The translations under genes were made by a program, and so were the position numbers. The notes under the pieces are model-generated. The model did not search any database and was not told the DNA's origin. It saw nothing but the letters and a program-made list of their open reading frames with translations. A stretch of DNA of 64,000 bases, taken from Rubrobacter indicoceani. Its GTDB lineage: Bacteria > Actinomycetota > Rubrobacteria > Rubrobacterales > Rubrobacteraceae. The stretch spans positions 1,054,001 through 1,118,000 of the forward strand of contig NZ_CP031115.1 of assembly GCF_003568865.1 (NCBI RefSeq), in the 5' to 3' direction. Below are positions 1 through 64,000 of this stretch, in pieces; position 1 is the stretch's first letter, and each line of letters opens with the position of its first letter.

Positions 1-2
1 TG

Positions 3-773
3 CTCGGGCAGGTGCGCGCTCTGAGCGAACGCCCCGGTTTTATCCGCGAGAAGATGCGCGGCGTCGACCACGTCGTTGCCTACACCCGGCTTATGGAGGA
101 TATCCTTGAGCGCAACGGCATCGGCGAGGGGAAGGTGGAGGTCTCGCCCTACGGCATAGACACGAGCCGCATCAAAGCCCGAAGCCCGCAGCCGGGGCCG
201 GACGGACCGCTCCGCATCGGGTTTATCGGGACGCTCGCGCCTCACAAGGGCTGCGACATCCTTATAAAAGCCGTAACGAGGATAGAGAATGCCGACGTGA
301 AGCTCGACATCTACGGAAACCTTGAGCGGTTCAAGCCGTTTATAGAGCGCATGCGGGAGACGACGGGCGGCGACGGACGGGTGAACTTCGCCGGACCGTT
401 TCAGCGCGAGCGGGTCGGGGAGGTTCTGGGTTCGCTGGACGTTCTGGTCGTGCCGTCGCGGTGGTACGAGAATCAGCCGGGGGTGATCCTCGAAGCCTTC
501 GCAAGCGGCATCCCGGTCGTTGCAACGGACCTCGGCGGGATGAGCGAGTTTGTCCACCACGAGAAAAACGGCCTGCTCTTCGCCTTAGACGACGCGGAAG
601 ACCTCTCAAAACAGCTGACGCGGCTGGCAAGCGAGCCGGGCCTGCTGCAGAGGCTCCGCGACGGCATAGGCCCGGTCAAGACGGTCTCCGACGACGCCGA
701 CGAGCTCGAGGCGCTCTACGCAAAACTGCTGGAGGACCGCCGGGCTTCCGCCGTCGAAAGCAGGCTCTCCTGA
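3..773 (+). CDS. GT4-family glycosyltransferase, C-terminal part (5' end outside window)
   Basis: Retaining GT-B glycosyltransferase that moves a sugar from a nucleotide-sugar donor to a lipid or glycan acceptor; the substrate cannot be told. The frame is open to the window edge, so the first visible GTG at 12 is probably internal. The visible part has the inter-domain segment (RIGFIGTLAPHKGCDIL, start of the donor-binding Rossmann domain) and the E-x7-E type donor motif in GVILEAFASGIPVVATD followed by GGMSEFV. The stop (771-773) overlaps the start of the sulfotransferase by one base (TGATG), so the two are probably co-translated and may act in the same surface-glycan pathway (inference). 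Confidence 0.85.
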   Translation, partial: LGQVRALSERPGFIREKMRGVDHVVAYTRLMEDILERNGIGEGKVEVSPYGIDTSRIKARSPQPGPDGPLRIGFIGTLAPHKGCDILIKAVTRIENADVKLDIYGNLERFKPFIERMRETTGGDGRVNFAGPFQRERVGEVLGSLDVLVVPSRWYENQPGVILEAFASGIPVVATDLGGMSEFVHHEKNGLLFALDDAEDLSKQLTRLASEPGLLQRLRDGIGPVKTVSDDADELEALYAKLLEDRRASAVESRLS

Positions 774-1957
774 TGCCCGGCAAGCCCGGCGGCGTGCGCT
801 CCCTGGCGAGTAAAACGGGCCGGAGGGTGGCTTCGGGGGCTATATCGAAGCTGAGGGACTTTCCGGGCTTCGAGCGGCGGGTGAGCGACCTTTTCTGGAG
901 CTCGGACGATGGTCGGCGCGTCCGGCGGCAGATAGCGGAGCAGGACCGCGAGATAGCGTTTCTGAAAGAGCGCCTGACGAGCCTCTCAGGCGAGGCGGAG
1001 GTCAGCTACGGCTCGCCGGTCTTCTTTGTCCAGGGAAACCAGAAGTCCGGTACGACGTGGCTGATGAAGATGCTCGACGCGCACCCGGAGGTCCTGTGCC
1101 GGGGGGAGGGTCGTCCGTTCGGCAGGAACTTCAGCAAGGCCGGAAGGAGCGGCTACCCGGCGGCCTCGCTGTACAACACGCTCTCCTCCTCCGAAAAGCT
1201 CGAGACCTGGATAAAGAACTCCGTCTGGAGCAAGCGCGACGACCCCGAGCGCCACATAGACAGCCTCAGCGGCCTCGCCATCGAGTACTTCCTCAAGGAC
1301 AAGCTTCTGAAGTCGGGCAAGAAGTTCGTCGGGGACAAAACGGTCCTGCTCGGGCCGGACGTGATGAAGGAGGTCTCCCGCCTGACGCCCCGCTCGAAGG
1401 TTATCCACATCGTCCGCGACGGACGCGACGTGGCGGTCTCCACAACCCACCACATCTGGAACCAGGCCGAAGACCGGGGCGGGAACACGGCCATCACCCC
1501 GGAGCAGGTCTCCCGGCGCGAAGCGTACGAGCGCGACCCGCAGTCCGTTATAGCTTCCGGGGGGATCTTCGTCGAAGGCTGGCTCGAGAGATACGCCGGC
1601 CGGTGGAGCGCCCTGATACAGAACAACATCCGCGACGGGCGGGAGATCCTCGGCGACAACTACACCGAAGTCCGCTACGAAGACCTGATAGCCACCCCCG
1701 AGCGGGAGATGGCGCGCCTCTTCGGGTTCCTCGGAGCCGACCAGAGCCCCGAAACCGTGCGGAGCTGCGTCGCCGCCGCGAGCTTCGAGAAGCTCTCGGA
1801 AGGCCGTAAACCCGGCGAAGAGGCCGCCTCGTTTTTCAGGAAAGGCATCGCCGGGGACTGGAAGAACGTCTTCACCGAGCGCAACAAGCGCGAGTTCAAA
1901 GCCGGGGCGGGCCGGTTGCTCATAGACCTCGGCTACGAATGCGACGAAGGATGGTAG
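773..1957 (+). CDS. PAPS-dependent sulfotransferase family protein
   Basis: About 394 residues. Likely transfers sulfate from PAPS to a glycan, lipid or small acceptor. The 5'-phosphosulfate loop is FFVQGNQKSGTTWLMKML (around residue 85) and the 3'-phosphate motif is KVIHIVRDGRDVAVS. A charged, possibly coiled-coil stretch (RRQIAEQDREIAFLKERL) precedes the catalytic domain. The frame is open upstream to 461, but the ATG at 773 overlaps the stop of the preceding glycosyltransferase, and the added residues would be Arg-rich shadow sequence, so 773 is preferred. Pairing with a glycosyltransferase suggests sulfated surface glycan synthesis (inference); the acceptor is unknown. Confidence 0.85.
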   Translation: MPGKPGGVRSLASKTGRRVASGAISKLRDFPGFERRVSDLFWSSDDGRRVRRQIAEQDREIAFLKERLTSLSGEAEVSYGSPVFFVQGNQKSGTTWLMKMLDAHPEVLCRGEGRPFGRNFSKAGRSGYPAASLYNTLSSSEKLETWIKNSVWSKRDDPERHIDSLSGLAIEYFLKDKLLKSGKKFVGDKTVLLGPDVMKEVSRLTPRSKVIHIVRDGRDVAVSTTHHIWNQAEDRGGNTAITPEQVSRREAYERDPQSVIASGGIFVEGWLERYAGRWSALIQNNIRDGREILGDNYTEVRYEDLIATPEREMARLFGFLGADQSPETVRSCVAAASFEKLSEGRKPGEEAASFFRKGIAGDWKNVFTERNKREFKAGAGRLLIDLGYECDEGW

Positions 1958-2252
1958 ACGAAACCGACCGGCGCATACGGCCCGCACCGACCTCTGGATT
2001 GCCGGAACAATAACAAGGTTGACAGAAAACACTCTGTGTATCCAGGATCCGCTCGCCGGTGCGCTCTTTGCAAGGGCGATCTGCAAGTAGCAGCCTCAGA
2101 GAGATACCCGGCAGGCGATCATACCCTGACAAACCCCCGGTTTTTTCAACGCAGGGGTCTTTTATTGGAGCAAAGCGATGTTTAGGTGGCTGCCCTCAGG
2201 GCAACGCTATTTATGGAAAGCAGGCAGGGAAAGAGACCGAAAAGGAGTGACC

Positions 2253-2462
2253 ATGAGCGTCGCCAGAGTAACTGAGATAAGTGCCACCTCGACCACAAGT
2301 TTTGAGGATGCGATCAACGAGGGAATAAGCCGCGCTACGGAGAGCCTTCGCGGTGTCGAAGGAGCCTGGGTCAAGGATATGAACCTCCTTATAGAAGACG
2401 GCAACATCACCGGCTACAAGGTGAACCTGGCAGTGACGTTTGTACTGGAGGGTAGCTCCTAG
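2253..2462 (+). CDS. Dodecin (flavin-binding storage protein)
   Basis: 69 residues, the usual dodecin length. Dodecins form hollow dodecamers that bind FMN, riboflavin or CoA and buffer flavins in the cytoplasm. The family pattern is visible: VTEISATSTTSFEDAI, then RGVEGAWVKDMNLLIEDG with the flavin-stacking Trp, and a final beta strand YKVNLAVTFVLEG. A strong ribosome site AAAGGAG (2241-2247) sits 5 bases before the ATG and rules out the in-frame upstream ATG at 2178. It is monocistronic and followed by an intrinsic terminator. Confidence 0.93.
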   Translation: MSVARVTEISATSTTSFEDAINEGISRATESLRGVEGAWVKDMNLLIEDGNITGYKVNLAVTFVLEGSS

Positions 2463-2489
2463 AAAGCTCCACAACAACCGTTACGACCG

Positions 2490-2520
2490 GCCCCCGGAAA
2501 ACCGGGGGCTTCTTCGTTTT
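2490..2520 (+). terminator. Intrinsic terminator after dodecin
   Basis: Perfect 8-bp GC stem (GCCCCCGG, AAAA loop, CCGGGGGC; 2490-2509) followed by the T-rich run TTCTTCGTTTT. It lies 27 bases after the dodecin stop. Confidence 0.85.
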
Positions 2521-2546
2521 GTGCGCTTTTGCAGGTAAAAAAGAGG

Positions 2547-2619
2547 TGGCGGGAGGCGGGTTCGAACCGCCGACACCGCGATTTTCAGTCGCGTGCTCTA
2601 CCAACTGAGCTATCCCGCC
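2547..2619 (-). tRNA. tRNA-Phe (GAA)
   Basis: 73-nt cloverleaf on the minus strand. The acceptor stem GGCGGGA/TCCCGCC pairs perfectly with discriminator A. The D arm is GCTCAGTTGGTAGAGC, the anticodon stem is CGCGA/TCGCG around loop CTGAAAA (anticodon GAA), and the T arm contains GGTTCGAACCC. CCA is not encoded. Confidence 0.95.
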
Positions 2620-2978
2620 AAATGGTGCAAATCCGGTTTGTCCGGGCGGTCTCGCTGCACCGCCGACCGCGCGGTCGTTCCGCGTCCAAACCTGCAACGG
2701 GCCGGATTATACACGACCGAATCCCGGTTGCCGGGAGCCTGCCGGAGCTCGGGCCCGGAGCGTGCAGAGACACCGCGTCTGAAAGACATCGGGCCATAAC
2801 CGAGGTCAGAGCAACTTCTCTAAAGTGAGATGGAAAGGACCGGGGTTTTGACCGTTGCGGTGAGGGGGATGGTTCGATTACTATCCGACGAGGGAGCGGG
2901 CATCCGGGGGTTACGGATATCGCAGACCGCGTCGCGGGTTTTATCAGGGCGGGCTGGATCTAGCTTCGAGAGGATCAC
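2620..2978. other. Non-coding stretch between tRNA-Phe and the diguanylate cyclase
   Basis: 359 bases with no supported gene. The short open frames here lack ribosome sites and family character. It must hold the promoters of tRNA-Phe (minus) and possibly of the downstream cyclase; I could not identify a convincing -35/-10 pair. Confidence 0.5.
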
Positions 2979-4037
2979 ATGGGCTGGCTGGATGGTTACA
3001 AACGCAGGTTGTACCTGGTGATGTTTTTGAGCGGGGCTTTGTCGTCGAGCTTTGCGTGGGCACTCAACGAATACAGCGGTAACACGTCCGCTTTCACCCG
3101 GACCGTCTTCGGGACGGTCGTGATCTCGACCTCTGTATTTGCCGCCATTACGTATCTCAGGCCGTCCGCCGTGCGCTTTGTGCAGGAGGCTCTCTACGTC
3201 GTGATCGGGGGCGTCCTGTTCTCGGTTCTGGCTTACTCGCTCTACGCCGACCTGACCGACCGCCTGCAGGTGGTCTCGCTCTTCAGCATGTTCCTGTTCA
3301 TGCCGTTTCTATATATCTTCGTGTTTCTGGCCTACGACGAGCCGGGCGCGCTGGTGCGCTCCGGGATCATCCTCGCCGCCACGGTCGGTATCTCGCTTCC
3401 GGCCCTGATAGACGAGCGGTTCCACAGCCTCATCGTCGCGCCGAACACCATCCTGCTCTCGTACCTGGCCGCCGTCCTGATCATCGTACAGCTCTACATG
3501 CTCGCGAAGATGAAGGAGAGCCTCAAGAGCGCGGAGCACCTGACACGGGTGGACCCTCTCACCTCGCTTCTTAACCGTCGGGGCTTTGAGGAGGTGCTCG
3601 ACGGGCGCATCGAAGCCGCGCTTCAGCACAACACCGCCCTCTCCATGGTCGTCTTCGACCTCGACAACTTCAAGACGCTGAACGATACGCTCGGACACGA
3701 CGCAGGCGACGAGGCCCTCGTCTCCGTAGCCCGCACCGTCGAGACCGGCCTCAGGGAGACCGACGCCTTTGCCCGGTGGGGCGGGGAGGAGTTCGCCGTT
3801 CTCTGCCCGGACACCTCGAGCGACGAAGCGTACCTGTTCGCCGAGCGGCTCCGGTCCCAGGTTGAAAAGCTCGACGTAACGGCGAGCTTCGGCGTCTCAA
3901 CGCTCGCCCTCGGGACCGACAAGGACGACCTGACAAAACAGGCCGACCTCGCCCTCTACGCCGCAAAGGAAAGCGGAAAGAACCGGACGGAGATCTACGG
4001 AGAAAAAGCGGACGAAGAGCTCGAAAAGCCGCTGTAG
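2979..4037 (+). CDS. Membrane-anchored diguanylate cyclase (GGDEF domain)
   Basis: 352 residues. Makes cyclic di-GMP from two GTP. The N-terminal ~180 residues are a run of hydrophobic segments (about six membrane helices) with no recognisable sensor family. The GGDEF domain begins at VDPLTSLLNRRGF (~190). The active-site loop is WGGEEF (~266-271) and an RETD inhibitory I-site lies five residues before the motif, so product feedback inhibition is expected. DLDNFKTLNDTLGHDAGD supplies metal and substrate contacts. The ATG at 2979 follows GAGAGGA. It is flanked by minus-strand tRNAs, and no EAL or HD-GYP partner is nearby. Confidence 0.92.
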   Translation: MGWLDGYKRRLYLVMFLSGALSSSFAWALNEYSGNTSAFTRTVFGTVVISTSVFAAITYLRPSAVRFVQEALYVVIGGVLFSVLAYSLYADLTDRLQVVSLFSMFLFMPFLYIFVFLAYDEPGALVRSGIILAATVGISLPALIDERFHSLIVAPNTILLSYLAAVLIIVQLYMLAKMKESLKSAEHLTRVDPLTSLLNRRGFEEVLDGRIEAALQHNTALSMVVFDLDNFKTLNDTLGHDAGDEALVSVARTVETGLRETDAFARWGGEEFAVLCPDTSSDEAYLFAERLRSQVEKLDVTASFGVSTLALGTDKDDLTKQADLALYAAKESGKNRTEIYGEKADEELEKPL

Positions 4038-4099
4038 GTATTCACGGTGCGGGTCGGGAGGACCTTTTCGCTGAGGGGTGGAATAGTTCCGGAAGTGGG

Positions 4100-4173
<74 letters not shown>

Positions 4174-4242
4174 ACTTCGGAACGCAGGGAGTTTAACAGA
4201 AGTGCATAAGGTTTTCTAACGGTTTTCGGGTCCCGATGCCGG

Positions 4243-4273
4243 TTGCTTTTTCTCTTTGTTTTCTCTTTATACT
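4243..4273 (+). promoter_or_regulatory. Possible promoter of the pca/pob operon
   Basis: Within an unusually T-rich patch: TTGCTT (4243-4248), a 19-base gap, then TATACT (4268-4273). It lies about 57 bases before the pcaB ATG. The -10 element is good; the spacing is longer than ideal. Confidence 0.35.
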
Positions 4274-4330
4274 CCGGTCGTGGTGGATGCGGTCGGGGCT
4301 CTCTGAAAGGGGTTTCGCGGATGTACGGCG

Positions 4331-5746
4331 ATGTTGCGGGCGTGGGCCTTGGATCTCCTGGATAGCGGCGATGTTTTCGAGGGGATCTTTGTCTCGGAAG
4401 CCCTTCGGAAGACAACGGACGGCGGGGCGTGGGTTCGGGCGATGCTCGCCGCCGAGGCGGCCCTTGCGCTGGCCGGGGCGAGGGCCGGGCTCTTCCCGCT
4501 CGAAGACGCCGAGGCGATAGCGTCCGTCTGCCGCTCCGTCGAAGCCGATGCCGGGCTCTCAGCCGAAGCCCTCGCGCTAAAGGCCCGGGCCTCCGGCAAC
4601 CCCGTGCCGCCGCTCGTCGAGCGTCTGACCACGGCCGTTAGGGAGGCGACCGGGGAGGAGGCCGCCCGTTATGTACACCGGGGGGCCACAAGCCAGGACG
4701 TGCTGGATACCGCTGCGATGCTTGTAACGCGGGATGCCATCGGCCTCATACTCACCGACCTCGACCGGCTCTGCGCCGCCCTCGCCGCCCTCGCCGACGG
4801 ACACCGCGCAACCCTTATGTCCGGACGAACCCTGATGCAGCACGCCGTTCCGACGACCTTCGGGCTTAAAGCGGCGGGCTGGCTATCCTCCCTTGTCGCG
4901 GCGGGCCAAGGGTTGAGAAGGGCCGGAGAAACCCTGCCCGCCCAGCTCGGCGGGGCCGCCGGGACGCTCGCCTCGCTCGGCGAGCCGGGCATAAGGGTCC
5001 TTGAAGAATTCGCCTCGGAGCTTGGTCTGAGAGAGGCCGCCGTACCCTGGCATACGCACCGGCACCCGGTCGCCGGGGTCGGGGGGGCGCTCTCGCTGAC
5101 CTGCGGAACGGTCGGGAAGATCGCCGGGGACCTCGTTCTGCTGGCGCAGACCGAGGTCGGGGAGGTTGCGGAAGCCCCGGGCGGCGGTCGCGGCGGCTCC
5201 TCGACCCTGCCGCACAAGCGCAACCCCATCCTGAGCGTAACCGCGGTCTCGGCCGGTCGTCGGGGTCGGGCCGAAGCCGCAGCGCTTCTCGGGGCGATGG
5301 ACCACGAACACGAACGCGCCGCCGGAGCCTGGCACGCCGAGTGGGGAACCCTGACGGGTGCCCTCCGGTACACCGGCGGGGCCGTCGCCCTTACCAGAGA
5401 GGCCGTCTCGGGGCTGGAGGTCAATGTCCGGCGCATGCGCGAGAACCTGGGCCTCACCGACGGTCTGCTCCTCGCCGAGAACCTAACGACCTTGGCGGCC
5501 CGCAACCTGGGTCGGCTGGAAGCCCACGAGCGGGTCGGGGCGGCCTGTCGCCGCGTTCTCTCCGGCGGCGGTACGCTCCGGGAGGAAGTCGCCGCCGACT
5601 CGGACCTCGCCGCCGCGCTCGGCAAAGACGGGGCGGCCCGCGCCCTCGACCCGGAAAGGTACCTCGGCTCCGCCGGAGAGTTTGTAGACCGGGCGCTGGA
5701 CGAATACCGAACCTACCTTACAGAGAGACCAGAGGAGAGCGAATGA
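4331..5746 (+). CDS. pcaB: 3-carboxy-cis,cis-muconate cycloisomerase
   Basis: 471 residues, fumarase/aspartase superfamily. Converts 3-carboxy-cis,cis-muconate to 4-carboxymuconolactone in the protocatechuate branch of the beta-ketoadipate pathway. Superfamily marks are RGATSQDVLDTA (~120), TLMQHAVPTTF, and the signature GGSSTLPHKRNPI (~289), the loop near the active site. Assignment over argininosuccinate or adenylosuccinate lyase rests on the neighbours pcaD, pcaC and pobA. Its stop overlaps the next ATG (ATGA), indicating translational coupling. Confidence 0.92.
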   Translation: MLRAWALDLLDSGDVFEGIFVSEALRKTTDGGAWVRAMLAAEAALALAGARAGLFPLEDAEAIASVCRSVEADAGLSAEALALKARASGNPVPPLVERLTTAVREATGEEAARYVHRGATSQDVLDTAAMLVTRDAIGLILTDLDRLCAALAALADGHRATLMSGRTLMQHAVPTTFGLKAAGWLSSLVAAGQGLRRAGETLPAQLGGAAGTLASLGEPGIRVLEEFASELGLREAAVPWHTHRHPVAGVGGALSLTCGTVGKIAGDLVLLAQTEVGEVAEAPGGGRGGSSTLPHKRNPILSVTAVSAGRRGRAEAAALLGAMDHEHERAAGAWHAEWGTLTGALRYTGGAVALTREAVSGLEVNVRRMRENLGLTDGLLLAENLTTLAARNLGRLEAHERVGAACRRVLSGGGTLREEVAADSDLAAALGKDGAARALDPERYLGSAGEFVDRALDEYRTYLTERPEESE

Positions 5747-6549
5747 CCAAAGAAAAGACCGCCGGACCCGTGAAGCTCCACCACACCCTCGAAGGACCGC
5801 AGGACGCCCCCGTACTTGTCTTCGTGAACTCCATCGGCACCACGTACCGCATGTGGGACCCGCAGATGCCCGCCCTTAAAGACCGCTTCCGCATTTTGCG
5901 CTACGATCAGCGCGGCCACGGCTCCTCTGCGGTACCGGACGGACCGTACTCCATCCCCGAACTCGGCGGCGACCTACTCGCCCTGCTCGACAAACTGGAG
6001 ATCGAAGCCACCTCGGTCTGCGGTCTCTCGCTCGGCGGGATGGTCGCGATGTGGGTCGCCGCCGAAGCCCCGGAGCGCATCGGACGACTCGCTCTGTGCT
6101 GTACTTCCGCCCGCCTCGGCCCAGAGGAAACCTGGAAGGACCGGGCAAGGATAGCTCGCGCCAGCGGCGTGAAAGCCCTGACCCCGGCCATCCTTGAACG
6201 ATGGTACACCCCGGCCATGCAGAAAAAGAACCCCGAAGCCCTCGAAAAGACCGCCGCCATGCTGGACGGTACGCCGGGCGAGGGCTACGCCGGGTGCTGC
6301 GAGGCGATCCGCGCCATGGACCTGCGGGGAAAGCTGCCCGCCATAGCCGCCCCGACGCTCGTCGTCGCAGGCCTCGAAGACCCCTCGACGCCGCCCTCGA
6401 TGCTCAGGGACATCCACTCCGCCGTCCCCGACTCCACCCTCACCATAATCCCCGAAGCCGCGCACCTGGCGAACGTCGAGCAGCCCGAGGCCTTTAACGA
6501 GGCCCTGCTCTCTCACCTCGAACCGCTTACCGGCGGGACCCCCCGATGA
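5743..6549 (+). CDS. pcaD: 3-oxoadipate enol-lactonase
   Basis: 268 residues, alpha/beta hydrolase. Hydrolyses beta-ketoadipate enol-lactone to 3-oxoadipate. The oxyanion region is FVNSIGTTYRMWDPQ, followed by RYDQRGHGSS, the nucleophile elbow GLSLGG (Ser), the acid Asp in GLEDPSTPP and the catalytic His in EAAHLANVEQ. The start at 5743 overlaps the pcaB stop by four bases and follows AGAGGAGAG. In some actinobacteria pcaD is fused to pcaC; here they are separate genes overlapping by four bases. Confidence 0.92.
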   Translation: MTKEKTAGPVKLHHTLEGPQDAPVLVFVNSIGTTYRMWDPQMPALKDRFRILRYDQRGHGSSAVPDGPYSIPELGGDLLALLDKLEIEATSVCGLSLGGMVAMWVAAEAPERIGRLALCCTSARLGPEETWKDRARIARASGVKALTPAILERWYTPAMQKKNPEALEKTAAMLDGTPGEGYAGCCEAIRAMDLRGKLPAIAAPTLVVAGLEDPSTPPSMLRDIHSAVPDSTLTIIPEAAHLANVEQPEAFNEALLSHLEPLTGGTPR

Positions 6550-6953
6550 CCGGACCCACCGACGCCGGGCGGCGCGAGGCCGGGATGCGCGTCCGGCGCG
6601 AGGTTCTCGGCGACGCTCACGTGGACCGGGCGGTAGCCCGCACCACGCCTTTCACCGGGGATTTCCAGGACTACATAACCCGCGCCGCCTGGGGCGAGGT
6701 GTGGACCCGCAAGGGGCTCGACCGCCGCACGAGAAGCTTTATAACCCTGACCGCGCTGGTCGCGCTCGGGCATACGGAGGAACTGAAGATGCACGTCCGG
6801 GCCGCCCTCGGAAACGGCCTTTCGGAGAAGGAGATCGCCGAGACGCTCCTTCACTGCGCGGTCTACTGCGGCGTTCCGGCGGCCAACTCGGCGTTCGCGG
6901 CGGCGCAGGAAGTCCTGCGGGAAACATCCCGTGAGACCGGCGAGACCAGTTGA
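6546..6953 (+). CDS. pcaC: 4-carboxymuconolactone decarboxylase
   Basis: 135 residues, CMD/AhpD-like all-helical fold. Decarboxylates 4-carboxymuconolactone to beta-ketoadipate enol-lactone. Typical family stretches are GLDRRTRSFITLTALVALG, ELKMHVRAALGNGLSEKEI and LLHCAVYCGVPAANSAF. It sits between pcaD and pobA with four-base overlaps at both ends. Confidence 0.93.
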   Translation: MTGPTDAGRREAGMRVRREVLGDAHVDRAVARTTPFTGDFQDYITRAAWGEVWTRKGLDRRTRSFITLTALVALGHTEELKMHVRAALGNGLSEKEIAETLLHCAVYCGVPAANSAFAAAQEVLRETSRETGETS

Positions 6954-8122
6954 AGACGCGGGTCGGGATAGTCGGTGGGGGACCGGCGGGGCTGCTGCTC
7001 TCGCACCTCCTGCACCGGGCGGGGATAGAGTCCGTCGTGCTGGAGCGGCGGTCGCGGGGGGTTCTTGAAAACGAGATCCGTGCCGGTGTATTGGAACACC
7101 ACACCGCAGAGCTTCTGCGGGAGATCGGGGTCGGAGGGCGCATGGAGCGTGAGGGTTCGGTGCATCACGGCATCAACCTCCGCTTCGACGGTCGTACGGA
7201 GCGCGTGGACTTCGCCGACCTCACGGGCAAGTCCGTAACCCTCTACGGTCAGCACGAGGTCGTGAGGGATCTTATCTCGGCGCGCCTGGAGTCCGGTGGA
7301 GAACTCATCTTCGGGGCGCGGGTTACGGGGCTGTCCGGCCTCGAAACGGACTCGCCGACGGTCCGCTTCACCGATTCGGACGGCGACGAGGAAGCCCTCG
7401 ACTGCGACTTCGTTGTCGGGGTGGACGGGTTTCACGGCATCAGCCGGGGATGCATCCCGGGTTCCGTCCGGCGCGAGTATCAGAAGGTCTATCCGTTCGG
7501 GTGGTTCGGGCTGCTCGTCGCCGCGCCGCCCTCCACCGAGGAGCTTATCTACGCGCTCCACGACCGGGGGTTCTCGCTCGTCAGCACCCGCTCGCCGGAG
7601 ATGCAGCGGATGTACTTCCAGTGCAACCCGAACGAGAACGCGCAGGCCTGGTCGGACGACCGCATCTGGACGGAGATGCACGCCCGCCTCGACACCGAAG
7701 ACTGGAAGCTCACGGATGGTGAGATCCTCCAGAAAAACGTCGTGCAGATGAGGTCCTTCGTGACGGAGCCGATGCAGCACGGCAGGCTCTTTATCGCGGG
7801 GGACGCCGCCCACATCGTCCCTCCGACCGGGGCGAAGGGCATGAACCTCGCCGTCGCCGACGTCCGGGTTCTCGCGAAGGGCCTGACGGAACACTACAGG
7901 TCCGGCGACCATGCAGCGCTGGAGAACTACACGGAGACGTGTCTGCGGCGCGTATGGAAGGCGAGCCGTTTCTCGTGGTGGATGACGAGCCTGCTCCACC
8001 GGGCGGACAGCGACCCGTTCCATCTCAAGGTGCAGATAGCCGAGCTCGACTACGTAACCTCGTCGCGGGCCGCCTCGACCACGCTCGCTGAGAACTACGT
8101 CGGGCTGCCGCTTCCGGTCTAG
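6950..8122 (+). CDS. pobA: 4-hydroxybenzoate 3-monooxygenase
   Basis: 390 residues. FAD- and NAD(P)H-dependent hydroxylase giving protocatechuate from 4-hydroxybenzoate. It has the FAD-binding GGGPAGLLLSHLLHRAG at the N terminus, the PobA-specific segment RAGVLEHHTAELLREIG, the DG motif FVVGVDGFHG (~165), and the GD motif RLFIAGDAAHIVPPTGAKG (~280). The start is TTG at 6950 inside the pcaC stop (TTGA). As the last gene of a pca operon it feeds substrate into the pathway, but the ring-cleaving PcaGH are not in this window. Confidence 0.95.
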   Translation: MKTRVGIVGGGPAGLLLSHLLHRAGIESVVLERRSRGVLENEIRAGVLEHHTAELLREIGVGGRMEREGSVHHGINLRFDGRTERVDFADLTGKSVTLYGQHEVVRDLISARLESGGELIFGARVTGLSGLETDSPTVRFTDSDGDEEALDCDFVVGVDGFHGISRGCIPGSVRREYQKVYPFGWFGLLVAAPPSTEELIYALHDRGFSLVSTRSPEMQRMYFQCNPNENAQAWSDDRIWTEMHARLDTEDWKLTDGEILQKNVVQMRSFVTEPMQHGRLFIAGDAAHIVPPTGAKGMNLAVADVRVLAKGLTEHYRSGDHAALENYTETCLRRVWKASRFSWWMTSLLHRADSDPFHLKVQIAELDYVTSSRAASTTLAENYVGLPLPV

Positions 8123-8138
8123 CTAGAAGACGCGGGCT

Positions 8139-9446
8139 TCAGCGGCCTCTCCTTCTGTCCGCGGCGTAGTCCTCGGCGCCGGTGTCTCTCAGGGCGTCGT
8201 CGGTGTAGACGTTCGCCGCGTTCCAGAGCAGCCAGCCCGTCTCGCCCGAGTCGTAGACGGCCCGGATCTGGGCCGAGACCTCTTCGGGTCCGTACTCCGG
8301 CGGTCCCTGGGTGAAGTCCTGAAGCCAGGGGCGGATCTCGATCTCCGGGTTCACCTCGCCCGCCGCCTCCCTGAACTCCGACATGGACTCGGAGACCACG
8401 CGGTAGGGGCGGGCGTTCGGGTTCTGGATACCGTAGCTTCCCGCGGGGTAGTGGGAGGGATAGATCATGGGGTTCAACACGTCCACGTGCGGCGCGAACT
8501 GCTCGATGTCCTGACCGACCCCGGCCCCGTTCTCGCCGGCGGCAAGCCCGAAGACGTCCGCCGCGATCCGCGCGTCCGTACCTTCCAGCTCGCCGTCCGT
8601 GTACTCAAGAAAGCCCGCTATCGGGTTTGCGTCGCTGCCTTCTTCCGGCTCCGACGGGTACGACAGCCGCTCCATCGGGCCGTCGGAGGGAAAGCGCACG
8701 TAGTCGAACTGAACCTCGTCGAAGCCCGCTTCGGAGACCTCCTTTGCGATGGCGGCGTTGTACTCCCAGACCTCCCTGCTGTAAGGGTCCGACCAGTAGT
8801 TTCCGACGTAGTTTGTCCACTGAGAACCCGTCGCCGTATCCGTAACCGCGAGGTCGGGACGGGCGACAGGGAGGATGTCGTCCTCGAAGGTTGCGATGCG
8901 GGCTATGGCGTAGATGTCGCGCTCTTCAAGCTCCGCGAGCAGGGAATCGAGGTCGAGGATGTCGCGGGTCGCCCCGATCTCGTTCGCCAAAGGAACCTCC
9001 GACGGATACATAACCTCGCCGGTTACGTCTTTTACGTCTATGACAAAGGCGTTTACGTCGGTGTCGTTGGCGAACTCAAGGTAGGCGTCGAGGTTGTCCA
9101 CGCTCGGCGCGGTGAGGTAGACCGCCCGAACGGGTTCCTGCCGGGCGCCCGGGTTTCCCGCCCGCTGCGGCTCCGCCGAACCCGGTTCAGCCGCGCTCCG
9201 TTCGCCCCCCGCCGGGGCATCGTTCGGGTCCGCTTCTTCGGAGGTCGCCTCTTCGTCCGGGCCGGAGAAGGCCCCCTCGCCGTCCGTCAGGGCGCTGCAG
9301 GCCGAGAGCGAGCCCAGCAGAACAAGCGCGGCCCCGGCGATCAAAGCCAGAACCCCGATGGCCCGGCGCCGGGCGTATCTCCTGCGTCTTGTCCTAGCGC
9401 ACACGCCGTCATGATAACGCACCCGCAGGCGTATCGGCCCCGGCAT
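8139..9446 (-). CDS. Lipoprotein with putative glycoside-hydrolase domain (PF13200/DUF4015-type)
   Basis: About 435 residues. An Arg-rich N terminus, hydrophobic helix and lipobox LSAC predict a lipoprotein. A low-complexity acidic linker follows, then a TIM-barrel-like domain with VNAFVIDVKDVTGEVMYPS, AIARIATFEDDILP, EVQFDYVRFPSDG and a conserved LNPMIYPSHYPAGSYG. That matches the putative glycosyl hydrolase family PF13200 (activity unknown). The frame runs open to 9824 but would overlap the divergent amidohydrolase; the ATG at 9446 gives a sensible signal sequence. A close paralogue lies at 38405-39640. It converges with pobA with a 16-base gap. Confidence 0.8.
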   Translation of the reverse strand: MPGPIRLRVRYHDGVCARTRRRRYARRRAIGVLALIAGAALVLLGSLSACSALTDGEGAFSGPDEEATSEEADPNDAPAGGERSAAEPGSAEPQRAGNPGARQEPVRAVYLTAPSVDNLDAYLEFANDTDVNAFVIDVKDVTGEVMYPSEVPLANEIGATRDILDLDSLLAELEERDIYAIARIATFEDDILPVARPDLAVTDTATGSQWTNYVGNYWSDPYSREVWEYNAAIAKEVSEAGFDEVQFDYVRFPSDGPMERLSYPSEPEEGSDANPIAGFLEYTDGELEGTDARIAADVFGLAAGENGAGVGQDIEQFAPHVDVLNPMIYPSHYPAGSYGIQNPNARPYRVVSESMSEFREAAGEVNPEIEIRPWLQDFTQGPPEYGPEEVSAQIRAVYDSGETGWLLWNAANVYTDDALRDTGAEDYAADRRRGR

Positions 9447-9477
9447 ACACAGGCCCGTTCCTGCTAACATCTCGCCC

Positions 9478-10392
9478 ATGGAGAAAAGAACATCTGAAAA
9501 AGAAAAAGGCCCGAAGGAGACCCCGGATAGCGCAAACGCCGTGCCCGTAAACCCGGCCACGCCGCAGTCGCGCACCGAGCGCGAAACCGACCTCGCCAAC
9601 CTGACAAACGGCGCGATGGCCCCGCTGTGGAGGGAGATCCTCCGCCACATCCCCGAAAGAGGCATCTTCGACGCGCACTCGCACATCGGAGAAGACCTCG
9701 ACGGACGCGGCATGAGTGCGGCCGGCATGCGCAAGCGGCAGGACGCCGCCGGGGTGACGAGGAGCATAGTCTTTCCGCTGAACGATCCCGCCGCCGCCGA
9801 GGACTTCTCCGGTCCGAACGACATACTCTGGGAAGCCTACGGGGAATTCCCCGAACATTTCGTACCGTTTTTCCGGCTTAACCCGCACAACGACTACGAC
9901 CGGGAGTTCGAACGCTGCGTAGAGCGGGGCTTTGTCGGGCTGAAGCTCCACCCCACCAGCCAGAACTTCGACCTCGATGACAAGCGGGCCGTCCGGCTCT
10001 TTACGATGGCCGCCGAGGCCGACCTGCCCGTTATAATTCACGCCGGGTTCGGGATGGGCCGCATCGTCGAGCCGCTTCTGCCCACCGTAGAGGCAAACCC
10101 GGATCTCCGGCTCCTGCTCGGCCACGCCGCCTTCGTGGAGGTGCTGGAAGCGGTAAAAGCCTTTGCCCCGCACCCGAACGTGCTCTTCGAAACCTCCGTC
10201 GCCCGCGCCGCCGAGGTCTACACCCTGCTTACAAACCTCGACCCCTCGCGCGTGGTCTTCGGTTCGGACATCCCCTACGGGGATCTCCCCTCGACCCTCT
10301 ACGCCGTCGTCGCTTCGGCAAAGGAGGCCGGGCTTACGGAAGACGAGCTTGCGATGATCCTCTCGTCGAACATAAGGCGGTGGTTTCCGTGA
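9478..10392 (+). CDS. Amidohydrolase-2 family metal-dependent hydrolase
   Basis: 304 residues. TIM-barrel metal hydrolase of the amidohydrolase-2 type; substrate unknown. The metal-binding HxH is in IFDAHSHIGED (~64), further ligands are probably in PVIIHAGFG and LLLGHAAF, and the terminal Asp is in VVFGSDIPYGD. The first ~45 residues are charged, probably disordered and not part of the fold. It overlaps the next gene by four bases (GTGA). It is divergent from the PF13200-type lipoprotein with about 31 bases between starts. Confidence 0.85.
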   Translation: MEKRTSEKEKGPKETPDSANAVPVNPATPQSRTERETDLANLTNGAMAPLWREILRHIPERGIFDAHSHIGEDLDGRGMSAAGMRKRQDAAGVTRSIVFPLNDPAAAEDFSGPNDILWEAYGEFPEHFVPFFRLNPHNDYDREFERCVERGFVGLKLHPTSQNFDLDDKRAVRLFTMAAEADLPVIIHAGFGMGRIVEPLLPTVEANPDLRLLLGHAAFVEVLEAVKAFAPHPNVLFETSVARAAEVYTLLTNLDPSRVVFGSDIPYGDLPSTLYAVVASAKEAGLTEDELAMILSSNIRRWFP

Positions 10393-10718
10393 GCGATCTC
10401 AGGAGAATAGAGAACGAGGTCGCCGTCAGGCAGGCTCGCGTGGCGCACCTGCTCAGGATCTCCGGCAACCTCTCCATCGCCATAATGGCCCTCTGGGGGG
10501 ACAGCCCCCGCGCCGAGGCGATGCTCAGGATGTGCGAGGCGTCCATGCGCTGGGAAGGGCCGGACGGACGCGACGCCGGGACGCTTGCGAACCTGCGCGA
10601 GCTCTTCGCCGAGGCCCGGGAGCACCGCGACGCCGGGGACTTCCCCGCCGCGATGGCCCGCCTGCGCGTCGTCTACGACATGGTCTCGCTGGCCGTTATC
10701 CGCGTCTCCGGGGAGTAG
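10389..10718 (+). CDS. Small conserved-looking helical protein, unknown function
   Basis: 109 residues from the GTG at 10389, which overlaps the amidohydrolase stop (GTGA). I do not recognise the family. The sequence is predicted mostly helical and soluble (SDLRRIENEVAVRQARVAHLLR; later LANLRELFAEAREHRDAGDF). There is no signal peptide, membrane segment, Cys or His cluster. Coupling to the amidohydrolase upstream and the asparaginase downstream suggests an accessory role in the same operon (inference). Confidence 0.7.
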   Translation: MSDLRRIENEVAVRQARVAHLLRISGNLSIAIMALWGDSPRAEAMLRMCEASMRWEGPDGRDAGTLANLRELFAEAREHRDAGDFPAAMARLRVVYDMVSLAVIRVSGE

Positions 10719-10720
10719 GC

Positions 10721-11740
10721 ATCCCCACGCCGAAAACCTCACCGCTCGCCGCCGACGTACCGCTTGTCGCGCTCGTGCGCGGCGGCCTCGTGGAGAGCGT
10801 CCACCGGGGGCGTTACGTCGTCTGTGATCCCACCGGAGAGATACTATTCTCCGCGGGCGACGCCGGGGCGCGCCTTTTTCCGCGCTCGGCCCTGAAACCG
10901 CTTCAGGCCCTGCCCCTGATCCTCTCCGGAGCCGCAGATGCTTTCGAGCTTTCCGACGATGAGCTAGCCGTAGCCTGCGCCTCGCACTACGGGGGGCCGC
11001 GACACGTGGAGGCCGTGCGTTCGCTGCTGACAAAGGCCGGGCTTACGGAATCCGACCTCGACAACGGGGCGCACCCGCCGACCTGCGGCCCCGCCGCCGA
11101 AGAACTTATCCGGCGCGGCGAGAAGCCCGGCAGGATACACGGCAACTGCTCCGGCAAACACGCCGGAATGCTCGCCGTCTGTCGGCACCTCGGCTGGAAG
11201 AGAGCTGGATACCGTCGGCCCGAACACCCGGTTCAGCGGTGGACCAGAGCCATAATATCCGGGGTCTCCGGCGCATCCGAACAAAAGATAAGGGTCGGGC
11301 TCGACGGCTGCGGTGCTCCGGCCTTTGCCCTGCCGCTGAGGTCCCTTGCGACGAGCTATGCTCGCCTGGCGACCGGCTCCGAACTTCCCGTGGACGTGGG
11401 GACCGCCCTGCGGCGGCTCCGGGATGCGATGCAGAACAGACCGTACCTCGTTGCCGGGGCGAGCAACATAGACACAACCGTGATGGAGTCCTCCGACCTT
11501 GTAGCCAAGCGCGGGGCCGATGGTGTCTGGTGCGCCGGGAGCGGCGCCGATGGCGGCTGGGGGCTGGCCCTGAAGGTCTCCGACGGCGCGGACCGGGCCG
11601 TCGCTCCGGCTGCAAAGGCCCTGCTGGAGAGCCTCGGGGAATCGCCCCGCCTCCCCCTGCCGCCCGTTACCGACCTTCACGGCGAGACCGCCGGAGAGAT
11701 GGTTCGCCTTGTACCCGAGCGCAGGGAAGTAGGGCGTTGA
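10721..11740 (+). CDS. L-asparaginase II family protein (start codon unclear)
   Basis: About 339 residues, PF06089 family. Hydrolyses asparagine to aspartate and ammonia. Family marks: VALVRGGLVESVHRG at the N terminus, ALKPLQALPLILSG, CASHYGGPRHVEAV, HGNCSGKHAGMLAVC, GLDGCGAPAFALPL and AGSGADGGWG near the end. No ATG, GTG or TTG lies in frame where homology begins; the nearest is a GTG at 10775, which would remove the conserved first strand. I therefore place the start at the ATC two bases after the preceding stop, with low certainty about the exact codon. It overlaps the next gene by four bases. Confidence 0.82.
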   Translation: MPTPKTSPLAADVPLVALVRGGLVESVHRGRYVVCDPTGEILFSAGDAGARLFPRSALKPLQALPLILSGAADAFELSDDELAVACASHYGGPRHVEAVRSLLTKAGLTESDLDNGAHPPTCGPAAEELIRRGEKPGRIHGNCSGKHAGMLAVCRHLGWKRAGYRRPEHPVQRWTRAIISGVSGASEQKIRVGLDGCGAPAFALPLRSLATSYARLATGSELPVDVGTALRRLRDAMQNRPYLVAGASNIDTTVMESSDLVAKRGADGVWCAGSGADGGWGLALKVSDGADRAVAPAAKALLESLGESPRLPLPPVTDLHGETAGEMVRLVPERREVGR

Positions 11741-12702
11741 ACTACGTCGAGCTTGAGTGGCGGTGGGCGATGGTGCTCGGAGCCGCGCTCGGCGCGGGGC
11801 TTGTCGAGGCGGTTGCCGGTGAGAGAAAGACCGCTGACGGGTTGGCCGTCGAACTCGGCCTCGACAGGCGGGCCGTCTACACCGTGATGAGCGCGCTCTC
11901 GGAGCTCGGGGTGCTGGATGAAGCCGGGGAGGGATATCTGCTTCGGGAGGGGCACCGGGGGCCGCTTCTTGACGTGGAGAGCCCCGGTTACGCCGGAGGC
12001 CGGGTGCTTCACCGCTTTGAGGTGATGGCGAAGTGGGCCACGCTGCCCGGGATACTCCTTTCGGGGCGGCCCGCCGAGGACCGAACCGTGCCGCGCTTCG
12101 CCGGGACCGAGACGACGGCCCGGGCCATGCGGGCCGGGTCCAGAGAGAGCGCCGAAGAGGTGAGCGCGCTCGTCCTGTCGCGCCTTCCGGAAACCCCGCG
12201 CATCCTCGACGTGGGCGGCGGCTCCGGGGCGAACGCCGAATCCTTTGCGAGAAACGGCGCGTCCGTGACCGTTCTCGACCGCCCGGAGGTCTTTGAGGTA
12301 AACGGCGGTTTCCTCGCGGGCCTCGGCATAAAGCTGGTTTCGGGGGACATGAACGTCGCGCTCCCCGAAGGCCCGTTTGACGGTGTCTACCTCGGAAATA
12401 CCTCGCACATGTACGGCCCCGACGAGAACCGCGCCCTGTTCGCGAAGATGTACGAAGCGCTTGCGCCGGGCGGCTGCGTTGTCGTGCGGGAGTTCGTGCG
12501 CGGGCTTTACGGGGACGTTGCAGGCGAGGCCGCGCTGTTCGCGGTCAACATGCTCGTACTTACCTCGCGCGGCGGAACCTACACCACTGGCGAGTACCGG
12601 GGCTGGCTTGAAGAAGCCGGGCTGTCGGACGTGGAGTTCCTTCCGATAGCCGGGCGTACTACGGCTTTGATCTTCGCCCGGAGACCCCCGCCGGAGGGCT
12701 GA
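11737..12702 (+). CDS. SAM-dependent methyltransferase with winged-helix dimerisation domain
   Basis: 321 residues. The N-terminal winged helix (KTADGLAVELGLDRRAVYTV) resembles small-molecule O-methyltransferases. It is followed by a class I Rossmann domain with motif I ILDVGGGSGANAESFA (~160), the acidic end of strand 2 (VLDRPEVF), SGDMNVALPEGPFD and ALAPGGCVVVREF. The substrate is unknown. The start is TTG at 11737 inside the asparaginase stop. It converges with the DUF1499 gene. Confidence 0.82.
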   Translation: MNYVELEWRWAMVLGAALGAGLVEAVAGERKTADGLAVELGLDRRAVYTVMSALSELGVLDEAGEGYLLREGHRGPLLDVESPGYAGGRVLHRFEVMAKWATLPGILLSGRPAEDRTVPRFAGTETTARAMRAGSRESAEEVSALVLSRLPETPRILDVGGGSGANAESFARNGASVTVLDRPEVFEVNGGFLAGLGIKLVSGDMNVALPEGPFDGVYLGNTSHMYGPDENRALFAKMYEALAPGGCVVVREFVRGLYGDVAGEAALFAVNMLVLTSRGGTYTTGEYRGWLEEAGLSDVEFLPIAGRTTALIFARRPPPEG

Positions 12703-12728
12703 TCCCGCAACAAGTGTCCGGTGCTGGT

Positions 12729-13076
12729 TCAGAGGCCGAGCTCACGGTCTATGGCCGGGAGCAACTCCGCAAGGTTTCTCGGGTTCTGGCCGAGGTCGCT
12801 CCTGCCGACGCGCGACGAGCTCTCTGCGACGAGCTTCAAGCCCTGACCTTCAGCGGCTATCCTCACCCTTACGTCGTCCCTGAAGCGCATGAGCTTCGTT
12901 CTGCGTACGAGGTGCAGTTCACCCCCGGGTTCGCCCGCAAGCTCCCAGCCCGGTAGTCGGTCGGCGACGTTCCTCACGGCTCGCTCGACCTCCTCCGGCG
13001 GGCGCGGGTAGCTTTTCCCGGCGCGGGCGGAGTTCCGGCCCGTGCGCGTGACCTCCGGCCTGTTCTGTTTGCTCAA
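12729..13076 (-). CDS. DUF1499 family protein
   Basis: 115 residues. The DUF1499 pattern is clear: PRPPEEVERAVRNVADRLPG, LVRRTKLMRFRDDVRVRI and SSSRVGRSDLGQNPRNLAEL. Function unknown. The start is TTG at 13076, preceded by GAGGTAAGGAC; the frame stays open far upstream to 14153, but that part is the shadow of aat and the PAC2 gene. It is divergent from aat with about 33 bases between starts, so the promoters must overlap. Confidence 0.8.
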   Translation of the reverse strand: MSKQNRPEVTRTGRNSARAGKSYPRPPEEVERAVRNVADRLPGWELAGEPGGELHLVRRTKLMRFRDDVRVRIAAEGQGLKLVAESSSRVGRSDLGQNPRNLAELLPAIDRELGL

Positions 13077-13109
13077 AGTCCTTACCTCGGTTCGGGTATC
13101 ATCTGCGCC

Positions 13110-13682
13110 ATGTTTCTTACCCCGGAACTTCTGGAACATTGCTACCGGGCCGGAGCGTTCCCGATGGCCGGGGAGGACGGCGAGGTCGAACTCTACCGGG
13201 CCGACCCGAGGTGCATCCTGGAACCCGCCGACCTGCACGTCTCGAAGTCGCTTGCGCGGGTTATCCGCTCCGGCAGGTACGAAATCCGGGTCAACCACGA
13301 CTACGAGGCGGTCGTGCGGGGCTGTGCCGACCGTTTGGAAACCTGGATCAGCGAGGAGATAGTCCACGCCTACGTCGCCCTTCACCGCGCCGGAAAGTCC
13401 CACAGCGTCGAGGCCTACCGCGATGGAAGGCTCGTCGGCGGTCTCTACGGGGTCGCGCTCGGCGGCTTCTTCGGCGGCGAGTCCATGTTCAGCCGGACGC
13501 CCGACGCCTCCAAAGTCTGTTTCGTTGCGCTTGTCGGACGGCTCATTGAGCGCGGTTACAAGCTGCTCGACTGCCAGATCTACAACGACCATCTCGGACG
13601 GCTGGGGGCGACCGAGATCCCGGAGGACGAGTTTCTCGGGCGGCTGGCGGACGCTCTCGCGGTAGAGCGCGAATTCAACTGA
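13110..13682 (+). CDS. aat: Leucyl/phenylalanyl-tRNA--protein transferase
   Basis: 190 residues. Adds Leu or Phe from charged tRNA to N-terminal Arg or Lys of proteins, marking them for ClpS/ClpAP under the N-end rule. Family marks: FLTPELLEHCYRAGAFPMA, YRADPRCILEP, SHSVEAYRDGRLVGGLYG, the signature FFGGESMFSR and LLDCQIYNDHLGRLGATEI. Slightly shorter than the E. coli enzyme. Start ATG at 13110. Confidence 0.95.
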   Translation: MFLTPELLEHCYRAGAFPMAGEDGEVELYRADPRCILEPADLHVSKSLARVIRSGRYEIRVNHDYEAVVRGCADRLETWISEEIVHAYVALHRAGKSHSVEAYRDGRLVGGLYGVALGGFFGGESMFSRTPDASKVCFVALVGRLIERGYKLLDCQIYNDHLGRLGATEIPEDEFLGRLADALAVEREFN

Positions 13683-13733
13683 GCAGAGAGAAAGCCGGAC
13701 GTTTACACCGGAGACGCGTGGTAATCTTGTGGC

Positions 13734-14630
13734 ATGGAAAACAGATACGTGAACGTAGATAGAAAGCCCGGGATGATCCGGCCCGTCCTTATCTCGGCCT
13801 TCACCGGCTGGAACGACGCCGCCGACGCCTCGAGCCTCGCCCTCAGCACCATCCTGGAAGAGTCCGGCGCGACGCGCTTCGGCTCCTTTGTCGGCGAGGA
13901 GTTCTTTGACTACCAGGCGACGCGCCCGCAGGTAAAGCTCGTCGAGGGCGTTACCCGCGCCCTTGAATGGCCGGAGAACGTCCTGCACGCAACGGAGGGC
14001 GGCGCGTTCGCCGGGCGGGACGTGATCCTCCTCTCGGGCCCGGAGCCGAACTTCCGCTGGAAGTCTTTCTCCGACGCCGTCGTGGAGCTTGCAAAGGAAC
14101 TCGACGCCGAGCTCATAGTCACGCTCGGCGCGCTGCTCGCGGACGTTCCGCACTCCCGGCCCGTCTCCGTCGCGGCGAACTCTCAGGACCCGGACCTCAC
14201 CGCCGACCTCGAGCTCCTTCCGTCACGCTACGAAGGCCCGACCGGGATCACGGGCGTTCTTCACTCCGTCTGCGCCGAGGCCGGGATCCCGTCGGTCAGC
14301 CTCTGGGCCTCGACGCCGCACTACCTGCCCGCCGTGCCTTCCGCGCCCGCCGCGCTCGCCATCCTTGAAAAGCTCACCGAGCTTACCGGGATCCCGGTTG
14401 ACGTTTCGCAGCTTGAGGCGACTTCGGGGGATTACCAGGAGCAGATCTCCGCCGCCGTGCAGCGCGACTCGGACCTCTCCTCCTACGTGAAGATGCTCGA
14501 AGACCGCTACGATTCCCAGGCTTCGAAGTCCGACCCCGCAGAAGCCTTCGGACGCGACGTAACGAGCGGCGACGACCTCGCCCGCGAACTCGAGGAGTTC
14601 CTGCGCGAACAGCGCGACGACGAGCAGTAA
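13734..14630 (+). CDS. PAC2 family protein
   Basis: 298 residues. PAC2 proteins are related to proteasome assembly chaperone 2 and are common in actinobacteria; their bacterial function is unsettled. Visible marks: LISAFTGWNDAADASS, LSGPEPNFRWKSF, IVTLGALLADVPHSRPV and YEGPTGITGVLHS. The C terminus is acidic and helical (DDLARELEEFLREQRDDEQ). It is 51 bases after aat, with no proteasome genes in the window. Confidence 0.88.
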   Translation: MENRYVNVDRKPGMIRPVLISAFTGWNDAADASSLALSTILEESGATRFGSFVGEEFFDYQATRPQVKLVEGVTRALEWPENVLHATEGGAFAGRDVILLSGPEPNFRWKSFSDAVVELAKELDAELIVTLGALLADVPHSRPVSVAANSQDPDLTADLELLPSRYEGPTGITGVLHSVCAEAGIPSVSLWASTPHYLPAVPSAPAALAILEKLTELTGIPVDVSQLEATSGDYQEQISAAVQRDSDLSSYVKMLEDRYDSQASKSDPAEAFGRDVTSGDDLARELEEFLREQRDDEQ

Positions 14631-14695
14631 CCCGCCGGGCCGGGTCGATCGGGTCTGATCCGGGCGGGATATGCTGAAGGGGCGGGTTTCCCCGG

Positions 14696-15286
14696 CTAGC
14701 TGAACAGCGCGAAAACGAACAGCCCGACCCCCGCTACCGCGAGCGCGAGCTGCACCACCGACGAGACAACGTAGCCGACGAGAACCCCGCCCGCCGCCCG
14801 GGAAGTCCTGCGGAAGTCGCCCGTTTCACCGGCGGGCGCAACGACCTCCGGGTTTTCATCGGTGGCGGGGGCCTTGCGTCTGGCGCGTTCTTTTCTCAGG
14901 TACTCACCCAGAAAGACGCCGCCGATGGTACCGGCGAGCAGCCCGACGAGCGCGCCGACCCCGAGAAACAGAAAACCAACCACCGTGCCGACGAGGCCGC
15001 CTACCGCACCGCCCGCCGTTCCCCAGTTCGACGCGCCGAAGCGGCGCGCCCCGTAAGAAGTAAAGATGAAATCGGCTATAAGCGCGATCGCGGCGAAGAC
15101 CCCGATCACGGCGACTGTCCAGCCCCCGACCACGTTGAAGCCCGTGAAGTAGGCGTAGATCAGCGCGGAGAGAAAGACCAGCGGCACGCCCGGAAGACCC
15201 GGAACGACGCTCCCGACGACCCCGACGAGCATCCCCGCCAGAGCCGCCCAGAGCACGGGCTGCGTGTAGAGTTCCTGAAGTTCCAT
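14696..15286 (-). CDS. DUF456 domain membrane protein
   Basis: 196 residues. Glycine-rich hydrophobic segments typical of DUF456: GMLVGVVGSVVPGLPGVPLV, IALIADFIFTSYGARRFGAS, and the glycine-zipper-like GGLVGTVVGFLFLGVGALVG. A charged linker of ~40 residues leads to a further hydrophobic C terminus. Function unknown. It starts 3 bases downstream of larE's stop on the minus strand and is probably its operon partner. Confidence 0.85.
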   Translation of the reverse strand: MELQELYTQPVLWAALAGMLVGVVGSVVPGLPGVPLVFLSALIYAYFTGFNVVGGWTVAVIGVFAAIALIADFIFTSYGARRFGASNWGTAGGAVGGLVGTVVGFLFLGVGALVGLLAGTIGGVFLGEYLRKERARRKAPATDENPEVVAPAGETGDFRRTSRAAGGVLVGYVVSSVVQLALAVAGVGLFVFALFS

Positions 15287-15289
15287 AAC

Positions 15290-16171
15290 CTAGATTACGG
15301 GCAGGGGCTGTTTACGTTTCCCCGGCTTCTTTTCGAGGTCCAGAACGGCGTTCAGGCTGCCGGAACGGTACGGCGTCATCTCAAGTGCGACGTAGAGAAA
15401 GCCCGCGTCCTTGAGTTCGGTCGAGATCTCCTCGCGCCTCGCAAAGGCTCGCTCGAGCTCGGACTCCGAGACCTCCAGCCGGGCGATGTTCTCGTGGTGC
15501 CGGACCCGGACCTGCCGGAAGCCGAGGCTCCGGAGGAACTCCTCGGCCCGGGCGACCCGGCGGAGCTTCTCCGGGGTGATCTCTTCCCCGTACGGGAACC
15601 GGCTCGACAGACACGCAAGGGCGGGTTTGTCCCAGCTCGGCAGGCCCAGGTGCTTTGCAAGCGCACGAACGTCGTCTTTGCTCAGGCGCGCCAGAGCGAG
15701 CGGGCTTACGACGTTCTCCTCCTTTGCGGCCTTCCGACCCGGGCGATGGTCGCCCTCGTCGTCGGCGTTCGCGCCGTCCACGACGCAGGCGTAGCCGAGT
15801 TCTCCGGCCATCTTCGCGAGGTCCGAGTAGAGCGTGCTCTTGCAGAAGTAGCAGCGGTCCGTCGGGTTCTTTGCGTAGTCGGGGTTATCGAGCTCGCGGG
15901 TGTTGACGATGAGGTGCTCGACCCCGAGCGAGGCGGAGAAGTCCCGGGCGAGGTCCAGCTCGGAGGGCAGGTACGTCTCGTTGTTGGAGGTTACGGCGAC
16001 GACCGTGCCCTCCGGCAGCGCCCTAACCGCCGCCGCGAGGGCGAGCGAGGAATCCACCCCGCCGGAGAACGCCACGAGCGCGCTCCCGTGCGGGGCGATC
16101 GCCGCCTCCAGCCGCCGCAGCTTATCGGCGAGCTCCGGTTCGATAGCGGTCGTCTCGTTGGTGGTCCGCAA
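15290..16171 (-). CDS. larE: ATP-dependent sacrificial sulfur transferase LarE-type
   Basis: 293 residues. LarE adenylates the nicotinic-acid-derived pincer precursor and donates its own cysteine sulfur for the nickel-pincer cofactor of lactate racemase-type enzymes. The PP-loop is VAFSGGVDSSLAL (~36). The sulfur-donor region is KPALACLSSRFPYGE with Cys. GANADDEGDHRPGRKAA completes the family pattern. No larA, larB or larC is in the window. The gene lies between the peroxiredoxin and DUF456 genes. Confidence 0.88.
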   Translation of the reverse strand: MRTTNETTAIEPELADKLRRLEAAIAPHGSALVAFSGGVDSSLALAAAVRALPEGTVVAVTSNNETYLPSELDLARDFSASLGVEHLIVNTRELDNPDYAKNPTDRCYFCKSTLYSDLAKMAGELGYACVVDGANADDEGDHRPGRKAAKEENVVSPLALARLSKDDVRALAKHLGLPSWDKPALACLSSRFPYGEEITPEKLRRVARAEEFLRSLGFRQVRVRHHENIARLEVSESELERAFARREEISTELKDAGFLYVALEMTPYRSGSLNAVLDLEKKPGKRKQPLPVI

Positions 16172-16208
16172 GTTAGACCTCTCTAGCGTCGTCGGTTCAG
16201 TTGTCGGG

Positions 16209-16772
16209 TCATTGCCAGTTCTCCGTAAGCCATTCTATGACCTCCTGCGCGCTTCTGTCGGGCGGGAAGACCGGGTAGAAGACGTGTTCGACCCCGCCGC
16301 CGCGCAGGATAAGCGTCAGCCGCTTCAGCAACGTATCCCCCCGCACCTCCAAGGTTGGGAGCCGGAGCGCGTCGCGGAAGGCAAGCGTCGAATCAGAGAG
16401 CAGATCGAAGGTAAGGTTCAGCCGCTCCTTCGCCTCTCGCTGGTAGGCGGTGCTCTGCGTGCTGACGCCGAAGACGTAAGAAACGCCGAGCGATCTCAAC
16501 TCTTCGTGGCGATCCCGGAACGAGCAGGACTGCGGCGTGCAGCCCCTCGCGCCGGGGATGCCGTCCCAGCCGTCCGGGAGGGCCGCGTCCGGTCTGCCGG
16601 TCATCGGGTAGCAGTAGACGACCGTGAGGCTCGAAAGCGCGGAGGGGTCTACCGTTTCGCCGGAGGTCGAGGGGAGCGGGGCGGAGGGCAGCTTCATACC
16701 CGGCAGGTGGTCGGCGCCGCCGTCGTCCTGCGGCGCCGGGAGATCGTCGGGAAGCGAGGTGAAGTCGGACAA
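16209..16772 (-). CDS. Peroxiredoxin-like (AhpC/TSA) protein
   Basis: 187 residues. Thioredoxin-fold peroxidase with the peroxidatic motif in RGCTPQSCSFRD (TxxC type, plus an extra Cys five residues earlier). It is preceded by VVYCYPMTGRPD and followed by VFGVSTQSTAYQREA and LTFDLLSDSTLAF. It likely reduces peroxides using a thiol donor, in the cytoplasm. It begins 10 bases after the fabF-like stop on the same strand and is therefore probably co-transcribed with it. Confidence 0.83.
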   Translation of the reverse strand: MSDFTSLPDDLPAPQDDGGADHLPGMKLPSAPLPSTSGETVDPSALSSLTVVYCYPMTGRPDAALPDGWDGIPGARGCTPQSCSFRDRHEELRSLGVSYVFGVSTQSTAYQREAKERLNLTFDLLSDSTLAFRDALRLPTLEVRGDTLLKRLTLILRGGGVEHVFYPVFPPDRSAQEVIEWLTENWQ

Positions 16773-16782
16773 ACCGAGGCCG

Positions 16783-18027
16783 CTACGCCCGCTCGATGGT
16801 GATGGCGGCGTTGTGGCCGCCGACCCCGAGGTTCGCGCAGATGGCGGCCTTCAGGTCCGGTGCGTCCTTCGGTTTATCCGCGACGTAATCCAGGTTTTCG
16901 GCGCAGCCCTCGGCCAGCTCGGTGAAGTTTCGCTGCGGCGGAAGGACGCGGTTCTTCACGGCGAGGGTCGTTACAACGGTCTCTATCGCCCCGCTTGCGC
17001 CGAGCGAATGTCCGAGCATGGACTTTGTCCCGCTCGTGGCGACTTCGGGGTTGATGCGGGCCATCGCGTGCGACTCGGGTCCGTCCCCGGCGGGCGTCCC
17101 GGAGCCGTGCGGGTTGATGTAGCCGATGTCCGAACCGTCGAGGCCTGCGGAGTCCACGGCGAGCTTCATGGCCCGGTAGATGCCGCGGCCCTCCGGGTCG
17201 GGGTCGGTGATGTTGTAGGCGTCGGTGGTACGGCCGAAGCCCGTTACCCTTGCGTACGGCTCCGCGCCGCGCCGGGCGGCGGACCCCTCGCTCTCCAGGA
17301 TAATCATCGCCGAGCCCTCCGCGACCACGAACCCGGAGTGGTTTGCATCAAAGGGGCGACAGGCCTCCTCGGGGGCCTCGTTGTGGCGGCTCATCGCCTT
17401 CATCGCGATAAACCCGGCGACGATGGTCGGGGTGAGGGGGGCCTCGGACGCGCCGCAGATCACGATGTCCGCGTCGCCCCGCCTTATAAGGTCGTAGCCG
17501 AGGGCCACGGCGTCCGTTCCGCAGGCGCAGGCCAGGGCGGGGGCCGCCGACGGCCCCTGAACCCCGAGCATGATCCCGACGTTCGCCGCCCCGGAGTTCG
17601 GCATGATCTTTGTAACCGCGAACGGCCCGACCCTCGACGGTCCCTTTGCGTCGAGGGTTCTCTGCGTGTCCTCCATGCTCCCGACCCCGCCGAGGCCCGT
17701 CCCGAGAACAAGACCGACCCTCTCGGGGGTGGACTCAAGAAAGCCCCAGGCCCCGGCGTCTTCGAGGGCGAGCTTCGCGGAGGCGAGGCCGAGCTGGGTG
17801 AAGCGGTCAACGCGGGAGATGGCCTTTTTCTCCATAAAGTCGCGCGGGTCGAAGTCGTTTGCCTCACAGGCTATACGAACGGCGAAGTCGGAGGCGTCGA
17901 AGTGGGTTATGGGGGCCGCACCACTCCTTGCGGCAAGCATGGCCTCCCAGAACGTCTCCCTCCCGACCCCGACGGGGCTTACGATCCCCAGCCCGGTTAT
18001 ATATGCAGCGCGGCTGCCGTTCTCCAT
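16783..18027 (-). CDS. fabF: Beta-ketoacyl-ACP synthase II-type enzyme
   Basis: 414 residues, the FabF length. Condenses acyl-ACP with malonyl-ACP. The Cys-His-His triad is visible: Cys in LACACGTDAV (~167), His in INPHGSGTPAGD (~306) and His in KSMLGHSLGASGA (~340). The start YITGLGIVSPVG is typical. The first His motif departs from the common HGTSTP form (HGSGTP). The gene is isolated from other fab genes and heads an operon with peroxiredoxin, larE and DUF456 genes, so a specialised condensing role is possible. Confidence 0.88.
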   Translation of the reverse strand: MENGSRAAYITGLGIVSPVGVGRETFWEAMLAARSGAAPITHFDASDFAVRIACEANDFDPRDFMEKKAISRVDRFTQLGLASAKLALEDAGAWGFLESTPERVGLVLGTGLGGVGSMEDTQRTLDAKGPSRVGPFAVTKIMPNSGAANVGIMLGVQGPSAAPALACACGTDAVALGYDLIRRGDADIVICGASEAPLTPTIVAGFIAMKAMSRHNEAPEEACRPFDANHSGFVVAEGSAMIILESEGSAARRGAEPYARVTGFGRTTDAYNITDPDPEGRGIYRAMKLAVDSAGLDGSDIGYINPHGSGTPAGDGPESHAMARINPEVATSGTKSMLGHSLGASGAIETVVTTLAVKNRVLPPQRNFTELAEGCAENLDYVADKPKDAPDLKAAICANLGVGGHNAAITIERA

Positions 18028-18122
18028 CTCGCTCCCTCGAAAGATCCGAAAAATCCGGCTCCCGGCCGGTCCACAAAGCCAGCCCGCATATTAGCACCGA
18101 CGTCCCGGCACGACCCGCACGG

Positions 18123-18932
18123 TCAGTCGGTGCGCGCTCCGGAGGTGGGGTACGGCGGGGTTCGGCGGGTGTCCTCGGAGGTTGGGCCGACACCCGTCAG
18201 GTCGTGCCGGGCGGCGAGAAGAACGGCTTCGAGTCGCGAGTGCACCCCGAGCTTGCCGAGTATCCTGTTAACGTGAGTGTGCTCGGTGCTGAGGGAGATG
18301 CTGAGCTTGCGGGCGATCTCCTTTCGACCCAGACCTTCGGTCAGGGCCTTTAGAACCTCTCGCTCGCGGGGGGTGAGGCTTGCGGCCAGAAGCCGGGCCT
18401 CGGCGTCTCGTGCCCTGACCTCCCGGGCGATGCGGCACATCCTCAGAACCTCGTCAGGGGTGAGGATCTCTTCCCCCCCGGCCAGCCGCCTGACGGCGGA
18501 GATGATCTCGGCGAGGCCCCGGCTCTTGTTGATAACCCCCGAAGCCCCCGCCTCCACCGCGAGCGCCGCGTCTTCTTCGTCGAGGCTCGCCGTCAGGATC
18601 AGGACCCGGCCTCGCCTCCGGGACTTTATCAGGGACGATACAAGGGTGATCCCCGAACCGTCCGGCAGGCCGAGGTCCACTATCGCCACGTCGCACGAAA
18701 CTCCGACAAGGGACAATCCCTCCGCCAGGGTGCCGGCCTCTCCGACCACCCTGAAGCCCGGGGTGCGTTCCAGGGCGAGGATCAGAGCCTCCCGGAGGGA
18801 GGCGTGATCTTCTACGATCAGTATGCGAAAGTCAGAGTCCGTGTCGTCCTCCGGGTTGACCCTCGACGGATGCGTTATGGCGGGCCGTCGGACGCAACAT
18901 ACCGAACCGAAACCACGGCGTATATAGCTCAA
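18123..18932 (-). CDS. NarL/LuxR-family response regulator
   Basis: 269 residues. A receiver domain (FRILIVEDHASLREAL; phospho-acceptor Asp in VAIVDLGLPDGSG; Thr/Ser in ILTASLDEE; Lys in VINKSRG) is joined to a LuxR-type helix-turn-helix (LTPREREVLKALTEGLGRKEI, HTHVNRILGKLGVHSR). No sensor kinase is adjacent. The only canonical start ahead of the receiver is TTG at 18932. It adds ~35 non-homologous residues and overlaps a TATATA that could be its own -10, so the true start may lie further in. It is divergent from the membrane protein gene. Confidence 0.88.
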   Translation of the reverse strand: MSYIRRGFGSVCCVRRPAITHPSRVNPEDDTDSDFRILIVEDHASLREALILALERTPGFRVVGEAGTLAEGLSLVGVSCDVAIVDLGLPDGSGITLVSSLIKSRRRGRVLILTASLDEEDAALAVEAGASGVINKSRGLAEIISAVRRLAGGEEILTPDEVLRMCRIAREVRARDAEARLLAASLTPREREVLKALTEGLGRKEIARKLSISLSTEHTHVNRILGKLGVHSRLEAVLLAARHDLTGVGPTSEDTRRTPPYPTSGARTD

Positions 18933-18986
18933 ACGAGTGATTTAAGGCTCCACCCGGGCGGTCGTTCGGGGATAGACTCAGGCGGT

Positions 18987-19307
18987 ATGGTCTACCTGGT
19001 CTTCTACATCTCGTTTGCGTTTTTCGCGGCGGCTTTTCTGCTGGGGGTCGCGGTCCAGACCGGGTTGCTGGACACGGCGGAATTTCGCTGGCTGCACCAC
19101 GCGCTCTTCTTCGGCGTCGCGGCGACGGCGGTTGCGGCGGTTGCGTTCGGGGTCGTCTCCGGGGAGGCCTACGGATGGGCGCTGCTGCCGGTGCTGGGTC
19201 TGTACGTGATCTTCCCGAGGGTTCGGGCCGGGACGTTCGGACACGGGCTGCTCGCTGTTGTCGCGCTCGCATTCTATGCGCTCGGGTTCGTATTAATATC
19301 GTTGTAA
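18987..19307 (+). CDS. Small integral membrane protein, unknown function
   Basis: 106 residues from ATG 18987. About four hydrophobic helices (VYLVFYISFAFFAAAFLLGV, HALFFGVAATAVAAVAFGVV, and two more). No family recognised. It is 31 bases before the nitroreductase on the same strand, so it may be first gene of the nitroreductase/polyketide synthase cluster. Confidence 0.68.
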   Translation: MVYLVFYISFAFFAAAFLLGVAVQTGLLDTAEFRWLHHALFFGVAATAVAAVAFGVVSGEAYGWALLPVLGLYVIFPRVRAGTFGHGLLAVVALAFYALGFVLISL

Positions 19308-19338
19308 GTGATGGGTTGTTTCTCAGACGGGAGAGGGC

Positions 19339-20145
19339 TTGGAGTTCTTCGAGGTTGTAAAGGGGCGCAGGACTACAAACGGCCCGTTCCTGCCGGATGC
19401 GGTCCTGCCCGAACACCAGCGGACGCTTGTCGAGGCGGCCTCGATGGCCCCGTCGCACTTCAACAGCCAGCCCTGGCGGTTCGTGCTGGTGGACGAGCGA
19501 GCGAAGATCGAAGAAGTAGCGGCCATAAGCGGTCAGAGCATGACCCGCCTGATGGAGGAGGGCACGTTCTGGAAACGCTACCGACCGTACTTCCGCTTCT
19601 CAGAGCGCGAGATGGCCGAGCGCGGCGACGGCATCTTCATAGACCAGATGCCCGCCGCGCTCAAGCCGTTTCGCAAACAGCTCTTCTCACAGGCCGGGCA
19701 GCAGATCATGAACAGGCTCGGCGTACCGAAGACGCTCGGCGAGGACAACCGAAAGCTCGTCGCGGGCTCGCCGCTTCTTCTCGCCGTTCTGCTCGATCGC
19801 AACGAGTACCGCCCGGAGGCGTTGTCCGGGTTCTACTCCGTCTTCGGGATGGGGGCGGCGGTCGAGAACATCTGGCTTGCGACGGTGGAGCTCGGGATGG
19901 GGATACAGTTCGTCTCGACGCCGATGGAGATCCCGGAGAACTGGGAGAAGATCAAACGCCTCCTCGACGTGCCGGACGGCCTCGCCCTTATGGCGGTCTA
20001 CCGGCTCGGCTACGTCCCGAGGGACCGCAAACGCCCGACGATAGACTGGCAGAGCCGCCAGCGTAAGCGGCTCTCGCAGTACGTCTTCCGAAACTCCTGC
20101 TCGACGCCGGAGAGCGACGGGGCGAGCGGGGAGCGTCCGGTTTGA
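19339..20145 (+). CDS. Nitroreductase family FMN oxidoreductase
   Basis: 268 residues. FMN-dependent NAD(P)H oxidoreductase fold. The N-terminal pattern [15 protein letters not shown] and [15 protein letters not shown] are the FMN-phosphate contacts, and [19 protein letters not shown] is the second conserved block. TTG start at 19339 after GAGAGG. Its stop overlaps the start of the type III polyketide synthase (TTGA), so it may modify the polyketide or its starter (inference); the natural substrate is unknown. Confidence 0.85.
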
Positions 20146-21194
20146 GCGATGCGCCGCGCATCCTCTCCGTTGCGGGCGCGGTGCCGCCGCACCGCATCGA
20201 GCAGGGGCAGGTCAAGGACTTTGCCCGTTCGATGTTCGGCGGCTCGCACCGCGACATAGAACGCCTCATGCCGCTCTTCGACAACGTCCACGTCGAGGGA
20301 CGGAACTTCTGCGTCCCGCTTGAATGGTTTGACGAGCACCACACCTTTCCCGAGCGCAACAGCCTCTACATAGAGAATGCCCTGGAACTCTCCGAGAAGG
20401 CGGCGAGGCGGGCGATGGACCGCGCCGGGACGAAGCCGGAGGACATCGGGGCCATCCTTTTCGTCTCCACGACCGGTTTCGCCACGCCGTCTCTGGACTC
20501 GACGCTTATCTTTGCGCTCGGGCTCTCGGAGCAGACGCGGAGAATCCCGGTCTGGGGACTCGGTTGTGCCGGCGGCGCGGCGGGGCTCGCCCTCGCCGCC
20601 GACCACGCGAGGCTCAGACCGGAGAAGCCCGTTCTGTTCGTAACGGTCGAGCTCTCGGGCCTGACCTTTCAGCGCGACGATCCCTCCAAGGCGAACCTGA
20701 TCTCGACCAGCCTCTTCGCGGACGGGGCGGCGGCAATCGTAGTCGGGTGCGGTGGGGAAGGGCCGGAGATACTCGGTTCCCGCTCGACGACGTGGCCCGG
20801 CACCGAGGACGTGATGGGCTGGGAGCTTATCGAGACCGGGCTGAAGGTCGAGCTGTCGAAGGACGTACCGAAGATCGTCCGCGAGAAGTTCCGCGACGAC
20901 CTCACCGGGGCGTGCGCCTCGGTCGGCCTCGATACGGGAGAACTCGCGCATTTCGTACTGCATCCCGGCGGGGCGAAGGTGCTGGACGCCTTCGAGGAGG
21001 TGCTCGGGCTGGAGCGGGGGGCGCTCGTGCATTCGCGGGGCGTGCTACGGGACCACGGCAACATGTCCGCCCCGACCGTTCTGTTTATCCTTGAACGCTT
21101 CCTGGCGAGCGGCGAGTTCGGCCCGGGAGACCTCGGCGTGCTCTCGGCGATGGGACCGGGCTTCTCCGCCGAGCACGTCTTTTTCCGGTGCTGA
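20142..21194 (+). CDS. Type III polyketide synthase (chalcone/stilbene synthase family)
   Basis: 350 residues, thiolase fold. Extends an acyl-CoA starter with malonyl-CoA and cyclises to pyrone, resorcinol or phloroglucinol products. The Cys-His-Asn triad is visible: Cys in [12 protein letters not shown] (~140), His in [11 protein letters not shown] and Asn in [23 protein letters not shown] is the family motif. Together with the ICMT-like methyltransferase directly after it, the closest known analogues are alkylpyrone/alkylresorcinol methyl ether pathways (BpsA-BpsB, SrsA-SrsB). Product not predictable. Confidence 0.92.
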
Positions 21195-21703
21195 TGTCAT
21201 TGCTTCTGCTCGTCGTGGTCGTCGGGCTCGTAGCGGGACAGCGGCTTTTCGAGCTGCGGCTCTCAAAGAAAAACGAGCGAAAGCTCCGAAGCCGGGGGGC
21301 GATCGAGTCTGGAGCTGGACACTATCCTTTCATGGTCGCGCTCCACTCGCTGTGGCTCGGCTCGATGCTCGTGGAAGGTCTGTTTCGTGTCCCGGAGTTT
21401 CACGGGTTCTGGCTCTTCGTGTTTCTGACGGTTCAGCCGGTGCGGTACTGGGCGATCTCGGTCCTCGGCGACCGCTGGAACACAAAGGTCCTTATCGTGC
21501 CGGGCGAGCAACTCGTGCGGCGCGGGCCGTACAGATACCTCTCCCACCCGAACTACGTGGTCGTCGTGGTTGAGATACTGGCTCTGCCGCTGGTCTTCGG
21601 GTGCTGGGTGACGGCCCTTGTCTTTACGCTCTTGAACGCCGCCCTGCTCTACGTTCGCACAGGCGAAGAGAACCGCGCCCTCAGCGGAAGTCCTCGTCGC
21701 TAG
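21194..21703 (+). CDS. Isoprenylcysteine carboxyl methyltransferase-like membrane protein
   Basis: 169 residues from the ATG at 21194, overlapping the PKS stop (TGATG). ICMT/phospholipid methyltransferase-type membrane enzyme: several hydrophobic helices and the conserved C-terminal SAM-binding block RRGPYRYLSHPNYVVVVVE. In bacterial type III PKS loci the equivalent gene (bpsB) O-methylates the alkylpyrone; the same role is inferred here. Confidence 0.87.
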   Translation: MSLLLLVVVVGLVAGQRLFELRLSKKNERKLRSRGAIESGAGHYPFMVALHSLWLGSMLVEGLFRVPEFHGFWLFVFLTVQPVRYWAISVLGDRWNTKVLIVPGEQLVRRGPYRYLSHPNYVVVVVEILALPLVFGCWVTALVFTLLNAALLYVRTGEENRALSGSPRR

Positions 21704-21776
21704 ACCGCTTTATTAGACCGCCCGATCGCGTAACATTGCCCGAAGACAGAAGAGGCTGCCAAACCGGGAGACAGAC

Positions 21777-23060
21777 ATGCTCGACCTGAAGTTCATCCGC
21801 GAGAACGTCGACGCTATAAAGGAGAACTGCAAGAACCGCCACGTACACGCCGACGTGGACGCCGTGGTCGAGCTTGCCGACCGCCGCTCGGCCCTTATAA
21901 CCGAGATGAACGAGCTCCGCCAGAGGCAGAACGACATGGCAAAGGGCATCGGGCGCGAGAAAGACCCCGAGGCCCGCCAGAGGCTTATCGAGGAGTCGCG
22001 GGCGTTCAAGGAGAGCGTGCCGCAGAAGGAGTCGGAGCTCGCCGAGGTCGAGGCGCGGCTCTACAGGGAGCAGCTGAACATCCCGAACATGACGCACCCG
22101 GATTCGCCCATCGGCAAAGACGACTCGGAGAACGTCGAGATAGACCGCCGGGGCGATCACCCGTCGTTTGACTTCGACGTCCGCGACCACGTACAGCTCG
22201 GGGAGTCGCTAGGCATAATAGACTTCGACGCGGGGGCGAAGACGACGGGGAGCAAGTTCTACTTTCTGCGCGGCGACGCGGTCTTGCTCGAGCTCGGCCT
22301 CGTCAGGTACGCGCTGGATAAAATAACGGCGCGCGGTTACACGCCTACCATCACCCCCGACCTCGCAAGGGACGAGATGCTCGTCGGAACGGGGTTTATA
22401 CCACGCGGGCCGGAGGCTCAGATCTACTCGATAGAGAACACCGACCTCTCGATGATCGCGACCGCCGAGATCACCCTCGCGGGCTCCCTCGCAGACGAGA
22501 TCCTCGATGAAGCCGAGCTGCCGATAAAGCTCGCTGGTCTCTCGCACTGCTTTCGCACGGAGGCCGGGGCGCACGGTCGCGCGAGCCGGGGCCTGTACCG
22601 GGTCCACCAGTTCACGAAGGTCGAGATGTTCGCCTTCACGACACCCGAGAAGTCCGAGGAGACGCACGAGGAGATGCGCTCTATTGAGGAGGACATCTTT
22701 CAGGGCCTCGACATCCCGTACCGGGTCGTGGACATCTGCACCGGAGACCTCGGCGGGGCGGCGTACCGCAAGTACGACCTCGAAGCCTGGATGCCCGGCC
22801 GCGGCGAGGCCGGCGAGTTCGGGGAGGTGACGAGCACGTCCAATACAACGGATTATCAGGCCCGGCGGCTCAGGATCCGCTACAGAAAAGAAGGCGGGCG
22901 TCCGCAGCTCCTCCATACCCTGAACGGGACCGCGCTGGCGGCGAGCCGCGCCATGATCGCCCTCATGGAGAACCACCAGCAGCCCGACGGAACGATAAAA
23001 CTCCCCGAGAACCTCATCCCCTACGTCGGCAAGCCCGGGCTGGAGCCGGTCGCCCGGTGA
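21777..23060 (+). CDS. serS: Seryl-tRNA synthetase
   Basis: 427 residues. Charges tRNA-Ser (and tRNA-Sec). The N-terminal long helical arm (MLDLKFIRENVDAIKENC onward, coiled coil to ~105) is followed by the class II core: motif 2 around LSHCFRTEAGAHGRASRGLY and motif 3 GTALAASRAMIALMENHQ. Full length. The Phd-type antitoxin starts inside its stop codon. Confidence 0.97.
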   Translation: MLDLKFIRENVDAIKENCKNRHVHADVDAVVELADRRSALITEMNELRQRQNDMAKGIGREKDPEARQRLIEESRAFKESVPQKESELAEVEARLYREQLNIPNMTHPDSPIGKDDSENVEIDRRGDHPSFDFDVRDHVQLGESLGIIDFDAGAKTTGSKFYFLRGDAVLLELGLVRYALDKITARGYTPTITPDLARDEMLVGTGFIPRGPEAQIYSIENTDLSMIATAEITLAGSLADEILDEAELPIKLAGLSHCFRTEAGAHGRASRGLYRVHQFTKVEMFAFTTPEKSEETHEEMRSIEEDIFQGLDIPYRVVDICTGDLGGAAYRKYDLEAWMPGRGEAGEFGEVTSTSNTTDYQARRLRIRYRKEGGRPQLLHTLNGTALAASRAMIALMENHQQPDGTIKLPENLIPYVGKPGLEPVAR

Positions 23061-23308
23061 GCGAAAGCCGGGAACAGGTCGGGGTGCGGGAGCTGCGCCA
23101 GAACCTCAGCAGGTACCTTGAGCGGGTCCGGGCCGGGGAGGCCTTCGAGGTCACGGAGCGCAACCGTCCGGTCGCCGTCCTTGCGCCGCTCGCCGGAGAG
23201 ACGACCGCGACGGGGAGGCTCGTCGCCGCCGGACGCGGCACCGCCCCGACGAGGGACCTGCTGGACGTGGAGTCGCTCCCGGTGGAGTCGCTCCCCGAGG
23301 AACTGTAG
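23057..23308 (+). CDS. Phd/YefM-family antitoxin
   Basis: 83 residues. Typical Phd fold start: GVRELRQNLSRYLERVRAGE followed by FEVTERNRPVAVLAPL, the DNA-binding dimer domain. The short tail probably covers the toxin active site. The ATG/GTG-type start lies in the serS stop (GTGA), and its own stop abuts the toxin start. Expected to neutralise the VapC-like toxin and autoregulate. Confidence 0.9.
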   Translation: MSESREQVGVRELRQNLSRYLERVRAGEAFEVTERNRPVAVLAPLAGETTATGRLVAAGRGTAPTRDLLDVESLPVESLPEEL

Positions 23309-23737
23309 TTGGACGGGAAGCTTCTCTACCTAGACCCGACGGCGATCGTAAAGCTCGTGGTCGAGGCTCCGGAGACGGATGCGCTCCGGGAAGAACTCGC
23401 CCGCTGGCCGGAGCGCGTTACGAGTCGGCTCTCCGTCGCGGAGGTCGGGCGTGAGGCGCGGCTGCTCTATTCGGAGGGGGCGGCGGTCGTTGCCCGCGAG
23501 GTTCTCTCTGGGCTCGCGCTCGTGAACGTAGACGCGGAGGTTCTGCGGCTCGCCGCCGACCTCGAATTGCCGGGTCTGCCGGACCCGGCGGGCCCGCCGA
23601 CGCTCGATGTCATCCACCTTGCGACCGGGCTCTCGCTCGCGGGCGATTTCGGTGCGTTCGTCAGCTATGATGGCCGGATGGTACTCGCCGCCGACGCAGC
23701 CGGGCTCAACGTCCTTGTACCGGGGGCCTCCCCGTGA
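23309..23737 (+). CDS. vapC: VapC-like PIN-domain ribonuclease toxin
   Basis: 142 residues, TTG start immediately after the antitoxin stop. PIN nuclease with acidic metal-binding residues in LYLDPTAIVKL (Asp), SVAEVGREA (Glu), TLDVIHLAT (Asp) and FVSYDGRM (Asp). VapC toxins usually cleave tRNA or the sarcin-ricin loop of rRNA; target unknown here. Its stop overlaps the symporter start (GTGA), so the whole stretch from serS to the symporter is translationally coupled. Confidence 0.9.
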   Translation: MDGKLLYLDPTAIVKLVVEAPETDALREELARWPERVTSRLSVAEVGREARLLYSEGAAVVAREVLSGLALVNVDAEVLRLAADLELPGLPDPAGPPTLDVIHLATGLSLAGDFGAFVSYDGRMVLAADAAGLNVLVPGASP

Positions 23738-24681
23738 ACGCCGTATCGAGGGTGAGTGACTTCGCCGGAAGGTACTTCGCGCTGCTCGTCATCGGCGGGG
23801 CCTCTATAGCGTTCTTCGTGCCGGCCCTGGCCGGGATCACGTCCTACATCAACATCCTGCTCGGGGTCGTGATGTTCGGGATGGGCCTGACGCTCTCGCT
23901 GGAGGACTTCGCGCGCGTCTTTAAACGCCCGAAGGACATCGCGGTCGGGGTGGCGGCCCAGTTTACGGTGATGCCGCTCGTGGCGTTTGCCCTCGCCGTC
24001 GGGCTTGACCTGCCGCCGGAGCTTGCGGTCGGGGTGATCCTGCTGGGCTGCTGCCCCGGCGGAACGGCCTCGAACGTGATTACGTACCTCGCGCGCGGCG
24101 ACGTCGCCCTCTCGGTCTCCCTGACGAGCGTCTCGACGGTGCTGGCCCCGCTCCTCACGCCGCTTTTAATGCTCCTGCTCGCCGGACGCTGGCTCCCGAT
24201 AGACGCGGGGGCGCTGTTTGTCTCCATCGTGCAGGTCGTTCTCGTGCCGGTCATCCTCGGGGTCGTGGTCAGTACTTTTCTCGGCGGCCTGGTGCGAAAC
24301 ATCCGGCCCGCGCTGCCGCTTGTCTCGGTCTCTTTTATCGTGATCATCGTCATGGGCGTCGTCGCCGCGAGCTCGGAGAATATCCTGACGGTCGGGCCGC
24401 TCGTGCTGCTGCTCGTCGTTATCCACAACACCTTCGGCCTCGCGCTCGGATATTTCCTTGCCCGGCTCGCGGGGGTCGGCGTCGCGCAGCGGCGGGCCGT
24501 CTCGGTGGAGGTCGGGATGCAGAACTCCGGCCTCGCCGCCGCGCTCGCGACAACGTACTTCGGCGGGGTGGCGGCGCTTCCGGGGGCTATTTTCAGCGTC
24601 TGGCACAACATAAGCGGGCCGCTCCTCGCCACGTACTGGAGCCGCCGGCCGGTCAGGGACTCACGACCGGAGAAGGGGTAG
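23734..24681 (+). CDS. Bile acid:sodium symporter family (BASS) transporter
   Basis: 315 residues with about nine to ten hydrophobic helices. Family marks: INILLGVVMFGMGLTLS near the N terminus, LLGCCPGGTASNVITYLARG (the re-entrant crossing region) and SVEVGMQNSGLAAALA. BASS proteins import organic anions (keto acids, pantothenate, bile acids) with sodium; substrate unknown. Confidence 0.9.
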   Translation: MNAVSRVSDFAGRYFALLVIGGASIAFFVPALAGITSYINILLGVVMFGMGLTLSLEDFARVFKRPKDIAVGVAAQFTVMPLVAFALAVGLDLPPELAVGVILLGCCPGGTASNVITYLARGDVALSVSLTSVSTVLAPLLTPLLMLLLAGRWLPIDAGALFVSIVQVVLVPVILGVVVSTFLGGLVRNIRPALPLVSVSFIVIIVMGVVAASSENILTVGPLVLLLVVIHNTFGLALGYFLARLAGVGVAQRRAVSVEVGMQNSGLAAALATTYFGGVAALPGAIFSVWHNISGPLLATYWSRRPVRDSRPEKG

Positions 24682-24757
24682 TCGGGCTCCGGCTATCCCG
24701 CGGCCCGAAGCCTCTATACTCTGCGTTCCACAAGGCTATAAACCGAGAGGACGACCC

Positions 24758-26188
24758 GTGACCGAAGCCGTCGAGAAGTTGACAAAGAAAAGCGAGGACG
24801 CGAGCAAGTGGTACCTGCAGCTCGTGCGGATGGCGAAGCTCGCGGACTACGGTCCCGTGCGCGGGACGTTCGCCATTCGCCCCTACGGCTACGAAATCTG
24901 GGAGCGCATCCAGGCCGACCTCGACGGACGGTTCAAGGCGACCGGCCACAAAAACGCCGCCTTCCCGCTCCTCATACCCGAGAGCTACCTCAAGAAAGAG
25001 GCCGAGGTCGTCGAGGCCTTCGACCCGGAGCTTGCGTGGGTGACGATAGGCGGGCGGGAAGAGCTCGAAGAACGACTGGCCGTTCGTCCGACGAGCGAGT
25101 CTATAGTCTGTGACTTCTACAAAAACTGGATCCACTCCTACCGCGACCTCCCCGTCCTTATAAACCAGTGGGGCAACGTTATGCGCTGGGAGAAGGTCAC
25201 CCGTCCGTTTCTGCGCTCCTCGGAGTTTCTCTGGCAGGAGGGCCACACCGTCCACGCGACCGCCGGGGAGGCCCGTGAGGAAACGCTCCAGATGCTCGAC
25301 GTCTACCAGGACTGCTTTCACGAGACGCTCGCAATCCCGGTCCTGACCGGGATGAAAAGTCCTTCCGAGCGGTTCCCCGGCGCGGTCGAGACCTTTACCT
25401 GCGAGGGCCTGATGGGCGACGGACGCGCGCTTCAGGCGGCGACCAGCCACGACCTCGGGCAGAACTTCTCGACGGCCTTCGACATCACGTTCCTCGACGA
25501 AAACCAGGAGCGGGTACATCCGTACCAGACATCCTGGGGGTTCTCGACAAGGGTCATTGGCGGCATGATCCTTGTCCACGGCGACGACCGGGGGCTGAAG
25601 ATCCCCCCGAAAATAGCCCCGACCGAGGCGGTTATAGTGCCGATCTGGCGCGGCAAGAACAAGCCCGAGGTGAAGGGGGAAGCCGAGAAGCTCTTCGCCG
25701 AACTAAAGGGCGCGGGCTTCCGCATGGAGGCCGACCTCGACGAGGAACACTCGCCCGGCTGGAAGTTCAACGAACACGAGTTGCGCGGCGTCCCGGTCAG
25801 GATCGAGCTCGGCCCCAAAGACATCGAGAAGGATCAGGCCGTCCTTGTCCGGCGCGACACGGGCGAGAAAGAGTTCGTGCCGCGCTCGGGGCTGGCCGAC
25901 CGGCTGCGGGAGCTTATGGAGATCATCCAGGAGGACATGCTCCGCGCGGCGTCCGCCTTCCGCCACGAGAATACGCGCAACGCCGAGACCTACGAGGAGT
26001 TCAGGGAGATCATCGCGGAGAAGCGCGGCTTCGTCATCGCGCCCTGGGACGGGATGCCCGAGACGGAGCAGAAGATAAAGGAAGACACAAAGGCCACCAT
26101 CCGGCTCCTGCCGTTCGAGCGTCAGGAGGGCAAGGACCTCGTCTCCGGCAGGCCGGGCAGGACGGCGGTCTTTGCGCGGGCGTACTAG
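24758..26188 (+). CDS. proS: Prolyl-tRNA synthetase, type 3 (archaeal/eukaryotic-like)
   Basis: 476 residues. Charges tRNA-Pro. The N terminus (KWYLQLVRMAKLADYGPVRG) and absence of the bacterial INS editing insertion place it in the ProS type 3 group found in Thermus and some actinobacteria. Class II motifs: LAVRPTSES, RWEKVTRPFLRSSEFLWQEG (motif 2) and VHGDDRGLKIPPKIAP. GTG start at 24758. A TATACT lies at 24715-24720 without a clear -35. Confidence 0.95.
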   Translation: MTEAVEKLTKKSEDASKWYLQLVRMAKLADYGPVRGTFAIRPYGYEIWERIQADLDGRFKATGHKNAAFPLLIPESYLKKEAEVVEAFDPELAWVTIGGREELEERLAVRPTSESIVCDFYKNWIHSYRDLPVLINQWGNVMRWEKVTRPFLRSSEFLWQEGHTVHATAGEAREETLQMLDVYQDCFHETLAIPVLTGMKSPSERFPGAVETFTCEGLMGDGRALQAATSHDLGQNFSTAFDITFLDENQERVHPYQTSWGFSTRVIGGMILVHGDDRGLKIPPKIAPTEAVIVPIWRGKNKPEVKGEAEKLFAELKGAGFRMEADLDEEHSPGWKFNEHELRGVPVRIELGPKDIEKDQAVLVRRDTGEKEFVPRSGLADRLRELMEIIQEDMLRAASAFRHENTRNAETYEEFREIIAEKRGFVIAPWDGMPETEQKIKEDTKATIRLLPFERQEGKDLVSGRPGRTAVFARAY

Positions 26189-26252
26189 GGACGGGATCTA
26201 GCTCAAACAACGTATTTTCGGGGGCCGGATGCGCCCGGAGCCCGGTTTCGCC

Positions 26253-26281
26253 TTGACGGAACGGCGCGGGGTGTTTAGCAT
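26253..26281 (+). promoter_or_regulatory. Promoter of the methionine/aspartate-family operon
   Basis: TTGACG (26253-26258), exactly 17 bases, then TAGCAT (26276-26281). Predicted transcription start near 26288, about 10 bases before the riboswitch P1 stem. Confidence 0.7.
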
Positions 26282-26297
26282 CCAACCCTAGCGCAGA

Positions 26298-26416
26298 CTC
26301 GCATCGAGAGCGGTGGAGGGACCTGGCCCTTTGATACCGCGGCAACCGGAGGCAGCATGAGCCACAAGGTGCCAATTCCAGCGGAGCGTGAGCAACGCCC
26401 CGAAAGATGTGGAGAG
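26298..26416 (+). ncRNA. SAM-I (S-box) riboswitch
   Basis: Class I S-adenosylmethionine riboswitch. Conserved core pieces are in order: GCATCGAGAGCGGTGGAGGG (P1/P2 side), CTGGCCC, GATACCGCGGCAACC (kink-turn/pseudoknot side), AAGGTGCCAATTCC (P3/P4) and the closing GAAAGATGTGGAGAG. CTC-GCATC at the 5' side pairs with GATGT-G-GAG to form P1. It lies between a strong promoter and metX, so high SAM should turn the operon off. A weak stem GAG(A)GCC/GGCCTC followed by TTCTTT (about 26412-26434) could be part of the expression platform. Confidence 0.95.
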
Positions 26417-26455
26417 CCTGAGACGGCCTCTTCTTTAGAAGCGGGTTGCGCAAGA

Positions 26456-26493
26456 GGAACTTCCGGCCCTGCCTTCGGCTTCGCCGTAGTTCC
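26456..26493 (+). promoter_or_regulatory. Long imperfect hairpin in the metX leader
   Basis: Nested pairing GGAACT ... CGGC ... GCC TTC GGC ... GCCG ... AGTTCC between the SAM riboswitch and metX. No U-run follows, so it is not a classical terminator; it may be part of the riboswitch expression platform or an mRNA stability element (inference). Confidence 0.5.
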
Positions 26494-26565
26494 GCAGCGT
26501 TGAACTCGACGACCTGAGCCGCCGGATGGTGGTTCTGCAAGAAGGAGGCTGTATTACTTCTGAGT

Positions 26566-30390
<3,825 letters not shown>

Positions 30391-30394
<4 letters not shown>

Positions 30395-31476
30395 CGGGCT
30401 TGAAAAAGCTGGAGCTCGTGCAGATCGGCATGGGCAACGTTGGGCGGGCGGTCGCCCAGATCGTTCTCGAAGAGCGCAAAAACTGGCGTGACCTGCACGG
30501 CGTGGACATCGAGTACAAAGCGGTCGCGGACACCTCCGGGGCGCTTGTCGGGGAGGATTTGCTCTCCCGGGCCGTCCGGCTGAAAGAGAGGGGCGGGAAG
30601 CTCTCCGAGCTCGGCGCAGAACCCGTCGAAGCGGTGCTCGAGTCGGACCCGGCGCCGGGGCGGCTGCGGGTCGTGGTGGACCTTGCGGTTCACGGCGGAA
30701 CCTACGCCCTCGATATGCTCGGCGTCCGCAACGGCGCGTACCTGGTGCTGTCCAACAAAGGCCCGCTCTCCGGGACCATGGCCGAGTACCGGGAGCTTGT
30801 CGGAACCCTGCGCGAGAGGCTCTGGCACGAGGCGACCGTCGGGGCCGGGATGCCGGTGATCTCCACGCTCGACATGCTCCAGGAATCCGGTGATGAGATC
30901 CTCGAGATACAGGCCAGCCCCTCCGGGACGCTCGGCTACATAATGGGCGAGGTCGAGAAGGGCCACGCCTTCTCCGACGCGGTGAAAAAAGCCGTCGAGC
31001 TTCACTACGCCGAGCCGGACCCGCGCGACGACCTCTCGGGGCTGGACGTTGCCCGGAAGGCGATAATCCTCGCCAGGAAGATGGGCCGGGAGATCGAACC
31101 GCAGGAGATCCCCTACGAGTCCCTTGTCCCCGAAGGGCTCGAAGACGTGTCCCTGGGCGAGTTCATGGAGCGGCTCCCGGAGGCGGACAGGGACTTCCGA
31201 AAACGCCTCCTCGCCGTCAGGGACGGTCGTATGCTGCGGTATCTGGCGAAGATCCCGAGGGAAGGCGCGGTCGAGGTCGGGCTGGTCGAGGCGGAGGCCA
31301 CGAGCGCGTTCGGTCCGATAGACGGCCCGGAGAACGTCTTTGACTTCAGGACCCGCCGCTACTCTGACGTTACGCTCACCGTGAGCGGGCCGGGCGCGGG
31401 ACCGGAGAGGACCGCGAGCGGGGTCGTTTTCGACCTGCTGGACATAGCGCACAAATCGCCTCGTCCCGGTGGGTAG
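30391..31476 (+). CDS. hom: Homoserine dehydrogenase
   Basis: 361 residues. Reduces aspartate semialdehyde to homoserine with NAD(P)H. The nucleotide-binding start is LVQIGMGNVGRAVAQIV. VLSNKGPLSGTMAEY and EATVGAGMPVISTLDML are conserved, and DPRDDLSGLDVARKAIILAR is the family signature. The length is short, without the ~90-residue C-terminal ACT domain of Gram-positive Hom proteins, so it may not be feedback-inhibited by threonine. It overlaps the aspartokinase by four bases. Confidence 0.94.
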
Positions 31477-31518
31477 AGCGGGTTATCGCCTCACCCGCTT
31501 CTCCATCGGTGAGCGGGT
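31477..31518 (+). promoter_or_regulatory. Mutually exclusive hairpins between hom and asd
   Basis: ACCCGCT (31493-31499) can pair either with AGCGGGT upstream (31477-31483, 9-base loop) or with a second AGCGGGT downstream (31512-31518). Only one can form at a time. This may be an attenuator, processing site or weak terminator separating asd from the operon; no clear U-run is present. Confidence 0.4.
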
Positions 31519-31572
31519 CTGGTATTTTCTGCCCACCAGCAACCATTGACTTCAGAACGGGGAGAAACTCTT

Positions 31573-32568
31573 ATGAGCGAGAACGGACAGGGATACGTAG
31601 TGGCGGTCGTCGGGGCCGGGATGGTCGGGGACCGGCTGGTCTCCGAACTCCGGCGCAGGGGGTTTCCGATCTCCGAGCTGCGGGTGCTCGCCCGGACGGC
31701 CCGGACGGCCGAGGTCGGGGGCGAGACGTTCGAGGTCGGGGTAGCGGAGCCGGAGGCGTTCGAAGGCGTGGACTTTGCGTTCTTTGCCGGGACGGAGGGC
31801 GAGAAGGGGGCGGCGGTTCAACTCTCCGGGGCGGCCATCGAACGCGGCGCGGTCGTAATAGACAACGGCTCGGATTTCCGCCTCGACGATAACGTGCCGC
31901 TCGTCGTGCCGGAGGTAAACGCTGGCGATCTGGCCGGACACAACGGCCTTATCGCCAACTGCAACTGTTCGACCATCACGATGCTCGTGCCGCTTGCGCC
32001 GCTTGCGCGGAAGTTCGGCGTGGAAAAGGTTGTGGTTTCGACCTACCAGGCGGTCTCGGGCTCCGGGCGCGACGGGGTCGAGGCGCTCGAAAACGGCAGG
32101 GAAGGCGTCTATCCGAAGCCGATAGACCGGAACGCTATACCCCTGATCGGGGGCGTCGGGCCCGACGGTTACACCTCCGAGGAGACAAAGATGCGGCTTG
32201 AGTCGCGGAAGATCCTCGGCCTCCCGGACCTCGAGGTCTACGCGACAGCCGTTCGCATCCCCGTCCACACCGGACACGCCGAGAGCGTCTACGTCGAGCT
32301 CGGGCGCGAGGTCACGAAGGACGAGGTGCTTGAAATATTCTCCTCCGCGCCGGGTCTTGTTTTCTCCGGCGACGCCGACGGCTTCCCGACGCCGCTGGAG
32401 GCCGCCGGGGAGCCGGGGACGTACGTCGGGCGCGTGCGGGTCGAGGGGAACAGGGTCAGCTTCTGGTGCGTTGCGGACAACCTGCTCAAGGGCGCGGCGA
32501 CGAACGCCGTCCAGATCGCCGAATCGCTTATCGAGCAGGCCCTTGTGACCCCGAAGGCGAAGGTCTAG
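31573..32568 (+). CDS. asd: Aspartate-semialdehyde dehydrogenase
   Basis: 331 residues. Reduces aspartyl phosphate to the semialdehyde. N-terminal VAVVGAGMVGDRLVSELRRR, catalytic Cys in IANCNCSTITMLVPLAPL (~130), substrate-binding STYQAVSGSGRDGVEAL, and catalytic His in VRIPVHTGHAESVYVEL. The frame is open from 31546, but the ATG at 31573 follows GGGGAGA at good spacing. It lies 96 bases after hom with possible regulatory hairpins between. Confidence 0.94.
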   Translation: MSENGQGYVVAVVGAGMVGDRLVSELRRRGFPISELRVLARTARTAEVGGETFEVGVAEPEAFEGVDFAFFAGTEGEKGAAVQLSGAAIERGAVVIDNGSDFRLDDNVPLVVPEVNAGDLAGHNGLIANCNCSTITMLVPLAPLARKFGVEKVVVSTYQAVSGSGRDGVEALENGREGVYPKPIDRNAIPLIGGVGPDGYTSEETKMRLESRKILGLPDLEVYATAVRIPVHTGHAESVYVELGREVTKDEVLEIFSSAPGLVFSGDADGFPTPLEAAGEPGTYVGRVRVEGNRVSFWCVADNLLKGAATNAVQIAESLIEQALVTPKAKV

Positions 32569-32575
32569 CGACCCG

Positions 32576-32950
32576 GTGCCGTTCTACAGCTTTATCGTCC
32601 CCGCCGGAAGCCCGAGCGCGAGCCGCAGGGCCGAGGTCGCCCGCGCCGTTACGGAGGCGCACGTCCGGGTAACTGGCGCGCCCGCCGACTTCGTGAACAT
32701 CGCGTTCGTCGAGGTGGGGGCGGGCAGCATCTTCGCGGGCGGGGAGGCCGTCGAGCAGGGCCGGATGGTCGGCCTCATACGCACCGGGCGCACCCCGGAG
32801 ACAAAGCGCAGGCTCCTCACCGAGATAGCGCGGGTCTGGTCCGAAGCGACGGGCGAGCCGTTCGAAGGGTTTGCGCTCTTCCTGCACGAAGTACCGGGGG
32901 AACAGATGCTCGAAGCCGGACGTTTCCTTCCGGAGGCGAGCGGGGGTTGA
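32576..32950 (+). CDS. Tautomerase-superfamily protein
   Basis: 124 residues starting GTG at 32576. The second residue is Pro ([20 protein letters not shown]), the catalytic base of the superfamily after Met removal. The length matches the two-repeat cis-CaaD/MSAD-type members rather than the 60-residue 4-OT type. Reaction unknown. It sits 7 bases after asd and overlaps the acetyltransferase by four bases. Confidence 0.78.
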   Translation: MPFYSFIVPAGSPSASRRAEVARAVTEAHVRVTGAPADFVNIAFVEVGAGSIFAGGEAVEQGRMVGLIRTGRTPETKRRLLTEIARVWSEATGEPFEGFALFLHEVPGEQMLEAGRFLPEASGG

Positions 32951-33441
32951 ACGGTCCACGGCCTGAAATCCGCTCCGCAACCGAAAAGGACGTACCGCTC
33001 GTACTCGACTTTATAAAACGCCTCGCCCACTATGAGAAGCTTTCACACGAGGTGGTTGCGACGGAGGAATCTCTGCGCGAAACACTCTTCGGGGAGCGGC
33101 GGTACGCGGAGGTTTTGATCGGCCACAGAGGCGACGCGCCCGTTGCGTTTGCGCTTTTCTTCCACAACTACTCGACGTTTCTGGGGAAGCCGGGCATCTA
33201 TCTGGAGGATCTCTTTGTTCTGCCGGAGCACCGGGGTTCGGGTTACGGACGGGAGATGCTCTTGTATCTGGCGGGCATTGCGGTCGGGCGGGGCTGCGGC
33301 CGGCTTGAATGGTCGGTTCTGGACTGGAACGAGCCAGCTATCGGGTTCTACAAAGCTCTGGGCGCGGTTCCGATGGACGGGTGGACTACGATGCGGGTTA
33401 CGGGGGATGCTCTGAGCCGATTGGCCGGGAGCGGTTCGTGA
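32947..33441 (+). CDS. GNAT acetyltransferase (diamine/thialysine N-acetyltransferase-like)
   Basis: 164 residues. The acetyl-CoA binding loop is YLEDLFVLPEHRGSGYGREML. The overall pattern (FIKRLAHYEKLSHEV, ALFFHNYSTFLGKPGIYLED, WSVLDWNEPAIGFYKALGA) matches the spermidine/thialysine acetyltransferase (SSAT) group. TTG start within the tautomerase stop. Likely polyamine or lysine-analogue detoxification. Confidence 0.88.
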   Translation: MNGPRPEIRSATEKDVPLVLDFIKRLAHYEKLSHEVVATEESLRETLFGERRYAEVLIGHRGDAPVAFALFFHNYSTFLGKPGIYLEDLFVLPEHRGSGYGREMLLYLAGIAVGRGCGRLEWSVLDWNEPAIGFYKALGAVPMDGWTTMRVTGDALSRLAGSGS

Positions 33442-33512
33442 GAGTCGCCGCCGGGCCCGGCGAGCGGATAAACTAGAAGCCGGAAAGAAAACTCCCACCG
33501 AGAGGAGAGAGG

Positions 33513-33806
33513 ATGTCCGAAGGCAGACAGGGCGAACCGAAGAAAAAGGGTTTCTGGTCACGCCTTTTCTCAAGCCAGCAGAACTCCGAGCGCGAAGAGA
33601 AGGTTCTGGAGTACGTTGTACACCGCACCGGAGAAGGCGTGGGCCTGCAGGAAGTCGTACAGGAAGAGTACGTCCGGCGCAACGCGACGAAGTCTCAGAT
33701 AGATGAGATCATCAACGACCCCCGCCTCGTGCAGTCGGCCCGCGAAAAGATGCGCGAAGCCTTCGAGTCCGGCGACCTCGACCCGAACAAACGACCGGAC
33801 AAGTAG
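33513..33806 (+). CDS. Small charged cytoplasmic protein, unknown function
   Basis: 97 residues. No family recognised. A basic N terminus with KKKGFWSRLFSSQQ is followed by a helical, acidic body (VLEYVVHRTGEGVGLQEVVQEEYV; VQSAREKMREAFESGDLDP). No membrane segment. ATG 33513 after GAGAGGAGAG, a strong ribosome site, supports a real gene. A likely -10 element TAAACT precedes it. Confidence 0.72.
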   Translation: MSEGRQGEPKKKGFWSRLFSSQQNSEREEKVLEYVVHRTGEGVGLQEVVQEEYVRRNATKSQIDEIINDPRLVQSAREKMREAFESGDLDPNKRPDK

Positions 33807-33838
33807 CCGCTCCGGAGGACCGGGTTCCCGCCGGGTTG

Positions 33839-33844
33839 TATAAT
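33839..33844 (+). promoter_or_regulatory. Consensus -10 element before the FmdB gene
   Basis: Perfect TATAAT 41 bases before the FmdB ATG; no convincing -35 at 17 bases. The ribosome site GGAGGG follows downstream. Confidence 0.45.
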
Positions 33845-33884
33845 CCCCCGGCTGGAGTCCGCTTTGAAAGCCCGGAGGGTCTGA

Positions 33885-34229
33885 ATGCCTATCTACGAAT
33901 ACAAGTGCGAGAACGGTCATGTCTTTGACATCATGCAGCGCATGTCGGACAGTCCCCTGAAGGCGTGCGTGGAGTGCGAAGCGCCGGTAACCAAGGTAAT
34001 GCAGCCGGTCGGCATCTCTTTCAAGGGCTCGGGCTTCTACTCGACCGACTACTCCGGTACGAGCAAGACGACCCCGCCCGGCGAATCCAACGCCGCCAAA
34101 AACGGCGACTCCTCCAGCGGATCAAACGGCACGGACGGTAAGACGGACGGCAAAAAGTCAGATTCGGCCTCCGGCGAGAAGGTGGCTTCTTCATCGTCGT
34201 CCTCAGGCTCTTCGTCTTCAAAGGATTGA
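33885..34229 (+). CDS. FmdB-family zinc-ribbon protein
   Basis: 114 residues. N-terminal zinc ribbon MPIYEYKCENGHVFD with a second knuckle ACVECEAP; the family is named for a putative regulator of formamidase expression. The C-terminal half is Ser/Gly/Lys-rich low complexity (roughly 60 residues), probably disordered. Function not established. Confidence 0.85.
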   Translation: MPIYEYKCENGHVFDIMQRMSDSPLKACVECEAPVTKVMQPVGISFKGSGFYSTDYSGTSKTTPPGESNAAKNGDSSSGSNGTDGKTDGKKSDSASGEKVASSSSSSGSSSSKD

Positions 34230-34233
34230 AACC

Positions 34234-34503
34234 CTGCGCTCCGGGCCGTCAGGTGATGCGGAACCCGGAGGCCCGGCCCCGAGCCGCAGACCGGGCGGGT
34301 ACCCGTCGCGGACGGACCGGGCTCTGCTGGCCCTGACGCTCCTGGTCGTTATCGCCGCCCTCGGCCTGTCAATCGCCCTCGTTGTATACACCGCCTGGCT
34401 TCACAACCTGAGACACGGGGCGTTCGCCCTTCTCTTCGCCGTTCTGTCGGCCAAGATCGCCCTCAGCTGGTTTCTCTGGAGAGACGAAGAAGCGTCCCGG
34501 TAA
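34234..34503 (+). CDS. Small two-helix membrane protein with probable CTG start
   Basis: About 89 residues. After a ~28-residue Pro/Arg/Gly-rich head come two hydrophobic helices (ALLALTLLVVIAALGLSIAL; HGAFALLFAVLSAKIALSWF) and an acidic end RDEEASR. No ATG, GTG or TTG is in frame ahead of the helices. A CTG at 34234 lies 8 bases after AAAGGA (34220-34225), which overlaps the end of the FmdB gene. No family recognised; it could be a chance open frame, though the amphipathic pattern argues against that. Confidence 0.45.
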   Translation: MRSGPSGDAEPGGPAPSRRPGGYPSRTDRALLALTLLVVIAALGLSIALVVYTAWLHNLRHGAFALLFAVLSAKIALSWFLWRDEEASR

Positions 34504-34704
34504 AACTCCGACGACCATGAAAATACCTGCAAACGGCTTTTCCTGAACTTCAGATTGAGGCTGCATTCGCGGCTTTGTTCTCGTATAGTGTCGGGCGCAG
34601 AGGATGTTCTGCGGGAGAACAGGCGACCGGCGGCGCACTCCGATTCGGGGCGTCGCCGGAAGCTCTTTCAGAGGCGTAACGAGACGAAAGGGAGGGTCGA
34701 GAGT

Positions 34705-37700
34705 TTGTCAACGGGCGGGGATTTCGCGCACCTGCACTGCCACTCGGAGTATTCGATGCTGGACGGGGCGAGCCACGTAAGGGACCTCGTCGCGTTCGCG
34801 AAGGGCGAGAACTCGCCCGGCATCGCGCTCACCGACCACGGCTGCATGTACGGGATGGTGAAGTTCTACCAGGAGGCGACAAAGGCCGGCATCAAGCCCC
34901 TGATGGGCTGCGAGGTCTACGTTACCAAAGACCGCCACGACCGGACGCGCGGCCACTACTACCACCTGACGCTTATCGCCCGCACCGCCGAGGGCTACAG
35001 GAACCTTCTCAAACTCTCGACCGCGGGGTACCTCGAAGGCTTCTACTACAAGCCGCGCGTGGATATGGAGCTGCTGCGACAGTACGGCAAGGGGATAATC
35101 TGCCTGAGCGGTTGTCTGTCGGCGGAGGTTCCGTCGAAGATCCTTGAGGGGAAGCTCGATGAGGCCCGCGCGCGGCTTCTGGAGTATCGGGAGATCTTCG
35201 ACGACGTGTACCTCGAGATGCAGGATCACGGCATAGACCTCCAGCGGCGCGTGAACGAGGGCATCCTGAAGCTGCACAAGGACACCGGGATAGACCTCGT
35301 CGCGACAAACGACTCGCACTACACGAGCCGCGCCGACGCGAAGATGCACGACGTGCTTCTCTGCATCGGGACGGGGAAGTTCTACGACGACCCGAAGCGC
35401 ATGAAGTTCGACGGCAACGAGTTTTACGTGAAGTCCAAAGAGGAGATGTCCCGCATCTTCCCGGACCATCCCGAGGCTCTTGAGAACACGATCAAGGTCG
35501 TGAACAGCGTCGAGGACGTCGGGCTGGAGCTCGGCAAGACGCGCCTCCCGAACTTCCAGAAGCCGACCGGACACACGGCGAAATCATACCTGAGAGAGTT
35601 GTGTGAACGCGGCCTCGTGCACCGCTACGGCGAGCGGGCCCGGTCGCCCGAAGTCCAGCAGCGGCTCGACTTCGAGCTTGAGACCATCGGGAAGATGGGC
35701 TTCGAGGACTACTTCCTTATCGTCTGGGACTTCGTGCGCTACGCCAAAGACCAGAAGATAGCCGTCGGGCCGGGACGAGGCTCCGCTGCGGGCTCGATCG
35801 TCGCCTATGCGCTCGAAATAACCGACCTCGACCCCCTGAAGTACTCGCTTCTCTTCGAGCGGTTCCTGAACCCCGACCGTATCTCGATGCCGGACGTGGA
35901 TATAGACTTCTCCGTCTCGGGCCGGGCCGAGGTGATGCGCTACGTTACCGAGAAGTACGGCGGCCACGAGCACGTCGCCCAGATCATCACCTTCGGGACC
36001 ATCGGGGCCAAGGCCGCCATCCGCGACTCCGGACGCATCTACCAGTTCCCCTACGGCGAGACCGACAAGCTCGCCAAGTTCATCCCCGAGAAACCCGTCG
36101 GCACGGGCTTACGCGATGTTCTTGTACAAAGAGACGACGGGGAATACGAGCCGGGTGAGAAGCATCCCGGTCCGGCCAGGGAGATGATCCAGTACGTAAA
36201 GCAGAACCGGTCGGCGCGGCAGGTTCTCGATACGGCGTTCGAGATCGAAGGCTACGCCCGCCACGCCGGGACACACGCCGCCGGGGTCGTTATCTCGGAG
36301 GAGCGGCTGACGGACATCGTGCCGCTCCAGACGGTCAAGAAGTCCGGCGGCAAAGCCGAAGGCAAGCCCGAAGGCGACGGTGAGGACGAGCAGCTCGCGG
36401 TGATGGTGCAGCACCCGATGAGCGACGTGGAGGCCCTCGGGCTTCTGAAGGTGGACTTTCTCGGCCTCAGGAACCTCGACGTGATCGAGGAGAGCCTGCA
36501 GACCATCAAGGAGAACACCGGCGAGGAGGTGGACATCGCGAACATCCCCTTAGACGACGGGGAGACGCTCAGGCTCTTTGAGCGGGGGGATACGTTCGGG
36601 GTGTTTCAGTTCGAGTCGAGCGGAATGCAGCGGATGCTTCAGGAGGTCCGCCCCGACCGCTTCGACGACCTCGTTGCATTGAACGCGCTCTACCGGCCCG
36701 GTCCGATGGACTACATCCCGACCTTCAAGAAAGGCAAGCACGACCCCGGGAGCGTCAAGTACCTCGACGAGCGGCTGAAGCCGATACTGGAGCCGACCTA
36801 CGGGGTGGCGGCGTATCAGGAGCAGCTTATGGAGATCAGCAAATCCATCGGCGGCTTCACGCCCGGCGAGGCCGATACGCTCAGAAAGGCCATCGGGAAG
36901 AAGAACCTTGCGATGCTCGCGCCGCTCAGGGACAAGTTTATCTCCGGCTGTGACGGAAACGGCGTCGGGATCCAGGTTGCGGAGGAGCTCTGGAGCTGGA
37001 TGGAGAAGGCGGGGGGCTACTCGTTCAACAAGAGCCACTCGGCGTGCTACTCGTTTCTTGCGTTTCAGACCGGGTATCTGAAGGCCCACTATCCGACGGC
37101 GTACATGGCCGCGCTTTTGTCGAGCGTGATGAACACAAAGGACCGGGTTCCGCAATACGTAGCGGAGGCGCGGGCGATGAGGATCGAGGTCCTGCCGCCG
37201 GACGTAAACGAGAGCGGACACCGCTTCACGGCGGTCGACGGGAAGATCCGGTTCGGCATGAGCGCGGTCAAGGGCGTCGGGGAGGGCTGCGTCGACGCCA
37301 TCATAGAGGCGAGAAAGAAGGGCGGTCCGTTCGCCGACATCTTTGACTTCTGCGACCGCGTGCCGCCGAAGACGGTCTCGAAGCGCGTTCTCGAGTCGCT
37401 TATAAAGTGCGGGGCGTTTGACTCGATGGGCTGCGGCAGGCAGGCCCTGCTCGCGGTGCACGTACAGGCCGTTGACCGGGCGGCGGCGGGGCAGAAGGGC
37501 GCGGATGAGGATCAATTCGCGATGTTCGACGTGACGGAGCTCGCCCCGCCGAAGCCCGACATCCCCGGGATAGAGGACGACAGGCGCGAGACGCTTGAAT
37601 GGGAGAAAGAGACGCTCGGGCTGTTTGTTTCGGATCACCCGCTCAGGCCGGTGATGCACAAGCTGAAGAAGCACGTCGACACGAGCGTTTCGGAGCTTGA

Positions 37701-38289
37701 CGGCAGGCGCGACGGGGACTTCGTGTGGGTCGGGGGACTGGCGACGAGCGTCCGCATAAACACGACGCGCAAGGGCGACATGATGGCGATGATGCAGCTC
37801 GACGACATGCGCGGGCTCGCCGAGGTGATGGTCTTTCCGAGGGTGTACGCGAAGTTCTCGGCGGCGGTCAGAGAAGACGCGGTCGTGAAGGTCAAGGGGC
37901 GCGTCGAGCGAAAGGAAGGCCTGCCGCGCATCATGGCGATGGAGATCGAGGAGCTCGACCTCAAGCCCGGCGCTGACCCGCTCTACCTGAGGGCGTCGGC
38001 GTTCACGGGGTGCAGCCGGGAGGAGGCGGGGCAGGCGTTTCGGACGATCCAGCGTTTCCCCGGCGACGCGCCGCTCTTCCTCGTGACCGACGACGGCGCG
38101 GTGGAGCAGGAGCTCTTCAAGGTCGAGGACGCCGGGGACCTGCACGCCGAGCTAAAGCAGATGCTCGGCCTCGACTGCATCGGATATATGAAGCCCGCCG
38201 CGGAAGCAGCGGCCTATGAGGGAGGGGACGAAGAGCGCGAGCCGCTCCCGCCCGAGCCGGACGAGGTAGGGATGGAGTGGGTCTCCTAG
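34705..38289 (+). CDS. dnaE: DNA polymerase III alpha subunit
   Basis: About 1194 residues, DnaE1 type. Replicative polymerase. The N-terminal PHP domain begins FAHLHCHSEYSMLDGA and ALTDHGCMYGMVKFY. The catalytic Asp pair is in MPDVDIDFSVSGRAE (~395) and the third Asp in LLKVDFLGLRNLDVI (~578). The helix-hairpin-helix and OB regions follow (GMSAVKGVGEGCVDAI; FVWVGGLATSVRI). The frame is open from 34555, but that ATG sits upstream of a TATAGT -10-like element (34584-34589). The TTG at 34705 follows GGGAGG and puts the PHP domain at the N terminus. Confidence 0.95.
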   Translation: MSTGGDFAHLHCHSEYSMLDGASHVRDLVAFAKGENSPGIALTDHGCMYGMVKFYQEATKAGIKPLMGCEVYVTKDRHDRTRGHYYHLTLIARTAEGYRNLLKLSTAGYLEGFYYKPRVDMELLRQYGKGIICLSGCLSAEVPSKILEGKLDEARARLLEYREIFDDVYLEMQDHGIDLQRRVNEGILKLHKDTGIDLVATNDSHYTSRADAKMHDVLLCIGTGKFYDDPKRMKFDGNEFYVKSKEEMSRIFPDHPEALENTIKVVNSVEDVGLELGKTRLPNFQKPTGHTAKSYLRELCERGLVHRYGERARSPEVQQRLDFELETIGKMGFEDYFLIVWDFVRYAKDQKIAVGPGRGSAAGSIVAYALEITDLDPLKYSLLFERFLNPDRISMPDVDIDFSVSGRAEVMRYVTEKYGGHEHVAQIITFGTIGAKAAIRDSGRIYQFPYGETDKLAKFIPEKPVGTGLRDVLVQRDDGEYEPGEKHPGPAREMIQYVKQNRSARQVLDTAFEIEGYARHAGTHAAGVVISEERLTDIVPLQTVKKSGGKAEGKPEGDGEDEQLAVMVQHPMSDVEALGLLKVDFLGLRNLDVIEESLQTIKENTGEEVDIANIPLDDGETLRLFERGDTFGVFQFESSGMQRMLQEVRPDRFDDLVALNALYRPGPMDYIPTFKKGKHDPGSVKYLDERLKPILEPTYGVAAYQEQLMEISKSIGGFTPGEADTLRKAIGKKNLAMLAPLRDKFISGCDGNGVGIQVAEELWSWMEKAGGYSFNKSHSACYSFLAFQTGYLKAHYPTAYMAALLSSVMNTKDRVPQYVAEARAMRIEVLPPDVNESGHRFTAVDGKIRFGMSAVKGVGEGCVDAIIEARKKGGPFADIFDFCDRVPPKTVSKRVLESLIKCGAFDSMGCGRQALLAVHVQAVDRAAAGQKGADEDQFAMFDVTELAPPKPDIPGIEDDRRETLEWEKETLGLFVSDHPLRPVMHKLKKHVDTSVSELDGRRDGDFVWVGGLATSVRINTTRKGDMMAMMQLDDMRGLAEVMVFPRVYAKFSAAVREDAVVKVKGRVERKEGLPRIMAMEIEELDLKPGADPLYLRASAFTGCSREEAGQAFRTIQRFPGDAPLFLVTDDGAVEQELFKVEDAGDLHAELKQMLGLDCIGYMKPAAEAAAYEGGDEEREPLPPEPDEVGMEWVS

Positions 38290-38404
38290 AAGAGCGGCGG
38301 GACAGAGAAAAAGGTAAGCTGGCGGTGCTTTCGGACGTGAGAGCCGGCGAGGCGGTCTGTCTCGCGAAGGATAAGGGTCTTCGAGACACGCAAGGGGTGG
38401 TCTG

Positions 38405-39640
38405 ATGGGGCTGAGTCAGGGCTGGCGCAGGATATTGTTGGCCGGAGCAACCCTTGCGGTCGGGTTATCTTTTTCGGCGGGGTGTTCGCTGGTCGCCGAG
38501 GACGCAGCCGAAAGAGAAGCCTCAACCGGCACCGGGGCCGGCGGCTCCGAGAAGACCGGGGCCGAATCGGGGAACGCCGCAGGCGGCAATCCCGGTCAGA
38601 ACCTCGGGGAGATCAAAGGCCTCTACGTACCGGGCTTCAAGGCCGAAGAGGAGCTTGCGCGGATGGCCGGGATCGGGCGTGAGACCGAGATCAACGCCCT
38701 CGTCATAGACGTAAAGGACGGCGGTTATCTGACTTACCCGTCGGAGATCCCGCTCGCAAACGAGATAGACGCCACGACCGAGCAGATCCCGGACCTGGAA
38801 GACTACGTTCAGCGCGTCCACGACGAAGACCTCTACGCGATCGCCCGGCTTGCGGTCTTTCAGGACGACGCCCTCCCGGCGGCCCGGCCCGAACTCGCCG
38901 CGCAGGACTCCTCCACAGGCGGCCCCTGGTACAACTACTCCGGCTCGGCGTGGACGAACCCGTACCAGAAGGAGGTCCGCGACTACAACATCGCCGTTGC
39001 GAAAGAGGCCGCCGAAGCGGGCTTCGATGAGATACAGTTCGACTACGTACGCTTCCCGTCCGACGGTGAGATGGCGAACCTCGAATACGGCGAGGAGACC
39101 TTCCCGAGCCAGGAGGCCACGATAGCGGCCTTCCTCGAAGACGCGCAAAGGGAGCTTGAACCGACCGGAGCTATGGTCTCGGCGGACGTGTTCGGGCTTG
39201 TCGGGGTAAACGACGACGTGGGGATTGGTCAGGTCGTCAGCGAGATGGCCCCGCACCTCGACGTTATAAGCCCGATGGTCTACCCCTCGCACTACCCGGT
39301 CGGCTCCTACGGCTACGAAAACCCAGACCGCGAGCCGTACGACATCGTGAAGTACGCGATGGACGACTTTATCAGCAAGGGCCGCGAGGCAAACCCCGAC
39401 CTTATCGTCCGGCCCTGGCTGCAGGACTTCGAGTACCTCTCGGACTACAGTTCGGAGGACGTCCGTGCCCAGATGGAAGCCACGTACGACTCCGGGCTTG
39501 GGGGTTGGATCCTCTGGAACGCCAGCGGGGATTACACCTTATCGGCTATAGAGGGAGGCGAAAAGATAGCCGGGGCGCAGAACGCCGCAGGTACCGAGAA
39601 CACCGGAGCCGAGGCCGATGACGCTCAGTATTCGCAGTAG
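38405..39640 (+). CDS. Lipoprotein with putative glycoside-hydrolase domain (PF13200/DUF4015-type), second copy
   Basis: 411 residues. Lipoprotein signal with lipobox FSAGC. An acidic Gly-rich linker precedes the same domain as in the 8139-9446 gene: INALVIDVKDGGYLTYPSEI, YAIARLAVFQDDALPAARPE, FDEIQFDYVRFPSDG, VISPMVYPSHYPVGSYGYEN. Carbohydrate hydrolysis is only predicted. It overlaps the following deacetylase by 23 bases, so the two exported proteins likely act together on cell-envelope or exopolysaccharide. Confidence 0.83.
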   Translation: MGLSQGWRRILLAGATLAVGLSFSAGCSLVAEDAAEREASTGTGAGGSEKTGAESGNAAGGNPGQNLGEIKGLYVPGFKAEEELARMAGIGRETEINALVIDVKDGGYLTYPSEIPLANEIDATTEQIPDLEDYVQRVHDEDLYAIARLAVFQDDALPAARPELAAQDSSTGGPWYNYSGSAWTNPYQKEVRDYNIAVAKEAAEAGFDEIQFDYVRFPSDGEMANLEYGEETFPSQEATIAAFLEDAQRELEPTGAMVSADVFGLVGVNDDVGIGQVVSEMAPHLDVISPMVYPSHYPVGSYGYENPDREPYDIVKYAMDDFISKGREANPDLIVRPWLQDFEYLSDYSSEDVRAQMEATYDSGLGGWILWNASGDYTLSAIEGGEKIAGAQNAAGTENTGAEADDAQYSQ

Positions 39641-40646
39641 GTTCACGCCGCTGCTCGCTCCCCTTATATTCCTGATGCTCGCCGCCGGATGCTCCGCCAA
39701 CGACGGCGAGGAGCAGAACGGCAACCCGGAGCAGACCAACACCGTATCGCCAGAGGTCGCAGCCAACGCCAACGAAGGCGGCCTCATAATGGTTCTGGAG
39801 TATCACCGCGTCGGCGGAGATCCGCACTTTGCGCCGGAGTGGACGATCTCCGCCGGGGACTTCCGGGCGCAGCTCCAGCACCTCTACGATAACGACTACT
39901 ATCCGGTAAACTTCCGCGACTTCGTGAACGACGAGATGAACGTACCCGCAGGCAAGACCCCGGTCGTACTCACCTTCGATGATTCGAGCGACACCCAGTT
40001 CACGATGGCAAAGCGGGGCGGCAGGCTGGTCCCCGACCCGGAGGGAGCCGTCGGGGTAATGGCCGACTTCAGCCGGAAGAACCCCGAATGGCCGACGCGG
40101 GCGACCTTCTTTGTCCTCCCCGAAGCCGACGCCCCGAACAATCTCTTCGGCCAGCCCGAACACTCTAAAGAAAAACTGAACTATCTGGTGGACAACGGCA
40201 TGGAGATCGGAACACACACCCTCTACCACGAGAACCTCGCTCTCGCCTCACCCGAAGAAGTCCAGCGGCAGATAGTCCTCTCGATCGAAGCCATCCAACA
40301 GTTCGTTCCCGGCTACGAGGTGGACACCCTCGGCGTGCCGTTCGGGGAGTATCCGTCCGACATAAACCTGCTGAAATCCGGCTCCTACAAAGGCAAGACC
40401 TACGAGCTTGACGGCGCGGTCGAGGTAACGGGCGGGGCGACCTACCCGCCGGGACACCCCGAGTTCGACCCGTACCACGTACCGCGCATCCAGGCCGAGC
40501 CGTTCAAAGCCGATCTGCAGTACTACTTCGACTATTTCGAGGAAAACCCCGAAGACCGCTACGTCTCCGACGGCGACCCGGACACAAAGACCATCCCCGA
40601 ACCGGTGATGGAAGAGACGACCGGAGCGGTGCAGGGGCAGTACTAG
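39618..40646 (+). CDS. Polysaccharide deacetylase (NodB/CE4) lipoprotein
   Basis: 342 residues. Lipobox LAAGC after a hydrophobic signal. CE4 motif 1 is VVLTFDDSSDTQF (Asp base and metal Asp) and motif 2 is MEIGTHTLYHENL (HxxxH metal ligands). Predicted to remove acetyl groups from an N-acetylated or O-acetylated glycan at the cell surface. It starts within the end of the preceding lipoprotein gene and ends one base before the DUF7002 start. Confidence 0.87.
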   Translation: MTLSIRSRFTPLLAPLIFLMLAAGCSANDGEEQNGNPEQTNTVSPEVAANANEGGLIMVLEYHRVGGDPHFAPEWTISAGDFRAQLQHLYDNDYYPVNFRDFVNDEMNVPAGKTPVVLTFDDSSDTQFTMAKRGGRLVPDPEGAVGVMADFSRKNPEWPTRATFFVLPEADAPNNLFGQPEHSKEKLNYLVDNGMEIGTHTLYHENLALASPEEVQRQIVLSIEAIQQFVPGYEVDTLGVPFGEYPSDINLLKSGSYKGKTYELDGAVEVTGGATYPPGHPEFDPYHVPRIQAEPFKADLQYYFDYFEENPEDRYVSDGDPDTKTIPEPVMEETTGAVQGQY

Positions 40647-40647
40647 T

Positions 40648-41247
40648 TTGGAGCGGGAGCGATTTCTCCGCAAGCACCCTCGTCTCTATCATCTAGCGGA
40701 GGCCGGAAGCTACGGGAGCATAGTCAGACACGGCCTACTCAGCACGAGCGCGTTGCTGGATCTCTTCGGGGTGTCCGGTGAAGAGCGGTTCCGGATAGAA
40801 TCCTCCCGCCGCCCGGAGATGGTCGAGCTACACCACCCCGAACATGGTTCCGCGCTGATCCGCGACAACAAGCCGATAAACGAGAGGGCCTTGCGAAACT
40901 CCCTTACCGACACGTCTTCAAGAGAGTGGTACGAGACGCTCAACCGCCGCGTGTTTTTCTGGGTTGACGAGGAGCGGCTTTCAAGGCTCGTGAACGCAAG
41001 GGCGTACCGCGACCGTGAACACCTCGTCCTGGAAGTAGACGCCCGAAAGCTGGTCGAACGCCACCACAACAGGATACGAATCTCCACCCTGAACACCGGG
41101 GCGGCCTTCCCGCTCGGCGCACCGTCGCGCGGCAGCGACACCTTTCGAATGCTTGAGGAGTACCCGCTCAAAAAGCCTGTAGTCGAGCTGACCGTAGATC
41201 ATTCGGTACCGGATATACGGGAGTTCATCGTACGCAGGAGACCGTAG
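40648..41247 (+). CDS. DUF7002-like protein (possible ADP-ribosyltransferase-like fold)
   Basis: 199 residues, TTG start at 40648. The N terminus RLYHLAEAGSYGSIVRHGLL matches the DUF7002 family as I recall it, whose function is unknown. The 'YH...SI..HGL' pattern resembles the NAD-binding start of DarT/RNA 2'-phosphotransferase-type ADP-ribosyltransferases, which is a suggestion only. Further conserved-looking blocks are RDNKPINERALRNSLTD, VFFWVDEERLSRLVNARAY and APSRGSDTF. It is the last gene before cas3 and could be a host gene or part of a defence neighbourhood. Confidence 0.72.
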   Translation: MERERFLRKHPRLYHLAEAGSYGSIVRHGLLSTSALLDLFGVSGEERFRIESSRRPEMVELHHPEHGSALIRDNKPINERALRNSLTDTSSREWYETLNRRVFFWVDEERLSRLVNARAYRDREHLVLEVDARKLVERHHNRIRISTLNTGAAFPLGAPSRGSDTFRMLEEYPLKKPVVELTVDHSVPDIREFIVRRRP

Positions 41248-41341
41248 CTCTCCGCTCGGACCCTCCCCGCAGACGATTGCGCCAGGCTGTTGGATGTCGG
41301 AAACTTCCGTCCAGGGAGCCTGTTCTCATGGGGAGATGGAC

Positions 41342-43606
41342 ATGAACGAGAAATTCTACGCGCACACTCCGGCGGAAGGTAGTGAGGTCTGGCATGACCT
41401 CGCCTCACATCTGGAACGGACTTCGGAGCTGGCGCATGAGAATGCGTCGAAGTTCGGGGCGGGGGAACTCGGGCGGCTGGCGGGACTCTGGCACGACATC
41501 GGTAAGTTCAACCCTGCATTTCAGGGGTATCTGAAAGCCTGTTACGAGGCGGAGCTTGCCGGTGGGAAACCGCCCCGGGCCGGGAGCGTACCTCATGCGG
41601 TTTACGGGGCGATGTTTGCGGCCGGGGCGGTCGGTGCGCTGGCTGCTGTGATCCATGGTCACCACGCCGGGCTGCCGAACTCCGCGAAGATGAGGGATTC
41701 TCTTGCGAAGACGGAGGCTCGCGACGCTCTGGATCGTATCCTTCCGCACGCACGCAAGAGCGTGAAAGAGCTGGAGTTCGGTGGAGATGTGCTTGCGCTC
41801 TTTGCGGAGCCACCCGCCGACGAGTTGCAGATGGAGGTCTTGCAACGAATGGTCTTCTCCGCCCTCGTGGACGCTGACTTTCTCGACACGGAGACGCACT
41901 TCGATCCGGAAATATTCGATTCAAGGGGCTCGAACGTAGCCGTCGGAGAGATGTGGAAGGCTTTTGTTCGGGATCAGGAAAGCCTGATTGCAGGCTTTCG
42001 AAGGGATGAAATGCCGGTCAACACCGTCCGTCGCGAGGTCTATGAATGCTGCGTGGAGGCGGCTGAGGACCCAACAGGCATCTTTCGTCTCGCCGTCCCG
42101 ACCGGCGGAGGAAAGACGCGCAGCAGCCTCGCTTTCGCCCTCCGTCACGCCACCGTCCACGACCTCGACCGGATAATAGTCGCCGTACCTTACACGAGCA
42201 TTATCGAGCAGACCGCCTCCGTATACCGGGGGATATTTCGGCAACTCGGTGATGATGCCGTCCTTGAACACCACTCGGCGGTGCGACGAGAAGTGGATGA
42301 CGAGCGAGACCTTCAGGACGATCCCACCGAGGCCGAACGGCAGGAAGAATCACGAACCCGCGCGAGGCTCGCAACGGAGAACTGGGACGCACCGCTCATC
42401 GTCACGACAACGGTACAGCTTCTGGAGAGCCTCTTTGCCAATCGGACGAGCCGTTGTCGGAAATTGCACAACATCGCCGGGAGCGTGATCATCCTCGACG
42501 AAGTCCAGGCTCTCCCGGCGGGCCTTCTAACCCCGACCCTCAGCATGCTCTCCGAACTCGTTCGCCGCTACGGTGTATCGGTTGTGCTCTGCACTGCGAC
42601 CCAGCCCGCCTTCGAGGAGCGGAGCAAATACCTTCAGGGTTTCGAGGAGATATCCGACATAGTCCCGCAGGAGCGGGTAGCGGAACACTTCCAGACCCTG
42701 CGTCGGGTCGAGTACGAAATCTCGAAGGAGGAATGGTCCTGGCAGGAAGTCGCGACCCGACTCGTTGAGGCCTCGTCCGGTAGGCAGGCGATGGCCGTAC
42801 TCAACACCCGCAAGGACGCGCTCGCCCTGATAGACGCCCTCGCGAGGGAGGGAGAGGAGGAATCTTTGCTGCATCTCTCCACGCTTTTGTGCGGGGCGCA
42901 CCGGCGGGACGTTCTGGAAGAGGTTCGCAGGAGGCTGGATGCGGGGGAGCCGTGCCTGCTCGTCTCCACTCAGGTGGTGGAGGCCGGGGTTGACCTTGAC
43001 TTCCCGGTCGTCTTCCGGGCGATGGGGCCGCTCGACAGGATCGTCCAGGCCGCCGGACGCTGCAACCGGGAGGGGAAGCTCCCCGGAATGGGGCGAGTCG
43101 TCGTCTTCAGGCCCGAGGAACGGCGAATGCCGAGGGGTGAATACGAGGTCGGGTTCGGGGAGGCCGAGGTCATGCTCCAGAGGCCCGATATCGACCTCCA
43201 CGACCCCGGCATCTTTCGCGAGTACTTCGCCAACCTCTACCGGGGAGTTCCGACGGACGGAAGAGAGATCCAGAAATACCGAAAGGTCTTTGACTTCCCG
43301 GAGGTTGCGGCCCGCTACAGGCTCATCTCCGAAAACACGGTCCCGGTCGTCGTGCGCTACGGCGGGTTCGGGAAGCTTGACGGCGAACTCGACGCGCTTC
43401 TGGACCGCATCCGCTACAGGGGGATTCGGGCTGCGGATCACAGAGTCTTACAGCCCTACGTCGTATCGATGTTCGAGGACGAGTTCGACCGGAAGAAGAG
43501 CTGGATGCTGGAAGTCGCCGACGGACTTCACCTTTGGACCGGAGGCTACGACGAACTGCGAGGCATCGAGGACATAGACGGCGACCCCTCGGCGCTGGTG
43601 TGGTGA
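41342..43606 (+). CDS. cas3: CRISPR-associated helicase/nuclease Cas3 (HD domain fused), type I-C
   Basis: 754 residues. Recruited by Cascade to nick and degrade target DNA. The N-terminal HD nuclease has LWHDIGKFNPAFQGYL (~50) and VIHGHHAGLP. The SF2 helicase has Walker A VPTGGGKTRSSLAFA (~252), DEAD-like box IILDEVQALPAG (~383), ATQPAF, VVEAGVDLDF and motif VI QAAGRCNREG (~570). The frame is open from 41294, but ATG 41342 (or 41336) has the GGGAGA site. It is followed 42 bases later by cas5. Confidence 0.96.
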   Translation: MNEKFYAHTPAEGSEVWHDLASHLERTSELAHENASKFGAGELGRLAGLWHDIGKFNPAFQGYLKACYEAELAGGKPPRAGSVPHAVYGAMFAAGAVGALAAVIHGHHAGLPNSAKMRDSLAKTEARDALDRILPHARKSVKELEFGGDVLALFAEPPADELQMEVLQRMVFSALVDADFLDTETHFDPEIFDSRGSNVAVGEMWKAFVRDQESLIAGFRRDEMPVNTVRREVYECCVEAAEDPTGIFRLAVPTGGGKTRSSLAFALRHATVHDLDRIIVAVPYTSIIEQTASVYRGIFRQLGDDAVLEHHSAVRREVDDERDLQDDPTEAERQEESRTRARLATENWDAPLIVTTTVQLLESLFANRTSRCRKLHNIAGSVIILDEVQALPAGLLTPTLSMLSELVRRYGVSVVLCTATQPAFEERSKYLQGFEEISDIVPQERVAEHFQTLRRVEYEISKEEWSWQEVATRLVEASSGRQAMAVLNTRKDALALIDALAREGEEESLLHLSTLLCGAHRRDVLEEVRRRLDAGEPCLLVSTQVVEAGVDLDFPVVFRAMGPLDRIVQAAGRCNREGKLPGMGRVVVFRPEERRMPRGEYEVGFGEAEVMLQRPDIDLHDPGIFREYFANLYRGVPTDGREIQKYRKVFDFPEVAARYRLISENTVPVVVRYGGFGKLDGELDALLDRIRYRGIRAADHRVLQPYVVSMFEDEFDRKKSWMLEVADGLHLWTGGYDELRGIEDIDGDPSALVW

Positions 43607-43648
43607 GCAGGAATAGAAGATAGCGAAGATTCGAGGAAGGGAGGCGGA

Positions 43649-44356
43649 ATGGAAGGTAGCTCATCGCTCTCGGTCAGGGTCTGGGGTGATTTCGCGTGTT
43701 TCACGAGGCCGGAGTTCGGGGTGGAACGCGTCAGCTACGAGGTCATGACCCCGAGTGCGGCGCGGGGAATTCTGGAGGCGATCTTCTGGAAGCCCGAGTT
43801 CCGGTGGCTGGTCCGGGAGATAAAGGTGCTCGCCCCGATACGTCATTTCTCTATTCTGCGCAACGAGATGAACAGCCTGCAGAGCGACCGTTCCGCAAGA
43901 AGCTGGGAGTCGAACGGCGGTGGTTACTACGCCGACGACGACCGCGCTCAGCGCCACACGCTCTGCCTGAGGGACGTTGCATACGTAATCCGGGCCGACA
44001 TCGAGCTGAAGCCCCACGCGACGGACAACGTAGCCAAGTACCGCGATCAGTTCCGCCGAAGGGTAAAGCGAGGCCAGTGCTTTAATCAGCCGTACCTCGG
44101 AACAAGGGAGTTCTCGGCCTTCTTCGGGCCGCCCGGTGCCGGCGAAGAGCCGGTAGACGTAACCGACGACCTCGGCCTGATGCTCTTCGACGTGGCCTTC
44201 GTGCCGGACCCGAAAGGCAACGTGTCTCACGCCGGACACGGGCCGGAAGGAAGGACGGTGGTAAAGGCGAACGCGAAACCGGCTTTCTTTCAGGCCAGGC
44301 TGGAAGGCGGAGTGTTGCGCGTCCCGCCAGAATTGTACGAGGGGAGGAAGTCGTGA
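43649..44356 (+). CDS. cas5c: Cas5c (Cas5d), crRNA-processing Cascade subunit
   Basis: 235 residues. In type I-C, Cas5 replaces Cas6: it cleaves the repeat at the base of its stem and caps the 5' handle. Family blocks: SVRVWGDFACFTRPEFGVER, SYEVMTPSAARGILEAIFW, IRHFSILRNEM and RGQCFNQPYLGTREFSAFF. Strong ribosome site GGGAGGCGG. It overlaps cas8c by four bases. Confidence 0.94.
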   Translation: MEGSSSLSVRVWGDFACFTRPEFGVERVSYEVMTPSAARGILEAIFWKPEFRWLVREIKVLAPIRHFSILRNEMNSLQSDRSARSWESNGGGYYADDDRAQRHTLCLRDVAYVIRADIELKPHATDNVAKYRDQFRRRVKRGQCFNQPYLGTREFSAFFGPPGAGEEPVDVTDDLGLMLFDVAFVPDPKGNVSHAGHGPEGRTVVKANAKPAFFQARLEGGVLRVPPELYEGRKS

Positions 44357-46092
44357 TCCTCCGCAGGCTCGTGGAGTACGCGAGGCGCATGGAGGACGAG
44401 GGAGTCCTGACCCCGGTCATGTACGCCTCGGTCCCGGTTCGGTGGCAGATCGTCCTGAGTATGGAAGGAGAACTCGAAGGCTTCGTCTCTCTTGGTGGAG
44501 ACAGGAAAGACAACAAGCGCGGTGAGAACCTTGTCGTACCGAATCTTGTGCGCGCGGCCGGAATCAAACCAAAACTCCTTGTAGATAACGGGGAGTACGT
44601 TCTCGGCGTGGGACGACCGGACTCGGACCCCGCAAAGGTCCAGGAGCGTCACCGACGGTTCGTGGACCTTGTAGAACGCTGCGCCAACGAGACCGAAGAC
44701 GCCGATGTCGCAGCCGTATCCCGCTTCCTCGCTCGCTGGGACGAGGGCGAGTATCGGGAGAAATTGCGTGCTGACTTCGACCCGCAGGACAACATGACCT
44801 TCCGGGTGCGGGGAAGGTTCCCGTTCGACCACGACGACGTAAAGGCATTCTGGTCGAAGAGCACGACCGGGGCGGGGATGCCGGAGATGACATGTCTCGT
44901 TACCGGGGAGTTCGGCCCGGTAGAGAAGCGGCTTCCGGTCAAGGTCAAGGGGCTGACCGGAATCGGCGGGCAGGCGGCGGGGACTTCTCTGATCTCGGCT
45001 AACGCCGAACCTTTCGAGTCCTACGGTCTCAAGAATTCGCTCACGTCCCCGATCTCCCGCGACGCCGGAGAACTTTTCGGCAAGGCCCTCAACCACCTTC
45101 TCGCTGACGAGCGGTCGCGGGTCTTTGTCGGGCCGTCGGTGTACGTATTCTGGACGAAGAAGAAGTCCACCTTCGACCCCGTGACCTTCTTGCAGAACCG
45201 CCCCGACCCGGAGAGCGTCAAGCTACTCCTGAACTCGCCGCTCTCGGGCGTAGAGCGGAGCGGGGTCGGGGCGGACGATTTCTACGCGCTCGCGCTCTCC
45301 GCGAGCGGCGGTCGGGCGGTGGTTCGGGACTGGCTGGAGACAACCATACCGGAGGCCGAGAAGAACCTGAAGCGCTGGTTCACCGCCCAAAGAGTAGTCG
45401 ATTATCAGGGGGAGATGGGTGATCCGTTCGGGCTTTTCGCGCTGGCTGCCGGGGCTTACCGGGACGCGAGCAAGGAGATGACGCCGCAGGTCCCGGCCTC
45501 GCTGGTTCGGGCGGCGGTGAAGGGCGGACGGCTGCCGGAGGACTTGCTGGTGCGGGCTGTTCGGCGCAACCGGGCCGACGGGGATGTAAGCCGTCAGCGG
45601 GCGGCGCTTATGAAGCTGGTCATGATCTACGGCGGAGGGGAAGGAGCGAGAATGGCACAGAAACTGGAAGAGCTGAACCCGGAGGTAACGGAACCCGCAT
45701 ATCACTGCGGCAGGCTGCTGGCGGAACTGGAAGATTTGCAGCGACGGGCGATACCGGGCGTCAAGGCGACCATCATGGACCGCTACTACGGCGCGGCGTC
45801 GAGTACCCCGGCAAGCGTCTTCGGGACGCTGATGCGCGGCCACATTGCTCATATCGGGAAGATCCGGAAAGAGACGCCCGGCATCGGGATGGCGATACAG
45901 GACAGGATAAGCGAGATAACAACGAAGATCGGCCCCGTTTTTCCCCTGACCCTGACGATGCGGCTGCAGGCCGTCTTCGCCCTCGGCTACTACCACCAGC
46001 GCGCCCACAACCGGGCCGAAGCCGCCCGCGCAAAGGCGGAGAGAGAAGCCCGCCCCCGGAACACCGAAAGCAACGACGAAACGGAGGTCTAG
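44353..46092 (+). CDS. cas8c: Cas8c (Csd1), large Cascade subunit
   Basis: 579 residues, GTG start. The large subunit recognises the PAM and recruits Cas3; in type I-C an internal start within cas8c commonly also makes a small Cas11-like subunit. Csd1 family blocks: the start ILRRLVEYARRMEDEG, VPNLVRAAGIKPKLLVDNG, NAEPFESYGLKNS, FVGPSVYVFWTKK and near the C terminus GHIAHIGKIRKETPGI. Position between cas5 and cas7 confirms the identity. Confidence 0.94.
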   Translation: MILRRLVEYARRMEDEGVLTPVMYASVPVRWQIVLSMEGELEGFVSLGGDRKDNKRGENLVVPNLVRAAGIKPKLLVDNGEYVLGVGRPDSDPAKVQERHRRFVDLVERCANETEDADVAAVSRFLARWDEGEYREKLRADFDPQDNMTFRVRGRFPFDHDDVKAFWSKSTTGAGMPEMTCLVTGEFGPVEKRLPVKVKGLTGIGGQAAGTSLISANAEPFESYGLKNSLTSPISRDAGELFGKALNHLLADERSRVFVGPSVYVFWTKKKSTFDPVTFLQNRPDPESVKLLLNSPLSGVERSGVGADDFYALALSASGGRAVVRDWLETTIPEAEKNLKRWFTAQRVVDYQGEMGDPFGLFALAAGAYRDASKEMTPQVPASLVRAAVKGGRLPEDLLVRAVRRNRADGDVSRQRAALMKLVMIYGGGEGARMAQKLEELNPEVTEPAYHCGRLLAELEDLQRRAIPGVKATIMDRYYGAASSTPASVFGTLMRGHIAHIGKIRKETPGIGMAIQDRISEITTKIGPVFPLTLTMRLQAVFALGYYHQRAHNRAEAARAKAEREARPRNTESNDETEV

Positions 46093-46093
46093 C

Positions 46094-47239
46094 ATGACCG
46101 AGCAGAGAACGCAGCACCACTGCGACCCGACGAAGAAGCACGACTTCCTTATCGTCTTCGACGTGACGGATGGCAACCCGAACGGCGATCCGGACGCCGG
46201 GAACCTCCCGCGTACCGACCCCGAGACGATGGAGGGACTCGTCACCGACGTGGCCCTGAAAAGGAAAATCAGGAACTTCATCGGCATAGCGGCGGAGGAT
46301 CAGGCCGAGCCGGGCAGGTTCAAGATCTTCGTGGAGCATCACGGCGTGCTCAACGACCAGATCCGGCGCGCCTACGTGGCTCAGGGCATGGACGTGGGCA
46401 GGAAGGTCGAGAAGCCCGTAACCGACGCGAAGGTCATCGAGAACCTCCGGGTGATTAAAGAGGCTCTACCGCCAGCCTTCGCCTTCACAGACGTTCCGGA
46501 GAACTCCGACGAGCTGCCGAGCCTTGCGTACTCCGGGGAGTACTCCGAGACGGAATTCAAAGAGCAACTCGACGGTCTTGGCGATACCGTGATCGCCAAG
46601 ACGAAGGCGCTCCTGAGCAGCCTGAAGAAAGACTCCGGCAAGCCGGACAAGAACCGGGACAACGTCGAGAAAGCTCGTAGGTGGATGTGCGAGAACTTCT
46701 ACGACATCCGCATGTTCGGGGCGGTTATGAGCACGGGTCTCAACGCCGGGCAGGTGCGCGGGCCTCTGCAACTGACGTTCTCGCGCTCCGTAGACCCGAT
46801 CATCCCCCAGGACCTCGCCATAACCCGCATGGCCGTGACCGACGAGCGAGACCGCGACAAGCTCCAGACCATCGGACGAAAGACCCTGATCCCTTACGGA
46901 CTCTACGTCGGGAAAGGTTTTTTCTCCCCGCACCTCGCGAAGCAGACCGGCGTCACCCCGGAAGACCTCTCGCTCTTCTGGGACTCTCTCATCTACATGT
47001 GGGATATGGACCGGAGCGCGAGCCGGGGGATGATGGCCCCGCGTGGTATCTATATCTTCACCCACGACAATAAATATGGCAACGCACCCGTTCACGAACT
47101 CTTCGACCGTGTATCGGTCGTGCTCAAAGAGGAGAAAAGCCCGCGCAAGTTCGGAGACTACAAGGTAGAAGCCCCCGCTGGAGGGCCGCTTGACGAGGTC
47201 GGGTTTCCCGGCGTTACCCTGACGAAGCTCCTGGGATAG
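46094..47239 (+). CDS. cas7c: Cas7c (Csd2), Cascade backbone, with internal insertion
   Basis: 381 residues, whereas Csd2 proteins are usually around 280-300. Several copies coat the crRNA. The canonical parts are intact: FLIVFDVTDGNPNGDPDAG at the start, LVTDVALKRKIRNFIG, RRWMCENFYDIRMFGAVMST, QVRGPLQLTFSRSVDPI and IPYGLYVGKGFFSP. Extra sequence of about 80 residues lies between RRAYVAQGMDVG (~98) and the RRWMCENF block (~195); it is charged and helical with YSETEFKEQLDGLGDTVI and a Lys/Asp-rich end. ATG at 46094 after ACGGAGG. Confidence 0.94.
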   Translation: MTEQRTQHHCDPTKKHDFLIVFDVTDGNPNGDPDAGNLPRTDPETMEGLVTDVALKRKIRNFIGIAAEDQAEPGRFKIFVEHHGVLNDQIRRAYVAQGMDVGRKVEKPVTDAKVIENLRVIKEALPPAFAFTDVPENSDELPSLAYSGEYSETEFKEQLDGLGDTVIAKTKALLSSLKKDSGKPDKNRDNVEKARRWMCENFYDIRMFGAVMSTGLNAGQVRGPLQLTFSRSVDPIIPQDLAITRMAVTDERDRDKLQTIGRKTLIPYGLYVGKGFFSPHLAKQTGVTPEDLSLFWDSLIYMWDMDRSASRGMMAPRGIYIFTHDNKYGNAPVHELFDRVSVVLKEEKSPRKFGDYKVEAPAGGPLDEVGFPGVTLTKLLG

Positions 47240-47276
47240 CGGCATGCCCGGTGGGTGGGCGGAGGAGGAGCTTGTG

Positions 47277-47876
47277 ATGATCTCCGCCCTCGAACACTAC
47301 TCGTACTGCCCGCGTCAGTGCGCCCTGATCCACGTCGAGCACGTCTACGACGAGAACCTCTACACCCTTCGCGGCACCCGCGCCCACACCCGCGCCCACG
47401 ACGAGAACGAATCCGGCTCCGAAGAAGGCGTCCGCATCGAACGCGGGATGCCGCTCTTCTCGGAACGACTCGGCCTTATCGGCAAGTCCGACATCGTCGA
47501 GTTCGGGCCGGACGAAACCCCGTTTCCCATTGAGTACAAGGTCGGGCCGAGAAAGGAGAACCACCACGACGACCTCCAGCTCTGCGCTCAGGCGTTGTGT
47601 CTGGAGGAGATGTTCGGTGGAGGAGTTCCGGCCGGGGCAGTGTTTCACCATTCGTCTCGCAGGCGGCGCGAGGTCGTTTTCACAGAAGGGTTGCGGCGTG
47701 AAACGGAAGAGGCCGTCGGGCGGGTCCGGGAGATGATCTTGGCCTCAGAAGTCCCGCCGCCCGTCGCCGATGCCCGCTGCCCGAAGTGCTCGCTCTTCGA
47801 CGCCTGTATGCCGTTTACGCTCGCGCAGATGGATGTGAAAGCCGGACTCGCCCGACTCTTCGACCCGGAAAGGTAG
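47277..47876 (+). CDS. cas4: Cas4, adaptation nuclease
   Basis: 199 residues, RecB-like Fe-S nuclease that trims prespacers and selects PAM orientation with Cas1-Cas2. N-terminal Cys in YCPRQCALIHVEHVY and the C-terminal cluster ARCPKCSLFDACMP bind the Fe-S. The nuclease core has GKSDIVEFG, PIEYKVGPRK and HHDDLQLCAQALCLEEMF. The frame is open from 47244, but the GGAGGAGG site at 47261-47268 and family starts (MISALEHY) support ATG 47277 (or GTG 47274). Confidence 0.94.
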   Translation: MISALEHYSYCPRQCALIHVEHVYDENLYTLRGTRAHTRAHDENESGSEEGVRIERGMPLFSERLGLIGKSDIVEFGPDETPFPIEYKVGPRKENHHDDLQLCAQALCLEEMFGGGVPAGAVFHHSSRRRREVVFTEGLRRETEEAVGRVREMILASEVPPPVADARCPKCSLFDACMPFTLAQMDVKAGLARLFDPER

Positions 47877-47887
47877 GCATCCCTTTG

Positions 47888-48919
47888 TTGAAGCCGCTTC
47901 TCAACACGCTCTATGTTCAGGCCCAGGGGTCGTATCTCCGCCTCGACCACGAGACGCTCAAGCTGGAGGTCGAGCGCAAGCTGGTCGGGCAGGTCCCGTT
48001 GCAGCACATCGGGGGGATGGTCGTCTTCGGGAACGTGATGGTCAGCCCGTTTCTGATGCACCGCTTCGGAGACGACGGACGCAGCCTCGTCTGGATGTCT
48101 CAGGCCGGACGCTTCAAGTGCCGCCTCTCCGGCCCCGTCACGGGAAACGTGCTTCTCAGAAAAGCTCAGTACACCGCTCAGTCCGAGCCGACGGCGGCTT
48201 TCCACATCGCCCGCAACATCGTCGCCGGAAAAGTCAAAAACAGCCGCACGGTCGTACAGCGGGCCGCCCGCGAAGCAGAAGATGCTGCGGATAGAGTCGC
48301 TCTTGAAGAGGCTTCGACCTTTCTTGCGGCTTCACTTCGGGCTGCGGGACGGGCGCGGAGTCTGGATGAGGTTCGCGGCGTCGAAGGCCGGGCCGGGCGG
48401 GTGTACTTCGAGGTCTTCGGGCGGATGGTTCGGATGAACAGGGATGCGTTCGTTTTCAACGGAAGGAACCGGAGGCCGCCGAGGGACAGGGTAAACGCGC
48501 TGCTCTCGTTTGTTTACGCGCTGGTTCGGGGGGACTGCGTAGCTGCGTGCGAAGGGGTCGGTCTCGACCCGCAGTTCGGATATCTTCACGCGCTCCGTTC
48601 GGGAAGGCCGTCGCTCGCGCTCGACCTGATGGAGGAGCTGCGCCCGGTAATAGCGGACAGGCTCGTGCTGTCTCTTATAAACCGTCAGCAGCTCTCAGGC
48701 CGTGATTTCGAACCGCGTCCCGGTGGCTCCGTCAACCTCACCGAACCCGGCAGAAAGACCGTTCTTGCGGCTTACCAGAGCCGCAAACAGAAGGAGACAA
48801 CTCACCCGGTAATCGGGCAGTCGGTTCCGCTCGGCCTCGTTCCACATCTGCAGGCCCGGCTTCTTGCCCGTCATCTGCGTGGTGATTCTGCAGCGTACTT
48901 ACCCTTCACCCCGAAATGA
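47888..48919 (+). CDS. cas1: Cas1, spacer integrase
   Basis: 343 residues, type I-C Cas1. Metal-dependent integrase. Family start KPLLNTLYVQAQGSYLRLD. Catalytic residues lie in VEGRAGRVYFEVF (Glu), FGYLHALRSGRPSLALDL (His) and the following EELRP acidic region. The frame is open from 47786, but that overlaps cas4; TTG at 47888 gives the standard N terminus. 11 bases after cas4. Confidence 0.95.
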   Translation: MKPLLNTLYVQAQGSYLRLDHETLKLEVERKLVGQVPLQHIGGMVVFGNVMVSPFLMHRFGDDGRSLVWMSQAGRFKCRLSGPVTGNVLLRKAQYTAQSEPTAAFHIARNIVAGKVKNSRTVVQRAAREAEDAADRVALEEASTFLAASLRAAGRARSLDEVRGVEGRAGRVYFEVFGRMVRMNRDAFVFNGRNRRPPRDRVNALLSFVYALVRGDCVAACEGVGLDPQFGYLHALRSGRPSLALDLMEELRPVIADRLVLSLINRQQLSGRDFEPRPGGSVNLTEPGRKTVLAAYQSRKQKETTHPVIGQSVPLGLVPHLQARLLARHLRGDSAAYLPFTPK

Positions 48920-48929
48920 GGAGGCGAGC

Positions 48930-49220
48930 TTGTACATCCTTGTAACCTACGACGTGAACACCGAGACAAAGGCCGGACGCCGCCGTCTGCGTCAGGTCGC
49001 AGTAATCTGCAAGGACTTCGGACAGAGAGTACAGTTCTCCGTCTTTGAGTGCCAGGTCGAACCCGCCCGCTACGAAGAAATGAAACACCGGCTCACAAAG
49101 ACCATGAACCCCGACGAAGACAGCCTCCGCATCTACCGCCTCCCCGGACAAAGAGAACAGCACATAGAGACCTATGGCGTGGACCGTTATGTATCCTTTG
49201 AAGAGCCACTGATCTTCTAA
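48930..49220 (+). CDS. cas2: Cas2, adaptation scaffold
   Basis: 96 residues from TTG 48930 (after GAGGAGGCGAG). Ferredoxin-like dimer bridging two Cas1 dimers. Family marks: YILVTYDVNTETKAGRRRL, VAVICKDFGQRVQFSVFEC, LRIYRLPGQREQHIETYG. The cas operon ends here, 202 bases before the first repeat. Confidence 0.96.
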   Translation: MYILVTYDVNTETKAGRRRLRQVAVICKDFGQRVQFSVFECQVEPARYEEMKHRLTKTMNPDEDSLRIYRLPGQREQHIETYGVDRYVSFEEPLIF

Positions 49221-49422
49221 GCGGAACGCACCGAGAAACCCCACCGCGCGAACCCCGAGCGATGCCGAAATCCCCCGGAGGTTCGCGCAACGACGAAAGC
49301 CCTGCAAAACCGGGTAACAGGGGCACCATCCCAGCGGACCACCCCAACCACCGCGACCGCGCACGCCGGACCCGCGCAAAACCCCTCTGAAAATCTATAG
49401 ATAAAAGACATACACTCGAGCG
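49221..49422 (+). promoter_or_regulatory. CRISPR leader
   Basis: Non-coding 202 bases between cas2 and the first repeat. The last 40 bases are clearly A/T-richer than the surroundings (AAAATCTATAGATAAAAGAC). A TACACT at 49411-49416 could be a -10, with CTGAAA 18 bases upstream. The leader position is set by the degenerate final repeat at the far end and by the ATTGGAAC-type 3' end of the repeat. Confidence 0.75.
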
Positions 49423-52400
49423 GTTGCACCCGGCTTCCGAGCCGGGTGAGGATTGGAACAACGCCGAGGTGCTGAGGCGGGAGAGGGAGCGTCGTTGCAC
49501 CCGGCTTCCGAGCCGGGTGAGGATTGGAACGGGATGCCGTCGTTGTCCTGATCCGGGTCGTCGCGTTGCACCCGGCTTCCGAGCCGGGTGAGGATTGGAA
49601 CGTAGAGAAGGTCGGAGCGAACCTGAACGAGCGCGGTTGGGTTGCACCCGGCTTCCGAGCCGGGTGAGGATTGGAACCATTACATGGGCGGCATGACAAA
49701 ACCCGTCGCGTGTTGCACCCGGCTTCCGAGCCGGGTGAGGATTGGAACGGGATGCCGTCGCCGTCCGGGTCAGCGTCCGGGTCGTTGCACCCGGCTTCCG
49801 AGCCGGGTGAGGATTGGAACACCAGGGGGAACATCTGGACTATCGATTGTCGTCGGGTTGCACCCGGCTTCCGAGCCGGGTGAGGATTGGAACCCGCTCA
49901 AGGCTGAGGACCAGGGGCTCTTGGTTTTCGAGTTGCACCCGGCTTCCGAGCCGGGTGAGGATTGGAACTGAGCTCCCCAAGAGCCAGTATCGACCGTTGG
50001 TGGTTGCACCCGGCTTCCGAGCCGGGTGAGGATTGGAACGGGATACCGTCGCCGTCCTGATCCGGGTCGTCGCGGGTTGCACCCGGCTTCCGAGCCGGGT
50101 GAGGATTGGAACCGTTCGTGTAGAAACCTGCCTTTGTGGTGTTCCGGAGTTGCACCCGGCTTCCGAGCCGGGTGAGGATTGGAACTCTCGGCAGGGAGTC
50201 TTTCAACGCTCCCAAATGACGTTGCACCCGGCTTCCGAGCCGGGTGAGGATTGGAACACGTCGGCTGCGGTAAATCCACCGTCTTCTATCGGGTTGCACC
50301 CGGCTTCCGAGCCGGGTGAGGATTGGAACCCCAAATCACTCCTGACGTGCGTTCCGGGTTTTGGTTGCACCCGGCTTCCGAGCCGGGTGAGGATTGGAAC
50401 ACGTTGATTGAGGAACACCGGGATCGCAATGGCGGCGGTTGCACCCGGCTTCCGAGCCGGGTGAGGATTGGAACACCTCCCTTCCGTCACGGTCGAAGGT
50501 GGTTTGAAGGCGTTGCACCCGGCTTCCGAGCCGGGTGAGGATTGGAACCGAGAGGTGGAGTAGGAAAGATGGGGACTCGCCGCCCTGTTGCACCCGGCTT
50601 CCGAGCCGGGTGAGGATTGGAACCAAAGGGTGTCGAGGCCCTCGCCGCCGGAGTCCTTGTTGCACCCGGCTTCCGAGCCGGGTGAGGATTGGAACCGGTA
50701 CGGGAAACTGGGACGGCGGCGGGAACGTCGTTGCACCCGGCTTCCGAGCCGGGTGAGGATTGGAACGTAGTCTTCGGGCTTATATCCGGCTCGCTTACGG
50801 GTTGCACCCGGCTTCCGAGCCGGGTGAGGATTGGAACTCATTGGTTTGGTTGCCGGATACCCTGTCCGGCGGGGGGTTGCACCCGGCTTCCGAGCCGGGT
50901 GAGGATTGGAACATCAAGCCCGAGTACGTCGCGAAGATACGAACCGAGTTGCACCCGGCTTCCGAGCCGGGTGAGGATTGGAACCTCTGAACCTGCGCGA
51001 GAAGCTCGGAGACGCGTTGTTGCACCCGGCTTCCGAGCCGGGTGAGGATTGGAACGATAAAACTTTCGGTCGGCCTGCCGATACCTCCAGGAGGTTGCAC
51101 CCGGCTTCCGAGCCGGGTGAGGATTGGAACGTCAGCTTGATACTGAGCGTCTAGCGCGCCGTGGCGTTGCACCCGGCTTCCGAGCCGGGTGAGGATTGGA
51201 ACACGTGAACGAACGGCACGAAGTCGAAGCCCGTATAGTTGCACCCGGCTTCCGAGCCGGGTGAGGATTGGAACATTTCCTCGCACGGAAATATAGGCGG
51301 AGGTAGTAGTTGCACCCGGCTTCCGAGCCGGGTGAGGATTGGAACACGTCGCGACCGGAACGAGGGGCTTGAGGGGATGCGTTGCACCCGGCTTCCGAGC
51401 CGGGTGAGGATTGGAACGGCCTCCATCTCGCCATGCCGGAGCGCGTCGTACAGTTGCACCCGGCTTCCGAGCCGGGTGAGGATTGGAACTACTTTATTTC
51501 TAGCTTCCGACCAGTCCCTAGTGGGCGTTGCACCCGGCTTCCGAGCCGGGTGAGGATTGGAACATGCGCGCCCGTCCGCAGGCGCGTGGTGCGATTAGGT
51601 TGCACCCGGCTTCCGAGCCGGGTGAGGATTGGAACGGTCGGACGCGCCGCTCAGGGCATGGATTCGGGGCGTTGCACCCGGCTTCCGAGCCGGGTGAGGA
51701 TTGGAACACACCGCTTCTAGGCGCACTGGCCTCCGTCGGTTCGCGTTGCACCCGGCTTCCGAGCCGGGTGAGGATTGGAACATCAACATCCGCGACTGGA
51801 TGACCGGAACAATCGAGGTTGCACCCGGCTTCCGAGCCGGGTGAGGATTGGAACAAGCCACGCTTCGCGTTGTTCCGTTGAGAGTGAGACAGTTGCACCC
51901 GGCTTCCGAGCCGGGTGAGGATTGGAACGTGACGCCGGGTTCGTACTTGATAGTAGAAGACACGAAGTTGCACCCGGCTTCCGAGCCGGGTGAGGATTGG
52001 AACTCGATATTGCCGACCCGAGCGTTGCCGGGGAATGGTTGCACCCGGCTTCCGAGCCGGGTGAGGATTGGAACACCGACCAGCAGCCGCACCACAGGAA
52101 CTCGTGGCAGGTTGCACCCGGCTTCCGAGCCGGGTGAGGATTGGAACATCATAAGCGGTGAGGGTTACGTTGCCCCTCCGGGGTTGCACCCGGCTTCCGA
52201 GCCGGGTGAGGATTGGAACACCGACAGGCGCGAGTGGGAGTTCTGTCCGACCTGGTTGCACCCGGCTTCCGAGCCGGGTGAGGATTGGAACTAGTTGTCA
52301 CGATTTCTCCTTATCTCGTCCCGTTGGTTGCACCCGGCTTCCGAGCCGGGTGAGGATTGGAACTGACCGTTCTGGCGGATGCCTTGCGTTTACCGCGCTC

Positions 52401-54466
52401 GTTGCACCCGGCTTCCGAGCCGGGTGAGGATTGGAACTATGAAAACCTCGTCGGGTGCCGCGTCGTCCATGTGGTTGCACCCGGCTTCCGAGCCGGGTGA
52501 GGATTGGAACGAGAAGAGGCGAGCGGCGATAAATCACCGACTCGCGGGTTGCACCCGGCTTCCGAGCCGGGTGAGGATTGGAACAACGGTTCCAGAGAGG
52601 GCGGCGACAGGGCGATACGGTTGCACCCGGCTTCCGAGCCGGGTGAGGATTGGAACCGGTATCCATTTCGCAGCGTACGCGTGCCAGGCATCCGGTTGCA
52701 CCCGGCTTCCGAGCCGGGTGAGGATTGGAACAAGCTGACAGAGGGAACCCAGGAGAACCTGAATGGTTGCACCCGGCTTCCGAGCCGGGTGAGGATTGGA
52801 ACACGCCCGCGTCAACTTGGGAGCCGAAGATCAGGAAGTTGCACCCGGCTTCCGAGCCGGGTGAGGATTGGAACGTTGACCGTTGACTGCATGCACGAGT
52901 CGCCCTCGTTGTTGCACCCGGCTTCCGAGCCGGGTGAGGATTGGAACTGCCAGAAGTGCCGGTGCACCTTCCCCCCTTGTGGTTGCACCCGGCTTCCGAG
53001 CCGGGTGAGGATTGGAACGAGCTTCTCCCGCTCTCCCGTATAGGGGTTTGCAGCGGTTGCACCCGGCTTCCGAGCCGGGTGAGGATTGGAACAGGGATCG
53101 GGAGAGGAGGTTGTCCCCGCGCTCCGGTGTTGCACCCGGCTTCCGAGCCGGGTGAGGATTGGAACTTTGCGAGGGATGCTGCGAGTTCCTTTGTCTCAGA
53201 GCGTTGCACCCGGCTTCCGAGCCGGGTGAGGATTGGAACATCCCCGGCGCACGGCGGACGCGGAAGTCCCGGCCTGTTGCACCCGGCTTCCGAGCCGGGT
53301 GAGGATTGGAACCCCAGGTTGTGGTTCACCGTCCAGACCGTGGCCGGGTTGCACCCGGCTTCCGAGCCGGGTGAGGATTGGAACTGCGACTGGCATGAGC
53401 CTGAGAAGGTCATGGAAGACGTTGCACCCGGCTTCCGAGCCGGGTGAGGATTGGAACCTGCTAGGCTTCAAACCCACCACGGCTCTATCTAGTTGCACCC
53501 GGCTTCCGAGCCGGGTGAGGATTGGAACGAGTCCGTAATCAGAACGTCCGGCTCTACCTGCGCCCGTTGCACCCGGCTTCCGAGCCGGGTGAGGATTGGA
53601 ACCGAAGCGTCGCCCCGCCGCTCGGGGCAAACAAACGTTGCACCCGGCTTCCGAGCCGGGTGAGGATTGGAACCTTGCCGCATCGCCCGGAGCCTGACCC
53701 CAGCGGTAGTTGCACCCGGCTTCCGAGCCGGGTGAGGATTGGAACACAGGCTCTTTGGAGCCGAGGCGGAACCGATCGGAGTTGCACCCGGCTTCCGAGC
53801 CGGGTGAGGATTGGAACTCTTCAAAGAGGCTTCCGTCTATATCGGCCTGTACGGTTGCACCCGGCTTCCGAGCCGGGTGAGGATTGGAACGGAGTGCCGG
53901 TGGTGGTATCCAACTCCGTAAGGGCGTTGCACCCGGCTTCCGAGCCGGGTGAGGATTGGAACCGGGCGTGTTAGGCGACCAGGGCGGCGATGCGGGGTTG
54001 CACCCGGCTTCCGAGCCGGGTGAGGATTGGAACATCACCGGAAATAAACGGTTCGTTGCTGGTGGTGGTTGCACACGGCTTCCGAGCCGGGTGAGGATTG
54101 GAACACCGTGCGCGGAAAGGAGATGCGGATTATCTGATCGTTGCACCCGGCTTCCGAGCCGGGTGAGGATTGGAACATAGCCCGCGTCGAGGCTGTGATG
54201 CCGAGCTGGAACGTTGCACCCGGCTTCCGAGCCGGGTGAGGATTGGAACCTTGAGCATCCACTCGACCGCACGGTCAGCAGCCTTGTTGCACCCGGCTTC
54301 CGAGCCGGGTGAGGATTGGAACATCAAGACCGAAGGGGGCTACTACGTGAGCCCCGGTTGCACCCGGCTTCCGAGCCGGGTGAGGATTGGAACACTAACC
54401 TCTCGCCCGCAGAAACAGCAATCCACGTCGTTGCACCCGGCTTCCGAGCCGGGTGAGGATTGGAAG
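49423..54466 (+). CRISPR. Type I-C CRISPR array, 70 repeats of 37 nt, 69 spacers
   Basis: Repeats start at 49423, 49494, 49565 and so on to 54430, by hand count. The repeat is GTTG, a perfect palindromic stem CACCCGGC-TTCCGA-GCCGGGTG, then AGGATTGGAAC; spacers are 34-39 nt. Cutting at the stem base would leave an 11-nt 5' handle, as expected for Cas5c processing. All repeats look identical except number 65 (54068, C to A at repeat position 8) and the last (final C replaced by G). Both sit at the distal end, so transcription and growth run from the left. Spacers 2, 5 and 9 are related to each other. No stop codon of the next gene is separated from the array: it ends 2 bp before a convergent CDS. 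Confidence 0.98.
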
Positions 54467-54468
54467 GC

Positions 54469-55131
54469 CTATAGGGGCTGCGTTTCACACTCGCGGTTGA
54501 CATAGCCGCTGCGGAAGGGCTTTACTTCGCCTGTTTCCGGGCTGTAGGCGTGTCGCCAGATGCAGCCGGTGTCGCCGGCGAGCAGGTGGATGGAGACCGA
54601 TGATCCCTGCGAGGTCGTGCGGACGCGGTGTATGTCGTCCTCCGGCGGGATGAGGGGGTAGAAGTCTCCCCGGCTTATCTCCCTCGTGAGCGTCACCGAG
54701 AGTGCTTCGCGCTCCGAGACGGGGCTTGCGTTATCGGTGCGGGCGTAGACGGTCTCGGCCTGTTCTCCTGCGTAGAGCCCGATCAGGCCCCACGCGAGGT
54801 GGTCGTGGACGGGGGTCTCCGAGCCGGGCGGCACGACAAGCGAGAAAAGAGAGAGGTCACCGTCCTCGCCGGTCCCGGAGCGAAAGATCAGGTACTGACC
54901 GATGCTGCCGCCCATCCCGCTCTCCGGCGCGGGCGACCGGAATTCCTGCGGGAGCCAGGCTTTGTCTTCGAGGAGCCGGGCAAAGGCGGGTTTTATCCGC
55001 CCGATGGCCGCCGCCGGGCTTTCGGCGGCGGCCATCTCACCCCGCACCCCGGCAATGAAGTCCCGCACGACCGGGGTGTCGAGAAGGTATTCGTCGCGTT
55101 CCGGGGAGGGTTCGTGGAGGCCGACGCACAT
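54469..55131 (-). CDS. Cupin, cysteine-dioxygenase-like
   Basis: 220 residues. Cupin fold related to the cysteine dioxygenase/predicted metal-dependent group: LFSLVVPPGSETPVHDHLAW carries the HxH metal ligands, LIGLYAGEQAETVY follows, and DIHRVRTTSQGSSVSIHLLA supplies the third His. GCIWRHAYSPETGEV ends the domain. It may oxidise a thiol or related small molecule; substrate unknown. Its ATG overlaps the stop of the lipocalin-like gene, and its stop lies 2 bp from the CRISPR array. Confidence 0.82.
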   Translation of the reverse strand: MCVGLHEPSPERDEYLLDTPVVRDFIAGVRGEMAAAESPAAAIGRIKPAFARLLEDKAWLPQEFRSPAPESGMGGSIGQYLIFRSGTGEDGDLSLFSLVVPPGSETPVHDHLAWGLIGLYAGEQAETVYARTDNASPVSEREALSVTLTREISRGDFYPLIPPEDDIHRVRTTSQGSSVSIHLLAGDTGCIWRHAYSPETGEVKPFRSGYVNRECETQPL

Positions 55132-55568
55132 CAGACGCCCGCCCTTTCCCAGACCAGAACGACCCTCCCCGGCGACCTGTCGTCCGCCGGGTGGGTCGAG
55201 AGGGTGAGGGCTCGCCGCGAATCGTCGAAGGCGTAGTAGCGGGTCTGGTCCCCGCCGGTCCAGTTCGGGATCAGGCTCGTCGTGACGTGGTGGATGACCT
55301 TTGTCTCGCTCGCCACCTCGAACGGCCCGGCGTAGGCGAGGTATGACCGGAGGGCCTCTCCCTGCTCTTCGGGGCTTGCGGAACCGTAGGCGTCGGATGG
55401 GAATCCGGGCCGACCGGAGCGCATGATGTTCGCGCTCATGTAGCCGTCCGGGGTGTACATGATGATGCCGACGGGGTTCTGACCGTAGGGCTGCGAAACC
55501 TCCCCGTCCGCCCCGAACCTCCTCATCGAGCGGAGGTTCCACGCCCCCGTAAAACGAGCTGTATCCAC
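55131..55568 (-). CDS. Lipocalin-like domain protein
   Basis: 145 residues. Matches the lipocalin-like family often found beside biosynthetic genes: FTGAWNLRSMRRFGADGEV, PVGIIMYTPDGYMSANIM, YLAYAGPFEVASETKVIHHV and NWTGGDQTRYYAFD. No signal peptide is visible. GTG start at 55568 after AGAAGGGG; the frame is open further upstream but without family character. Probably binds a small hydrophobic ligand (inference). It overlaps the cupin start. Confidence 0.8.
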   Translation of the reverse strand: MDTARFTGAWNLRSMRRFGADGEVSQPYGQNPVGIIMYTPDGYMSANIMRSGRPGFPSDAYGSASPEEQGEALRSYLAYAGPFEVASETKVIHHVTTSLIPNWTGGDQTRYYAFDDSRRALTLSTHPADDRSPGRVVLVWERAGV

Positions 55569-55609
55569 GAAAACCCCTTCTTTAAAAAGCCGGACCTTAC
55601 AGCGAAACC

Positions 55610-56353
55610 TTACCCGCCCGCGGGGATAGCATGCTCCTCCAGCCGCCCGTACAGCTCCAGACACTCAAGGAGCAGCGGCTCCAGCCGCTTCGGGACCGGA
55701 GGCGGTCTCTTCCGGGGGGCGGCGAACCCGGTCGAGGCGTGGACGTTTCTATACCAGTACTTTGCCCAGATGCCGTCCTCCGGTTTCGGACCAGCGGGCC
55801 ACGACAGCATCTCCCCGTAGAACGGGAGGCCGAGGCGACAACAGAGCCCCGAGAGAACCGCCCGCGGGTCTCGGAGCAGCGTCGCGGAGTCAAGGACGAT
55901 CGGCGCGTCGCCCGAAGCGAGAAGGTACTCGAGTATCTCCACCTGTTCCAGAAGCCCGGTGTCTCGGAGGACGGGGGTTGGGATCTTCTCTGCGAGCGAC
56001 GGCAGCATCAGGCGCGGATCCCGCACGAGCAGCACGTTCGTTACCTGATCCAGAAAGCTCCTGTCGAGCCCGGCGAGGTGGTGGGCCATGTTCTTGAAGA
56101 AGCGCACGCGGGTCTCGGAGCCGCCGAGGATGGTATCGCGGATCACCGCCTCGGGGCCGGTCTCCATGTCGCCGAGAACCTCCGCCCTGCCGGGGTGATC
56201 GACCCCGGTGAACGCCAGGTAATGGCCGTAGAACGGCTCGTCCACGACGGAGGTGTCCGGACGCTGACGAAAGGAGTACATCAGCGCGGTCGAGACGTTT
56301 CTCGGGCCACTCCACACCGAGAGCCGCAGGGCGTCGCCCGGGAGGTCAGGCAC
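55610..56353 (-). CDS. P-loop sulfotransferase-like protein paired with a class IV aminotransferase
   Basis: 247 residues. The start RLSVWSGPRNVSTALMYSF is the P-loop of the group annotated sulfotransferase-like. NVLLVRDPRLMLPSLAEKI corresponds to the 3'-phosphate site, and the C-terminal half has WPAGPKPEDGIWAKYWY. In plants and some bacteria this domain occurs fused to or next to a branched-chain-aminotransferase-like domain (recollection, not searched), as here: the two genes overlap by eight bases. The true reaction is not established. Confidence 0.78.
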   Translation of the reverse strand: MPDLPGDALRLSVWSGPRNVSTALMYSFRQRPDTSVVDEPFYGHYLAFTGVDHPGRAEVLGDMETGPEAVIRDTILGGSETRVRFFKNMAHHLAGLDRSFLDQVTNVLLVRDPRLMLPSLAEKIPTPVLRDTGLLEQVEILEYLLASGDAPIVLDSATLLRDPRAVLSGLCCRLGLPFYGEMLSWPAGPKPEDGIWAKYWYRNVHASTGFAAPRKRPPPVPKRLEPLLLECLELYGRLEEHAIPAGG

Positions 56354-57284
56354 CGGAGGCCGCCTCCCTCGTCGCCTTGCGGTAGAGGTCGCGGAGCCGC
56401 GCCGTCAACGAGCCCGGCTCGCCGCCCCCGATGGTGCGCCCGTCCACCTGTATTACCGGGGTCAGGCCCCCGAAGGTCCCCGTGACGAACGACTCGTCGG
56501 CGTCGTATACGTCGGTGAGGGAGAAGGGCTTTTCGTAAACGGGGATTCCGTCTGTCCGGCAGAGTTCGATGATGATGCGCCGCGTTATGCCGTTCAGGGA
56601 GTACTGCCCGGTCGAGGTCCAGACCTCGCCGTTCTTCACGATAAAGAAGTTGGTCGCGTTGCAGGTCGCGACGGCCCCGGTCGGGTCGAGCATGAGCGCT
56701 TCATCGGCCCCGGCCTCCAGGGCCTGCAGAAGCGCTATCACCTCGTGCAGCTTGCTGTGGCAGTTCAGCTTCTGATCCAGCGCGTCCGGCGGCGGCCTTC
56801 TGACGCTTGTGGTGAAGAGCCGCACCCCCGCGTTCGTCACGTCCGGGTCGGCCCTTTTGTGCTCCGCGATTATAACGACGTTGGCCCCGCCGACCACGAG
56901 CCTCGGGTCCTGCGACGGCGTCTTCTTGTCGCCCCGCGTGACCATCAGCCGCACGTGAACGCCGTCCGACATGCCGTTTTTCCTGACCGTCTCCCGGAGC
57001 GCGGCTACGACCTCCTCCCGGCTCAGCCCGATGTCTATTTGCGTCGCCTTCGCCGCCTGAAACAGCCGGTCCAGGTGGAGGTCGAGAAAGGCGAACTCGC
57101 CCTCGTGGAGCCTTATGCCCTCCCAGATGCCGTCCCCGACAAGAAACGCCGAGTCGAAAACGGAGATCCTCGCCTCATCCCTGCGGAAGAACTCACCGTT
57201 TATGTAGACGAACACGTCCCGGTTTCGGATGTCCGGGAGCGCTTCGTGCGTACCCCGCGATCTCCCCTCGGACCCCTCGGACAA
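56346..57284 (-). CDS. Class IV aminotransferase (branched-chain/D-amino acid type)
   Basis: 312 residues. Fold-type IV PLP enzyme. The N-terminal pattern is VYINGEFFRRDEARISVFDS; the PLP lysine lies in LNCHSKLHEVIALLQALE; EALMLDPTGAVATCNATNFF and SLNGITRRIIIELC bind the phosphate. It resembles IlvE, but the pairing with a sulfotransferase-like protein suggests a different substrate. TTG start at 57284. The 275 bases upstream, up to the M32 gene, hold no further gene. Confidence 0.87.
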   Translation of the reverse strand: MSEGSEGRSRGTHEALPDIRNRDVFVYINGEFFRRDEARISVFDSAFLVGDGIWEGIRLHEGEFAFLDLHLDRLFQAAKATQIDIGLSREEVVAALRETVRKNGMSDGVHVRLMVTRGDKKTPSQDPRLVVGGANVVIIAEHKRADPDVTNAGVRLFTTSVRRPPPDALDQKLNCHSKLHEVIALLQALEAGADEALMLDPTGAVATCNATNFFIVKNGEVWTSTGQYSLNGITRRIIIELCRTDGIPVYEKPFSLTDVYDADESFVTGTFGGLTPVIQVDGRTIGGGEPGSLTARLRDLYRKATREAASGA

Positions 57285-57559
57285 GTCGTTCCCCCGGTAG
57301 CTCTGTCTGCGCGTTTACCTCGCCAGCGCACCATCATGGAGGTTTCGGAGCGGCGATGCAAGGAGACCTCCGGGCAGCAGGTGTTTCCGGGTATTCGCCG
57401 ACTGGCTCTGTCTGGCCCGTCGGGCTCTCCGAAAGGGGAGCATCGCGTTTGTATGCAGGGTGAGCCGAAACAGACCACCGGGTCCGGCCTGCCGCTCGCC
57501 TGCATCGTCGGGGTGGCGGGGTCCGAAAAACAGACCCGTCCTTCTATCCCCCTGTTGTT

Positions 57560-59083
57560 CTACAGCGCGTAGAGCTCGGTGTATTTGTCTTCGAGGTACT
57601 TGAGGTACGGCGCGGTGTCGAGCGGGCGGCCGGTTACGCGCTCGACGAGATCGTCCGGGTCGAAGCGGCTCCCGTGGCGGTAGATGTTCTTCTCCATCCA
57701 GCCGTGCAGCGCGCTGAAGTTCCCGTCTGATATGTCGTCCGGGATGGACGGGTTCTCCTCCAAGGCCTTCTCGTAGAACTGCACCGAGAGGACGTTCCCC
57801 ATGCTGTAGGTCGGGAAGTAGCCGAAGAGGCCGCTCGACCAGTGAACGTCCTGAAGCGCGCCGAGCGAGTCGTTCTCCGGGACTATGCCGAGGTACTCCT
57901 CCATCTTCGCGTTCCAGGCGGCGGGGATATCGTCTACCGAGAGTTCGCCTTCCATCAGCGCGACCTCGATCTCGAACCGCAGCAGAACGTGCAGGTTGTA
58001 GGTAAGCTCGTCGGAGTCTATGCGGATAAAGCCGGGCCGGGCCTCGTTGACGGCCCGGTAGAACGTCTCCACGTCCATGCCCTCGAACGCGCCGGGGAAC
58101 AACTCCGCAAGGACGGGCAGGTAGCGCCCCCAGAACCCGCGCGACCGCCCGACGATGTTCTCCCAGAGCCGCGACTGCGACTCGTGGACCCCCATCGAGA
58201 CCCCGCCGCCCAGGGGCGTGCGCGAGTAGGCCGGGCTTACGCCCTGCTCGTACATTCCGTGCCCCGACTCGTGCATCGAGGTGAACAGGGCCTTGTCTAT
58301 CCGGGCCGGGGAGTAGTTCGTCGTCAGGCGCACGTCCTCCGGGCCGCCGATGTTTATGCAGAAGGCGTGGACGACCTTGTCCTGCCGACCCCGGCTCCAG
58401 TCGTAGCCGTAGTCGGTCAGGACGCGCCGGATAAACGCCTCCTGCCGGGCCTCGTCGAACTCGCCGAGGATCGCCGTTTCGCGGGCGGTCTCCTCCCGGC
58501 TCGCGGCCTCGGTTACCTTTTTCAGCAGCGGGACGATCCCGGCCTTCAGGCTTTCGAACATCGGTTCGAGCTTCGCCTTTCGGCCGTTTGTCTCGAAAAG
58601 GTCGAGGAGCGCGTCGTAGGGGTGGTCCCTGTAGCCCAGGTGCTCCGCCGTCTCCTTCTGAATAGCCATGAGCTTCTCGAGGTGCGGCGCGAAGATAGAC
58701 CAGTCGGCCCTCTCCCGGGCCTCGACCCACGCGGGCTGGGCGAGGCTCGTCGCCCGCGCGCGCTCCTCGACGAGCTTCGACGGAAGCTTCGTTGACTTGT
58801 CGAAGCCGCGCTTCGCGACCCGCACCATCGCGCCCTCCTCGGAGTCGGCGTCGAAGGCGTCTTCGAGCGAGGAGATCAGGTCGCCAGTCTCCTTCGCCAC
58901 GAGCGTTTCGTGGGAGAGGCGGCTCAGGGTGGCGAGCTGTTCGGAGCGCAGGCCGACCGCCTTCTTCGGCATGTAGGTTTCCTGGTCCCAGTGCAGAAGG
59001 CTCGCCGCCGCGCCGAGGTCGCTCATGGTGGCGAACCGGGCCTTGAGGTTTTCCAGTTTTTCGCGTCTCTGTTCTGAATTCAT
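57560..59083 (-). CDS. M32 family metallocarboxypeptidase (Taq type)
   Basis: 507 residues. Zinc carboxypeptidase with the HExxH motif in FTSMHESGHGMYEQG (~270) and the downstream ligand in GVHESQSRLWEN. Other family blocks: SLLHWDQETYMPKKAV, YDALLDLFETN, RIDSDELTYNLHVLLRFEIE and HWSSGLFGYFPTYSMGN. The frame is open to 59686, but ATG 59083 gives the normal N terminus. It is divergent from the NADH dehydrogenase gene. Confidence 0.95.
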   Translation of the reverse strand: MNSEQRREKLENLKARFATMSDLGAAASLLHWDQETYMPKKAVGLRSEQLATLSRLSHETLVAKETGDLISSLEDAFDADSEEGAMVRVAKRGFDKSTKLPSKLVEERARATSLAQPAWVEARERADWSIFAPHLEKLMAIQKETAEHLGYRDHPYDALLDLFETNGRKAKLEPMFESLKAGIVPLLKKVTEAASREETARETAILGEFDEARQEAFIRRVLTDYGYDWSRGRQDKVVHAFCINIGGPEDVRLTTNYSPARIDKALFTSMHESGHGMYEQGVSPAYSRTPLGGGVSMGVHESQSRLWENIVGRSRGFWGRYLPVLAELFPGAFEGMDVETFYRAVNEARPGFIRIDSDELTYNLHVLLRFEIEVALMEGELSVDDIPAAWNAKMEEYLGIVPENDSLGALQDVHWSSGLFGYFPTYSMGNVLSVQFYEKALEENPSIPDDISDGNFSALHGWMEKNIYRHGSRFDPDDLVERVTGRPLDTAPYLKYLEDKYTELYAL

Positions 59084-59260
59084 ACGGGCGATAGTAGCAC
59101 CGCGTCCGGCGGCTATCCGGGTTGCTTGGCCCGGCATCCCGGGGTCCGCAGCCCCTGCGAGAATGGCCGGGAGGGGGATCGGGTAAACCAGTCCGGTGCG
59201 CGGGGGTGGCGGTGCGGACGGGAAGCCGTGCAGGGTTCGCTCAAGGAAAGGCGGCAGACG

Positions 59261-60622
59261 ATGAAAATGCTCGGCAAGGCGGCGCTCGCGGCGGGGGCGG
59301 TCGCGGGGGGTGTTCTGCTCAGGAGAAGCCTCGCCCCGAAACCCCGCTACGAGGTCTGGGAGCGAAAGCCCTTCCGCGACTTCAGGAGAAAAGTCCTGAT
59401 CGTCGGCGGCGGCTTCGGCGGCTACACGGCGGCAAAAGAGCTGTGTCGGCTCACCCGCGACCGGGACGACATCGGGGTGATGGTCATAAACCGGGAGAAC
59501 TACTTCACCTTCTGGCCGATGCTCGCCGGGGTGATCTCCTCCGACATCGAGGTCAAGAACGTCGCCCAGCCGCTCAGGCGCGCCCTGATCCGGGCCGGAG
59601 CGAGCTTCCGCCGCGCCGAGCTCGAATCCGTGGACCCGGTCGGGAGGGTCGTCTCCGCCGGCGGGGCGGAGTTGCCCTACGACCATCTCGTCGTCGCCCT
59701 CGGGGCGTCCCCGGCCTACTTCGACATCCCCGGCGTCGAGGAGTTCGCCATCTCCATAAAAGGCATCGGGGCGGGCGAGGAGATCCGGAACCGCGTCATC
59801 GAACGCTACGAGGAGGCGACCCTTGCGAGGGGCGAGGTCCCGGCTTCAAGGCTCACCTTCGTCGTTATCGGCGGGGGCGCGACGGGCGTGGAGACGGCGG
59901 CGGAGCTTCACGCCCTTATCCACAAGACCCTCGCCCCCGACTACCCGAACATAAACCCCCGGAAGGTCAGGATAGTGCTGGTGGACGCAAACCCCGAGGT
60001 GCTCAAGGAGCTGGACCCCGCGCTCAGGAAAGTCGCGAGAAAGAAGCTCGCCCAGCTCGACATCGAGGTCAGAAACCGGGTGCGGGCCGAGGAGATCACG
60101 GCGGAGAAAGTCGTTCTGAACGACGGAACGGAGATACCCGCCGAGAACGTTGTCTGGACCGCCGGGGCGCGGGCCAGCGAGACCCTGATGAAACTTCCCT
60201 TTGTCCACGACGAACGTCGCGGCCTGAAGGTGGATTCGTTTCTGCGCCTTCACGAACACGAGGCCATCTGGGGCATCGGAGACTGCGCCGAGAACTACTC
60301 GACCGACGGCAGCTCCGTACCGCCGAACGCGCAGGCCGCCGTACAGCAGGGGAAGGTCGTTGCAAGGAACATCCTTGCCGCGATAGACGGCGAGCCGCTC
60401 GAACCCTTCGACTACAAGCCCGTCGGGCAACTCGTCGAGCTCGGCAGCGAGTACGCCGTCAACGACGTGATGGGGGTCAGGTTCAGCGGGCTGCTCGCCG
60501 CGCTCTTCTGGCGGGCGACCTACCTCTACAAGCTCGAAAGCCCCCAGAGCCGGGTCAGGATCGGGACGGACTGGATCCTCGACCTCTTTATGGACCCCGC
60601 CGTTACCCAGATCCGACGCTAA
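59261..60622 (+). CDS. Type II NADH dehydrogenase-like FAD oxidoreductase
   Basis: 453 residues from ATG 59261 (after AAGGAAAGG). Two Rossmann motifs: VLIVGGGFGGYTAAKEL for FAD (~47) and FVVIGGGATGVETAAEL for NADH (~205), plus GIGDCAE for FAD near the C terminus, then RATYLYKLESPQSR. A short hydrophobic N terminus (LGKAALAAGAVAGGVLL) may anchor it. It would pass electrons from NADH to quinone without pumping protons. It converges with the GNAT gene with a four-base overlap. Confidence 0.9.
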   Translation: MKMLGKAALAAGAVAGGVLLRRSLAPKPRYEVWERKPFRDFRRKVLIVGGGFGGYTAAKELCRLTRDRDDIGVMVINRENYFTFWPMLAGVISSDIEVKNVAQPLRRALIRAGASFRRAELESVDPVGRVVSAGGAELPYDHLVVALGASPAYFDIPGVEEFAISIKGIGAGEEIRNRVIERYEEATLARGEVPASRLTFVVIGGGATGVETAAELHALIHKTLAPDYPNINPRKVRIVLVDANPEVLKELDPALRKVARKKLAQLDIEVRNRVRAEEITAEKVVLNDGTEIPAENVVWTAGARASETLMKLPFVHDERRGLKVDSFLRLHEHEAIWGIGDCAENYSTDGSSVPPNAQAAVQQGKVVARNILAAIDGEPLEPFDYKPVGQLVELGSEYAVNDVMGVRFSGLLAALFWRATYLYKLESPQSRVRIGTDWILDLFMDPAVTQIRR

Positions 60623-61098
60623 AGGTTCCTGAAGTACCGGGCTATCGGGAGCAGGGTGTACCCGGCCTTTTCGTAGGTTCTGCGGGCTGCGGCGTGGCCG
60701 GGATCACCGCCCGTCTCGACCATCGCGACCCGCATCCCGGCTTCCCGGAGCTTTTCCGTAGCGAACTCCGTCAGGGCCGTCCCGACGCCCCCGCCGTGAA
60801 AGTCAGGGTCAACACCGAGGATCGAGACCTCGCCCATGAACTCCTCCGGGCTGTTCAGCTCCACCGCCACAAACCCGACGACCACCCCGCCCCCCTCCGC
60901 AACCCAGACGCGCCCGGACTCCGGGTCGCAGCCGCCCTCGACGGCGCGGCGTTGATCCCCCCTCCAGTCCGGGTGCTGCCGCCGGAAGATCTCCTCCCCG
61001 AGTGCTTTTTCGAGCGACTCGTAGACGGGTTCCCAGGCCCGCAGCGAGAACTCGACTATCCTCTCGACATCCTGCTTTTTTAGAGGACGGATCTCCAC
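60619..61098 (-). CDS. GNAT acetyltransferase
   Basis: 159 residues from GTG 61098 (site GGAGGG six bases upstream, inside the end of the amylosucrase gene). N-terminal VEIRPLKKQDVERIVEFSLR, acetyl-CoA loop VSILGVDPDFHGGGVGTAL, and RRTYEKAGYTLLPIARYFR. Acceptor unknown. It starts one base after the amylosucrase stop, so it is co-transcribed. Confidence 0.86.
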   Translation of the reverse strand: MEIRPLKKQDVERIVEFSLRAWEPVYESLEKALGEEIFRRQHPDWRGDQRRAVEGGCDPESGRVWVAEGGGVVVGFVAVELNSPEEFMGEVSILGVDPDFHGGGVGTALTEFATEKLREAGMRVAMVETGGDPGHAAARRTYEKAGYTLLPIARYFRNL

Positions 61099-61099
61099 T

Positions 61100-63028
61100 C
61101 TAGCCCTCCACCAGCCACAGCGCCTGATACGGCGCAAGAGCGACCTCTCCGTCCGACCCCCGGATGGTTCTGTCCGTCAGGCGGTCGTACGGGTTCTCGA
61201 TGCCGTGTTCGCGCAGCAGGTCCATGTCAACGCACTGCGGCTCCTCGGTGAAGTTGTGGAGCGCCACGAGCGTCCCGGTAGGGTGCGGCCTCGCGAACGC
61301 GTAGACGTGCGGGTGTCCGGCATCGAGCGTTACCGTCGGGGTGGCGGCGTGCAGGTGCGGGGTTCGCTTTCTCGCGTCCACCAGCCGCCGCACGCCCGAG
61401 AAGAGGCGTCCTTCGACCGTTGTTTCGTCGTGACGGTCATCGGCCTTCCTCCAGTCCATCGGCGGGCGGTGCATCCAGCGGTTGTCCGGGCTTTTTTCGG
61501 GGTCTTCGAGGTAGGAGCGGTCGTTCAGGAGCCCTATCTCGTCCCCCATGTAGAGAAGCGGCACGCCGCCGTAGCCGAGCATCAGCGCGTAGCCGAGCAG
61601 GATGCGTTTTACCGCGAAGTCGAGCATGGCCGCGCTGCCGGACCGTAGCGCGGCCTCCACCCCGGCGAGGCTCGCGAGGGTTCCGCTTATCCTCCGGTCC
61701 CCGGTTTTCGGGTTCTGCTGGTAGACCGCGCCGCAGGCGTGCGTGCCGGGGAAGTTTCCGGCGTAGTAGTCGGAGAGAAAGGCCCGGTGGGCGAACCCGT
61801 CGAGGCCGACCGCCCGGGCGTCCTCGTCGGCGACGGCCCAGCCGATATCGTCGTGGCAGCGCAGGTAGGTCGCCCACGCGGCGTTGACGGGCTTCTCGGG
61901 GAAGTCGGTGAGCGTCCGGGTCATCAGACGGGTGTCGCGGGTTGCAAGGGTGGACCAGAACTGGACCATCAGGCCGTTGTGGTAGGCGAGGTCCGACTCT
62001 CGCCCGTATCGGGAGTGGGTCCCGAGGTAGTGGATCAGGTCCTTCGGGGAGACTATCGCCTCGGCTTTGTGGACGACCGCCGGGCAGACTATCCGGCTGC
62101 ACGCCCGGAGCGCCTGGAGCAGGTCGTGGGCCTCTGGCTGGTTCTGGCAGTCCGTCCCCATCCGCTTCCAGAGGAAAGCCACCGCGTCGAGGCGCATCAC
62201 CTCCACCCCGACGTTTGCGAGGCCCAGCAGCACGTCCGTCATCTCCGTAAAGACGCGGGGGTTTGACCAGTCGAGGTCCCACTGAAAGCTCTCGAACGTG
62301 GTCCAGACCCACCGGCCGAGCTCTCTGTCGAAGGTGAAGGAGCCGGGTGAGGTTTCGGGGAAGACCTCGGGGAGCGTGGCTTCGTAGGCGTCGGGCATCT
62401 CGCGGTCGGGGAAGGTGAGGTACATCTCGCAGTGCTCTTTCTCTCCGGCGCGGGCCTTTTCCGCCCAGCCGTGTTCGCGGGCGGTATGGTTCAGGACAAG
62501 GTCTACACAGACGCTTATCCCGGCCTCGCGAAAGACGCTGCAGACTCTGCGCAGATCATCCATCGTACCGAGGTGCCGGTCGACCCTGCGGTAGTCCCGG
62601 ACGGCGTAACCGCCGTCGTTCGCCCCATCGCGGGTTTCAAGGAGCGGCATCAGGTGCAGGTACGTTACGCCGAGTTCTTCGAGGTACGGAAGCTTTTTGG
62701 GAAGGTGCTCGAGGTCCCCGGCGAAAAGGTCCACGTAGCAGACGTAGCCGATGGCCCTCTCCGACTGAAACCAGCCGGGGTCAACCATTCGCCGGAGGTC
62801 GAGGAGCTTCAACTCTTCGGGGCGGGCGGCGTAGTTTTCCGCGAGCAGCCCGACGAGGCGCGCGACGGAGCTTTCGTAGTCCCTGCGAGCGCCGTAGGGC
62901 GGTCGGAGGCCCTCGGTCAGGTCGGTCCAGTAGCGGTCGAGCCGTACGCCGAAGATGTCGCGGTCGCGGGCGGAGAGAGGCGCGAGGTGTCTGTGCGCGG
63001 CGAGCGAGGCCCGTTCCTTGAGGTTCAT
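61100..63028 (-). CDS. Amylosucrase (GH13)
   Basis: 642 residues, the amylosucrase length. Uses sucrose to build alpha-1,4-glucan, releasing fructose (family knowledge). It has the all-helical N-terminal domain, then the (beta/alpha)8 barrel: DLVLNHTAREHGW (region I), VMRLDAVAFLWKRMG with the nucleophile Asp (region II), VVHKAEAIVSP with the acid/base Glu (region III), and LRCHDDIGW (region IV). TYLHLMPLLETRDGANDGGY is typical of the subfamily. Trehalose synthase or sucrose phosphorylase are less likely given the N-terminal domain. Divergent from purU. Confidence 0.9.
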   Translation of the reverse strand: MNLKERASLAAHRHLAPLSARDRDIFGVRLDRYWTDLTEGLRPPYGARRDYESSVARLVGLLAENYAARPEELKLLDLRRMVDPGWFQSERAIGYVCYVDLFAGDLEHLPKKLPYLEELGVTYLHLMPLLETRDGANDGGYAVRDYRRVDRHLGTMDDLRRVCSVFREAGISVCVDLVLNHTAREHGWAEKARAGEKEHCEMYLTFPDREMPDAYEATLPEVFPETSPGSFTFDRELGRWVWTTFESFQWDLDWSNPRVFTEMTDVLLGLANVGVEVMRLDAVAFLWKRMGTDCQNQPEAHDLLQALRACSRIVCPAVVHKAEAIVSPKDLIHYLGTHSRYGRESDLAYHNGLMVQFWSTLATRDTRLMTRTLTDFPEKPVNAAWATYLRCHDDIGWAVADEDARAVGLDGFAHRAFLSDYYAGNFPGTHACGAVYQQNPKTGDRRISGTLASLAGVEAALRSGSAAMLDFAVKRILLGYALMLGYGGVPLLYMGDEIGLLNDRSYLEDPEKSPDNRWMHRPPMDWRKADDRHDETTVEGRLFSGVRRLVDARKRTPHLHAATPTVTLDAGHPHVYAFARPHPTGTLVALHNFTEEPQCVDMDLLREHGIENPYDRLTDRTIRGSDGEVALAPYQALWLVEG

Positions 63029-63233
63029 GCACGCATGCTAATACAACGCGGCGGGTCCGGCTTGCAATACCCCGCTGCACAAGGCCCTACGGAGAAGCGG
63101 GGGCTCTGGCGGATATGCGTCGGCCGGTGGGGGTGGTCTTGCAAGAGGGTGTTTCGCCCGGCCGGCGCATGTAACGGAGTGTGGCAGAATACCGTCTGTT
63201 GCGGAACCCGAAACGAGCGTGAAGGAACGTTAC

Positions 63234-64000
63234 TTGAGCTACAACCTGAGGCTACTTATCTCCTGCCCGGACCGGCGAGGCATAATCGCCGCCATCTCGT
63301 CTTTTATCTCGCTGCACGACGGGAACATCCTCTCGGCGGATCAGTTCGTGAGCCGGAGCGGCAGGTTCTTTATGCGCCTCGAGGTCGAGGGCAACGGTTT
63401 CGGGCTTTCACGCGAGGAGTTCTCCGGGGCCTTCACGCCCGTCGCCCGCCGCCACGACATGGACTGGCGCGTAAGCTATACCGACGCCCCCAAAAAGATG
63501 GCCGTTCTTGTCTCGGGCTACGACCACTGCCTTATAGACCTGCTCTGGCGGTGGGAGTCGGGCGACTTCGAGGCGGAGTTCCCGCTCGTCATCTCCAACC
63601 ACGACAGGCTTAGAAGCCGCGTCGAGAGCTACGGCGTCCCGTACCACCACCTGCCCGTTTTAGAGGGGGAGAAAGAGGGACAGGAGCGAAAAGTCATTGA
63701 GCTGCTCGCCGAACACGACATAGACCTCGTGGTGCTGGCGCGGTACATGCAGATCCTCAGCCCGGACTTTGTGGCGGCGTACCCGGAGAAGATAGTGAAC
63801 ATCCACCACTCGTTTCTTCCGGCTTTTGTCGGGGCCGACCCGTACCGGCGGGCGCACGAGCGGGGGGTGAAGATGATCGGGGCCACGGCCCACTACGTCA
63901 CCGACGAGCTGGACGCCGGGCAGATAATCCACCAGGACGTGGCTCACGTTACCCACCGCCACTCCATCGAGGACCTTGTCCGGCTCGGGGGCGAGGTCGA
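63234..64000 (+). CDS. purU: Formyltetrahydrofolate deformylase (3' end outside window)
   Basis: About 255 residues visible. Hydrolyses 10-formyl-THF to formate and THF, balancing one-carbon units and feeding PurT. The N-terminal ACT domain (LRLLISCPDRRGIIAAISSF, HDGNILSADQFV) is followed by the formyltransferase fold with MAVLVSGYDHCLIDLLWRW, VLARYMQILSPDF, and the catalytic block NIHHSFLPAFVGADPY with GATAHYVTDELDAGQII. TTG at 63234 follows AAGGA at 7 bases; an in-frame GTG at 63219 is less likely. The stop lies past the window edge. Confidence 0.94.
   Translation, partial: MSYNLRLLISCPDRRGIIAAISSFISLHDGNILSADQFVSRSGRFFMRLEVEGNGFGLSREEFSGAFTPVARRHDMDWRVSYTDAPKKMAVLVSGYDHCLIDLLWRWESGDFEAEFPLVISNHDRLRSRVESYGVPYHHLPVLEGEKEGQERKVIELLAEHDIDLVVLARYMQILSPDFVAAYPEKIVNIHHSFLPAFVGADPYRRAHERGVKMIGATAHYVTDELDAGQIIHQDVAHVTHRHSIEDLVRLGGEV

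Follow-up and report, generated by a model that had tools for sequence, protein, structure and literature searches.

A lysine-less aminotransferase-like protein and its PAPS-type sulfotransferase partner across bacterial phyla

Four closely packed genes in Rubrobacter indicoceani raise the question of which of them belong together and what reaction they might serve. A sequence-only reading of the window, the whole stretch of 64,000 nucleotides analysed here, had suggested that they form a single pathway acting on an amino acid derivative that contains sulfur or is sulfated. The four ORFs, all on the minus strand and spanning positions 54469-57284, were confirmed and are termed AT, ST, LIP and CUP (Table 1). 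AT and ST overlap by 8 bases, ST and LIP are 41 bases apart, and the LIP stop and CUP start have one base in common (TGATG); the GTG start of LIP was picked to fit the Pfam domain. Pfam bit scores are 148.5 for Aminotran_4, 158.3 for Sulfotransfer_5 (PF19798, cut-off 23.2), 127.7 for Lipocalin_5 and 23.3 for CDO_I (cut-off 23.0). The adjacent or overlapping arrangement described earlier is therefore correct, but the unit it was thought to form is not, since LIP and CUP lie elsewhere in relatives.

Table 1. Positions of the genes and sites discussed, numbered from the first letter of the window
Feature	Positions	Strand	Evidence
AT, lysine-less fold-type-IV aminotransferase-like protein	56346..57284	-	312 aa, TTG start; Aminotran_4 E 3.5e-43
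Asn174 codon of AT, at Schiff-base lysine position	56763..56765	-	HMMER alignment to branched-chain transaminases; MAFFT alignments; 9j32 is N174K of the Variovorax homologue
Lys178 codon of AT, at O3'-binding tyrosine position	56751..56753	-	Alignment; tyrosine role from PMC12429042 and PMC5131300
ST, PAPS-type sulfotransferase, Sulfotransfer_5	55610..56353	-	247 aa, GTG start; PF19798 E 2.6e-46
ST residues 14-26, WSGPRNVSTALMY, presumed PAPS 5'-phosphosulfate loop	56276..56314	-	P17-Y26 identical in 80/80 aligned STs; after strand 9-15 in model
ST residues 111-119, R-x7-S, presumed PAPS 3'-phosphate site	55997..56023	-	R111 80/80, S119 77/80; after strand 105-110 in model
LIP, Lipocalin_5 protein, local neighbour outside conserved unit	55131..55568	-	PF13924 E 4e-37
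CUP, 3-mercaptopropionate-dioxygenase-like cupin, local neighbour outside conserved unit	54469..55131	-	PDB 6xb9 E 4.8e-19

Conservation of the pair and its neighbours

None of 12 CUP orthologs in relatives (at least 61% identity) has AT, ST or LIP at its locus (2.3-3.6 kb examined), and none of seven other LIP loci holds AT, ST or CUP. The nearest relatives of LIP in the class are 44% identical and located elsewhere. All four genes occur together only at the loci of the genome itself. The sequence-only reading named separation of the genes in most relatives as its refutation, and this is what is seen for LIP and CUP: a CUP ortholog is present in 13 of the 39 class genomes, and only three of these are among the 14 that carry the AT-ST pair (Fisher p 0.30, relatedness ignored). 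A four-gene unit was consequently rejected, because LIP and CUP are apart from AT-ST in every relative locus examined and CUP is independent of the pair. LIP and CUP are local neighbours only, with no part in an AT-ST module.

CUP resembles 3-mercaptopropionate dioxygenase (MDO; 6xb9, 3uss) in overall alignment (E 4.8e-19) and in the HxH...H metal site, with HDH and the third His present in the window and in all 12 aligned orthologs. The CDO and MDO thiol dioxygenases usually carry a Ser-His-Tyr triad. MDO reads SIHVY at this site, whereas CUP has Leu at the Tyr position, and SIHLL or SVHLL is found in all 12 rows that reach the site (the window and 11 orthologs; a 13th row is short). The loss of this Tyr weakens the assignment of the cupin as a thiol dioxygenase.

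The association of AT with ST, by comparison, proved stronger and wider than first proposed. Among the 39 class genomes, both are present in 14, neither in 25 and one alone in none (ST orthologs at 63% identity or higher, AT at E up to 1e-60). Over four overlapping samples, AT lies within 1.5 kb of ST on the same strand at 118 of 135 ST loci, two of them single-ORF fusions. A lysine-less AT is encoded elsewhere in the genome in 14 of the 17 non-adjacent cases, comprising 6/6 Pseudomonadota genomes and 8/11 from the wide sample. No lysine-less AT was found in the other three wide-sample genomes, in which ST may work alone or the assemblies may be incomplete. The partnership persists across more than ten bacterial phyla.

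The wide sample consists of the best 80 of 313 loci matched by two ST peptide patterns, a choice that favours close relatives; 79 loci remained after removal of L103, which mirrors L102 on the same contig, and L111 stops about 290 bases beyond ST. In the Pseudomonadota, 37 of 398 genomes matched and 30 loci were examined. In the Actinomycetota, 25 of 396 genomes matched; of these, 11 genomes from outside the window's class contributed the 12 loci examined. Because ten Rubrobacteraceae genomes occur in two samples and L125 is the same locus as L184, the AT count is given as 107 distinct sequences.

ST adopts the fold expected from its Pfam match: the model (pLDDT 92) has its best match in 4gox (Z 14.8), and the first five structural matches range over Z 14.1-14.8 with rmsd 3.5-4.5 Å over 205-221 residues. 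Sixty-two positions are conserved in 95% or more of 80 aligned rows. We take residues 14-26 to be the PAPS 5'-phosphosulfate loop and the R-x7-S segment to be the PAPS 3'-phosphate site. A Sulfotransfer_5 relative of some sort occurs in 34 of the 39 class genomes, mostly as paralogs of 28-35% identity without AT; taken as a whole, the family can thus do without AT.

An APS kinase, required for PAPS supply, is encoded in the genome itself and in every one of the 23 carrier genomes that were searched; its presence in 11 of 14 control genomes makes this weak as evidence. No third conserved gene that would name the pathway was found in the 79 wide loci, 27 Pseudomonadota regions, 17 regions from Actinomycetota, Truepera and Opitutaceae, or the surroundings of 14 unlinked ATs; neighbours were called mechanically, such that small or odd genes may be missed, and Pfam was run on ten Pseudomonadota neighbours. 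The neighbours that did turn up are all lineage-bound. By eye, histidine-phosphatase-like ORFs lie near planctomycete loci, and sulfatase- or dioxygenase-like ORFs near Latescibacteria loci; those of Pseudomonadota are MsrA, a PfkB kinase, malic enzyme and argininosuccinate synthase.

The altered PLP pocket of AT

Family models assign AT to the branched-chain or class IV aminotransferases, and its model (pLDDT 86.5) matches 7z79 with Z 39.4 and 5e25 with Z 35.2. The Schiff-base lysine, K158 in the enzyme of PMC12429042, is Asn174 in the window. Of the 107 distinct ST-linked ATs, 51 have Asn at position 174, 56 have His and none has Lys, and the label of PLP aminotransferase given to this protein by the sequence-only reading cannot be maintained. 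The tyrosine that contacts O3', a role taken from PMC12429042 and PMC5131300, is Lys178 in the window. At this position 41 of 46 Asn-type sequences have Lys, all 56 His-type sequences have Leu and the Variovorax group has Arg. The N1-contacting glutamate is likewise absent from the window, where Thr207 is found, and is replaced by Thr in 41/46 of the Asn type and by Ser in the Variovorax group; the His type keeps it in 56/56. The Arg/Thr/Thr phosphate cup (R73, T234, T270), with residue roles from PMC12429042, is kept in all three groups compared. Also present, as in branched-chain aminotransferases, are the E-G-x-R motif and the arginine of Y/H-x-R (R112).

Ten AT positions are common to both the Asn and His types at 90% or more and are rare in lysine-bearing relatives. 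Even between distant phyla, the pocket residues that are novel for this family are conserved at 90-100%. The roles of these pocket residues in AT are predicted from homology. Judged from their sequences, the ST-linked ATs cannot be ordinary transaminases.

In the AT tree, a branch with support 99/97 separates the lysine-less rows from 14 comparison rows with Lys. Rule-based thinning reduced 120 rows to the 56 in this tree, with five rows lacking N, H or K at the column (other or misaligned class IV enzymes) excluded; it is unrooted, and to call the lysine-less group a clade supposes a root among the lysine rows, some of which are long branches. In the ST tree (71 of 124 rows), STs linked to Asn-type ATs occupy separate parts, and those linked to His-type ATs do likewise. 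This pattern suggests that Asn and His partners were swapped, a reading that relies partly on weak forks of the tree and on label changes many of which concern unlinked STs.

Proposed module and alternatives

We tentatively favour, at somewhat under even confidence, a two-protein sulfation module in which a transaminase fold has been reused to bind an anionic metabolite, or to convert it, with no Schiff-base chemistry involved and in which LIP and CUP have no role. AT and ST co-occur in many phyla, are adjacent on the same strand and are twice fused; the lysine is missing from every linked AT examined, and ST retains its fold and PAPS-type motifs. ST would take a sulfuryl group from PAPS and place it on a small metabolite that is anionic and hydroxylated, and AT would bind or convert this same metabolite, either as the substrate or once sulfated, in the ancestral PLP pocket. 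For this AT would use the kept phosphate cup, the kept R112 and a new set of residues, W54, H110, K120, D170 and N209. Residue 174 is probably not a catalytic base, given that Asn-type and His-type partners of one ST family seem to replace one another; the shared residues would do the work. Counting against the module are the N1 glutamate of the His-type ATs, which a PLP- or PMP-binding protein would keep, the lack of a third gene naming the pathway, the three wide-sample genomes with ST and no lysine-less AT, the ST paralogs without AT and the general commonness of APS kinase.

In an alternative reading, ST would sulfate a hydroxyl to make a leaving group, and AT, holding PMP or free PLP without a lysine, would drive the elimination. 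The PMP-dependent dehydratase ColD, in which His replaces Lys, works in this manner, and the olefin-synthase and curacin sulfotransferase domains likewise install sulfate as a leaving group. These two domains are the top matches of the ST model (Z 14.8 and 14.4), His replaces Lys in the type that keeps the glutamate (56/56), and the phosphate cup is kept. However, their Z values tie with those of tyrosylprotein sulfotransferases (13.7-14.2), and the Asn type, to which the window's own AT belongs, offers no base at 174 and carries Thr or Ser where N1 would be contacted, even though the STs linked to the two types are related. Sulfation followed by elimination appears rather unlikely. We find it rather unlikely that AT is a pseudoenzyme, a non-catalytic scaffold or regulator of ST comparable to the lysine-less LCB1 of serine palmitoyltransferase. 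The lost lysine and tyrosine, the lost glutamate of the Asn type, the frequent adjacency and the two fusions to ST would all fit such a role, but conservation of the new pocket residues at 90-100% over distant phyla exceeds the apparent need of a scaffold, and the two genes are apart in some genomes.

It is very improbable that AT remains a transaminase by forming the Schiff base with K120, K143, K172 or K178. K120 comes closest, being present in 105 of the 107 distinct ATs, but it is Arg in two; K143 is Ser in 12, K172 is Arg in 21 and Asn in five, and K178 gives way to Leu in the His type and to Arg in the Variovorax group. With no lysine invariant, an alternative catalytic lysine was rejected as a general explanation. 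Equally improbable is the original four-gene pathway for an amino acid that contains sulfur or is sulfated, with a lipocalin carrier and a thiol dioxygenase: the genes are tightly packed on one strand in this genome, but neither CUP nor LIP is near AT-ST in any relative locus examined, CUP is present independently of the pair (3/13), and AT lacks the PLP lysine.

The AT-ST partnership points to an unrecognised sulfate-related reaction. Whether it represents an ancient, widespread and unnamed bacterial sulfate-transfer pathway, with a transaminase fold lacking PLP-lysine chemistry as the regular partner of a PAPS sulfotransferase and a new reaction in the old PLP pocket, is to us a finely balanced proposition. 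Sulfation-assisted elimination, or the handling of a phosphorylated or carboxylated acceptor, would be examples of such a reaction. Because the ST-linked ATs cannot be ordinary transaminases, metabolic models built on the aminotransferase name would be wrong in many phyla. A whole group without the defining residue of PLP enzymes, yet strongly conserved, would make a new chemistry or ligand approachable with two small proteins.

Relation to known systems

No paper on the AT-ST pair, 7Z79 or At3g05190/At5g27410 was found in the open-licence literature, which is a weak absence. Arabidopsis proteins named branched-chain-amino-acid aminotransferase-like may be ST-AT fusions. ST shares the PAPS sulfotransferase fold with the sulfotransferase domains of olefin synthase (4gox) and curacin synthase (4gbm) and with tyrosylprotein sulfotransferases. 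It differs from these in sequence (12-18% identity) and in being a free-standing protein of 247 residues rather than a polyketide synthase domain or a Golgi enzyme.

AT resembles the fold-type-IV branched-chain aminotransferases (5e25, 5cm0, 5mqz, IlvE) in fold (Z 33-35), in the R/T/T phosphate cup, in E-G-x-R and in the Y/H-x-R arginine. Unlike them, it lacks the Schiff-base lysine and the O3' tyrosine, has His for Tyr at 110 and Trp for Phe at 54, and in the Asn type has also lost the N1 glutamate. The closest structure to the window's AT model is 7z79, an "aminotransferase-like protein" from Variovorax paradoxus with 50% identity. It has Asn at 174, as AT does, has W54, H110, K120 and N209 in common with it, and falls in the same Asn-type tree group. 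7z79 was deposited as a lone protein; the link to ST is seen at loci in Pseudomonadota that share its motif type (L192, L194, L199, L200) rather than in that strain itself. The coupling to ST provides a functional clue to a protein for which both a crystal structure and an N174K mutant, 9j32, are already in hand.

The AT-ST pair and its neighbors

The region 54469-57284 is filled by four ORFs, all on the minus strand, encoding a lysine-less aminotransferase-like protein (AT), a PAPS-type sulfotransferase (ST), a lipocalin-like protein (LIP), and a 3-mercaptopropionate-dioxygenase-like cupin (CUP). The sequence-only reading had treated these genes as one unit, but in the genomes examined relatives' loci with AT and ST never include CUP or LIP. 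ST orthologs with at least 63% identity occur in 13 class genomes besides the host's own (39 genomes), and AT adjoins in 13/13. When AT is the query instead, with E at most 1e-60, the same 14 class genomes are recovered as with ST; among the 39, 14 carry both genes, 25 neither, and none a single one (Fisher p = 6.6e-11, relatedness ignored). CUP orthologs (at least 61% identity) are found in 13 of the 39 class genomes, three of which carry the pair, with no association between the two (p = 0.30), and neither AT nor ST appears in the 12 fetched loci of CUP orthologs from relatives. LIP matches outside the host genome (26-44% identity) occur in 6 of the 38 other class genomes, and none of the other three genes was found beside those of relatives. 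Because the loci of CUP and LIP relatives lack the pair, these two genes adjoin it only here among the genomes examined. The conserved unit that emerges consists of two genes, AT and ST.

Features of the region and its flanks
Feature	Position	Strand	Assignment
AT	56346-57284	-	Pfam Aminotran_4
ST	55610-56353	-	Pfam Sulfotransfer_5
LIP	55131-55568	-	Pfam Lipocalin_5
CUP	54469-55131	-	Pfam CDO_I, borderline match
CRISPR array	49423-54465		70 near-identical repeats, 36 bases each
ORF	47786-48919	+	resembles Cas1 (by eye)
ORF	48864-49220	+	resembles Cas2 (by eye)
M32 carboxypeptidase	57560-59686		Peptidase_M32

The last CRISPR repeat ends 3 bases past the stop codon of CUP, which places the tail end of the four-gene run right at the array. 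The carboxypeptidase gene upstream of AT apparently has no relation to the pair. Most class genomes also carry ST paralogs of 28-35% identity, a second Sulfotransfer_5-like family (L002, L016-L031) with tandem copies at L021, L022, and L028; AT was not found in these fetched loci.

For a wider sample, genome contigs were scanned with an alignment of 14 STs; the best 80 of 313 relatives were kept and 79 used. The closest (63-67% identity) are mostly from Rubrobacter, and the best 80 of 313, judged by their record titles, span Actinomycetota, Deinococcota (Truepera), Acidobacteriota, Planctomycetota, Chloroflexota, Latescibacterota, Gemmatimonadota, Rhodothermales, Poribacteria, Bacteroidota, Verrucomicrobiota (Opitutaceae), Calditrichia, and Gammaproteobacteria. 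AT lies within 1.5 kb on the same strand in 68 of these 79 loci, and planctomycete loci L106 and L114 hold both Pfam domains in a single ORF. For the 11 loci without adjacency, a lysine-less AT is encoded elsewhere in eight genomes and was not found in those of L101, L102, and L116. ST matches at L102 and L103 occupy mirrored positions of contig JACVRN010000106.1, as if it were an inverted repeat or assembly artefact. Among Pseudomonadota, such an ST (E at most 1e-30) is present in 37 of 398 genomes, with AT adjacent in 24 of 30 examined loci; the six genomes without adjacency all encode a lysine-less AT at another locus, with 68-73% identity to the linked query. Adjacency holds in 12/12 loci from Actinomycetota outside the class and, over all (overlapping) samples, in 118 of 135 ST loci, always on the same strand. 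No third conserved gene naming a substrate was found around the pair in the wide, Pseudomonadota, or other loci, or around unlinked ATs. Of 27 Pseudomonadota regions holding either the pair or only ST (L214-L233, L241-L247), 12 have a methionine sulfoxide reductase gene nearby and 11 an argininosuccinate synthase gene.

The altered cofactor pocket of AT

The initial assignment of AT as a PLP aminotransferase was not borne out. In an alignment to branched-chain aminotransferases, their lysine (NIKSLNYLNN) aligns with N174 (KLNCHSKLHEV), and among 107 distinct ST-linked ATs this position is Asn in 51, His in 56, and Lys in none. Gene order is AT-ST in 49/51 Asn-type and ST-AT in 55/56 His-type loci. 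Among PDB proteins the closest is 7z79, titled "aminotransferase-like protein from Variovorax paradoxus", which also has Asn at 174; together with 9j32, titled "mutant N174K", it provides an independent check of lysine loss. Of the two class IV aminotransferase genes in the 3.08-Mb host genome, one is AT and the other, an IlvE-like gene (L152), retains the normal lysine.

Fold type IV enzymes contact PLP through a conserved lysine (Schiff base), glutamate (N1), and tyrosine (O3'), and its phosphate through a conserved Arg/Thr/Thr, as PMC12429042 describes. By alignment, AT has N174, T207, and K178 in place of the first three, and the phosphate cup (R73, T234, T270) is retained. The His type keeps the N1 glutamate in 56/56 and has Leu for the O3' tyrosine in 56/56. 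An actinobacterial His-type subgroup (L282-L284, L286, L287) has the variant motif DQNIHSCNLINSILAK, with the adjoining K172 also Asn.

In a tree of 56 aminotransferase rows (midpoint root for drawing only), every lysine-less row lies on one side of a branch with support 99/97. These rows divide into an Asn branch (100/100), which includes AT and 7z79, and a His branch supported at 100/99, whereas the 14 lysine rows, several of them long branches, fall outside. Ten positions (W54, M105, H110, L113, K120, E141, L156, D170, M198, N209) are at least 90% conserved in both branches and rare in lysine rows, and H110 and R112 occupy the place of the Y-x-R motif of branched-chain enzymes. This pattern of residues looks like a new job for the site rather than decay.

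Possible chemistry of the pair

Across 80 aligned ST rows, 62 of 247 positions reach a conservation of 95% or more, including WSGPRNVSTALMY, DEP, HH, and R-x7-S. APS kinase is present in the host genome and in 23/23 carrier genomes searched, but 11/14 controls carry it as well. The reading that we tentatively favor, at slightly less than an even chance, is that ST would sulfate a small anionic hydroxylated compound with PAPS and that AT would bind or convert the same compound in its former PLP pocket, without Schiff-base chemistry.

A less likely competitor is that sulfation precedes a PMP-assisted elimination, and the ST tree bears on it. Among 71 STs, the Asn and His labels are clustered, yet require 7 and 10 changes; many of these involve unlinked STs, and some forks are weak. 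Asn-linked STs form separate sets, mainly Pseudomonadota versus Rubrobacter with Truepera, Acidimicrobiia, and Opitutaceae, and His-linked STs are present in both parts. The two AT types thus probably replaced one another as ST partners. If so, both would serve one function and the catalytic base would not be residue 174, which speaks against taking as general a His-base mechanism like that of ColD, the PMP-dependent dehydratase with His in place of Lys. That AT is a scaffold pseudoenzyme seems doubtful. Use of a hidden second lysine is highly improbable, since none is invariant in the 107 ATs; the best candidate for a general replacement, K120, is present in 105. A four-gene pathway is equally hard to credit, given LIP and CUP without AT-ST in the relatives' loci examined.

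Relation to known systems

In CUP, and in the 11 orthologs whose sequence extends that far, Leu (SIHLL) replaces the Tyr of the thiol dioxygenase Ser-His-Tyr triad, so this group may be something other than an ordinary thiol dioxygenase. Judging by the titles of 7z79 and 9j32, others had already noticed a lysine-less aminotransferase-like protein; no report of systematic AT-ST pairing, the His branch, the fusions, or the shared pocket was found in the open-licence literature searched. The ST model (pLDDT 92) has PAPS sulfotransferases as its structural matches: 4gox (olefin synthase, Z 14.8) and 4gbm (curacin, Z 14.4) tie with tyrosylprotein sulfotransferases (Z 13.7-14.2). The predicted folds of AT and ST are both already known.
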